A stretch of DNA of 45,291 nt from Planctomycetota bacterium. GTDB lineage: Bacteria; Planctomycetota; Phycisphaerae; SM23-33. The stretch spans positions 1 through 45,291 of the forward strand of contig JAAYCO010000148.1 in assembly GCA_012729725.1 (NCBI GenBank), given 5' to 3'. Below, in pieces: positions 1-45,291 of the stretch; the first letter of the stretch is position 1, and each line of letters starts with the position of its first letter. The position numbers and the translations under genes were made by a program. Under the pieces are notes generated by a model, which did not search any database, had not been told where the DNA came from, and saw only the letters and a program-made list of their open reading frames with translations.

Positions 1-5
1 CGGCA

Positions 6-836
6 ATGGCGGCAGCGAAGCTTCTGTGGATTCAACAGAACGAACCGGGCCTGTGGGCCAAGGCCCGGCGGTTCATGACCATTACCGATTATCTGGCGTG
101 GTCGCTGACGGGCAGCAGCGCCGGCGACGAGAGCACCTGTGAGCTTCTTGGAATGTGGGATGTCTTGCGGCGGCAATGGTGGGGCAAGGCGCTTTCTGCA
201 ATTAATATGGATGGCTCTATGCTTCCAAGCCCGATGGCGACAGGCGCGATTGTCGGGCCGGTTGTCAATGGCGCGGCATTGGGCATTGCGGACGGCGCAT
301 GGTTCGTGGCCGGGGCGCTTGATCATTACGCCGCCGCCGTTGGCGCTGGGCTTGAAGGCGCAGCGGGCGTGGCCGAGTCTACGGGAACCGTGCTGGCCGC
401 CGTTCGTCAGATGGACGCTTATAACCCCATCTATGGCTGCTGCACTGCCGCAGCGGCGGGCGGGCGGTATTACCGCCTGGCGTTCGACGGCCACGGCGCG
501 TCGATGCTTGAAGAATATCAGCGGCTGCACGCGCCGAAAGCGTCCGTCGAGGAGCTCATCTCACTCGCCGCCAAAATGACTGAACCCCACGGCCCGGAGG
601 TAAGGCGGATCATGCAGACCACCGCCGACACGATGCACGGGCTGTTGATGCTGATATGCGACGGGTCGCTGCCACAGGAAGTTATCTCCACCGGCGGCGG
701 CGCGAAGAGCCGTTTCTGGCTCGACATGAAGGCCCGGGTTGCAGGCTGCACCTTCACGCCGCGCCCATGCACCGAGAACGGCGCGATCGGCGCGGCCGTG
801 TTCGCATCCCGCGCGATCGGCGCGTCAGAAGGGTAA
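6..836 (+). CDS. FGGY-family carbohydrate kinase (xylulokinase-like), probably C-terminal part, truncated by the window start
   Basis: ORF 276 aa; C-terminal FGGY-type segments (STGTVLA..., EVISTGGGAKSRFWLDMKA..., ENGAIGAAVFA). The N-terminal ATPase half is absent, so the gene probably begins upstream of the window. Confidence 0.8.
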   Translation: MAAAKLLWIQQNEPGLWAKARRFMTITDYLAWSLTGSSAGDESTCELLGMWDVLRRQWWGKALSAINMDGSMLPSPMATGAIVGPVVNGAALGIADGAWFVAGALDHYAAAVGAGLEGAAGVAESTGTVLAAVRQMDAYNPIYGCCTAAAAGGRYYRLAFDGHGASMLEEYQRLHAPKASVEELISLAAKMTEPHGPEVRRIMQTTADTMHGLLMLICDGSLPQEVISTGGGAKSRFWLDMKARVAGCTFTPRPCTENGAIGAAVFASRAIGASEG

Positions 837-3800
837 CGGTATCGGTATTCGCAGCGGCTCGCGTTGTCGTTCGGCCGGCCTGGTTGCCGGCGCCGTTTGC
901 GGCTGGGTTGCCGGTTGCTGATCGAGGCCTGGCGGCGGCGCGGGCTGGGGTGAAGGCGGGCTTTGTGGTTGAGTTCCTGCCTGGGGCGTAAGCCTTTCCT
1001 GCAACTGACGCCTGATAAGAAGCTCCGTCGCGCGATTGACCAGCGGCCCTATATCCACCGAGGCGGTATCCAGGCGCGGATCGCTTCTTGTGCCAACGAT
1101 GGGTACGCGAACCCGCACCCCCTCCAACACGGTAGCCCAATCATCAACCGGGCCGCGTGCGCCAAGGGTTCGCAGCAGAGATGCGCCCACGGGCAGAGAG
1201 ACTCCCATGTCAACCGTGTCGTCGAACCCCACCGAGCCGTCAAAGAAAACCGACTCTCTGCCGATGTCGATCTGAAACTCCCTGAACGACACCCTGCCGT
1301 CGTTGATGGTGAACAGAACCGAATGAGGCAGCAGCGTCTGCGGACCGGTCAGTTCGAGCAGGCCCAGCAATCCGGTCATCGCGGGGCCGCGAGGCTCGAT
1401 GGTCTGTTGCGAAAGATCCAGTACGCCCCTGCCGCTGCCGTGCTGTTGTATCTCGTCGCTGAGCGGAAGCGACATTTCGCTGAAGGACAATGAAGCGGTG
1501 CCGTCGATGGTCGCCATGTCGTAGAACAAGGGGTTGATCCTGCTAAGGATGGCTCGCGCGGTCTGTGGCGTCACCCGCACTCGCTCCAGCACCACAAGAC
1601 GTTCCGGCCGGACGTACAGCGGCCAGGGGCCTGCAAGATCGACCATGCCTCCAAGCCTAAGCACTCCGCCCGAGGCCGCCACCTCGGTAACCGGCACGGT
1701 CACGACGGCCTGGGCAAGCAACGGAGCAAGCTCAGCGGGACCAAGGTCGACGCCGAACAGCGTTCCGCTGCGCCAGTTGACGGACGTACGCGCTTGGAGC
1801 CCGCGAAACGGCGGGTCCAGCGCCGCGCTGTTGGCCGGGCCCTGGATGCGCAGCGGCCCCTCGCTGTAGCCGGTCATTGCGATGTCCTGGCCGATTTCCG
1901 GCGAAAACTGGCGGATCACCGAAGTCAGCCTGTCCCAGTTCGCGCGGTACTGACCGGAGATGTCCGTCACCATCGCCCCCGACAACTCGTTGATCGAGCC
2001 GGAAGCCTGGCTCGATAATATGTCGGAAGTTAAATTCAACGAATTCAGCACAAGCGAATCGGCTCCCCGGTCGAGCTGGGCGGAGTAGTCGAGCAATATC
2101 CGCGGCTCGGTGAATGCAGTCTCGCCCTCGCCCAGGCGGAAATTCTCCACGACCATTTTGCCCGTAATGGGCATGCGATTTCGCCCGTTGGCGGCTGCGA
2201 ATGCGTGGTTCCAGTTGAACGCGCCGGACATCTCCGGCAGTTCCATTGCGCCAAGCGCCTGCGCCAAGGCGGCGACAGTCGCCAGATTGGACACAACCTC
2301 CACCGTGCCGGCAAGATCCAGATCCGGCGTGCGTTCCACAACAAGGGACTGGACAATGGCGCGCGTGGACGCGCTGTTGACGGTGGCCTGCCGGACTGCC
2401 AGCGCGCCGGGCGACGGCTTATAGCGAAGACCGGTCCACTGCACAACCGTGTCGCCAGGCTCGATTACCGTGCCTTGATGGGCCAGGCCGCGAACCGTCA
2501 TCTGGCCCTCGCTGGTGAACGCGGATTGCGAATCTGGCCGGGCGATGCTTGCCGTTCCAGACAACCCGCCTGCAAGCTGCGAGCGGGTCGACCCTGCCAG
2601 GCCAGATAGAATCGCGTCGGCGTAGGCAATCGACGCGCGTTGAACGTCGATGTCGCCCTGCATTTGGCCCGAGGGCCTGATCAAATGGCCCGTGGCGTTG
2701 ACGATAATCTCCTCGTCCAGGTTGATTGTCGTGCGGGTCACGTCCAGCCGTCGCAGCCGATTGTCCTGGAAGAATATGCTGCCCTGCTGGTCAACCGTGC
2801 CCTGGCCGATTTCGGCGCGGGTGTCGCCAGAGGCATAGACGAAATCGTTGACGTTGGCGTTCAGCACGTAGTCCAGTTGATCTTCCGTCGCCCGCCGCAA
2901 CTGCGCGGTTCCGGCAACGCCGCCGGAAAAGGCCGTGCCGCCAAGATCAAGCAGTTGACCCAACTGCGAGTGCAGGTCCGAAAGGTTGATGCGATAATTC
3001 GCGTCCAGCTCGCGCGGCGTGCCGCTGGCCTCGATGCGCCCCCACTGCGCCTGCGCCAGCAGCCGACCAAGGTCCAGCCCGACGCCGGGCGAAAGCCTGC
3101 CGTCGAACACCAGCGTGATGTCCTGCCACCTGCTCGCCTGGCCATTCTGGCGCAGGACGGCGTTCTGCACGTTCACTTCGCCACTGAACGACGGGCTCCT
3201 GCCGCCGGCAACGTCGAGCTGTTTTATGACCAGCTCACCGCTCTGGAGCGAGGCGTCGTCCCTGAGTTCGAGCAAGCCGGGCACGGCGCGCCACAGGCGG
3301 GCAATGTCTATCCGCCCACTTGCGTTGATGGCTGCGGGCGGCATGGCGACGTCCCTGCCGGTCATCGCCGCCGAGAGCAACCGATCAACAGTAACCGCCG
3401 GGGCTTCGTCACCGGGCGCCCATGACAGATTCGCCCTCACCTGCCCGGCTGCATCCGCCGTCATCTGCGCCTGGATTCGTTGCGAATCCGCGCGGAAATC
3501 GCCGGCAAGTCCCGCGTCTATCGGTTCAACGGCGGCGCCTTGAGCGGGAGCGGAGAACCCCGAAACTGTCATCTCGACATTTCCGTCTCCGACGCCGTTG
3601 TTCATCCGCGCCCGGGCGGAAAGATTCGCAAGACCCGTCATCTCGCCGCCAAATGCATCTGCCAGCGGCGCCACGTCGAGCGCCTCCGGTGTCTGAAGCG
3701 CCAACTGGCCGCTGACCTTGCTCAGGTCGAAGTCGCCTTGCTGGAACAACCCGCGAGCTTCGAAGGTTGCGCTTAGCTCTCCCTGCCCTGCCGCCTTGGC

Positions 3801-4400
3801 GCGCAAGTCGCCGCTGATGTCGTTAAGTGTGTCGAAGACGGCGTTGACCTGAAGCTCCCTGATTTCGTACGGCCTGGCCATTGCGCGCACGTGAACCACC
3901 CGCACATTGCCGCCCTGGATTCTCACCTGCCCGCGGATGCGCGGCGGCTCGCCGTCTGAAGGCTCGACAAGCTCAAAAGCCTCGGCCAGTGAAACGTCGC
4001 CGTCTTCGTCCACGTGGGCTTGAGCATGCGGGTCGGTAACCGTCAATGTGTCGAAGGTCAGGGGCGAAGTGATCAGCCCCCACATGCCCGCGCTGTACAC
4101 CGCCTGCCGGACGTGAAGAACCTCGCGACCCGTCGGATCGAAGGCGCGCACGTCGCGCAGAGTTGTCGGCCCGCCCCATGAAACATCGAGGCTGTCTACT
4201 TCCAGCGTGCCGCGAATTCTCCGATTGGCCACTGTTTCTATCAGCCAGGGCCCGGCGGCGGTTGAAAGCAGCGTCGGCAGCAGCAGAATCAGTACGATCA
4301 CGATGCCTGCCACCGCCAGCAACACCCACGGCCAGCGCCTGCGGCGCCGTCTGGGCGGCGCTGTCGGCCTGTCGCCTTCTGCTCTTTCGTCTGGCGTCAT
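825..4400 (-). CDS. Large AsmA/TamB-like envelope protein, single N-terminal TM, ~1190 aa
   Basis: ORF 825..4430; likely ATG at 4400 preceded by AAGGAGC. Basic RRRRRR then a TM helix (WPWVLLAVAGIVIVLILLLP), followed by long beta-rich repetitive AsmA-like sequence and a Pro/Gln-rich tail. Confidence 0.7.
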   Translation of the reverse strand: MTPDERAEGDRPTAPPRRRRRRWPWVLLAVAGIVIVLILLLPTLLSTAAGPWLIETVANRRIRGTLEVDSLDVSWGGPTTLRDVRAFDPTGREVLHVRQAVYSAGMWGLITSPLTFDTLTVTDPHAQAHVDEDGDVSLAEAFELVEPSDGEPPRIRGQVRIQGGNVRVVHVRAMARPYEIRELQVNAVFDTLNDISGDLRAKAAGQGELSATFEARGLFQQGDFDLSKVSGQLALQTPEALDVAPLADAFGGEMTGLANLSARARMNNGVGDGNVEMTVSGFSAPAQGAAVEPIDAGLAGDFRADSQRIQAQMTADAAGQVRANLSWAPGDEAPAVTVDRLLSAAMTGRDVAMPPAAINASGRIDIARLWRAVPGLLELRDDASLQSGELVIKQLDVAGGRSPSFSGEVNVQNAVLRQNGQASRWQDITLVFDGRLSPGVGLDLGRLLAQAQWGRIEASGTPRELDANYRINLSDLHSQLGQLLDLGGTAFSGGVAGTAQLRRATEDQLDYVLNANVNDFVYASGDTRAEIGQGTVDQQGSIFFQDNRLRRLDVTRTTINLDEEIIVNATGHLIRPSGQMQGDIDVQRASIAYADAILSGLAGSTRSQLAGGLSGTASIARPDSQSAFTSEGQMTVRGLAHQGTVIEPGDTVVQWTGLRYKPSPGALAVRQATVNSASTRAIVQSLVVERTPDLDLAGTVEVVSNLATVAALAQALGAMELPEMSGAFNWNHAFAAANGRNRMPITGKMVVENFRLGEGETAFTEPRILLDYSAQLDRGADSLVLNSLNLTSDILSSQASGSINELSGAMVTDISGQYRANWDRLTSVIRQFSPEIGQDIAMTGYSEGPLRIQGPANSAALDPPFRGLQARTSVNWRSGTLFGVDLGPAELAPLLAQAVVTVPVTEVAASGGVLRLGGMVDLAGPWPLYVRPERLVVLERVRVTPQTARAILSRINPLFYDMATIDGTASLSFSEMSLPLSDEIQQHGSGRGVLDLSQQTIEPRGPAMTGLLGLLELTGPQTLLPHSVLFTINDGRVSFREFQIDIGRESVFFDGSVGFDDTVDMGVSLPVGASLLRTLGARGPVDDWATVLEGVRVRVPIVGTRSDPRLDTASVDIGPLVNRATELLIRRQLQERLTPQAGTQPQSPPSPQPAPPPGLDQQPATQPQTAPATRPAERQREPLRIPIPLPF

Positions 4401-4456
4401 TACGGCTCCTTGTGTTTGGAGTTGAATCATTGGGGCGTCTCAAACATATTAGGTTC

Positions 4457-5692
4457 ATGAACTTGGTGATTATTGGGTCCGGGCCGGCTGGGTTGTCCGC
4501 GGCCATTGCCGCCGCCCGAGGCGGCGCGGCGGTGACGATTGTCGAGCAACTCGACAAGCCCGCCCTGAAACTGCTTGCCAGCGGCGGCGGCAGATGCAAT
4601 CTGACCAACCTTCTTGCCCGCGACGAGTTCATGCGAGCGTTCGGCAGGCGCGGCGGTTTCATGCGCCCGGCCCTCGACGCGATGGACGCACAGGGCCTCA
4701 GGAATATGCTTGAGGGCCTCAACGTGCCCACTGAATCGCCTGACGGCGTGCATGTGTACCCCGCCTCCAATCGAAGCAAGGACGTGCTTGCGGCTTTGTT
4801 GACCGAATGCGACAGGCTCAACGCCAGGCTTATGCTGGCGACGAGGGCGAGGGAAGTTGTTGTTCACGACGGCCGGGTTGAGGCACTGCAAACATCGAAC
4901 GGCGTGCTGCGCGCCGATGCGCTGCTGATCGCCACCGGCGGCAGGGGATATCCGCAACTGGGCGGCGGCGAAAGCGGCTATGGCCTTGCCCGTGGAACAG
5001 GACATCGAATCATCGAGCCCAAGCCGGCGCTTGTCGGCCTGGTGACACGGGAAACCTGGCCCGGCGCGTGCGCCGGCGTCAGCCTGAATGACGCCGAGAT
5101 AGCGATAAACGCCAAGGGCGCATCTCGACGGCGAGGCGCCATCCTGTTCACACACAAAGGCGTCAGCGGCCCGGCTGTGCTTGATATCTCAGGCGACATA
5201 TCCGAATTACTCGCCAAACACGCACCGGCAAAGGTCGAAGTGCGACTGAAGCTGACATTGGACGATGAACGCGCGTGGCTGGCCAGGTTAGACGAAGCTC
5301 GGCGGTCGCACGGCAAGAAGACGCTTGGCGGGCTGTTGTCCGAAGCCATTCCGGCCCGGCTGGGGCGGACGGTCTGCGACCTGGCCGGCGCGGACTGGGC
5401 CGCCAGATGTGCGCACCTTGGCGCGGTTGAGGCCAAACGAATCGCCGCCGTGCTTTCCGGCGCGCCGCTGACGGTTACAGGAACGGAAGGCTGGCCGTCG
5501 GCGATGGTCACACGAGGCGGCGTCGATCTGGCCCAGGTCGATCCCAAAACTCTCGAAAGTCGGCTGGTCAGGGGATTGTATTTCGCCGGCGAGATCGTCG
5601 ATCTTGACGGACCCAGCGGCGGCTTCAATCTGCAATGGGCCTTCAGCAGCGGATGGCTGGCGGGACTTGCCGTGTCCAACAACTGCGGGTAA
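4457..5692 (+). CDS. NAD(P)/FAD-dependent oxidoreductase, HI0933/YhiN family
   Basis: In-frame ATG at 4457: MNLVIIGSGPAGLSAAIAAARGG (GxGxxG dinucleotide-binding motif), LLASGGGRCNLTN, C-terminal YFAGEIVDLDGPSGGFNLQWAFSSGWLAG. Confidence 0.9.
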   Translation: MNLVIIGSGPAGLSAAIAAARGGAAVTIVEQLDKPALKLLASGGGRCNLTNLLARDEFMRAFGRRGGFMRPALDAMDAQGLRNMLEGLNVPTESPDGVHVYPASNRSKDVLAALLTECDRLNARLMLATRAREVVVHDGRVEALQTSNGVLRADALLIATGGRGYPQLGGGESGYGLARGTGHRIIEPKPALVGLVTRETWPGACAGVSLNDAEIAINAKGASRRRGAILFTHKGVSGPAVLDISGDISELLAKHAPAKVEVRLKLTLDDERAWLARLDEARRSHGKKTLGGLLSEAIPARLGRTVCDLAGADWAARCAHLGAVEAKRIAAVLSGAPLTVTGTEGWPSAMVTRGGVDLAQVDPKTLESRLVRGLYFAGEIVDLDGPSGGFNLQWAFSSGWLAGLAVSNNCG

Positions 5693-5724
5693 GCCAACGC
5701 ACAATAGATAATATGTGAATCACT

Positions 5725-6366
5725 CTATTCTCGCGGCGGTTCAGGCGGAGGCGGGCCGTCGCCCCGTTGGCGCGGAGGAACCTCGCCCGGCGGGCGATCC
5801 AGTTTCAGCAGCCGCTCCATGTCTGCCTCGACAAGCGCCTGACGCTGCGCGGCTCGTTCGGCCATTTCCGCCCTCAGCCGCTCAAGCTGCTCGGACATCT
5901 GCTCCAGACGTTGCTCGCGAAGCTTCTGCTCAAGATCAAATTCTTCGCCAAGAGAAGCAAGCAGTTGCGTCTTGATCTCCTGCCGTTGTGCCTCATCCTG
6001 TGCGGAAATGTACGCCCTGCTCAGTCGCCAGGAACGCACGCGCGCCTTCTGCTGGGCATCGAGAGCCTGCTGAATCTCCGGCGGCAGCATCTTGTAGTGC
6101 TGATAGAGATTCCATGATCGATTCATTGCCCAGCGATACACATTGGGGTTTTCATCGCGCAGCCTTGTCAGCCGATCGAAATCCTCCGCCCGCCGCTCCT
6201 TGAGCCACGCAAGAAGTTCCTGTTCCTGCTCGGGCGTCACCATGGGCCTGCCGCCTCGGCGAGGCGGCTGCTCCGTCGCCGGGGCCGTCGCCGGCTGGGT
6301 GGCTGGCGGCTCAACGGCAAGGGCTATTCCGGTTGTCATCATCAACGCGATCAGCGTTCTAAACAT
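5725..6366 (-). CDS. Predicted secreted, charged, helix-rich hypothetical protein
   Basis: 213-aa ORF; signal-peptide-like N-terminus MFRTLIALMMTTGIALA, then Glu/Gln/Arg-rich helical sequence. Directly downstream of the anti-sigma-like gene. Confidence 0.65.
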   Translation of the reverse strand: MFRTLIALMMTTGIALAVEPPATQPATAPATEQPPRRGGRPMVTPEQEQELLAWLKERRAEDFDRLTRLRDENPNVYRWAMNRSWNLYQHYKMLPPEIQQALDAQQKARVRSWRLSRAYISAQDEAQRQEIKTQLLASLGEEFDLEQKLREQRLEQMSEQLERLRAEMAERAAQRQALVEADMERLLKLDRPPGEVPPRQRGDGPPPPEPPRE

Positions 6367-6390
6367 GCTGCACCTCTAAAGATGTATCGA

Positions 6391-6921
6391 CTATAGGCTG
6401 CGATAGGGTTCATCAAGCCAGAAAGAATCTATCTGATCCTGTATGGAATCCATGTGCAGGTCAACGGCGGACACCGACGAATTGGCCAGTTCCGCGGCAA
6501 AAATCTCCATTTCGTTTTGCAGAACCGTCAAGGCGGCGTCATCGTTCGTCTGATGCACCAGGGCGAAGTAGGCGGCGTTGCCGATGTCCGCCAACTCGGG
6601 AGTGTTGCTGGGCTGGCCCGGCGGCCTTGAACGCCAAAGGCCAAGCGCCAGCACAATCATGGCGGCAGCGGCCAGTGGCGCAAGGCGGGCCGCCAGTTTG
6701 AAGCGGCGTCGCCTTCGCGTTGCCGCCGACAGTTCATCAAGCATCCGGCGCCGAGCAGAAGCCATGGACGCCGCCGGCGCGGCGCAATCAAACAGGGCGT
6801 CCAGCTCGTTCTCAAGCCGGCGAACGTCGGCGGCACAGGCCTGCTCATCCGCGCGAAGCTCAACACTCTCGCCATCCAGCGATCGTGCGACTTTTTCGTA
6901 CTGTTGCCTGTCAAGATTCAT
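6391..6921 (-). CDS. Putative transmembrane anti-sigma factor
   Basis: 176 aa; cytoplasmic N-terminal region, TM segment (LAPLAAAAMIVLALGLW). Overlaps the upstream ECF sigma gene by 11 nt. Confidence 0.65.
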   Translation of the reverse strand: MNLDRQQYEKVARSLDGESVELRADEQACAADVRRLENELDALFDCAAPAASMASARRRMLDELSAATRRRRRFKLAARLAPLAAAAMIVLALGLWRSRPPGQPSNTPELADIGNAAYFALVHQTNDDAALTVLQNEMEIFAAELANSSVSAVDLHMDSIQDQIDSFWLDEPYRSL

Positions 6922-7483
6922 CGGATGTCGCCATCAGTCTTCTGAGGGTTCCAAGGCCTCTGTGAACTCTCGCCAGCACCGTTCCCAGCGGCATTGCGAA
7001 CAGTGCTGCTATCTCTTTGAAACTCATCTGGCCGTAATGCCGCAGCATGATCATCCGGCTCGTATCTTCATCCAGCGATTTCAGTGCGGCGGCGAGTTTT
7101 TCCGCATCCTCGCGCGCCTCTAGCCTGTCGCCCTGGGGCGGGGCGGGCGGCATGAAGGGTTCGCCGTCCTCTTCCTGGCCGCTGAGGCTTATCACGCCCG
7201 GCCGGCAGCGGTTGTGCCGCCGCGAGTCGCGCACCATGTTGGCGGCTATCCTGAACAGCCACGGCTCAAACCTGCCACGGTCGTCGTAATTGGCGATGCT
7301 TCGAACCAGCCTGACGGATATCTCGCCCAGAAGGTCTTCGGCGTCGTGATGATTCCCGGTGGCCTTCAGGAAGAACCCATACAAACGCGGGCCGAACGTC
7401 GCCAGCAGCGACTCGAAGCCTTGGGCCACGCCCGCCTGGGCGGCCGCGATATCTTCCCTTAGCCGCTCTGTTTGCATTTCCAT
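6911..7483 (-). CDS. ECF-type RNA polymerase sigma factor
   Basis: 190 aa; region 2 (DAEDLLGEISVRLVRSIANYDDRGRFEPWLFRIAANMVRDSRR) and region 4 (MIMLRHYGQMSFKEIAALFAMPLGTVLARVHRGLGTLRR). Confidence 0.92.
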   Translation of the reverse strand: MEMQTERLREDIAAAQAGVAQGFESLLATFGPRLYGFFLKATGNHHDAEDLLGEISVRLVRSIANYDDRGRFEPWLFRIAANMVRDSRRHNRCRPGVISLSGQEEDGEPFMPPAPPQGDRLEAREDAEKLAAALKSLDEDTSRMIMLRHYGQMSFKEIAALFAMPLGTVLARVHRGLGTLRRLMATSDES

Positions 7484-7508
7484 TTAGTATAACGCCGCAG
7501 GAGGTCGA

Positions 7509-8744
7509 CTATTGCATGCCCTTGAGACTGCGGTACGTCTCCAACGCGCTGGGGAACGGGCCAAGCGCGCGCTCGAAGATGCCAAGAGTGTAGGCGATCG
7601 TCATGCCGTAGTTCGCAACCGGAACGCCCGCGATTCTGCAACGCAGCATCCGGCTGAGCATTTCGCGCCGATTCCACATGCAGGCGCCGCAGTGAACCAC
7701 CAGCTTGTACGTCGAGAGATCCTCGGGGAAGTCATGCCCTTGAACGTGCGTGAAGTCCAGCTTGCACCCCGTGTACTGCTGCATCCACCGTGGGATCTTC
7801 ACCCTGCCGATGTCGTCGCCGATGGGATGATGCGAGCATGCCTCGGCGACCAGCACGCGATCGCCGTTCTTGAGCTTCTCGACGGCCAAAGCGCCGCGGA
7901 CAAATTCACTGAGGTCGCCCTTGAACCTGGCGAAAAGAATGGAGAACGAAGTCAGCGGTATCCCCGCGGGCGTATCGCCGGCAACCTTCAGGAATCCCTG
8001 GCTGTCGGTGACGACCAGCGCCGGCGGGGTCTTGAGACGGTCCAGCGCGTCGGCCAGCTCTCGCTCCTTGACGACCATCGTGTAGGCGTCCGCATCAAGG
8101 ATATCGCGTATGGACTGCACCTGCGGCAGTATCAACCTGCCCTTGGGCGCCTCAAGATCGATTGGGACAACCAGCACCACAAGCTCTCCGGGCGAGATCA
8201 GGTCGCCGATGATCGCCGGGGCGTTTATGAATTCCTCCGGGGCCGCCTTGATGAGCGCCTCGCGCAGGTCCAGCATGCCTTCGCCGCTGCTGGCGACGGT
8301 GCGCACCATTGGCGTCTTGGCAGCCTGAACCTTCGCAACTGCCTGCGGCTTGGGCTCTGACAAATCCACCTTGTTGAATACAACAATGGTCGGGATTTTC
8401 CTGTCGCGAAGCTCTTCCAGGATTCTATCCTCGAATTCGCTCCATGAGCCGGCTTCCACGACAATCACGCCGACATCCGTTCGGTCAAACACCTGCCGGG
8501 TGCGCGCCACGCGCATTTCGCCAAGCGCGCCAACGTCGTCTATGCCGGCGGTGTCGATGAAGAGCACCGGCCCGATGGGCAGCATCTCCATTGGTTTTTC
8601 GACGGGGTCCGTGGTCGTGCCGGCGACATCCGAAACTATCGATACGTTCTGGCGCGTCATTGCGTTAAGCAGCGACGACTTGCCGACGTTCCGTCTGCCG
8701 AACAAGCCTATGTGAAGCCTGAAACCCTTGGGGGTCTTATCCAT
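7509..8744 (-). CDS. hydF: [FeFe] hydrogenase H-cluster maturation GTPase HydF
   Basis: In-frame ATG at 8744 (MDKTPKGFRLHIGLFGRRNVGKSSLLNAMTRQNVSIVSDVAGTTTDPV). G1 GRRNVGKS, GTTTDPV, NKVDL, and C-terminal HCGACMWNR (HCxxC cluster-binding motif). Confidence 0.95.
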   Translation of the reverse strand: MDKTPKGFRLHIGLFGRRNVGKSSLLNAMTRQNVSIVSDVAGTTTDPVEKPMEMLPIGPVLFIDTAGIDDVGALGEMRVARTRQVFDRTDVGVIVVEAGSWSEFEDRILEELRDRKIPTIVVFNKVDLSEPKPQAVAKVQAAKTPMVRTVASSGEGMLDLREALIKAAPEEFINAPAIIGDLISPGELVVLVVPIDLEAPKGRLILPQVQSIRDILDADAYTMVVKERELADALDRLKTPPALVVTDSQGFLKVAGDTPAGIPLTSFSILFARFKGDLSEFVRGALAVEKLKNGDRVLVAEACSHHPIGDDIGRVKIPRWMQQYTGCKLDFTHVQGHDFPEDLSTYKLVVHCGACMWNRREMLSRMLRCRIAGVPVANYGMTIAYTLGIFERALGPFPSALETYRSLKGMQ

Positions 8745-10155
8745 TATCACAGCCTCTATTGGGGGTCGATCCAAGTTTCATTACGTTTTCCGGCAGCGTC
8801 AGGACGTCGAACATCTCCGACGTCATGAACCCAAGCTCCACCACCGCCTGCTTGACGCTCAGGTTGTTTTGGCCGGCGTGCTTGATCGCTGCTGTCGCCT
8901 TCTCGTAACCGATCTGCTCGACGAGCGATGTCGCCATGGCCGTGCCGTTTTCCACAAGCGACTTGCAGCGAGCCTCGTTCACCTGGATTCCTTCAACACA
9001 CAGGCGGCGAAGAGCGTCGCAAGCGCGCGACAGCATGCCCAGCGAACCAAGCAGACAATCAGCAACCAGGGGAAGGAAGGGGTTGAGTTCCAGAGAGCCC
9101 ATCGAGCAGGCGTGCGAAATTGCCTGATCGTTGGCCATTGTCATCATCGCAGCCTGGCTGACCGCTTCGGGAATCACCGGGTTGACTTTGCCGGGCATCA
9201 GCGATGAACCCGCCTGCCGAGCGGGAAGCGTGATCTCTCCAATGCCGGCACAAGGTCCGCTGGAAAGCAGCCGAAGGTCGCCGCACATCTTCAACAGGTT
9301 GGTCGCCAGGCTTTTGAGGATGGCGTGAACCTCGACAAAGGCGTCGGCATTCTGGGTTGCCTCCACAAGATTTTCCGCCCGCGCCAGTCCCGAGTGCGTG
9401 ATATCCCGCAGGTGCTCGACGGCTCGAAAGATGAACTGCCTTGGAGCGCCAAGGCCGGTTCCCACCGCCGTGCCGCCGAGGTTGACCACCCTGAGCCGCT
9501 CCTGGCACTTGTAGATTCGCCAGCGGTCTCGCGAGATAGCCTCGGCGTACGCGCTGAATTCCCTTCCCAAAGTAAGCAGCACCGCATCCTGCATTTGCGT
9601 CCTGGCCACCTTTACGACGTGGGCGAACTGGCGTTCCTTGGCCTGAAAAGCTTCAAGCAGGGCCACGACGTCGCGTTCGAGAATCTTGAGCAGGCCAAGA
9701 CCCGCCACTCGCAGCGCGGTGGGATAAGTGTCGTTTGTGGACTGGTGAAGGTTGATGTCATCCGTGGGCGAAACGGCAGCGTAGTCGCCATGGGGCCGGT
9801 TCAGAAGCTCCAGGGCCCTGTTGGCGATAACCTCGTTGACGTTCATGTTGGTGCTTGTGCCGGCCCCGCCCTGGAGCGCGTCGACGACGATGTGCTGGTC
9901 GAGCATTCCTTCGGCAAGTTCGGCGCAAGCGCGTTCAATCGCGGCCGATTTCTCGTCGCTCCAGCAACCAAGCTCGCGGTTGGTGCGAGCGCAGGCAAGC
10001 TTCACCGCTCCATAGGCGTGAATCAGCCATGGGTTGATCTTTCTTGCGGCTATGGAGAAGTTCTCCATAGCTCGCATGGAATGAATTCCATATAAAGCTT
10101 GCGATGGAACAGGCATTTCGCCAAGAAGGTCGTGTTCGGTGCGGTATTCGCTCAT
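8737..10155 (-). CDS. aspA: Aspartate ammonia-lyase
   Basis: 472 aa; fumarase/aspartase signature GSSLMPGKVNPV, N-terminal MSEYRTEHDLLGEMPVPSQALYGIHSMRAMENF. 3' end overlaps the hydF start. Confidence 0.95.
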   Translation of the reverse strand: MSEYRTEHDLLGEMPVPSQALYGIHSMRAMENFSIAARKINPWLIHAYGAVKLACARTNRELGCWSDEKSAAIERACAELAEGMLDQHIVVDALQGGAGTSTNMNVNEVIANRALELLNRPHGDYAAVSPTDDINLHQSTNDTYPTALRVAGLGLLKILERDVVALLEAFQAKERQFAHVVKVARTQMQDAVLLTLGREFSAYAEAISRDRWRIYKCQERLRVVNLGGTAVGTGLGAPRQFIFRAVEHLRDITHSGLARAENLVEATQNADAFVEVHAILKSLATNLLKMCGDLRLLSSGPCAGIGEITLPARQAGSSLMPGKVNPVIPEAVSQAAMMTMANDQAISHACSMGSLELNPFLPLVADCLLGSLGMLSRACDALRRLCVEGIQVNEARCKSLVENGTAMATSLVEQIGYEKATAAIKHAGQNNLSVKQAVVELGFMTSEMFDVLTLPENVMKLGSTPNRGCDNG

Positions 10156-10360
10156 TGATTCTCCGGTTTGAGCTTCTAGAGCGTATCAGCACCCCGCCTG
10201 GTCTGCAAGAAGGCCGGCGGATGGTCAGAGCGGGCCTGCCGGCTCAGAGTAAGACCGGGCCAGGCGTGTGCTGGCATGTGCATGAGCAAAGATCGATCTG
10301 GCCCTTGACCGATTGAACGCTCGCCGCATTCCTTATATACGTCCTTGGCCTACGCTGCCG

Positions 10361-10822
10361 GCTCCATTTGGTGTCGCGCGTAAGTGCTTGCGCTATATGC
10401 ACTTGCCAATTTGGTGTCGTTTTTTGCCCACTGACCTTCGCCACAGCCATGATCTTCCGCTATCCGGAAAATGATGCCCAGCCGGCCTAACCTCAGACAA
10501 CACCGTTTGGCGCCCTTGGGTGGCCTGGAAGTCATGCCGCTCCATTTGGTGTCGCGCGTAAACCCTGATCTTAACCGGACTTGCAGATTTGGTGTCGTTT
10601 TTTGCCCGTTGCCGTTCGCCACCTCCCTGATTGGAGCTATCGGGGCGATGATTCCCAGCCAGGTTGACACCAGGCAGCTCCATTTGGTGTCGCGCGTAAA
10701 TCCTGATCTTGCAAAGACTTGCAGATTTGGTGTCGTTTTTTTGCCTCATGGCGTCGGCGTAGCCTTCGTTGCCGGTGGCGGAGGCGCAAATCCCGGCAGC
10801 GACGTCCGCGGGTAACTCCATT
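10361..10822. repeat. Tandem intergenic repeat array: three ~68-nt cores plus a degenerate fourth start
   Basis: Cores at 10361-10428, 10539-10606 and 10677-10745, each GCTCCATTTGGTGTCGCGCGTAA...ATTTGGTGTCGTTTTTTGCC. A degenerate ACTCCATTTT lies at 10815, 138 nt after the third core. Confidence 0.92.
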
Positions 10823-10859
10823 TTGCTTCTCGCGGGGGGTTGTTTGGGGCCAGGGTTAG

Positions 10860-10873
10860 ACCCCGGCCGGGGT
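10860..10873. repeat. 14-bp perfect palindrome ACCCCGGCCGGGGT
   Basis: Read directly: ...gttagACCCCGGCCGGGGTgtgtat... Confidence 0.8.
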
Positions 10874-11130
10874 GTGTATCGGGGGTATTTAGCCAGTTTC
10901 ATCATGCCCCACAGGAACATGCAGATGCGCTGGCAAATGCCGTTCTCTACGCCCTGCCTTTTCTCATCGGCCATGGCATAATCCCTCGGACTCGTGGCTG
11001 GCATTTTACCGCGCCCGCCCGTGGGTGTCCAGCATGTATTTCGATGCTTGTCCCGCAGTCACAACATCTTTCGTTCTTGCGCACACATAACTCATGGCGT
11101 CGAGGCGGCATCATCGATAGAGGGCTTGCG

Positions 11131-11391
11131 TGGAAATGCGCGGACCTGACTCCTCGTCCCGGAGGGACACCTCGCCGTTATCTGATTATTGCGAAGCGAC
11201 CTTATCGAATTGCCATACGCGAAGAGCAAGTGCACCAAATGCCCGCGGAATGCGAACGTAATGAGGGCCAGATGGGCCACGACGCGAAGTGAGACAGCGT
11301 AGTTTCGCTGCGCGATTCGTGGGTGTAATGCGAACACAACAGAAACGGCGATGTGTCGCTCCGCGACCAGAGTCAGGCCCCCTCATTGCCA
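11131..11391. mobile_element. Putative MITE-like or structured intergenic element bounded by long imperfect inverted repeats
   Basis: 11131-11179 (TGGAAATGCGCGGACCTGACTCCTCGTCCCGGAGGGACACCTCGCCGTT) aligns with the reverse complement of 11344-11391 (TGGCAATGAGGGGGCCTGACTCTGGTCGCGGAGCGACACATCGCCGTT), about 38/49 positions by hand. No transposase ORF inside. Confidence 0.55.
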
Positions 11392-11421
11392 TACGGGGCT
11401 TTAGCGTGGTGCTGGTTTTCG

Positions 11422-12417
11422 CTAGTTAGATGTATACGCGGGCAGGAGGAACGAATCGGTTCTGGAGGTGGGCATTTCGTCGCCGCGGTAGTCGAAGACG
11501 CCCTCGGCGAGGAAAATGTTGTTGCCGTCAACCCCGACGTTGGGATTGCTTGCCCAGGCGACGCTGTTATTAAGGCGAAGAACGTTCTGGCCTGTGCCGC
11601 CGTGGTTGTCGCTGGCAAGAGCCGAAACCTTGCTGCGGTCAAAGCATCCGCCTGGAAAAACCGGGCTGCTGTCGGAAAGGATGACCATCTTTTCCTGTTC
11701 GGCCGGGCTGTATCGGCTGCGGCGGATCGGGCCTTCGGGCGTCAATGGATGTTGATATGAATATCCAACGTGCCGCTCCGACGGAAAATCGGTCATGCCC
11801 TCGACGACTGCGAACGATTCGATGCCCCTGGCCGGACATTGAAATACCCTTGGCGAGGCATGTGACGATTGAAGCAGCTTAAACAAGGCCGCCGAGTTGC
11901 TTACGGGCTTTCTGCCGGAAACCTGCATCCACTGCGCGGGGCTTTCCAGGGCAATGGGAAGGTATTCGTCGTTTGAGGCGGCATACGCGCTGACGGCCGA
12001 GCCGATCTGGCCCATGTTGGAGGCGCATTCGCTGATGAGCATTCTTCGGCGGGCCTGGCGAATGGACGGCACGAACAGCGCCGCCAGCAGCAGGACCGCC
12101 GCGGCAATCGTGCCGGCCTCTCGCATGGAAAAAGTCGAAAACGACCAGCGATGCCCTTTCTGCTCGCGGGCAATAAGGGCATTGGTGAGCCGCGTGGAAG
12201 CCACTCTTTGGAGTGTGCGAGACACGAGATCGCTGCTGGGTTCAACTTCAGGAAGCAGCTCCATGGCGCTCAGTGCGTTCTGAACGTCCTGTTTGAGCGA
12301 CCGCAGGTCCGGTTCACCCGCGAGTCTTTCCTCTATTTCGCCGCGCTGACGTGCATCGCAACGGCCCAGTAGGAGGTCTATGATCAAGCCATCGTCGTCA
12401 CTTTGTCTGCTGCTCAT
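11422..12417 (-). CDS. Anti-sigma-like N-terminus + TM + pseudopilin/DUF1559-like C-terminal domain
   Basis: 331 aa; N-terminal ~100 aa anti-sigma-like, TM (AGTIAAAVLLLAALFVPSIRQARRRM), then a pseudopilin-like segment ending SALASDNHGGTGQNVLRLNNSVAW. Overlaps the upstream ECF sigma gene by 20 nt. Confidence 0.7.
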   Translation of the reverse strand: MSSRQSDDDGLIIDLLLGRCDARQRGEIEERLAGEPDLRSLKQDVQNALSAMELLPEVEPSSDLVSRTLQRVASTRLTNALIAREQKGHRWSFSTFSMREAGTIAAAVLLLAALFVPSIRQARRRMLISECASNMGQIGSAVSAYAASNDEYLPIALESPAQWMQVSGRKPVSNSAALFKLLQSSHASPRVFQCPARGIESFAVVEGMTDFPSERHVGYSYQHPLTPEGPIRRSRYSPAEQEKMVILSDSSPVFPGGCFDRSKVSALASDNHGGTGQNVLRLNNSVAWASNPNVGVDGNNIFLAEGVFDYRGDEMPTSRTDSFLLPAYTSN

Positions 12418-13102
12418 GACCCAGCCTTTTTGCTACGGCCTTCCATTGCCTCGCGAAGTACCTAACCGCGGCGTGCAGCCGCGATTTCACCGTGCCAAGC
12501 GGAACGTTCAGGATCTCGGCGATCTCCTTGTAAGGCAGCTCGTCGAAGTAACTCAGCAGCAGGACGACGCGCAGCCCTTCCGGCATTTGGCTCATTATTT
12601 TTTCTACGGCCTGCCTGGTCTCTGTGTTCAACAAAGAAAAATCTGGTGGCGGAATATCCGCCGGCATTATGTCCGCGTAGCTGGTTCGCCCTTCCGTGTC
12701 GCCGGCGATTGTGGCGTCAAGCGGGGCGGTTTGGCGGCGCTGGCGGCTGCGCATGGCGTCCCGGCCTTTGTTGGCGGCTATGGTGAAAAGCCACGGCTTG
12801 AACGTCCGGCTCTGATCGAAGGCGGCAGCCGAGGTGTGAACCTGAAGAAAAGTCTCCTGAAAAACGTCCTCCGCCAGGGCAGCGTCGCCCATGAACCGGA
12901 ACAGAAAGTTGTATAACTCTCGCCTGTAGCGGTTCATAAGTATGCCGAAAGACTCGTCGTCCCCCTCGAGGTGACGGCGAAGCAGCTCGTTGTCGCTGAT
13001 GGGCTCGGCCTTTTCCAAAACGTTCCTCAAGCTGAGGCCTTCCTTCTTCGCTCTCTTGATGCAGCAGCAAATCATATGCGTACCGGCATTAACGGTCAAC
13101 AT
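12398..13102 (-). CDS. ECF-type RNA polymerase sigma factor
   Basis: LLRRHLEGDDESFGILMNRYRRELYNFLFRFMGDAALAEDVFQETFLQVH...; region 4 LSYFDELPYKEIAEILNVPLGTVKSRLHAAVRYF. Exact start uncertain. Confidence 0.93.
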   Translation of the reverse strand: MLTVNAGTHMICCCIKRAKKEGLSLRNVLEKAEPISDNELLRRHLEGDDESFGILMNRYRRELYNFLFRFMGDAALAEDVFQETFLQVHTSAAAFDQSRTFKPWLFTIAANKGRDAMRSRQRRQTAPLDATIAGDTEGRTSYADIMPADIPPPDFSLLNTETRQAVEKIMSQMPEGLRVVLLLSYFDELPYKEIAEILNVPLGTVKSRLHAAVRYFARQWKAVAKRLGHEQQTK

Positions 13103-13147
13103 GGCCGAGGTTGCCGCGAGGCGGGCATCGCAGATATAATGCCGCCC

Positions 13148-14902
13148 ATGGTCGATTCCAGTATGCAGGAAGAATCACACGATCCTTGCGCCGAAACAGG
13201 CATTGCCCTGCTCTTGCCTGACAAAGGCGCGGGCGATCTGCTGCGCGCATGGAAAGACCAACTGCCCGCGTCAGCGCCGCAACTGTGGCAGAGAGTTAAA
13301 TCAAACTCGTCAAGGACGGTCTATCGGGGAAGGCTCGACGGCTCGGGCGTATACCTGAAGCATTTTCATTCCGGCGGCGCCAAGCGTCGCCTTTTGCGGC
13401 TGCTTGGCATTAACGACGCTCGTCAGGAGGCGGTGTTCTGCCGCTTTCTGGGCGAGAAGTCCGTCCCGACGCCGCGGGTGCTGGCGGCATGGACGCAAGG
13501 CGGCGGGGAATGGCTCGCAACGGCAGAAGTCTCGAAGGCGGCGCCGGCGGATGTTTGGCATCTTCAGCAGTTGGACCGAGGCGCCGAAGGTTTGGCGGCC
13601 ATCCGCCGTGCCAGTGCTCGCCTTGCACAGATTGTGGCGAAGATGCACATGGCCGGGGTGTTCCACAGCGATCTTCACTGCGGCAACATTCTTGTGCCCG
13701 CCAGCGGCGACGGCGCTGAGCTGATCCTGATGGACCTTCACCGTGTCAAGCGGCGCCGCCGGCTTAGCAGGCGAAGCAGGGCAGCGAACCTGGCCCAGTT
13801 GATGTATGACCGTTACGATTGGACTACCCTAAGCGACAGGCTGAGGTTTCTTAAGGAATACCTTAAACAATGTGGCGATCCGGGCAGCCTTCGGGGTTGG
13901 CAGTACTTCATCGAAAAACTCGTGAACGCCCACGCCCGCAGGCAGTACGGACAGCGCGACAGGCGGATGATCGGGACGAATCGCTATTTCGGCTCGATAC
14001 GTTGCGATAACGGGTATACCGGCAGGGTCGTGCTGGCCTCCAAGCGCAAACTGGCCGGTTCGACGGCAGCGCAGGAGGTCTTCACGCCTGATCAGTGGCG
14101 GGCCGCCGTTGCCGATGTGCAGTCGCTTTTCGAGGGCGAGGGCATAGTTGTCGTAAAAGATTCGCCCTCCAGCCTTGTGATTCGCCGAAAGCTGAAGGTG
14201 GGGGCTGCCGAAATCGACGTATACATCAAGCGTTCGCGACGCAAGAAGCGATGGAAGGCCCTGTTGGACTGCTTCCGCCAGAGCCGGCCCATGAAGGCCT
14301 TTCTCCTGGGCCACGCCCTGCTTACAAGACGAATAGCCACCGCCCTTCCGCTTGCGGTAATAGAGCGGCGTGTCGGACCGTGGCTTGTTGACAGCATACT
14401 TATCACCGAGACGGTTGAAGCCGCCACGCTAAGAGAGTCGTTGGTTTCATGGCTGACGAACAAGCCGGGCCTTCAACCAAGCGTTCACGCCCGCCAGGCG
14501 TCGCAGGAGGTCTTGTGGCGCCTGGGGCGGATGGTGCAACGGCTTCATGACAACGATCTTGCCCATCGCGACCTCAAGGCCCAGAACATCATGGTGTACA
14601 GTCCGCCCGCGGGCGGCCCGCTTGAGATGGTGCTGATAGACCTCGACGGTCTGTCCCGGCGGCGAAAGCTGAGCACCCGCCGGCGGTTCCAGGGCTTGAT
14701 GAGACTCAACGTGTCGCTACTGAATTGTCAGGTTGTTAACCATGCCGGCAGATTGCGAATGCTGCTGGCTTACCTGCGTCGCCCCGCCAGCGGGAGGATA
14801 GATTTCAAGCCGTACTGGCGGATGCTTGAGAAATGGTCCAGCAGAAAGCTGCGGCAGCAGATACGTTCGAGGCGCAAACGTCAAAAGGCAACGCGAATCT
14901 GA
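13148..14902 (+). CDS. Protein with two tandem lipopolysaccharide-kinase-like (Kdo/WaaP family) domains
   Basis: In-frame ATG at 13148. First catalytic set HSDLHCGNIL...LMDLHRVKRRRRLS; second set HRDLKAQNIMV...LIDLDGLSRRRKLS. Confidence 0.8.
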   Translation: MVDSSMQEESHDPCAETGIALLLPDKGAGDLLRAWKDQLPASAPQLWQRVKSNSSRTVYRGRLDGSGVYLKHFHSGGAKRRLLRLLGINDARQEAVFCRFLGEKSVPTPRVLAAWTQGGGEWLATAEVSKAAPADVWHLQQLDRGAEGLAAIRRASARLAQIVAKMHMAGVFHSDLHCGNILVPASGDGAELILMDLHRVKRRRRLSRRSRAANLAQLMYDRYDWTTLSDRLRFLKEYLKQCGDPGSLRGWQYFIEKLVNAHARRQYGQRDRRMIGTNRYFGSIRCDNGYTGRVVLASKRKLAGSTAAQEVFTPDQWRAAVADVQSLFEGEGIVVVKDSPSSLVIRRKLKVGAAEIDVYIKRSRRKKRWKALLDCFRQSRPMKAFLLGHALLTRRIATALPLAVIERRVGPWLVDSILITETVEAATLRESLVSWLTNKPGLQPSVHARQASQEVLWRLGRMVQRLHDNDLAHRDLKAQNIMVYSPPAGGPLEMVLIDLDGLSRRRKLSTRRRFQGLMRLNVSLLNCQVVNHAGRLRMLLAYLRRPASGRIDFKPYWRMLEKWSSRKLRQQIRSRRKRQKATRI

Positions 14903-14903
14903 C

Positions 14904-15947
14904 ATGGCCAATGTTCCGCACCAGCCCGAAAGAATTCTGATTATCAAGCCAAGCTCGCTGGGCGACGTGGTGACGGCTCTGCCGGTGCTGCGGGGCCTGC
15001 GAAGGGCCTTTCCGCAGGCTCATATTGCGTGGCTTCTGGCCAGGCCCTTCGCGCCGCTGCTGGAGGAGCAGGCCGATCTTGACGAGATCGTGCTGTTTGA
15101 CCGAAAAACCATGGGCCGAACGCTCGTTTCGATGTCGGCTGCGAAGGTGACGCGCGACTTCCTGCGCCAACTCAGGCGCGGGGCGTACGACTGGGTGATA
15201 GACCTTCAGGGCCTGTTGAGAACCGGGCTTTTCGCCCGTTTTACCGGCGCGCCGCTCCGGGCCGGCTTCGCCGATGCGCGAGAGGGGGCCTGGCTGTGCT
15301 ACAACCGCCGCATCAAAGTTGCGGCCGAGCACACCGTGGAACGAAACGTGGAGCTTGTGCGGGCCCTTGGGGTCGAGGCGGATGTCAGGGACATGACGCT
15401 GACGGTAAGCCCCCAGGCGCGCCAATTCGCAAGCGAGACGCTCACGCATCATGGCCTGCGGCGCGGCGGGTACGCGGTATGCTTCTTGTCGACCAGATGG
15501 CCTACGAAGATGTATCCTGTGAGGCACTGGCGCGAGCTCTTAACGCGGGCGATAAGAAGTTTTCCGCTGGTTTTGATGGGAACAGCGAGCGAGGCCCAGT
15601 CCGCTCGCGAACTGGCGTCGAGTTGCGGCGAGGGTATTGTGAATCTTGTGGGCGCAACGGATATTCCGCAGATGGTGGCGATTGTGGAAGCGGCCGGAGC
15701 GGTGGTTTGTCCCGATTCGGCAGCAAACTTCATCGGCCCGGCTGTGGGAGTAGGCGTAGTTACACTCATGGGTCCGACTCGTCCAACGCGAACAGGCCCC
15801 GGAAACGGGGGCGCCGCAATCGCTGCAACAACCTCGTGCCAGGGGTGCTTAAGAAAGAAATGTGCCCATGTTGCGTGCATGCAGTCGATAGCCCCTTGGC
15901 GGGTGGCCGAGGCGCTTGAGGCCCTTATGAACAAGGCGGGCGCATAA
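14904..15947 (+). CDS. ADP-heptose:LPS heptosyltransferase-like glycosyltransferase family 9 protein
   Basis: In-frame ATG at 14904: MANVPHQPERILIIKPSSLGDVVTALPVLRGLRRAFPQAHI...; C-terminal VCPDSAANFIGPAVGVGVVTLMGPTRPTRTGP. Confidence 0.9.
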   Translation: MANVPHQPERILIIKPSSLGDVVTALPVLRGLRRAFPQAHIAWLLARPFAPLLEEQADLDEIVLFDRKTMGRTLVSMSAAKVTRDFLRQLRRGAYDWVIDLQGLLRTGLFARFTGAPLRAGFADAREGAWLCYNRRIKVAAEHTVERNVELVRALGVEADVRDMTLTVSPQARQFASETLTHHGLRRGGYAVCFLSTRWPTKMYPVRHWRELLTRAIRSFPLVLMGTASEAQSARELASSCGEGIVNLVGATDIPQMVAIVEAAGAVVCPDSAANFIGPAVGVGVVTLMGPTRPTRTGPGNGGAAIAATTSCQGCLRKKCAHVACMQSIAPWRVAEALEALMNKAGA

Positions 15948-16468
15948 TGGTAAAGGCCACCGCCCGCAAGATTCGACGCCATATCATCCACAAGGTGTTG
16001 AGCCTGGATGACACGCCCCATCGAATCGCATTGGGAGTGGCGGTCGGGTTTTTCGTCGCGTGGACGCCGACCATCGGCATACAGATGATTCTTACTGTCG
16101 CCCTGGCGACGCTGCTTCGAGCTAACAAATTCGTGGGCGTGCCGGTGGTCTGGCTTTCAAACCCGCTGACGCTGGTTCCCGTTTACTACCCAAGCTACAG
16201 GCTTGGCTGCTGGCTGATCGGGATGGAACCATGCAGCGCTCGTCAGATGCTTGAGATCCTCCAGCTCAAGGAGGGATGGCTCAAGCTGCTGACCAACACG
16301 ATGGACATACTGATCGCCATGTCGCTGGGGAGCTTGATCATCGGCCTTGCCCTGGCGACGGTGGCTTATTACATCACCAAGGCGGGCGTGCGAAAATACC
16401 GCGTCTACCGCATGAATCACCCCCGTCGTCGCCTCAGGCCTTTCCAACGGCTCAAGTCGGATCGCTGA
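15947..16468 (+). CDS. DUF2062 domain-containing membrane protein
   Basis: 173 aa; ALGVAVGFFVAWTPTIGIQMILTVALATLLRANKFVGVPVVWLSNPLTLVPVYYPSYRLG. Start overlaps the upstream stop (TAATGG). Confidence 0.85.
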   Translation: MVKATARKIRRHIIHKVLSLDDTPHRIALGVAVGFFVAWTPTIGIQMILTVALATLLRANKFVGVPVVWLSNPLTLVPVYYPSYRLGCWLIGMEPCSARQMLEILQLKEGWLKLLTNTMDILIAMSLGSLIIGLALATVAYYITKAGVRKYRVYRMNHPRRRLRPFQRLKSDR

Positions 16469-16552
16469 TTTCCTTTTCCTCCCCTCGCCCATTGAGCTTC
16501 TTTCTGAGGCTAAAATGATGTAGAGCCAGCGGGTGGATGGAAGGAGTTCGCC

Positions 16553-16996
16553 ATGAAAGCTCAAGATCTGATGACGAGGGATGTCTGGTCCTGCACTGAA
16601 GACACCTCGATTCAGGAAGCCGCCAAGATGATGTTCGAGAGGGAAGTTGGCGCACTGCCAATCGTCGACAGCGAGCACCGCTTAAAAGGAATGCTTACGG
16701 ATCGGGATATCTGCTGCCGGGCTGTTGGACAAGGCAAGGGCTTCTCTACCCCTGTTTCCGAGATCATGTCCAAGGCGCTGCATTTTGTTAACGATCAGAC
16801 TGATATCGAAGAAGTCGAATCGGTGATGAAGGAATACAAGATTCGCCGTCTGCCGGTGGTGGATGAAAACCGCAAGCTCAAAGGGATTATCTCGATCGGC
16901 GACCTGGCGACGCATCTGCACGGCCTCTGGAAAGAGCACCATGTTGCCGAAACGCTTGAGGCTGTCTCGACAGGACCGGAAAGCTCGAAGTTCTAG
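16553..16996 (+). CDS. CBS-domain-pair protein
   Basis: 147 aa; MKAQDLMTRDVWSCTEDTSIQEAAKMMFEREVGALPIVD...LKGMLTDRDI and a second CBS ending LPVVDENRKLKGIISIGDL. Confidence 0.93.
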   Translation: MKAQDLMTRDVWSCTEDTSIQEAAKMMFEREVGALPIVDSEHRLKGMLTDRDICCRAVGQGKGFSTPVSEIMSKALHFVNDQTDIEEVESVMKEYKIRRLPVVDENRKLKGIISIGDLATHLHGLWKEHHVAETLEAVSTGPESSKF

Positions 16997-17008
16997 GACC
17001 ACAGCTCA

Positions 17009-17040
17009 CCTTGGGGTTTGGCCGCAACCAAACCCCAAGG
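17009..17040 (+). terminator. Strong hairpin between the CBS gene and pyruvate kinase
   Basis: CCTTGGGGTTTGG-CCGCAA-CCAAACCCCAAGG: perfect 13-bp stem followed by TTGTTGC. Confidence 0.75.
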
Positions 17041-17109
17041 TTGTTGCATAATCCCCTGCATAGTCATACGCCCTTCCACTTTCTCGGCTCAGGGCCTTAC
17101 AATGCCCGC

Positions 17110-18558
17110 ATGATAACCAGAACGAAGATAGTGGCTACTGTCGGGCCGGCAAGCGCGGACATCGATGTTATGCGGAAGCTTGTGCAGGCGGGGTGTGACG
17201 TGTTCCGCATCAACTTCTCGCACGGCAGCAACGAGCAGCGATTGGGATTCCTGGAGAATATCCGCCGGATTGAGCGAGAAACCGGCGAGCCCATCGCCGT
17301 GATGGCTGATTTGTGCGGGCCCAAAATCCGCGTCGGGCTTATTGAGGGCGGCTGTGTTCGCCTGGTCGAAGGCGGCAAAATTACTATCCAGCGTCAGCCT
17401 GTAACCGGCACGGCATCGCGAATATCAACCACGCTGCGAGAGCTGGTTGACTGCCTGCAGGTCGGTCAGAACGTGCTGCTTGACGACGGGAAGCTGCGGT
17501 TCGTCGTCGAGTCCAGGAAGGCCGACGAGGTTGAATGCCGCGTTATCCGCGGCGGCACGCTGTCGGATGGCAAGGGCGTGAACCTGCCTCAGACCGAGCT
17601 GAAACTCTCGGCCCTGACCGAGAAGGACCGCGCCGACGTCGAGTGGATCGCATCGCAGGATTTCGACTTCGTCGCGCTTTCATTTGTGCGAAGCCCGAAG
17701 GACGTTCAGGAGCTTCGCGACCTGCTTTCGCAGCATGGCGGCGAGAGGCTGCACATCATATCGAAAATAGAAAAGCCTGCGGCGCTTGAGCAGATCGAGG
17801 GCATCATGGCTGCCGGCGACGGGGTGATGGTCGCTCGCGGCGATCTGGGCGTCGAGATGGATCTGCCCGCTGTGCCCGCCGCACAGAAGAAGATCGCCGC
17901 CCTTGCCCGAAAAATGGGCAAGGTCTGCATAATCGCAACGCAAATGCTCGAATCGATGACTCAATCCCCCACTCCCACGCGGGCGGAGGTTTCGGATGTC
18001 GCCAACGCTGTGATGGACTGCACCGACGCGGTCATGCTTTCCGGCGAGACGGCCGTGGGCAAATTCCCCGTCGAGGCGGTGGGCATGATGAACAGAATCG
18101 TTGAGGCCGCCCAGGATTATCACGACCACTGCAGCTGCCGCCAGCCTGTTGGGCCATCCGCCGGCAACACCGTGCGGGCAATTGTCTCGGCGGTGCGCGA
18201 GGTGCTGTCGGTGACGAACGTTGCGGTAACTGCCGTGTTCACCGTCAGCGGACAGACGGCGCTTCTTCTTGCCAAAGGCCGCCTGCCGTCGCCCATCCTT
18301 GCCATCTCGCCCGACAAGCACGCGGTGCGCCGGATGTGCATGTACTACGGCGTTGACGCCTTCCTGGCGCCGGCGCCGGAACACACCCGCGACGTTCTTG
18401 AAATCGCCGAGCGCTGCGCCCTTTCGCGCGGGCTGGCGAAAACGGGGGACAATATCGTCGTTTTATCCGGCAGGCCCATCAATGCATCGGGCGCCATCAA
18501 CACGCTTGTTGTGCACCAGGCTGGCTCAACCGCCGCCGCTGCTCCGGAATTATTGTAG
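17110..18558 (+). CDS. pyk: Pyruvate kinase
   Basis: In-frame ATG at 17110: MITRTKIVATVGPAS...DVFRINFSHG...IISKIEKPAALEQIEGIMAAGDGVMVARGDLGVEM...TQMLESM...ARGDLGVE and SGETAVGKFPVEAV signatures. Confidence 0.97.
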   Translation: MITRTKIVATVGPASADIDVMRKLVQAGCDVFRINFSHGSNEQRLGFLENIRRIERETGEPIAVMADLCGPKIRVGLIEGGCVRLVEGGKITIQRQPVTGTASRISTTLRELVDCLQVGQNVLLDDGKLRFVVESRKADEVECRVIRGGTLSDGKGVNLPQTELKLSALTEKDRADVEWIASQDFDFVALSFVRSPKDVQELRDLLSQHGGERLHIISKIEKPAALEQIEGIMAAGDGVMVARGDLGVEMDLPAVPAAQKKIAALARKMGKVCIIATQMLESMTQSPTPTRAEVSDVANAVMDCTDAVMLSGETAVGKFPVEAVGMMNRIVEAAQDYHDHCSCRQPVGPSAGNTVRAIVSAVREVLSVTNVAVTAVFTVSGQTALLLAKGRLPSPILAISPDKHAVRRMCMYYGVDAFLAPAPEHTRDVLEIAERCALSRGLAKTGDNIVVLSGRPINASGAINTLVVHQAGSTAAAAPELL

Positions 18559-18608
18559 ATATCAAGAAAAGAATGCCTCTTGTCCGGCGCAAGGCGATGG
18601 CATAGAAA

Positions 18609-18637
18609 AACGCCGTCGGTGGTTAGCCGGCGGCGTT
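18609..18637. terminator. Hairpin between convergent pyk and the oxidoreductase
   Basis: AACGCCGTCGG-TGGTTAG-CCGGCGGCGTT, 11-bp stem with one wobble/mismatch. Confidence 0.6.
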
Positions 18638-18660
18638 CTGTTGCAGATGTTAAACGACAT

Positions 18661-19962
18661 TTACTTCAGCAACTGGGCAACATCGCCCAGCAGGTCGGGA
18701 ATTCTGATGGGCATGTTCTTGTCGATGCTCTCATAGGCGGCAATGCCAACGAGGATGGAATACGCGCCGTCCTTTTCAGTCGCCCTGCGGTTAAGCGGAT
18801 CGGCCGGCGGATTCACCAGGAAGATGTCGTCAAGCATGACCGGGTCGCCGCCGCCGTGGCCGCCCTTGCCCTGGCGAACCTCAAGGGCCTGGGCTCGCGA
18901 AAACTCGGGTATCAGCGTAACCGAGGTCTGATGCTCCTGAAGCTCTCCGGGCACCGTGCCGTCGCCGTTGACGTAAGTCTTCTCGCAGCAGGCGTGTTCG
19001 ATTCTGCCCTTGGTTCCGTTGAACGCCACTCGGTAGCCCTCATACGGGGAGTAGTTGTGCAGCATGTAGCTGAGCAGCGCGCCGCCCTTGTAGCGAACGT
19101 TGGCCACTTCGGTATCCCAAATGTCTATGCCGTCGCCAAAGACGCACTTGTCCCTGATGTAGCCGTCTTCCTTCTCGTTGTCGAGGTAGGTCGCCTTGAG
19201 ATTCTCGTTGCCGGCCATGTCGAGAAAGAAATTGCACTTCTTGGCGACGGGGCAGTTAAGGCAGCGTTCGCCCCTGCCCTTCAGTCCGCGCGCGTCGCCC
19301 TGCTGGGGCGTGTAGAACTTCCTGCTGCCCATGCAGAACACCTCTTCGGGAACATCCGCCAGCCACCAGTTGACAAGGTCAAAGTGGTGTGTTGACTTGT
19401 GAACCAGCAGCGAACCGCTGTTGGCGCGGTTGCGGTGCCAGCGACGGAAATAGTCGGCGCCGTGACGGGTGTCGAGCAGCCATGTGAAATCGACACTCAA
19501 TACATCGCCTATCGCGCCGTTCTGGATGAGTTCTTTCACCTGCGAACGCGGCGGCGAGTAACGGTAGTTGAACGTTACGCGGAGGCTTCGACCGGTCTTG
19601 TTTGTGGTCTTGATGATCTTGCGGCAGCTTTCGGCATCCACCGTCATCGGCTTTTCGCTGATGACATCGCAGCCGAGTTCCATCGCGCGGCAGATGTACT
19701 CGCAGTGCGTGCGATCGATGGTGGTGACAATGACCCCCTGTGGCTTCTGCTCGGCGATCATCCTGTCAAAATCCTGCGCCTTGTACGTGGGCAGCGGGCC
19801 TTTGTCGCCCAGATTCTTGTTGACGAAGTCCATTCTGCCCTGGTTAACGTCGCACAGCGCGACAAGCTCACAGGTATCGGGATACCGCTCCGTCAGCGCC
19901 TCCGTAAACATGCGGCTTCGACCGCCCAAACCAACCTGCACATATCTCTTCTTCGTCATCAA
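18661..19962 (-). CDS. Gfo/Idh/MocA-family oxidoreductase
   Basis: 433 aa; QVGLGGRSRMFTEAL..., CDVNQGRMDFVNK, ISEKPMTVDAESCRKI. Cysteine cluster ERCLNCPVAKKCNFF...DKC. Confidence 0.9.
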   Translation of the reverse strand: MMTKKRYVQVGLGGRSRMFTEALTERYPDTCELVALCDVNQGRMDFVNKNLGDKGPLPTYKAQDFDRMIAEQKPQGVIVTTIDRTHCEYICRAMELGCDVISEKPMTVDAESCRKIIKTTNKTGRSLRVTFNYRYSPPRSQVKELIQNGAIGDVLSVDFTWLLDTRHGADYFRRWHRNRANSGSLLVHKSTHHFDLVNWWLADVPEEVFCMGSRKFYTPQQGDARGLKGRGERCLNCPVAKKCNFFLDMAGNENLKATYLDNEKEDGYIRDKCVFGDGIDIWDTEVANVRYKGGALLSYMLHNYSPYEGYRVAFNGTKGRIEHACCEKTYVNGDGTVPGELQEHQTSVTLIPEFSRAQALEVRQGKGGHGGGDPVMLDDIFLVNPPADPLNRRATEKDGAYSILVGIAAYESIDKNMPIRIPDLLGDVAQLLK

Positions 19963-20060
19963 GACGCTCCTTTAAGCCCGTGAACCCTTGTTGATCACGC
20001 GCGGAACAACGTGTCTCGCGGGAAGGGTTCGGCAGTGGCAATCTGCATGGGTGCTGCTCA

Positions 20061-21275
20061 TCAGGCGTAACTTCCGCCCTCGTTTATACCAAGTTTTTGC
20101 CGTTTGCAAACGCGCATTTGGGCTGCACGAGCCTCGTAGCCGCTCTTGCGGAACGCTTTGAGCGGATCGGCAGGGGCGTTTCGCAAGCTGCGCACCTGCT
20201 TGAGTATCCCGCTAACATCGGCATGGAATGCATCCAGCAGCACTTGTTCGGAGGCTATGGTATCCTCCGCCGATTGCGCCTGTGCGAGCGCTTCGCGATC
20301 AACGCACAGCGCGCGGGCGAAGGCTTCCTGCGCCGTGCAAATGGTCTGTATCGTGGCGGCGATCTTGGGCTTGATGTTGTGCGACTGGTCGATCACGTAC
20401 GAAATATCCAGGTCGCGATTGTGCTGATGCTCCCAGGCCGCGATCTCGTTGAATATGCGGAACAACTGGTATGGATCAATAGAGCCTGCCGTCAGGTCGT
20501 CGTCGGCGTACTTGCGGTCGTTGAAATGGAACCCGCCAAGCATGTTCTCATCGATCAGCCAGGCGACGATCTGCTCGACGTTCGTGCCGGGCAGATGGTG
20601 GCCGATATCCACCAGCACCTTTGCCCGCGCCCCTGCCCGCTTGGCAAGTATGTAGCTCGCGCCCCAGTCGAAAAAGTCGGTGAAGTAGGCTGCCGGCTCG
20701 AAGGGCTTGTACTCGATCAGCAGCGTCATGCCCCGCGGCATTGCGTCGTGAACTTTCTTTAGCGCCGCCGACGCCCATGCCTTGCGCTGTCGGATGTCGG
20801 CCTGGCCGGGATAATTTGCGCCGTCGGCAAACCACAGCGAAACATGCTTGCTGCCTGCCCTGGCGGCGAGCTTGACGCAGTCGAGCATGTGGTTAATCGC
20901 CCTTCGACGGATCGAGGCGTCGCGGTTGGTGATCGAGCCGAACTTGTAGCACTGGTCCTGAAACAGGTTGGGATTGACCGCGCCAATTTTCACGCCGTAC
21001 TTTGCGGCCGTGTTGAGAACCTCCGGGTCAAAGCCGTTGGGAAAGTCCCACAAAGCGTGAACCGCAACGCTCGGCGCCGCCCCGGTGAAGGCGTTCACCG
21101 CGCCGGCGTCCTGGAGCTTGTCTTCCAGATCCACCGCTGAGGCGTCTTGCAGAAACTTGCCGAATCTGGTACCAGTATTCGCGAAACCCCAGGAGGGTAT
21201 CTCAATGCCAAAGCGGGCAAGCCGCTCTACTGTTTTGTCGGTGGAGGACGGTTTTCTAACTCGTTTTTTGCTCAA
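20061..21275 (-). CDS. L-rhamnose isomerase-like sugar isomerase (TIM barrel)
   Basis: FGIEIPSWGFANTGTRFGKF...HALWDFPNGFDPEVL...LLIEYKPFEPAAYFTDFFDWG...KVLVDIGHHLPGTNVEQIVAWLIDENMLGGFHFNDRKYADDDLTAGSIDPYQLFRIF. TTG at 21275 preceded by AGGAGAGG proposed as the start. Confidence 0.85.
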   Translation of the reverse strand: MSKKRVRKPSSTDKTVERLARFGIEIPSWGFANTGTRFGKFLQDASAVDLEDKLQDAGAVNAFTGAAPSVAVHALWDFPNGFDPEVLNTAAKYGVKIGAVNPNLFQDQCYKFGSITNRDASIRRRAINHMLDCVKLAARAGSKHVSLWFADGANYPGQADIRQRKAWASAALKKVHDAMPRGMTLLIEYKPFEPAAYFTDFFDWGASYILAKRAGARAKVLVDIGHHLPGTNVEQIVAWLIDENMLGGFHFNDRKYADDDLTAGSIDPYQLFRIFNEIAAWEHQHNRDLDISYVIDQSHNIKPKIAATIQTICTAQEAFARALCVDREALAQAQSAEDTIASEQVLLDAFHADVSGILKQVRSLRNAPADPLKAFRKSGYEARAAQMRVCKRQKLGINEGGSYA

Positions 21276-21373
21276 GAATGCCTCTCCTTCCTGATTTTGC
21301 GGCGAATTTACGCTAGAATCGCACTTAACGCAATACCTCTGCGCCACGACGCCAGGGCAAAGAACAACGAGTA

Positions 21374-22921
21374 ATGACAAGACTTGCGGATTATCTTGGC
21401 CAGGAGCTTCTGGAACAACTCCAGAGTTCCTTCACTGCTGCATGGGGCAGGCCCGTCACTATCTGCGGCGCGGACGGGTGCGCTCTGCTGCGCACTGCGG
21501 ATTTTGACAGCCCTCCCGATGGAATTTCCGTGCCGGTGATTGTGGACCAGGCCGTAGCGGGCAGCCTGCACGCCCAGAAGACCGACGGCAAAACCGCGCC
21601 GGCCCCATCGCATGCGATGCTTCGCCTGATGGCGGACATGATCGGCAGGCTTTACGCCGACGAACAACGGCTCCGAGCTCGGGCCGAGGAACTGGCTGCC
21701 CTGTTTGGCCTGACAACCGAATTCACCGGCGCGCGGGACCTGCAAGGCCTGCTGGATATGGTGGCCATGACCGTCGTGCGGGCGATGAAGGCAAAGGCGT
21801 GCGGCATTCGCCTGCTGAGCGAAGACCGAAGCGAGCTGGTCATCAAGGCGGTGGCCAATCTTTCAAAGGAATACCTCAACAAAGGCCCGATTCTCGTCTC
21901 AAAGAGCATCATTGACACTCAGGTGCTTTCCACGGGCCGGCCGGTCTACATCGCTGATGAACGCGACGATCCGCGAGTTCTTTACCCGGTGGAGGCAAAG
22001 CGCGAGGGAATCGTCAGCGCGCTCTGCGCACCGCTGATGTACAAGGGCAAGCCTGAAGGCGTTATTCGGGTTTACACAGCCGAGAAGCACGTCTTCGACT
22101 GGTTCGAGACGGCACTGCTTCAGACCATTGCCGCTCAGGCGGCGGCGGCTATAGTGAACGCCCGCCTGTACGCCGACGCGCTGGAGGCTGCCGGCATTCG
22201 CCGCCAGCTCAAGATCGCCTCGGAGGTTCAGCGAAGGCTTACGCCGGCGGCCCCCCCCTCAGTTCCCGGTTGCGATATCGCCGCGGTATATGTGCCGTGT
22301 TTCGACCTGGGCGGCGACTTCTACGATTTCATCTCGCTTCCGCCTGATAATCTGGGAATCGCGATCTGCGACGTTGCGGGCAAGGGCATACCCGCATCTC
22401 TGTTGATGGCCTCAATTCGCGCGTCGCTGCGGGCCCACGCGGTGAACATCTACGACATGTCGGCAGTGCTCGACCGCGTAAACCGCGACCTGTGCGCCGA
22501 CACGCTGATAAGCGAGTTCGCCACCATGTTCTACGGCGTGCTGGACATAAAGACTCGCCGCTTTACCTACACCAACGCAGGGCACGTGCCGCCTATCCTC
22601 ATAAGAGGCGGTGAAACGTGCAGCCTTACCACCGGCGGCGGGCTGCTGGGCATCAACCCCAGCCTGCAATGGCGCCACGACCACTTCACGCTTAATAGCG
22701 GCGATGTGCTGCTGACATGCACCGACGGTCTGACGGAGGCGCTTAACCATGCCGATGAGCCGTTCGGAAGAGACAGGATCATCGCAGCCGCACAGGCGTC
22801 CATCGAGCAGGGACACTCCGCTGCACAGATCGCAAGACAGGTTCTGTGGGAGATGCGACGCTTCACCGGGCTGCAAACGAAATTTGACGACTTGACTTTG
22901 CTCGTCATAAGGGTTCTATAG
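21374..22921 (+). CDS. GAF-domain + PP2C/SpoIIE (RsbU-like) serine phosphatase
   Basis: 515 aa; GAF region (ALFGLTTEFTGARDLQGLLDMVAMTVVRAMKAKACGIRLL...), then LKIASEVQRRLTP...CDIAAVYVPCFDLGGDFYDFISL...ICDVAGKGIPASLLMASIRASLR...GDVLLTCTDGLTEALN. Confidence 0.93.
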   Translation: MTRLADYLGQELLEQLQSSFTAAWGRPVTICGADGCALLRTADFDSPPDGISVPVIVDQAVAGSLHAQKTDGKTAPAPSHAMLRLMADMIGRLYADEQRLRARAEELAALFGLTTEFTGARDLQGLLDMVAMTVVRAMKAKACGIRLLSEDRSELVIKAVANLSKEYLNKGPILVSKSIIDTQVLSTGRPVYIADERDDPRVLYPVEAKREGIVSALCAPLMYKGKPEGVIRVYTAEKHVFDWFETALLQTIAAQAAAAIVNARLYADALEAAGIRRQLKIASEVQRRLTPAAPPSVPGCDIAAVYVPCFDLGGDFYDFISLPPDNLGIAICDVAGKGIPASLLMASIRASLRAHAVNIYDMSAVLDRVNRDLCADTLISEFATMFYGVLDIKTRRFTYTNAGHVPPILIRGGETCSLTTGGGLLGINPSLQWRHDHFTLNSGDVLLTCTDGLTEALNHADEPFGRDRIIAAAQASIEQGHSAAQIARQVLWEMRRFTGLQTKFDDLTLLVIRVL

Positions 22922-22936
22922 TAGAATCACTTGCTG

Positions 22937-22956
22937 CCGCCGGGGCGGTCCGGCGG
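22937..22956 (+). terminator. GC-rich hairpin downstream of the PP2C gene
   Basis: CCGCCGG-GGCGGT-CCGGCGG, 7-bp stem followed by GGTTTCACGTTTTT. Confidence 0.45.
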
Positions 22957-22996
22957 GGTTTCACGTTTTTGGAAGAGATTCGAGTAGCCATTACCT

Positions 22997-24037
22997 ATGA
23001 GCCATTTCTGTCTGCTGAGCGACCCGGGAACCTACGCTAGCCACGATCCAGTACTTGTGAGCGACCCCCAAAGCCGTTCCAAGTGGCTGGACTTCTTCCA
23101 AGAGCAATTCGAAGTCGCGTTGAAACAGGCATCATCCACATACGGCAGGATGTACACGCGCTCGATAACCGCCGCCCGAGAACAATTCGCCAAATCAATC
23201 GTCGAACTTCGCCAGGCGACAGACAAGCTTTCCTTCGGCGACCTGTGCGTCGTTCGAGAAGCGGCCCTGCGCCAGCACGGCCTGCATGACCCGTTCGGCC
23301 AGATGAAAACGCGTGAAAAGGTCGCCTGGACCGAACTGTATCCAAAGGTGGTCCGCAACAACCGCATGCTTCAGGGCAACGGGCGATACAAAAACCTTAT
23401 TGCCGGGATTTTCGCAGCTGGGCTTTTCGATCCGACCGCGCCGGAAATGGAAGAGCTTACTGACAAGCGGGATTTCTTTGAGGAACTCAACGACTCGCCG
23501 CCCCGGCCGTGGTTGATCGACGACTTCGACGCCCTCGCCGCCGACCTCAGTGTCGCCCCGCCGACTAAATGGTCGAAGGCGATCATGTTTGTGGACAACG
23601 CCGGCGCTGAATTCGTCGTTGGCGCTGTTCCCCTTGTTCGTGAGCTTGCGCTGGCGGGCACGAAGATCGTGCTGGCCGCGAACGATCAGCCATGCATGGG
23701 CGTAATCACCGCCGATGAGACTGCCGCCGTGGTCGAGCAACTTTCCCTTGTTGACGACGACCTTGCCGCGTTGATTCAGGGCGGCATGATCGAGGTTGTC
23801 GGCACCGGCCAGACCACCCCGCTGCTGGACCTCTCGTCAGTCAGCGACGAACTTAACGAAGCCGCCCAGGACGCCGAGCTTGTGATTCTCGAAGGAATGG
23901 GCAAGACCATAAACAACATAAACACCGCGTTCAAGACCGACGCCCTCATGGTCGCCATGCTCAAGGACAGCCGCATCGCTTCGCAACTAAACGGCGAACT
24001 CTGCGATTGCGTGTGCAAATACGTGGTTCGCCGGTAG
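22997..24037 (+). CDS. DUF89/ARMT1-like (damage-control phosphatase-type) protein
   Basis: 346 aa; KAIMFVDNAGAEFVVGAVPLVRELALAGTKIVLAANDQP and AELVILEGMGKTINNINTAFKTDALMVAMLKD resemble the DUF89 domain including the one in PANK4. Confidence 0.75.
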   Translation: MSHFCLLSDPGTYASHDPVLVSDPQSRSKWLDFFQEQFEVALKQASSTYGRMYTRSITAAREQFAKSIVELRQATDKLSFGDLCVVREAALRQHGLHDPFGQMKTREKVAWTELYPKVVRNNRMLQGNGRYKNLIAGIFAAGLFDPTAPEMEELTDKRDFFEELNDSPPRPWLIDDFDALAADLSVAPPTKWSKAIMFVDNAGAEFVVGAVPLVRELALAGTKIVLAANDQPCMGVITADETAAVVEQLSLVDDDLAALIQGGMIEVVGTGQTTPLLDLSSVSDELNEAAQDAELVILEGMGKTINNINTAFKTDALMVAMLKDSRIASQLNGELCDCVCKYVVRR

Positions 24038-24166
24038 CCTTCGCCCAAGATAGCGAAACGGCGGATGCTTACAGGATCTCAAACGCTGCCCATCTTCTGG
24101 ACGTTGGCGACAAGCTCGTGCATCATAGTCTTTTCGCCACCATACTTTGCCGCGTAGAATACTTGC

Positions 24167-24835
24167 ATGTCTGGGCTGATCGTAAACGAGATATTCTTCA
24201 GCATTCAGGGCGAGGGATCTCGCGCGGGGCTTCCGTGCGTGATGGTTCGCTTGTCCGGCTGCAACTTGCGATGCCTGTGGTGCGACACCGCCTATGCATG
24301 GGAGGGCGGCAAGGAAATGTCCATCATGCAGGTGATCGCCGCCAGCGAGCAATTCCGCTGTCCTCTGATAGAAGTGACAGGCGGCGAACCGCTGCGACAA
24401 GCCAGGACGAAGGATCTGCTTAACGAACTTGCCGCCCGCGGCCATACCGTACTGCTGGAGACCAACGGCTCGTTCGACATCCGCGGCATAGACACGCGAG
24501 TGACGCGCATAATGGACATCAAATGCCCATCAAGCGGCATGAGCGACCGGATGCTATGGTCCAACATTGACGCAATATTGCCCGGCGACGAGATTAAGTT
24601 CGTCATCGCCGATCGCGCCGACTACGACTACGCCGCCGGCGTCATCCGCGAGCAAAAACTCACGGGGCGATGCGCATTGATAATGTCGCCGGTGGGCCTT
24701 TCACTTGCCTCTCAACTGGCGAAGTGGATACTGCAAGAGAGGCTCCCGGTGCGTCTTGGCCTGCAACTGCACAAGATAATCTGGCCGGTCGAGGTCGAGG
24801 GAATTCGAGATTCCTCGCACCCGGCCGCCACATGA
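24167..24835 (+). CDS. queE: 7-carboxy-7-deazaguanine synthase (radical SAM)
   Basis: 222 aa; MSGLIVNEIFFSIQGEGSRAGLPCVMVRLSGCNLRCLWCDTAYAW (CxxxCxxC), EVTGGEPL. Confidence 0.95.
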   Translation: MSGLIVNEIFFSIQGEGSRAGLPCVMVRLSGCNLRCLWCDTAYAWEGGKEMSIMQVIAASEQFRCPLIEVTGGEPLRQARTKDLLNELAARGHTVLLETNGSFDIRGIDTRVTRIMDIKCPSSGMSDRMLWSNIDAILPGDEIKFVIADRADYDYAAGVIREQKLTGRCALIMSPVGLSLASQLAKWILQERLPVRLGLQLHKIIWPVEVEGIRDSSHPAAT

Positions 24836-25209
24836 TGGAATGCCAAATGAAAGCAGAAGTCATCAAGACGTTCAGATTCGAGGCGGCCCACCACCTCAGC
24901 GCCGTCGGACCGGAGCATAAATGCCACAACATTCACGGCCACAGCTATCGTGTGGATATTCACGTTTCCGGTCCGGTTGACGCCAAGGCGGGATGGGTTA
25001 TCGATTTTGGGGTGATAAAGCAAATCGTCAAGCCGATTCTGGACGAACTGGACCACCACAACCTCGACGACATCCCGGGCCTCGAGAATTCAACCAGCGA
25101 GCTGCTGGCGTGCTGGCTGTGGAGCCGTATCAAGCCGCTGCTGGGCGGGCTCAGCGCCGTGGTCGTGTGGGAAAGCGATTCGTCCAGGGCAGTCTATCGC
25201 GGGGAATGA
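24832..25209 (+). CDS. queD: 6-carboxy-5,6,7,8-tetrahydropterin synthase (queD-like)
   Basis: FRFEAAHHLSAVGPEHKCHNIHGHSYRVDIHVSG...GWVIDFGVIKQIVKPILDELDHHNLDD. ATG at 24832 overlaps the queE stop (ATGA); ATG 24847 is an alternative start. Confidence 0.93.
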   Translation: MMECQMKAEVIKTFRFEAAHHLSAVGPEHKCHNIHGHSYRVDIHVSGPVDAKAGWVIDFGVIKQIVKPILDELDHHNLDDIPGLENSTSELLACWLWSRIKPLLGGLSAVVVWESDSSRAVYRGE

Positions 25210-25308
25210 TAACGCGACGATTGCGCATCAGGCGGGAATTCGCCGCGCTCCAGCGTTGCTAAGCCAATCGGAACCGTATACATTATGCGGTTTCGAAAGG
25301 AACCAAAG

Positions 25309-26403
25309 ATGAATATTGCTGTTATTGGCGGCGACGGAACAGGACCGGAAGTTGTGGCCGAAGGCATGAAGGTGCTCCAGGCTGTGTCGAAGAAGGTCGG
25401 CTTCAAGTACACCACGAAGGAATTCGACCTCAGCGGCGACCGTTATCTTGCCGCCGGCGGCAACCCTGACGCCCCGTCCATACCCGTTGTCAGCGATGCG
25501 GAAATCGCCGAGCTTCGCGCATACGACGCCATTTATCTTGGCGCCGTAGGACATCCCAAAATCGCCCCCGGCATTCTGGAAAAGGGCCTGTTGCTCCGCC
25601 TGAGGTTTGAACTGGACCAGTACATCAACCTGCGTCCCGTCAAGCTTTACCCCGGCGTGTACACCCCGCTGAAGGACAAAGAGCCCAAGGATATCGACTT
25701 CGTCGTCGTCCGTGAGAACACCGAAGGCATATACACCGGCATGGGCGGCGTGCAGTACAAGGGAACTCAGCAGGAGGTTTCCACCCAGGTCAATTGCACC
25801 ACGCGGTTCGGCGCCGAGCGGGCGATTCGCTACGCCTTTGAATTCTGCCGCCGCCGCAACAGCAGCAAGAAGATGCTCACGCTGGTGCATAAGACCAACG
25901 TGCTCACATTCGCCGGCGATACGTGGTATCGCGCCTTCATGGAAATCGGCAAGGAATACCCGGACATCAAGAAAGACTACAACCACGTCGACGCCTGCTG
26001 CATGTGGTTCGTCAAGAATCCCGAATACTATGACGTGATTGTCACCGACAACATCTTCGGCGACATAATCACCGACCTTGCCGCCATGATCCAGGGCGGG
26101 CTGGGCGTCGCCGCGGGTGGAAACATAAACCCCGCCGGCGTCAGCATGTACGAGCCCATGGGCGGCAGCGCCCCCAAGTACACCGGGCAGAACGTGATCA
26201 ACCCTATCGCAGCCATTGCCGCAATGGGCATGCTGCTGCGTAATACGGGCGTTCACAAGAACGATTCCAAGCTCATCCAGGCCGGTGACATGGTGGAGAA
26301 GGCGGTTATGGCCACCACCCAGAAGATGAAATCGCAGGCTGCGGGCAAAATGGGTTACTCGACCACTGAAGTCGGCGATCTCGTTGCCGCCGCACTGGCG
26401 TAA
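25309..26403 (+). CDS. Isocitrate/isopropylmalate dehydrogenase family protein, 3-isopropylmalate dehydrogenase-like
   Basis: In-frame ATG at 25309: [23 protein letters not shown]...[14 protein letters not shown]...[34 protein letters not shown]...[20 protein letters not shown]. Confidence 0.9.
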
Positions 26404-26412
26404 TAATGTAGT

Positions 26413-26435
26413 AAGCGAGGCAAGGCGCCTCGCTT
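26413..26435 (+). terminator. Hairpin between leuB-like gene and purL
   Basis: AAGCGAGGC-AAGGC-GCCTCGCTT, perfect 9-bp stem. Confidence 0.5.
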
Positions 26436-26440
26436 GACGA

Positions 26441-29341
26441 TTGTTGAGCAAGAGAATGATCCATCGCATAGATATCCGGCCGAGGGACGGGTTTGAGGAT
26501 CCGCACGCCGCAAGTGTGCTGCATCACGTGCGGGAGTTGGGCTTCAATTCCGTCACGGGCGTGAAGTCCGCAAGGTTGTTCTTCCTGGGCGGCGACTTGA
26601 ACGAAACCGACGCCCGCCGGGTAGCACAGGAACTGCTTATCGACCCGGTTGTCGAGCAGTACGAGCTTGCCGGCGCCGCGCAGGCGCAGGGCGTTATAGA
26701 AGTGCATCTCAAGCCGGGCGTGATGGATCCGGTTGCAAGTTCAACCGAGCAGGCGATTCGCGATATGGGCCTGGCCATATCCTCGGTCCGCACGGCTCGC
26801 CGGTATGAGTTTGCCGGCGAAATAGACGACGAGGCGCGCGGCGTTATCGCCCGCAGGCTGCTGGCCAACGGGGTTATTGAGGATGTGCATTTTGAATCGT
26901 TCACCCCGCCGGAAGTCCACGGCAAGGCGTACGAGATGCAGATCGTTGAAGCGCCGATCCTCGGTCTGGACGACGCCGGGCTGGAGGCCCTCAGCAGGGA
27001 CGGCCATCTGTTCCTGAACCTTGTTGAGATGAAGGCCATCCAGGAATACTTCCGCCGGCTCGGAAGAGAGCCCAAGGACGTTGAGCTTGAGATGATCGCC
27101 CAGACCTGGTCTGAGCACTGCGTTCACAAGACGTTCCGCTCTGACGTGCAGGTCCGCAACAGTTGCGGCGAGATCGTCGAGGAAATTCACAACCTCATCA
27201 AGAGCACGATTTTCGCAGCCACCACCGAGCTTAATAAGCCCTGGTGCATCAGCGTGTTCCAGGACAACGCCGGCGTGATCGAGTTTGACGACAAGCACGC
27301 CGTCTGCTTCAAGGTTGAAACGCACAATCATCCCTCCGCGATCGAGCCTTACGGCGGGGCGTCAACCGGGATCGGCGGCGTTATTCGCGACCCGATGGGC
27401 ACCGGCATGGGCGCATCGCCCGTGGCCAATACCGACATATTCTGCTTTGGCCCGCCCGACATGCCGGCCGACGACGTGCCCAAAGGCGTGCTTCATCCGC
27501 GGCGAGTTATGCGAGGCGTTGTAAGCGGCGTGCGCGACTACGGCAACCGCATGGGAATTCCAACGGTCAACGGCGCGGTGTACTTCGACGAGAAGTACCT
27601 CGGCAACCCGCTGGTTTTCTGCGGAACCGTCGGTCTGCTTCCGCGCGACATGTGCTTCAAGGCCCCGCGCGAGGGTGACGCCGTTGTCGTTATCGGAGGA
27701 CGAACCGGGCGAGACGGCATCCACGGCGCGACATTCAGCAGCGGCGAACTGACGCATTCGCACGAAACGCAGTTCAGCCACGCCGTGCAGATCGGCAACG
27801 CCATCACCGAAAAGAAAATGCTCGACACCCTCATCCAGGCCCGTGACCAGGGCCTGTACACCGCCATCACCGATTGCGGCGCCGGAGGGCTGTCCAGTGC
27901 GATTGGCGAAATGGGCGAACAGCTCGGCGCCGAGGTGCATCTTGACCGCGTGCCGCTCAAGTACGCCGGCCTGAGCTACGCCGAAATCTGGATTTCCGAG
28001 GCGCAGGAGCGAATGGTTGTATCCGTGCCGCGGGAGAATGTGGACAAGCTGCTGGCCCTTTTCGCATCCGAGGGCGTCGAGGCAACGGTCATCGGGGCTT
28101 TCGGCACACCCGACCGCAAGCTCAGGCTGTTCTACGCCGACAAGCTTGTCGGCGAGTTGGACATGTCGTTCCTGCACGAAGGCCTGCCGCGACCGACCAA
28201 GGACGCATTGTACGACAAGACCGAAAGCCCTTCGCCCGCAGGGCCGCACCGCAACAGCTATAACGAGACGCTTCTTGAGATCCTTTCCATGCCCAATGTC
28301 GCCAGCAAGGAATGGATCATTCGCCAGTATGATCACGAGGTTCAGGGCGGAAGCGCGATCAAGCCGCTGGTTGGCGCAGCCTGCGACGGACCCGGCGACG
28401 CAGCCGTCATCAGGCCCGTGCTCGATAGCCGGCGCGGCGTAGTCATTTCCTGCGGCATGAACCCGCGATTTGGCGAACTTGACCCGTATCAGAGCGCCCT
28501 GCACGCCGTTGACGAGGCGCTGCGAAACGCGGTGTCGGTCGGGGCGAACCTCGAACGCACAGCCGTGCTGGATAACTTCTGCTGGGGCAACTGCAACAAG
28601 CCCGACCGCATGGGCGCCCTCGTTCAGGCAGCAAAGGCTTGCTACGACGCGGCAATAGCATATGGCGTTCCGTTCGTCAGCGGCAAGGATTCGCTTAACA
28701 ACGAGTTCCAGACCGACGATGGCAGGACGATTTCCATTCCGCCGACGCTGCTGATTTCCGCCATCAGCGTTATCGATGACGTCGCCAAGTGCGTCACCGC
28801 CGATGCCAAGTCGCCGGGCGATTACCTGTTCGTCGTCGGGCGCACCGGCGGCGAAATGGGCGGCAGCCACTACCTGCTTGCCGAGGGATTGAAAACAGGC
28901 ACCGATGTTCCGCCGGTGGATCTTGAAACCAACCTCAAGACTATGCGCACGATTCAGCGAGCAATCGAGGCAGGAGCAATCCGCGCATGCCACGATCTGT
29001 CGGAAGGCGGACTGGCGGTTGCACTTGCCGAGATGGCGTTCAGCGGGGGCCTGGGCGCTGAAATCAACCTGGAAGCCCTTCCCATTGCCCCGGGTCGATC
29101 CTGTGTCAGCGGCGAGCAATGCATGCTCTTCTCCGAATCGCCGGGCAGATTCCTTGTTGAAGTCTCGCCCGACCAGTACGACGTGTTCATGCGTATCGCC
29201 AAAGACACGCCTGTCGGCGAGCTGGGCAAATTCAACGACACCGGCAGAATCGTCGCCTTGGGTTTTGGCGCCAAACGCTTGATAGACCTGTCGATCTCCG
29301 AAGCAAAGGCCGCCTGGCAACGCACGTTCAGCGATTATTGA
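26441..29341 (+). CDS. purL: Phosphoribosylformylglycinamidine synthase, PurS-PurL fusion
   Basis: 966 aa; two N-terminal PurS-like segments, then PurL motifs (QTWSEHCVHKTF, FKVETHNHPSAIEPYGGASTGIGGVIRDPMGTG, VSGKDSLNNEF, CHDLSEGGLAVALAEMAFSG). Start may be 26456 (MIHRIDIRPRDG). Confidence 0.95.
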   Translation: MLSKRMIHRIDIRPRDGFEDPHAASVLHHVRELGFNSVTGVKSARLFFLGGDLNETDARRVAQELLIDPVVEQYELAGAAQAQGVIEVHLKPGVMDPVASSTEQAIRDMGLAISSVRTARRYEFAGEIDDEARGVIARRLLANGVIEDVHFESFTPPEVHGKAYEMQIVEAPILGLDDAGLEALSRDGHLFLNLVEMKAIQEYFRRLGREPKDVELEMIAQTWSEHCVHKTFRSDVQVRNSCGEIVEEIHNLIKSTIFAATTELNKPWCISVFQDNAGVIEFDDKHAVCFKVETHNHPSAIEPYGGASTGIGGVIRDPMGTGMGASPVANTDIFCFGPPDMPADDVPKGVLHPRRVMRGVVSGVRDYGNRMGIPTVNGAVYFDEKYLGNPLVFCGTVGLLPRDMCFKAPREGDAVVVIGGRTGRDGIHGATFSSGELTHSHETQFSHAVQIGNAITEKKMLDTLIQARDQGLYTAITDCGAGGLSSAIGEMGEQLGAEVHLDRVPLKYAGLSYAEIWISEAQERMVVSVPRENVDKLLALFASEGVEATVIGAFGTPDRKLRLFYADKLVGELDMSFLHEGLPRPTKDALYDKTESPSPAGPHRNSYNETLLEILSMPNVASKEWIIRQYDHEVQGGSAIKPLVGAACDGPGDAAVIRPVLDSRRGVVISCGMNPRFGELDPYQSALHAVDEALRNAVSVGANLERTAVLDNFCWGNCNKPDRMGALVQAAKACYDAAIAYGVPFVSGKDSLNNEFQTDDGRTISIPPTLLISAISVIDDVAKCVTADAKSPGDYLFVVGRTGGEMGGSHYLLAEGLKTGTDVPPVDLETNLKTMRTIQRAIEAGAIRACHDLSEGGLAVALAEMAFSGGLGAEINLEALPIAPGRSCVSGEQCMLFSESPGRFLVEVSPDQYDVFMRIAKDTPVGELGKFNDTGRIVALGFGAKRLIDLSISEAKAAWQRTFSDY

Positions 29342-29377
29342 GGCAAGGCGGGATCAGCCGGCGTTCGACTGCTGGAC

Positions 29378-30496
29378 TCATTCTTCCAGCGTCTGCAGAA
29401 TTCGCAGATAACTCTCATACCGGCGGGAATAAAGCAGCCCTTCTTCGACCGCCTGCCTGACGGCGCAGGCGGGTTCGTGCGTATGCGTGCAGTCGCGAAA
29501 CTTGCACTGCGCGGCAAAGGGCTCGAATTCTGGAAAGAACCATGGCAGTTCCGAGGCCTGCAGGTTGATGCCCGCTTCGCGGACGCCCGGCGTATCCACT
29601 ATCATGCCGCCGTCGAGGTGATAGATTTTCGTCGCCGAAGTCGTGTGCCGCCCTCGTTGGTCCTTAAGCCGAACGCTGCCCGTCGCCGCCTCCGCGCCGG
29701 GCACAATGGCGTTGACCAGTGAGCTCTTGCCGACGCCGCTCTGGCCAGCAAGCACGGTGCGCTTTGCCGCAAGCGCATCCTTCAACGAGCTGATGCCTTC
29801 TTTCGTCGCCGCCGAGACCCTGAATATCTTGATATTCAGATGGGCGAAATCTTCAAGCACTTGCTCGTCGGCGTCTCCCAGGTCGATCTTGTTGATCGCC
29901 AGGACCGGCTGCAGGCCGCCGCGTTCAGCGATAATCAGCAGGCGGTCGATCAGGCCGTGGCGCAGCGGCGGCTGGCGGGTGGATGCGACAATCAGAATCG
30001 CGTCCATGTTCGCGGCGAGCACTTTTTCGAAAACCTCAGTTGTGTACCGGTCCTGTCGCTTGCCGCTTATGGGCTGAGGTCGAGACAGCGCGGTCCGCCT
30101 GGGAGCGCGAAACAGGATCATGCCATCTGCTCGCGTCATATCCTTCTGCTGGCCGCTGGCGTGCCTCGGCGGGGTGATGGCGACGGTAACCTCGTCGCCA
30201 ACTGCAAGAGGGCTGGTGTCGGGCGATGCCCGGAACGTCTTGGCGATGCCGCACAGCAACCGCTGACCTTCCGATTCCACCAACGCCCCGCGCGCAAAGA
30301 GGCCTATCACCATGCCCTCGCGTTTGGGCAGGCTGTCAAGGTTTTCCGCGGCGGTTTCCGCACGTCCGGCAGGCAGTTTGACCGAGCGAGGAGCGAACTT
30401 CTCCTTGTCCGACAAGGCGTCCTGACTCTCTCCGGCGACGAAAGACTCTCGCCAGTCGCCCAGCCGACGTCGGGATTTTCCTTTTCGTTTCGCCAT
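29378..30496 (-). CDS. rsgA: Ribosome small-subunit-dependent GTPase A
   Basis: Circularly permuted GTPase: NKIDL, then LAGQSGVGKSSLVNAIVPG, DTPGVRE, and C-terminal zinc motif CKFRDCTHTHEPACAV. Confidence 0.95.
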   Translation of the reverse strand: MAKRKGKSRRRLGDWRESFVAGESQDALSDKEKFAPRSVKLPAGRAETAAENLDSLPKREGMVIGLFARGALVESEGQRLLCGIAKTFRASPDTSPLAVGDEVTVAITPPRHASGQQKDMTRADGMILFRAPRRTALSRPQPISGKRQDRYTTEVFEKVLAANMDAILIVASTRQPPLRHGLIDRLLIIAERGGLQPVLAINKIDLGDADEQVLEDFAHLNIKIFRVSAATKEGISSLKDALAAKRTVLAGQSGVGKSSLVNAIVPGAEAATGSVRLKDQRGRHTTSATKIYHLDGGMIVDTPGVREAGINLQASELPWFFPEFEPFAAQCKFRDCTHTHEPACAVRQAVEEGLLYSRRYESYLRILQTLEE

Positions 30497-30571
30497 CAAT
30501 ATCATTGTCTACGACGGGGGCGGCACAAGCAATCAATTGAATTATTGCGCTGGCCGGCTAACATTGAATTC

Positions 30572-31420
30572 ATGGCTGAATCCAAAGTCTTCCTCAACGG
30601 TCGGATTATAGACGCCGCCAGCGCCTGCATCAGTATTAGCGATGCGGGCTTTCTGCACGGGGCGTCCACCTTCACAACCATGCTGGCCCATAACGGCAAG
30701 GTGTTCCGCCTTGACCGCCACCTTGAGCGCCTGGGCGAGACTGTTCGCCTGCTGGGACTCAACACCAATGCGACCGTCGAGACGTTGCGCCAAGCGGTGC
30801 GCGACGTGCTGACGGCGAATGATCTCCAATCCGCTCGCGTGCGGATTATGCTCACGCCCGGGCCGGTGAATGACGAGCGCCCCACTACTCTTGTCACCGC
30901 ACAGGCGATTGGCCAGACTCCCGCACACTGGTATGAAAAGGGCATAGACGTTGTAGTCACCTCCTTCAAGGCGCACAAGGGCGACATCACTTGCGGATAC
31001 AAAACCGGCTGCTATCTGCCGCGAATGCTCGCCCGTCAGGAAGCGGCCGTGAAGGGGGCGCAAGACGCCCTGTGGTTCACCAGCGACAACTACCTTGCGG
31101 AAGGCTGCACGTCGAATGTTTTCCTGGTGCTCGATGGCAAGGTGCTTACGCCCCCGCGAGACACGCCGGTTCTACCCGGAATAGTCCGTGAGGCCGTGCT
31201 GGAGTTGTGCAGAGACTTGTCCATTCCCGCCGACGACCAGACGCCGCTCACGGTGCGCGAAATGCTCGCCGCGCAGGAAGTGTTTTTGACGTCGTCTGTC
31301 GCCGGCATACGTCCGGTGGTCAGGATCGAGCGTCATCCTGTTGGCGATGAGAAGCCCGGGGAAATCACGCGGCGAATCATCGCTGCCTATCATCAACTGC
31401 TGGATCGAGAATCACAGTGA
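30572..31420 (+). CDS. Class IV PLP-dependent aminotransferase (BCAT / D-amino acid transaminase / aminodeoxychorismate lyase type)
   Basis: In-frame ATG at 30572: VFLNGRIIDAASACISISDAGFLHGASTFTTM...CGYKTGCYLPRMLARQEA...LAEGCTSNVFLV...PVLPGIVREAVLEL. Confidence 0.92.
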   Translation: MAESKVFLNGRIIDAASACISISDAGFLHGASTFTTMLAHNGKVFRLDRHLERLGETVRLLGLNTNATVETLRQAVRDVLTANDLQSARVRIMLTPGPVNDERPTTLVTAQAIGQTPAHWYEKGIDVVVTSFKAHKGDITCGYKTGCYLPRMLARQEAAVKGAQDALWFTSDNYLAEGCTSNVFLVLDGKVLTPPRDTPVLPGIVREAVLELCRDLSIPADDQTPLTVREMLAAQEVFLTSSVAGIRPVVRIERHPVGDEKPGEITRRIIAAYHQLLDRESQ

Positions 31421-31452
31421 CACGGACCGATTCCCCGTTCTATGGAGAGATA

Positions 31453-32553
31453 ATGAAGGTTCAGGACGTGGCTGCAGCGATCGATCACATTGCCCCTCGT
31501 GAGTTCGCAGCCGAGTGGGACAACGTCGGCTTGATCGTCGGCGACGGGCAATCGCCGGTCTCGAAACTGATGTTGTGCATCGATCTGACGCACGATGTTC
31601 TGGCGGAGGCCAACTCCATAAATGCGCAAATGGTGATGAGCTATCATCCTCCAATCTTCAAGCCGGTTGCGACGGTGACTTCATCCTCCACCCCTTTGGT
31701 GTATGAGGCGATTCGCCGGGGGTTAGCGGTCTACTCGATTCATACTGCGTACGACGTGGTTCCCGGCGGCGTGAATGACGCCCTTGCCGGCGCGATGGGT
31801 CTGGCCGCCGCCGAGCCGCTGGAGCATTTCAATCGCGAGTGGCTGTGCAAGATAACCGTGTTCGTGCCGCCAGATGACCTTTCGCGGGTTTCTTCGGCTG
31901 CGTTCGACGCCGGGGCCGGACGCATGGGCAACTACTACGACTGCTCGTTTTTCACCCGCGGAATTGGATCGTTCTGCCCCACGCAAGACGCCAATCCCAC
32001 CATCGGCTCCGCCGGCAAGCCCGAAAGCGTTGAAGAATTGCGGCTTGAGTTCATCTCGCCATGTTCGGTGGCGGGCGCCGTGTGTGCAGCCGTGCGCGGC
32101 GCACACAGTTACGAGGAACCCGCCATCGACGTCGTTCCGATGCGACAGTATCCCGCAGGAACCGGCATGGGCCGAATTGGCAAGCTCGACAGGCCGACAA
32201 AGCTTTCGTCTCTGCTGAGTAAAATCAAGCAGTCTACCGGTGTGCAGACGGTCTTATTAGCAGGCGCGCCGAGGAAGGATCCGACTATACGCACCGTCGC
32301 ATGCGGCGCTGGTTCTTGCGGATCATTGTATAAGCGGGCGATTTCATCGGGGGCAGACTTCTACCTCACCGGCGAGATGCGTCATCATGATGCGCTTGCC
32401 GCTGCCTCCGGCGGCATGATTGTCGCATGCCTTGGTCACAGCAATTCGGAACGACTGGCCCTTGGGCCGCTGGCTAAACGGCTTGGAGAGATGCTTGCGG
32501 GCCTGAAAATCCGCCTGTCAAAGCAGGACTCCGACCCGTTCGTTGTGCGATGA
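31453..32553 (+). CDS. Nif3-like dinuclear metal center protein (YqfO type)
   Basis: In-frame ATG at 31453: MKVQDVAAAIDHIAPREFAAEWDNVGLIVGD...VMSYHPPIFKP...YSIHTAYDVVPGGVNDALAGAMG...YLTGEMRHHDALAA. Confidence 0.93.
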   Translation: MKVQDVAAAIDHIAPREFAAEWDNVGLIVGDGQSPVSKLMLCIDLTHDVLAEANSINAQMVMSYHPPIFKPVATVTSSSTPLVYEAIRRGLAVYSIHTAYDVVPGGVNDALAGAMGLAAAEPLEHFNREWLCKITVFVPPDDLSRVSSAAFDAGAGRMGNYYDCSFFTRGIGSFCPTQDANPTIGSAGKPESVEELRLEFISPCSVAGAVCAAVRGAHSYEEPAIDVVPMRQYPAGTGMGRIGKLDRPTKLSSLLSKIKQSTGVQTVLLAGAPRKDPTIRTVACGAGSCGSLYKRAISSGADFYLTGEMRHHDALAAASGGMIVACLGHSNSERLALGPLAKRLGEMLAGLKIRLSKQDSDPFVVR

Positions 32554-32568
32554 AACTCTCTGCGGGTG

Positions 32569-33987
32569 CTACAGGTAATCCATAAGCGACATGCTCAGCA
32601 GTTTGCCTGCCGTCGCCAGTGTCATGTCATAGAGGTTCTGAATCCGAACGATATCCACTGCGATCTGCGCTATGTCAGCCTGCTCAAGCGACTTGGCCTG
32701 GTCGCTCGCGGCGTCGCGCGCATCTTCAAGGTTGATGCGAAGGCTGTCCATCGCCTGAAGCCTGCCGCCGACAGCCGTCATGCTTCGAGTCACGTTGCCC
32801 TGAGCCTCGCGCATTGCCTCAACCGAGATGTGAAGCAATTCACCCAGCATGTCATCCGGAATCTCGCCATCGCTTTCAAGCAGGTCGCGCGCCTGAATCA
32901 AGACCTCGAAAATGTCTCGCGTGCCGGCAATGTTGACGGCTGCAACCCCGGTCTTATCTAGTGTTCTGGCGTCAACATAAAGCACATCGCCTGTCGCGCC
33001 GTTAGTCACGGCGTTGTTGGCGCTGGCTAGATCGACGTTTGTCCATGTCTCACCGGCATCGATGCTCATCTTCGCATTGGAGGTGACGGTGAACTCGCCG
33101 TTGGCGTCGGTCCAGCCGGTCATATCGATGTGCAGCACTTGTCCGTTTCCGTCAGTGAGCTGCAGATTCGTCTCGTCTCCGACAAATGTCACTTGCGGTC
33201 CGCTGCCAACCTGGATGGTTTTGTCCGCGGCGGAAATCTTTATGGTGTGCGACCCAATAAGGGTGTCTCCTGTCGCCGAAGACGTGCCGGCCGATAGTTG
33301 CGAACCAGCGGGGTACGTGGTGGTTGAGTGGGCAATCTCCAGCCAGGCATTGCCGGTGACTGACGAAGTGTTCGTGCCCACTTTGACGCCGGTGTCGCTG
33401 TAGAACGTCGGCGTACTTCTTCTGTTGGCGGTGAGGACGCTGTCGCCCACCATAACCCCGGAATACGAGACTCCTTCGGCTATCGGCACAGCCAGGTCTC
33501 GCGTGCTGCCCGCGTATCGAACTGCGACGATTTTCCCGTTCTCTCGCGTGACTTCGTATGGCGCGGTAGCAGTGGTGTCGCCGCTGAATACGTACAGCCC
33601 CATGTTTTGGGTGTTCACCAGCGTCACAGACTGCTCAAGAAGCGAATCAAGCTCTTCAGCTATGGCTATTCGGTTTGCGCCGATATACGTGCCGCTGGCT
33701 GCCTGCGTCAGGAGTTCTTCTGCTCGCACTGCCGTTGTGGAGAGCTTCGACAGAAGGCTGTGACCTGCCTCAAGGTTGCGCTCCACTTCCTGAAGGTTTT
33801 TCAGATACGCTTCGGAACTGCTGGTGGAAGCCTTCAGGCGCATTATGCGGTAGGCGTCCAGCGGGTCGTCACTGGCGCGGTTTACTCGGGCGCCGCTTGC
33901 GCCCTGTTCATGAAGCTTCGCCAGATCCCTGGCGTGCTTCCACATGGCGTACGTGGTGTTGTTGTAAATGGAACCCCATCCGCTCAT
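32569..33987 (-). CDS. flgL: Flagellar hook-associated protein FlgL (HAP3)
   Basis: MSGWGSIYNNTTYAMWKHARDLAKLHEQGASGARVNRASDDPLDAYRIMRL...; C-terminal DIAQIAVDIVRIQNLYDMTLATAGKLLSMSLMDYL. Confidence 0.92.
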   Translation of the reverse strand: MSGWGSIYNNTTYAMWKHARDLAKLHEQGASGARVNRASDDPLDAYRIMRLKASTSSSEAYLKNLQEVERNLEAGHSLLSKLSTTAVRAEELLTQAASGTYIGANRIAIAEELDSLLEQSVTLVNTQNMGLYVFSGDTTATAPYEVTRENGKIVAVRYAGSTRDLAVPIAEGVSYSGVMVGDSVLTANRRSTPTFYSDTGVKVGTNTSSVTGNAWLEIAHSTTTYPAGSQLSAGTSSATGDTLIGSHTIKISAADKTIQVGSGPQVTFVGDETNLQLTDGNGQVLHIDMTGWTDANGEFTVTSNAKMSIDAGETWTNVDLASANNAVTNGATGDVLYVDARTLDKTGVAAVNIAGTRDIFEVLIQARDLLESDGEIPDDMLGELLHISVEAMREAQGNVTRSMTAVGGRLQAMDSLRINLEDARDAASDQAKSLEQADIAQIAVDIVRIQNLYDMTLATAGKLLSMSLMDYL

Positions 33988-34044
33988 GGCATCTCCACTC
34001 TGCATTGGCTTGATGCGTTATATGAATGCATTCTTGCCATAGGG

Positions 34045-36003
34045 TTATATAAGGTCCATGAGGCTTTTCACCGTGTTGTCCACGGTGCTTATGTACTTTG
34101 CCAGAGACTGGAACATTCTCTCGTACACGATCAGTTGAGCCGCCTGCTCGTTTATATCTACGCCGCTCATAATGTCGCGCTGGCTTTCAAGCTGCTGAAG
34201 CAGGCTATCAAGCGTTTCCTTGCGCACGGTTCTAATCTGAACCTGCTGCCCGAGTCTGGTGACCATCTGCTGATAGAAGTCTTGGGCGGACTTGCTGCCC
34301 AAGCTCGCTGGTCTAAGAAACTCCACGTCGGCAAGCTTGCTGATGTTGACGTTGTCGCTGCCGTTGATGCCCGTCGCCAGTTTGTCGGGGTTGGCCAGGA
34401 TATCTTCATTAATTTGCATATCGCTCGCGCCAGTGCCCCTGAAAAGCACGTTCATCCCCGCAGCCGACAGAAAGCCGCTGGAATCCGAGCTGCCCACTGC
34501 AAGCACAGTGAACTGCTCGTCGAGTTTAAGATCGCCCATCGAGAAGGCAATGCTGATACCTTTGTCGATTTCTAGCGCATCCCCGGCGGCGTAACCCTCT
34601 CCAACACTGAGCGTCTTGACGAGGTTGCCTTCACCATCCTTGACGGACAGCAGGACTGTTCCCGCGCCAACATCGCCGGCATCGGTTACTTTCACAGTGT
34701 ATGTTTGTGTTGCGCCGGTATAAACGCCTGTGATTGTTGGACTGCTTGCGCCGGTGAACGTGCTGGTGGTTGGCTCCGACAACAAGGCGGGGCTGAAGTC
34801 GAACTTGTACGCCCCATCTGACTCTATGCGAAGTGCGGCCCCGGCGACTGAGGCGGTCAACGGTTGATCGCCGCTTATTCGCAGAGCGTTTATCTTATCT
34901 GCGATGGTCTGAAAAGTATCCGTCGCCGGATTTACCGACACGGCATGTCGCGTCTGGTCGCCTGTTACGGTATCAGTTATGCGGACATAGAACGTGCCTG
35001 CGGTGACGCCTTTCATGCCGCTGAGCACCGTCGATGCGACGGGGGTTCCCGCCAAACTGGCAAACGATCCGGCGGAACCGATGCCCTGGACATGCAGCTT
35101 GTTGATCTCGGACATAATGGTAGTCGCGAGGTCTTCGATGTTGTCTCGCACGTCAGCAAGCAGACTGTTCTTCAGTTCGATCAGCGCGCCGAGTTTTCCG
35201 CCGCTGACCTCGGTCTGGAGGTAATTGGCGCCTTGCACCGAGAACCCGAGTTTGCCGTCCTCGCCGGTCGCCACTTCCAGATGAGTGGTGCTGCCGCTGG
35301 TGATAAGCGGGGTTCCCCAGGCAATCACGCTTTGAGTAGCGTTCTGGAGGTCGTTGGGGTTCGTCTGTAAAGGAATCAGCTCGGCCAGCTCGACCATCGC
35401 CTGATCCCGACGGTCCATCAACAGGTTGCCGTTCGAGCCCCTGGTTATAGCGCCCTGCACCTCGGTGTTCAATTGGGCGATTTCATCGACAAGACTGTTA
35501 ATGCTGTTAGCAACATTCTGCGCTTCAAGCAGAATTTGATGGTCAAGCTCCTGAAGGAACGAGTCCATATTCCTAAATTCGCCCGCAAGGCCTGACGCGG
35601 CCCAGATGGCCTGTTCCTGAAGCGACCTGCTGTCCGGCTGGGCGGCAAGCTGGCGCAGCGAGTTGAAGAAGCTGGTCAACGACAGCATCAGCCCCTGATT
35701 TTCGAGGTTTCCCAGCGATTGCTCGATTGTTTGAAGCGTCATCAGTTCCTGCGCCAACTGCCCGCTGAGCGACGACTGCTTTACGATCTGGCTTTCCAGC
35801 AGCACGTCGATGGACCTGTGGACGCCGTCGACTTTGGCGCCGCCAGCCATACTCGAATTGTTTGTATCGAAGGTGACGGGCTGAATCTTTATCGTCTGGC
35901 GGTGATAGCCCGCCGTGGAGACGTTGGCAATGTTCGTGCCAATAATCTCGATTGCTCTCTGCGCGACGTTCAGGCCGGTGAGGCCAATTTCATAGTTGGC
36001 CAT
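34045..36003 (-). CDS. flgK: Flagellar hook-associated protein FlgK (HAP1)
   Basis: MANYEIGLTGLNVAQRAIEIIGTNIANVSTAGYHRQTI...; C-terminal SGVDINEQAAQLIVYERMFQSLAKYISTVDNTVKSLMDLI. Confidence 0.95.
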   Translation of the reverse strand: MANYEIGLTGLNVAQRAIEIIGTNIANVSTAGYHRQTIKIQPVTFDTNNSSMAGGAKVDGVHRSIDVLLESQIVKQSSLSGQLAQELMTLQTIEQSLGNLENQGLMLSLTSFFNSLRQLAAQPDSRSLQEQAIWAASGLAGEFRNMDSFLQELDHQILLEAQNVANSINSLVDEIAQLNTEVQGAITRGSNGNLLMDRRDQAMVELAELIPLQTNPNDLQNATQSVIAWGTPLITSGSTTHLEVATGEDGKLGFSVQGANYLQTEVSGGKLGALIELKNSLLADVRDNIEDLATTIMSEINKLHVQGIGSAGSFASLAGTPVASTVLSGMKGVTAGTFYVRITDTVTGDQTRHAVSVNPATDTFQTIADKINALRISGDQPLTASVAGAALRIESDGAYKFDFSPALLSEPTTSTFTGASSPTITGVYTGATQTYTVKVTDAGDVGAGTVLLSVKDGEGNLVKTLSVGEGYAAGDALEIDKGISIAFSMGDLKLDEQFTVLAVGSSDSSGFLSAAGMNVLFRGTGASDMQINEDILANPDKLATGINGSDNVNISKLADVEFLRPASLGSKSAQDFYQQMVTRLGQQVQIRTVRKETLDSLLQQLESQRDIMSGVDINEQAAQLIVYERMFQSLAKYISTVDNTVKSLMDLI

Positions 36004-36004
36004 G

Positions 36005-36523
36005 CTACTGCTCCGTGTCCAGGTTGGCGTCGTGCGTCTGCCAGTTTTCAGTTCCAGCTGCGCCATAAACCGTGACGGACTGCCCTCGCGGCATGACGCA
36101 TTCGAGCATAAGACTGTTGAGCCTGCGGCATTCGCCCAGCAGCAATGCCGCCTCCATGTGCTTTTGTCTTAGCCGGTCCACCAGCGATGTGAGGCTTTCT
36201 CTCCGCTGGGAGAGGGCGAGCGCCTGTGACGGATCGAGGCGTTCCATTATCCTTGCCAGGCGGCAGTCCTGCTGACGACAGCCCAGGGCGTCCCCAAGGC
36301 GCCGGCAGGCATCGGAGAGCCGCCCGTCGGTCCTGACGTTAATCAGTGCTGATGTGTCCATCGCGCTGAGCAACTGCTCGAGCGCTGCGTCGTCCCCCGC
36401 CAGAAGCGCCGATGACATGTCATCAAGCTGCTGGCATCGCGACGCCAGACGCCGGGCCTCGTCGTCAAGTTCGCAAAGCAGCGCATCCACGAGCGAGTTG
36501 ATATTCCGATTGGACAAAATCAT
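36005..36523 (-). CDS. FlgN-like flagellar export chaperone
   Basis: 172 aa helical protein located between flgJ and flgK; C-terminal ECRRLNSLMLECVMPRGQSVTVYGA resembles FlgN tails. Confidence 0.65.
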   Translation of the reverse strand: MILSNRNINSLVDALLCELDDEARRLASRCQQLDDMSSALLAGDDAALEQLLSAMDTSALINVRTDGRLSDACRRLGDALGCRQQDCRLARIMERLDPSQALALSQRRESLTSLVDRLRQKHMEAALLLGECRRLNSLMLECVMPRGQSVTVYGAAGTENWQTHDANLDTEQ

Positions 36524-36897
36524 CGAAGTAACTCCATTGCGCCGTCAGTATGCGACTGCCCTTGCGAGTCTTTCATGCTGTTGTAGATTTCTTTCCACAG
36601 GCCCATCCCGCCCTTGTCGGCCATGTCCTGGGCCAAGTGCAACCAGAAGATGCCCTGAACCTGCTGAGTCATTGGTCCCGAGAGCAGGCTGTCGTGGTCC
36701 ACCGTGTTTGACATCTCTTGCATCAACCGGTGCAGCAGCAATGCTTCGAAATCTCTGGCCGCCTTGCGCAGCTTAGCGTCATCCCCGCTTCCCTCCTTGG
36801 CGGCGGAAAGCACCGCGGATTCCATGTTTTGCACCATCGCCTCGCCGGCGGCGGCGCTGCTATTGGCGGAAATCGAGGATATGAAGTCCATGCTCAT
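36520..36897 (-). CDS. flgJ: Rod-binding protein FlgJ, single N-terminal domain
   Basis: 125 aa; KLRKAARDFEALLLHRLMQEMSNTVDHDSLLSGPMTQQVQGIFWLHLAQDMADKGGMGLWKEIYNSM. No muramidase domain. Confidence 0.85.
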   Translation of the reverse strand: MSMDFISSISANSSAAAGEAMVQNMESAVLSAAKEGSGDDAKLRKAARDFEALLLHRLMQEMSNTVDHDSLLSGPMTQQVQGIFWLHLAQDMADKGGMGLWKEIYNSMKDSQGQSHTDGAMELLR

Positions 36898-36902
36898 AGT
36901 TA

Positions 36903-38018
36903 TCAGATAATCTTCAATGTCGCCTGGAGCGCGCCTGCCTGGCGCAGAGCCTGGAATATGGCGATCATATCCCTGGGCGTCATGCCCATTGCATTAAGCA
37001 CCTGTGCAAGCTGGGCAACCGAGGCCTGGGGGATAAGCACAAGCTGGGCTGCGTCTTCACGGGCGCTGATTTCGGTCCTGTGCGTTTTCTCAGTGGTTCC
37101 GCCCTTGCTGAAAGCCTGGGGCTGAGAGACGTAATCTTTCTCTTCCGTGACGATCGATAGATTGCCGTGGCAGATTGCCACGCTTGAAATGGTGACCTTT
37201 TCACCAACAATGATCGTTCCTGTTCGCTCGTTAATGACCACGACCGCCGGCTGGTCAACCTGCACCTCGAGCATTGTGATGCGGTCGATGAAGGTTGACA
37301 GGTCTCGCCTGGACATTCGCGGGGGCACGCATACCTGTATGCTGCTTGAATCCAAGGCGGCGGCCACGCCCGAGTAATGCTGGTTGATAGCATCGGCGAC
37401 GCGCTGGGCAGTGCCGAAGTCGCCGTTTTTGAGCACCAGAGTCAGCGAGTTGTTTTCAACGATGACGGCCAGTTCTTCACGCTCAATCGTGGCGCCTTCA
37501 GGTATTCTGCCGACCGTCGTGTGATTCACCGAGACGCTGGCGTTCTGCCCGCCGGCGGAGAAGCCGGCAACCGATATCGGCCCCTGCGCCACGGCGTACA
37601 CCTGCCCGTCGGCAGCCATCAGCGGCGTCATCAATAGCGTTCCGCCCTGAAGGCTTGAAGTGTCGCCGATGGCGGAGACGGTAACGTCAACTTTGGAACC
37701 CGCCGGGCCAAACGGCGGCAACTCGGCGGTAACAATCACGCTGGCTATGTTCTTGCTGGAAAGATCGGCGGGACTAAGCACCAGTCCGTTGCGGCGAAGC
37801 AGGTTTGTGATTGCCTGCTTGCTGGCGGGCGAATCGTCACCGGTTCCATTGAGTCCGATCACGAGCCCGTACGCCCACAGCGGGTTTCCGCGCACCCCCT
37901 TGATGTCGGCAATGTCTTTAATGCGCACCTGGGCGGCGAGAGGCGCACAGGCGCCCAGTACTATCGTCGCCGCCAGAAGCAATGCCAGTTTCTTCATCAA
38001 CCTTCTCCGGACTACCAC
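36903..38018 (-). CDS. flgI: Flagellar P-ring protein FlgI
   Basis: VRIKDIADIKGVRGNPLWAYGLVIGLNGTGDD...SVSAIGDTSSLQGGTLLMTPLMAADGQVYAVAQGP... Confidence 0.95.
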   Translation of the reverse strand: MVVRRRLMKKLALLLAATIVLGACAPLAAQVRIKDIADIKGVRGNPLWAYGLVIGLNGTGDDSPASKQAITNLLRRNGLVLSPADLSSKNIASVIVTAELPPFGPAGSKVDVTVSAIGDTSSLQGGTLLMTPLMAADGQVYAVAQGPISVAGFSAGGQNASVSVNHTTVGRIPEGATIEREELAVIVENNSLTLVLKNGDFGTAQRVADAINQHYSGVAAALDSSSIQVCVPPRMSRRDLSTFIDRITMLEVQVDQPAVVVINERTGTIIVGEKVTISSVAICHGNLSIVTEEKDYVSQPQAFSKGGTTEKTHRTEISAREDAAQLVLIPQASVAQLAQVLNAMGMTPRDMIAIFQALRQAGALQATLKII

Positions 38019-38638
38019 GGACTGAGGAAGTTAAGCACACGAGACAGCCAGCCGGGATTCGTGAATTCCCGCTCCTGGCCCATCAGCTTAACGTTGATCT
38101 GAAAGTTGGCGATCATGTCGCTGGATACGGTGTTGGCGAACGATACGTCGCTTGGGCGAACGATGCCGCTGACTTCAACTACATGCTTGTCGCGATCCAC
38201 AACCCGCTCACGTCGTCCCACCACAACCAGATTTCCGTTGGGCAGGATGTCGTGAACAGTCACCGTCACCCGATCAGACAGCAGGCGGTTGGTGTCGTAA
38301 TCGGCCTTGCCGTCGAACTTGGTTTCTGCGTCGGTGGCTATGTCGATCGTTGGCAGTTGCAGAATCCGCCGCCACAGGTTGCCGAATATGTTGCCCGGCT
38401 CGGCGGTGCCGCTGACATTTGCGGAGCGGGAAGCTTTCTTTTCAAGGGTGCGATTGGTGGCGTTGGTCGCTCGTGTGGTTTCTGAAATGAGAATCGTCAG
38501 ATTGTCGCCAATGGCCCGAGCAGTGTCATCTGCGTACATGCCTCGTGAGCTGCAATTCGCACGCGCCCAGATGCTGGCCGCGGACGCTTGGGCGGCAAAG
38601 CAGAACAAAATGGCGGCTGCCTGCATCAACCTGGTCAT
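38012..38638 (-). CDS. flgH: Flagellar L-ring protein FlgH
   Basis: DNLTILISETTRATNATNRTLEKKAS...VTVHDILPNGNLVVVGRRERVVDRDKHVVEVSGIVRPSDVSFANTVSSDMIANFQINV. Confidence 0.93.
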   Translation of the reverse strand: MTRLMQAAAILFCFAAQASAASIWARANCSSRGMYADDTARAIGDNLTILISETTRATNATNRTLEKKASRSANVSGTAEPGNIFGNLWRRILQLPTIDIATDAETKFDGKADYDTNRLLSDRVTVTVHDILPNGNLVVVGRRERVVDRDKHVVEVSGIVRPSDVSFANTVSSDMIANFQINVKLMGQEREFTNPGWLSRVLNFLSPW

Positions 38639-39639
38639 GATCGCTCCTCTACTACCGGTTCAACCGTGCCGTCGCTTTCCACCTTGGCAGTGACCACTCT
38701 TTTGGTGTCTGTATTCTGGACGCGAATGAGTTCTCCGGTCTTTCCGTCCTGAAGCGCTATTCCCAAAGCGGATATCGTGAAGCCCGGACGGCTTACCTTC
38801 ATCACCACGCTCTGATTTCGCCGTACAAGCGTTGCGGGCTGGGGCGCCTTGAGCACCCTGGGGTGGATTATGCTTCCTTGCGGCACGGCCGCCGCCGACA
38901 CAAGCCCAAATGGATGCCGCCAATCCGGGTCTGCCGGGCCGGCGCCGGTTGTCGCGCGTATCTGGGCATTCTGTGGCGTGATCGTCTCGCCTGGGAGGAT
39001 TTCACGCAGTGCGACTGTCTCATATCTCGGCAGATGAACGGAGAACACCAGCCGCTTGGACCCTAAGTCGCATGATTCTCCCGCGGCAATCACGTTGACG
39101 ATAATCTGGTTGTTGCTCTCGCTTACAAGATTGGCCCGCATCGTTATCTCGCCTTGGCCGCCGGGAAGCAGCCACTCATCAAGGCGAGTCTGCAGTTCGT
39201 ACGTACCGCCTGTCGGCAGCGGGCGAAGCTTGGCAAGAAGATCCTCGGCGCATCTCACGATGGCGCCAGGCTGGATCAGCCGCTCATTTCGCGTAATGCC
39301 GACAGTGTCCGAACCGGTGAAGCTAACTTTTGACGACGATATTCCGTTCGCCACGAGGCGGCTGAGGATTACCTTGCGGTCAAACCTGATCTGTTCTCCT
39401 GGTAGCGGGCACCTGCCCATCCCGATTTGGGATGCGTGCGCAACCATCGCCGTGTCTTCGCCCTGAATCACAGCGATTCCGCCAAGTTTTACATCGGCCC
39501 CAGCCTGCACCTGAATGGTGCGAGGTATGTATATCTTCAACACCTGCTGCTGGCTGGCAAGCAGGGCGGAAGGCAATACGCAGATGGCCACGGCGATGAT
39601 CGGTAGCTTCCGGAAATTCATGCTAATTCTGTTGCGCAT
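38635..39639 (-). CDS. flgA: Flagella basal-body P-ring formation protein FlgA
   Basis: 334 aa with signal-like N-terminus; C-terminal SAF-like region PGETITPQNAQIRAT... and VMKVSRPGFTISALGIALQDGKTGELIRVQNTDTKRVVTAKVESDGTVE. Confidence 0.9.
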   Translation of the reverse strand: MRNRISMNFRKLPIIAVAICVLPSALLASQQQVLKIYIPRTIQVQAGADVKLGGIAVIQGEDTAMVAHASQIGMGRCPLPGEQIRFDRKVILSRLVANGISSSKVSFTGSDTVGITRNERLIQPGAIVRCAEDLLAKLRPLPTGGTYELQTRLDEWLLPGGQGEITMRANLVSESNNQIIVNVIAAGESCDLGSKRLVFSVHLPRYETVALREILPGETITPQNAQIRATTGAGPADPDWRHPFGLVSAAAVPQGSIIHPRVLKAPQPATLVRRNQSVVMKVSRPGFTISALGIALQDGKTGELIRVQNTDTKRVVTAKVESDGTVEPVVEERS

Positions 39640-39656
39640 GATCGCGTCCTCAAGGA

Positions 39657-40424
39657 TTATCCGATCAGTCTGTTGGTTGTGGTTAACATCTCGTCGCCGG
39701 CCTTGATGGCTCGGGAGTTGATTTCATAGGCCCGCTGTGCGGTAATCAGGTTTACCAGTTCGGTAACCATCTGGACGTTTGATTTCTCAAGCAGGCCCTG
39801 CTGAATCGCGCCAAAACCGCTTTCTCCGGCGGTGCCACTGATCGGAGCGCCGCTGGAGGGCGTTTCACTGAATAGATTTCTTCCCTCGCTCGTCAGGCCC
39901 GATGCATTCGCAAACCTCACAAGCGCTATCGTGCCCACGCTGGTGGCCGTGTTGCTTGAGCCGCTGAAGACCGTAATCTCTCCATCGGAGTTAATGGTGA
40001 TGGACCTGGCGTCGCTGGGAATGGTTATTACGGGCTCGATCGGAAGACCTGATGAAGTGCACAGCCTGCCCTGGGCGTCGATGCGCAGCGAACCGTCGCG
40101 GGTGTAGTAGGTCTTATCGGTGCCTGTTACGCTAAGAAAGCCGTCGCCCTGAATAGCGATGTCCAGCGAGCGGTTGGTGTTGTCCATTTCGCCGGGGCTG
40201 AACACTTTCAGCGTGCCCGCCGCCCGAACGCCGCTACCGATTTCAAACCCGCTGGGCACGTTCTCATCTGGTTCCTGGAGTTTGATGTACATCAAATCCT
40301 GGAAGTCGATCTGGCTCTTCTTGAAGCCCGGCGTGTTGATGTTCGCCAAGTTGTTGGCGATGGTGTCCACCACCATCTGCTGGGCGGTCATGCCGGTGGC
40401 TGCGGTTGAGAAGGCCCTTAACAT
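39657..40424 (-). CDS. flgG: Flagellar distal rod protein FlgG
   Basis: MLRAFSTAATGMTAQQMVVDTIANNLANINTPGFKKSQIDFQDLMY...; C-terminal LEKSNVQMVTELVNLITAQRAYEINSRAIKAGDEML. Confidence 0.96.
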   Translation of the reverse strand: MLRAFSTAATGMTAQQMVVDTIANNLANINTPGFKKSQIDFQDLMYIKLQEPDENVPSGFEIGSGVRAAGTLKVFSPGEMDNTNRSLDIAIQGDGFLSVTGTDKTYYTRDGSLRIDAQGRLCTSSGLPIEPVITIPSDARSITINSDGEITVFSGSSNTATSVGTIALVRFANASGLTSEGRNLFSETPSSGAPISGTAGESGFGAIQQGLLEKSNVQMVTELVNLITAQRAYEINSRAIKAGDEMLTTTNRLIG

Positions 40425-40436
40425 ATGTTGCTCCTA

Positions 40437-41141
40437 TCATGCCATTGCCACCGACAGGAGCGACTTGAGTTTGTCGTCCTGCGCGGTGATGGTTTTGCTG
40501 TTCGCCTCGTACATGCGTGTGACCGTTATCAGCCCAACCAGTTCTTCGACTGTACTGACGTTGGATGCTTCCTGGTGCCCCTGAATTACTGAAGACTCTT
40601 CCGCGTCCTCTGGTTCGACATTCCTGGGGGCGCTGAAGGCGCCGCCGCCGGCAGGGACAAGAACCTGCATGTTTTCAAACGTGACAACTTTCACCTTGCC
40701 CACTGGCAGGCCCATGGCCAGGATATTGCCTTCCGGGTCGATACTGATGTCTTCGTCGCCTGCCTGTGTTGGGATTGTTATCGGGCCGCTCTCGCCTTGA
40801 AGCAGCCAGCCCGAACCGTTAACTAGTTGGCCCGAAGCATTAGGTCGAAACGTGCCATTGCGGGTGTAAGAGGGACCGTTTGGACCTTCTACGACAAAGA
40901 AGCCATCGCCGTTGATGGCCATGTCCAGAGCCCTACCGGTTTGAACAAGCGCGCCCTGCGTAAAGTCGATGAAAGGAGACGCCTTGACGGTAGCCTGCGA
41001 CCGGCGAAGCACCTGCGAGAAGGCTGTGCGTTTGGCCTTGTAACCAACAGTGCTAGCGTTTGCCAGGTTCTGGGTGATGGCGCGATACTGTTCGCCCATG
41101 GCGTCAATGCTTGAGGCGGTCGGGCCTATGGACATACTCAT
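40437..41141 (-). CDS. flgF: Flagellar proximal rod protein, FlgF-like
   Basis: MSMSIGPTASSIDAMGEQYRAITQNLANASTVGYKAKRTAF...GRALDMAINGDGFFVVEGPNGPSYTRNGTFRPNASGQLV. Confidence 0.85.
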   Translation of the reverse strand: MSMSIGPTASSIDAMGEQYRAITQNLANASTVGYKAKRTAFSQVLRRSQATVKASPFIDFTQGALVQTGRALDMAINGDGFFVVEGPNGPSYTRNGTFRPNASGQLVNGSGWLLQGESGPITIPTQAGDEDISIDPEGNILAMGLPVGKVKVVTFENMQVLVPAGGGAFSAPRNVEPEDAEESSVIQGHQEASNVSTVEELVGLITVTRMYEANSKTITAQDDKLKSLLSVAMA

Positions 41142-42265
41142 TGACGTGCACTCCCTGAAGCGGCAGGTTCATTGCTTTCCGCCCGCCAGTTCTTTATCTT
41201 GCCCGCTGCTGATGTCTGGCGGGCCAATTCACTTAGTTCCTGCGGCTTGAGATCTATCAGTTCAACAACCACCGAGACCCTGCTGTTGCCGAGCATGCGC
41301 ACGCGCCTGACCCTGCCCACGCCCTGCACGACTGATCCGCCCGCAAGCTCGACTATCGCAATCGCCTTGCGGCCAACTTCCGTCTGCAGAATCGACTCGA
41401 ACAAAAGGCCCGGCCCGGCAATTTCGGTGAGCGTCGCCGGCACAAATCGCAGCGGGGCGATTCCGTTGTCCCCTGCAAAGAACTCGAGGTCCGCCAGCAG
41501 CGCCTGATGCCGCACGGGAACTCGTGGGAAACGCCTGCGATTGACGAATCTGATGTTCTCGCAATGCATCAGATGCACCGAATCCCGCGTCTGGACGCAT
41601 ACCTTGCTATCGAACTCCCACACGCAGCCCATGTTGGAGTAATGCACGACCACCGGCGTTTCAGGGGCAATGTCAGCCGGAGCGCGAAGCTCAACGACAA
41701 TCACTTCATCCTGCACTTCACGAATCGTCGCCACGTGCTCGTCGCCTTCGGCCGTGGTGAAGGAGCAAACGGATCCTTCTATTACCTGTCTGCTGGTGAC
41801 CGACGAGCCTGCTCGCGCGCCAAGAGCCTGAAAACCCAGTTTCTGACAAAGGGCGTTTATCATACCCGCTACACGGGCCTGTTTTTCGGCGGGCATCGAC
41901 GATACTCGCTGGCCCTTCATCATGCTTCCGGAGCCCTGCACAAAAGCCTGCTCCATGGTGAAGATCGCTTCAATGGCATGAAGCCCGGCCAGGCGGGCGA
42001 TGCACGCCAGCAGATTCTGCTCGGCCTGGTTAAGGCCAAGCCGCTGCGCCTGTTCCTGGAACGATGCTCCAGCCTGCGCCTTGCGCCTCATGCGAACATG
42101 CATGACCAACAAGATGCATGCCGCCAGCAATGCCGCGGACGCAGCCGAGTACAGAAGCACGTTTAGGACAATCCCTGGCACCGTATCCGAACTCCAATCC
42201 TTCATGGCCTCAAAGCGTTCTCTGGGCGTCAGCACCTGCGATACAATTGTCAGCCAGTGCGTCAT
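41138..42265 (-). CDS. Membrane-anchored PilZ/YcgR-like protein
   Basis: 375 aa; TM (GIVLNVLLYSAASAALLAACILLVMHV); YcgR-N-like region; NRRRFPRVPVR (RxxxR) followed by LTEIAGPGLLFES. Sits between flgE and flgF. Confidence 0.7.
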   Translation of the reverse strand: MTHWLTIVSQVLTPRERFEAMKDWSSDTVPGIVLNVLLYSAASAALLAACILLVMHVRMRRKAQAGASFQEQAQRLGLNQAEQNLLACIARLAGLHAIEAIFTMEQAFVQGSGSMMKGQRVSSMPAEKQARVAGMINALCQKLGFQALGARAGSSVTSRQVIEGSVCSFTTAEGDEHVATIREVQDEVIVVELRAPADIAPETPVVVHYSNMGCVWEFDSKVCVQTRDSVHLMHCENIRFVNRRRFPRVPVRHQALLADLEFFAGDNGIAPLRFVPATLTEIAGPGLLFESILQTEVGRKAIAIVELAGGSVVQGVGRVRRVRMLGNSRVSVVVELIDLKPQELSELARQTSAAGKIKNWRAESNEPAASGSARQ

Positions 42266-42278
42266 CTCAGTGGCGGTT

Positions 42279-43970
42279 CTAGCTGATAAGGTTGGTCAGC
42301 TCTCGCAGCATTTCGTTGGCCACACGAATGGTTCTTGCGTTCGCCTGGAACCCGTTCTGAGCCTGCATGAGGTTCACGAATTCCGAAGCCACCTCGACGT
42401 TTGATTTTTCCAGGGCGCCGCCGGTGATGGATCCGGCGCCGCCACTAAGGGCCTTCGTCGGAATAGGGTCGCCCGAGTTGGTCGATGCGGTGAACGCATT
42501 GTTGCCCACGCTCTGGAGACCGGCGGCATTCTGGAATGTCGCCATCTGGATGGCTGCAATGTCGCGGCGAACGCCGTTGCTGAACACGCCAACAAGAACA
42601 CCGTCACGGCTTACCGACAGGCTGGACAACCAGCCTGAAGCATAGCCGTTCTGGCCGCTGGGCGCAACTGTCGAGCTGCCGCCGAACTGGCTCAAACCGT
42701 CGAATGACCCGATCGTGCCAAGGTTCAGGCTGACACTGACAATATTTGTCGGATCGTTGGCGTATGTAACGCGGATCTGGCTCTGATCGGTCATGGGCAG
42801 CCCGTCGGGACCGGTCACAGCAGTAAGGCCGCCAAAGCTGCCGTCGGGCAGGAACTTGATGCCGTTGACACGGCGATCGACCAGTTCCACGTCGCCGGTA
42901 ATGCTTGTGAGAACAAAGTCCCAAAGGTTGCCTTCGGGCCTGCGCACGAATGAACCGGTGATGACGTGACCAACACCCTGCGAGTCAAACACCTCGACGT
43001 TGATCGTCTTGTTCTCCTCGCCGCCTGCCGAGAGCACGTTGAAGTGGCTGGGCAGTGGGAAGGCCCCTGTCGGATTCGCGGCAGCGGGCGTGTATGTTAG
43101 TGTTACGGCAGTCTGGCTGTAACCGGTGACGTCATCCGTTATTCGGATCGCACCGTTGACCAGCGAGGCGGTTGAACCTGGACAGGCGGCGTTTATCTCC
43201 GCCAGCAGATCGCCGATCTTGTCGCCGGCCTCGATGGTGTACGTAACGCCCGCGGCAGCGCCGCCTATGTACGCGCCGTCGGCTTTGGTTCCAGTTATCA
43301 CGATCTTGTCGCCAGCCGCCACGTTTGCACCGGCAATCTCGGTCAGAAGGTTGTTCTCGCTGGCGACTGCGCCGCTGGGCAGGGCATACTCGATGCCGGC
43401 GCTGAGGACGTTTCGCGTTTGGTTGGTCGCATCTGACGACAGGTTGCCGGTGAACCACATCTCGCTGGTCACCTTGGCGGGCAATGCGATGTCGTAGGGT
43501 ATACGAATGGAAGTGTCGGTTTCGCCCTGGAAACCCTCGGTTACACCTTCGTTTCCGATTCGTTGCACTCGAAAGCCAGTGCCGGGATCAACGAGGTAGT
43601 AGTCGGCGTCAACGCCGAATGCGCCTACTCGCGTGTACACGTTCCTTTGTCCATCGCTGAGCACGAAATACCCGGCGCCGTCAATCGCCATATCCAGCGG
43701 CTGGCCCGTGTTGATCGGGCTGCCCTGCGTCATGTCGCGGTCAACGCTGGCGACCATTACGCCGCTGCCAACCTGCATCGGGTTTGTGCCGCCCATGCCG
43801 GCCGTGGGCTGCGACGCCTCACGGATGGTCTGGCTGAGCAACTCGCCGAACGTGACGCGGCTTGCTTTGAATGCCGTGGTGTTCAAGTTGGCAAGGTTGT
43901 TGCCAGTGACGTCAAGCATGGTCTGGTGGGCCTTGAGCCCGGCTACGCCTGATAGAAGTGCGTTACCCAT
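42279..43970 (-). CDS. flgE: Flagellar hook protein FlgE
   Basis: MGNALLSGVAGLKAHQTMLDVTGNNLANLNTTAFKASRVTFGELLSQTIR...; C-terminal ALEKSNVEVASEFVNLMQAQNGFQANARTIRVANEMLRELTNLIS. Confidence 0.95.
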   Translation of the reverse strand: MGNALLSGVAGLKAHQTMLDVTGNNLANLNTTAFKASRVTFGELLSQTIREASQPTAGMGGTNPMQVGSGVMVASVDRDMTQGSPINTGQPLDMAIDGAGYFVLSDGQRNVYTRVGAFGVDADYYLVDPGTGFRVQRIGNEGVTEGFQGETDTSIRIPYDIALPAKVTSEMWFTGNLSSDATNQTRNVLSAGIEYALPSGAVASENNLLTEIAGANVAAGDKIVITGTKADGAYIGGAAAGVTYTIEAGDKIGDLLAEINAACPGSTASLVNGAIRITDDVTGYSQTAVTLTYTPAAANPTGAFPLPSHFNVLSAGGEENKTINVEVFDSQGVGHVITGSFVRRPEGNLWDFVLTSITGDVELVDRRVNGIKFLPDGSFGGLTAVTGPDGLPMTDQSQIRVTYANDPTNIVSVSLNLGTIGSFDGLSQFGGSSTVAPSGQNGYASGWLSSLSVSRDGVLVGVFSNGVRRDIAAIQMATFQNAAGLQSVGNNAFTASTNSGDPIPTKALSGGAGSITGGALEKSNVEVASEFVNLMQAQNGFQANARTIRVANEMLRELTNLIS

Positions 43971-43997
43971 TTTTCACCTTTTCAGTTTTGCGGTTTT

Positions 43998-44363
43998 CTA
44001 CCTGATCGACTGAACCGATTCGACCGGCACTTTGTACTGTCCAACTTGGAGAACAACTTTATTGTCCAGCAGGTCCACGCTGTTGACCTCACCGTACAAC
44101 GCCACCTCGCTGCCCTTGGGAAGAAACAGAACTTCTTTGCCGACCATCGCAGCCGCCTGCGACATCTGCTGAGAAGCGAGTATCTTGGCAAAGCCAGAGT
44201 TGAGATTCTCCAACTCCTGAAGCTCGGAAATCTGAGCCAACTGAGTGGTCATCTGGCTTGAGTCCATCGGCTCAAGCGGGTTTTGATTCTGAAGCTGCGC
44301 CACCAGCAGGTTCAGAAAGTCTGTCTGAATGGATGCCGCATTTCCTGTTGGCAATACGCTCAC
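43998..44363 (-). CDS. flgD: Flagellar hook capping protein FlgD, short form
   Basis: 121 aa; DFLNLLVAQLQNQNPLEPMDSSQMTTQLAQISELQELENLN...AAAMVGKEVLFLPKG. Confidence 0.9.
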   Translation of the reverse strand: MSVLPTGNAASIQTDFLNLLVAQLQNQNPLEPMDSSQMTTQLAQISELQELENLNSGFAKILASQQMSQAAAMVGKEVLFLPKGSEVALYGEVNSVDLLDNKVVLQVGQYKVPVESVQSIR

Positions 44364-44372
44364 TGATTTCTC

Positions 44373-45291
44373 CTAGATCCAAACGTTAAGCAGACCTTCG
44401 CCTGCCGATGCGCCAGCGTGCTGAGGCTCGCTGGATGCGCCTGAATTCTCGGGCAGCTGCCAGGCGACGCCTGCATCCTGATGCTGGTAGCCGCCCCTGC
44501 CCTGCGAACCGTCGCCAAAGGAGTTCCATCCTTGCGCGGTCTGCCCACCAGCGCCGGAGCTTCCCATTTCGACGCTGACCTGGCGCAGATTCACGCCGGA
44601 TTCATTCAGCCGCTCCACGAGAGCCGTCGCTTCTCGCTGAACCGAAGCCAGCGTCTGGGGGTTGTCCACCCGAAGCACGCATGTGACGGCATCGCCGTCT
44701 GTGCGGAAATCGGCGCGAACGGAACCAAGCTCGGGCGGGTTGAGACGGATGATGATCCGCTGCCCGGCCCCCACAGTTGTCAGACCTTCGGCAAGCTGAT
44801 CCAGCAGATCGCCCGCGCCGGCAGTATCTCGAACAGCCCCGGCCTCACTGAGCGTCCTCTGGGCAACGTCTACTGGGGCAATATCGCTGGCATGATGAAC
44901 AACAGGCATAGCCGTCGCCGCCTGCACCGCTTCTATCGTCGGTATTGCACTGGCGGTTGATGTTGCCGTTTCGATGACCGGATGATCAGTCCCAGCGGCC
45001 GCAAGAACCTGCGCAGCATCCTTAACTACACTTTGGTTCGGCGCTCCCGAACCTGCCACATGCTGCACTATTGCCGGGGAGGCGGCACGCTGGAGAACCT
45101 GTTGCTCCGGCATGGAAGCCGATTCGTTGGCGCCGCGTGCGTCGACGATCATAACATCTTGTTTCTGCGCTGCCGCTTGTGCATCACCTTGCGCAACAGG
45201 CTGGTTGATTTCCTGATTTGCAAGCAACGTGCTCTCCTGGGCGCCAGCGGTAGAAGCGGGAGCAGTTGCGGTGGAAGCAACTCCCGTCTGC
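44373..45291 (-). CDS. fliK: Flagellar hook-length control protein FliK, C-terminal part, truncated by the window end
   Basis: RIIIRLNPPELGSVRADFRTDGDAVTCVLRVDNPQTLASVQREATALVERLNESGVNLRQVSVEMG (Flg_hook-type). The reported start at 45227 is TTG and the frame stays open to the window edge. Confidence 0.85.
   Translation of the reverse strand, partial: QTGVASTATAPASTAGAQESTLLANQEINQPVAQGDAQAAAQKQDVMIVDARGANESASMPEQQVLQRAASPAIVQHVAGSGAPNQSVVKDAAQVLAAAGTDHPVIETATSTASAIPTIEAVQAATAMPVVHHASDIAPVDVAQRTLSEAGAVRDTAGAGDLLDQLAEGLTTVGAGQRIIIRLNPPELGSVRADFRTDGDAVTCVLRVDNPQTLASVQREATALVERLNESGVNLRQVSVEMGSSGAGGQTAQGWNSFGDGSQGRGGYQHQDAGVAWQLPENSGASSEPQHAGASAGEGLLNVWI

Follow-up and report, generated by a model that had tools for sequence, protein, structure and literature searches.

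Described repeat families and the element in the window

Small dispersed repeats of bacteria are usually palindromic, of the MITE or REP type, and come without a gene-like start of their own. The BOX elements of Streptococcus pneumoniae and S. suis are modular, their larger copies bear open reading frames and some have been shown to be transcribed (PMC3049150). Rickettsia palindromic elements (RPE) are palindromes 105-146 nt long (PMC2229807); in the Correia/NEMIS repeats of Neisseria the inverted-repeat ends can supply a promoter, and RNase III can cut stem-loops in the transcripts (PMC2649163, PMC2229807). REP/BIME sequences, with their RAYT transposases, fall into GTAG/CGTC super-families (PMC3733652).

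The array of paired boxes analysed here lies in a stretch of 45,291 nucleotides (contig C99, hereafter the window) and belongs to a repeat of about 700 bases. From its sequence, this repeat is best read as a new, lineage-specific, modular and transcribed interspersed repeat, and it may work like pneumococcal BOX or Rickettsia RPE without necessarily belonging to either, BOX being compared by description only. Like BOX, it is dispersed and modular, with a variable number of internal modules, predicted RNA hairpins and open frames, and restricted to its host lineage (PMC3049150); here a head is followed by one to three cores, a modular order that may or may not correspond to the boxA-boxB(n)-boxC of BOX. 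It differs from BOX in having no terminal inverted repeat (none of at least 12 nt in 10100-11420), in including its own promoter, Shine-Dalgarno-like site and ATG, and in its repeated module, a two-box hairpin with a fixed 43-nt interval. Like RPE and intragenic MITEs, it is found in intergenic positions as well as in frame within genes, with one strand poor in stops (PMC2229807): cores lie inside reading frames on contigs C75, C29, C224 and C32. The core, however, is 76 nt long, non-palindromic and usually arrayed behind its own promoter, and where an RPE has a long palindrome with terminal inverted repeats, only a 6-bp stem is found inside the core.

Correia/NEMIS repeats are likewise small and dispersed and can carry a promoter and RNA hairpins, but they possess the inverted-repeat end that the present element lacks. 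REP/BIME sequences are also short dispersed repeats, and the host genome has Y1/RAYT-type genes; a REP, in contrast, is an imperfect palindrome of 20-40 nt tagged GTAG/CGTC, compared with a 76-nt core with direct boxes here, and membership in a REP/RAYT system was rejected because neither contig with a Y1 gene (C117 and C127) holds a core. The initial annotation had recognised no named family, and no known Rfam RNA family matched 10000-11200 up to E = 5.

A second, unrelated high-copy repeat, AACGGCGAGGTGTCNCTNCG, is likely a REP family of the host genome and a better REP candidate than the element. It occurs at 167 places in the genome with at most two mismatches (reversed control, 0), one of them about 500 nt before the Y1/RAYT transposase gene on C127. 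Two inverted copies adjoin the element in the window, at 11160-11179 (minus strand) and 11344-11363 (plus strand).

The array and its copies across the genome

Exact matches to the 11-mer ATTTGGTGTCG are found in the window at 10366, 10409, 10544, 10587, 10682 and 10725 and nowhere else, forming three pairs with a spacing of exactly 43 nt. The three cores align in register at offsets of 178 and 138 nt, the other two being 75% and 89% identical to the middle one. The linkers between them are related in sequence and of two lengths, which rules out a CRISPR-like array with unrelated spacers of similar length. These pairs, the core spacing and the related linkers had all been described in the initial annotation, and every one of its coordinates was borne out. 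Its degenerate block at 10815, CTCCATTT, is present as well and is more exactly the remnant half of a further core, since the aligned place in the sister copy on C104 has a full core. The array as first described is real but incomplete: alignment of copies extends the element to about 11090 on the minus strand (Table 1) and reveals it as dispersed.

Table 1 Features of the element, in window coordinates
Feature	Position	Strand	Basis or comment
Whole dispersed element (approximate ends)	10343..11090	-	copy alignment; promoter-side end judged from copies
Predicted promoter TGGACA-17-TAAAAT	11003..11031	-	consensus scan and copy alignment
GAGGGA, Shine-Dalgarno-like, 7 nt before ATG	10982..10987	-	88% pairwise identity
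Frame ATGGCCGATGAGAAAAGGCAGGGC... (MADEKRQG...), 193 codons open through cores 3 and 2	10393..10974	-	translation plausible
Small hairpin in transcript head (ATGTTC-CTGTG-GGGCAT)	10904..10920	-	pairing in nine copies
Remnant half core	10813..10835	-	full core here in C104
Core 3, first in transcript	10672..10747	-	boxes 10725-10735, 10682-10692; hairpin 10698-10720
Core 2	10534..10609	-	boxes 10587-10597, 10544-10554; hairpin 10560-10582
Core 1	10356..10431	-	boxes 10409-10419, 10366-10376; hairpin 10382-10404 (AAGTGC...GCACTT)
Linker 1	10432..10533	-	conserved with linkers of other copies
Linker 2, shorter form	10610..10671	-	linker comparison

Read along the minus strand, the element consists of the promoter, GAGGGA, ATGGCCGATGAGAAAAGGCAGGGC, about 215 variable nt and one to three cores, the number differing among copies; the first core starts 236-240 nt past the ATG in seven of eight copies. 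Copies of about 60-84% identity lie on some ten other contigs, among them C31, C172, C212, C207, C143, C11, C218 (two) and C104, and C16 holds a tail-only copy. Another short motif, TGTATGGYGTCCCCAATGG-like, occurs near both ends of the C11 and C218 copies (L019, L027).

The host genome that was searched comprises 3.2 Mb in 250 contigs. Across it the exact 11-mer occurs 46 times, compared with once for the reversed control, which rules out a chance origin of the array, and the exact 43-nt pair occurs 18 times on ten contigs (reversed control, 0). A genome-wide search with a covariance model of the core, as suggested in the initial annotation, identified 27 cores, all at E <= 1.3e-4; the core on C101 probably represents the C207 locus, the two contig ends having 127 identical bases in common. 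All 27 cores run in the direction of the unit or gene in which they lie, on its sense strand.

Nothing comparable to the element or the core was found in 40 relatives, and at the family level a DNA search returned nothing comparable except one weak 42-nt match. Samples of 397 genomes from the class and 392 from the phylum (about 780 sampled) held no convincing core, a single weak match in the class sample (G087, E = 0.002 over about 400 genomes) being judged a chance hit. Phage, plasmid and IMG/VR viral collections yielded no core. A scan of all GTDB contigs, which may leave out near relatives, matched at least 100 stretches, and no core was recognised in those examined for spacings of 42-44 and 52-54 nt. 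The initial annotation had equated absence from every related genome with a purely local duplication; at present sampling the absence holds literally, yet about a dozen loci of the same genome carry the element, and a purely local duplication is ruled out. In this comparison, which includes no congeneric genome, the element appears to be lineage-specific at the level of the genus.

Start region, core hairpin and reading frame

TGGACA-17-TAAAAT is the only promoter-like site that the consensus scan detected in 10150-11430. Pairwise identity across copies reaches 84% at the -35 box, 90% at the -10 box, 88% at GAGGGA and 89% at ATGGCCGATGAGAAAAGGCAGGGC, and is lower in the surroundings: 55% from the -10 box to GAGGGA, 63% from GAGGGA to the ATG and 66% in the 215-nt middle. 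The small hairpin in the transcript head has 92.6% of its cells paired in nine copies, with a modest covariation score that was reached by 31 of 500 shuffles; a GCAG...CTGC helix, also in the head, shows no covariation. When about 300 nt comprising the head and the first core are folded as a consensus, the result beats column shuffles on both strands, by about -4.4 SD on the minus and -2.7 SD on the plus strand, and is given no weight here. No terminator-like site was found for the unit, which counts against reading it as transcribed.

On the minus strand each core is a 76-nt ungapped unit: a box CGACACCAAAT and four bases precede a 6-bp stem, whose loop is 11 nt long, and ACGCG leads from the stem to the second CGACACCAAAT, the boxes being direct repeats. 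In 23 distinct cores 87% of the stem cells are paired, and three of the six pairs have changed on both sides. Covariation, a check that the initial annotation had proposed, was evident in a stem score of 0.334, which none of 500 shuffles and no slid-register control (at most 0.086) reached, with the reservation that shuffles overstate covariation among related copies. The same stem ranks first in an exhaustive helix scan of the minus strand. Its non-Watson-Crick cells comprise 24 G.U on the minus strand, against none that would be G.U on the plus strand, and 18 others; plus-strand pairing is only 70%. The shortness of the stem (6 bp) and its many wobbles count against an RNA reading; the default consensus fold of the core alignment misses the stem, and the boxes are more conserved than it is. 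Because the stem covaries and its G.U wobbles are confined to the minus strand, the signal points to a minus-strand RNA and not to a site on a DNA face, and the 43-nt interval would arise because a hairpin of fixed size lies between the boxes. That hairpin, with the single orientation of the 27 cores, disfavours the paired binding on one DNA face first proposed. The other original suggestion, a repeated RNA or transposable module, gains support from dispersal, modularity, the covarying hairpin with its one-strand wobbles, and the promoter and start region.

The reading we favour, with a confidence somewhat short of even, is that the array makes up the 3' portion of a modular repeat, dispersed in the genome, which forms a small minus-strand transcription unit whose cores act in the RNA. 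It draws on the dispersal, the conserved promoter and start, the covarying strand-specific hairpin and the sense orientation, each demonstrated at the sequence level. The unit would open with a promoter of the sigma70 type, followed by GAGGGA as a Shine-Dalgarno-like site, the ATGGCCGAYGAGAAAAGGCAGGGC start block and a variable middle, and close with one to three cores, each with two copies of CGACACCAAAU at the fixed 43 nt and a hairpin between them. Transcription of the unit would be accompanied by translation of at least its beginning, where initiation is plausible; in the RNA, the cores would offer a trans-acting factor paired sites for recognition or processing, the likeliest candidates being an RNA-binding protein and a ribonuclease. 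The unit would have spread in the lineage as a non-autonomous element, for which no mobility enzyme was identified, and single cores would have become fixed, on the sense strand, in genes of an uncharacterised protein family. A repeat family with a promoter, a Shine-Dalgarno-like site, a start block and two-box RNA modules in tandem, and with that module recurring within genes, would, if transcribed, be well suited to studying how mobile RNA modules turn into regulatory sites; the covariance model of the core can be used to find the module in related bacteria.

A simple MITE- or REP-like repeat, mobile but non-autonomous and of no function to the host, is possible, though unlikely; its promoter and frame would be by-products, and its conserved blocks would reflect the needs of the transposition machinery. 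Such a repeat would fit the dispersed copies beside unrelated genes, the variable number of modules and the restriction to one genome among those searched; the two Y1/RAYT-type transposase genes of the genome would suit it too, but their contigs are without cores and 10100-11420 is without a terminal inverted repeat of at least 12 nt. Moreover, the hairpin wobbles favour an RNA of one strand, and conservation is concentrated at the promoter, Shine-Dalgarno-like site, ATG and boxes, not at the ends.

In nine diverged copies the frame that starts at the ATG stays open over 139-193 codons (P 0.000-0.028 for each copy in dinucleotide shuffles), and seven of the nine have indels whose lengths are multiples of three. 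The cores contain 21 stop trinucleotides on the transcript strand, where about 51 would be expected and the opposite strand has 49. Together with the conserved promoter, Shine-Dalgarno-like site and ATG, the open copies and their indels would fit a multicopy family of minus-strand protein genes (MADEKRQG...) that contain internal repeats and whose product evolves fast or diversifies. We consider such a family quite improbable, since substitutions are spread across all codon positions, dN/dS among copies is 0.57-1.46, around 0.85, different copies read their cores in different frames and the MADEKRQG... product has no match in Pfam, PHROG or NCBIfam. A conserved protein is, despite the open frame, unsupported by this substitution pattern and dN/dS. 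Column-level stop avoidance is marginal (P = 0.04), the C218b copy is frameshifted, and the tail-only C16 copy has an early stop. Structure prediction for P0002 from one sequence was uninformative (mean pLDDT 38.7).

Cores within genes and genes beside the copies

Three paralogous genes, on C75, C29 and C224 (frames of 566 codons, 544 codons and partial, respectively), contain cores in frame on their coding strand. These cores are weaker (33-39 bits) and keep the boxes with the 43-nt interval, the stem being lost, a point against the favoured reading. In the three genes box 1 shows no change in any of 14 synonymous comparisons, compared with 73% unchanged elsewhere in them, a difference in favour of that reading that is suggestive over these few sites. 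The genes (L044:277-1977 on C75, L045:1574-3208 on C29 and L043:1128-1646 on C224) belong to a multicopy family of about 550 aa, the P0001 family, with fragments on C8, C54, C63 and C167 and, elsewhere, only weak distant matches in two of 298 class genomes. Its product has no match in Pfam, PHROG, NCBIfam or PDB; the C-terminal half presumably resembles plasmid and phage helix-turn-helix proteins of the KorB/ParB type. Two diverged cores with added perfect palindromes, CGACACCAATTGGTGTCG, are located in the 3' part of a small ORF on C32 (L048 ~2950-3275; C32:19.95-20.28 kb), with a GlnRS-like gene about 125 nt downstream, and this palindrome-bearing form is possibly an older version of the module.

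As a rather long shot, transcripts of the favoured RNA unit might act as decoys, their tandem two-box hairpins titrating an RNA-binding factor whose other targets are P0001-family mRNAs with the same motif; a lineage-specific RNA regulatory network would then have been built from a mobile repeat.

Highly unlikely, in our view, is an array of DNA-level sites whose paired boxes are bound by a protein, for example of the P0001 family, that autoregulates its own gene and organises the chromosome. The boxes are indeed the most conserved part, and intervals of 40-44 nt, about four helical turns, recur, whereas core-to-core distances are unphased (neighbouring boxes are 135 and 95 nt apart), the wobble pairs are strand-specific and the cores keep one orientation relative to transcription. 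The palindromes on C32 and the boxes contained in P0001-family genes would agree with such sites; the helix-turn-helix, however, is a tentative resemblance, with no Pfam, NCBIfam or PDB match to the family.

The gene downstream of the element is co-directional at C99, C31, C32, C11, C143 and C218 and convergent at C104, C172 and C16, across gaps of about 125 to 372 nt. It encodes an aspartase/fumarase-type lyase (Lyase_1) at C99 and is carB-like at C31 and GlnRS-like at C32; the others are unrelated and, judged by eye from their sequences, include an M50 protease, a HAD hydrolase and an HTH protein. Comparison of flanking genes, also suggested in the initial annotation, reveals neighbours that differ in function and orientation, which argues against a dedicated leader. 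A leader or riboswitch controlling the next gene (the aspartase here, carB and GlnRS at other copies) would suit those three co-directional genes and is scarcely credible given the unrelated and convergent ones, the gap lengths and the Rfam result.

Beyond the 3' end of the element in the window, the 110 nt before the array (10235-10342) align with the corresponding flank of the C143 copy at 82% identity, the window copy lacking about 80 nt; judged from this similarity, the unit may formerly have reached further in the 3' direction.
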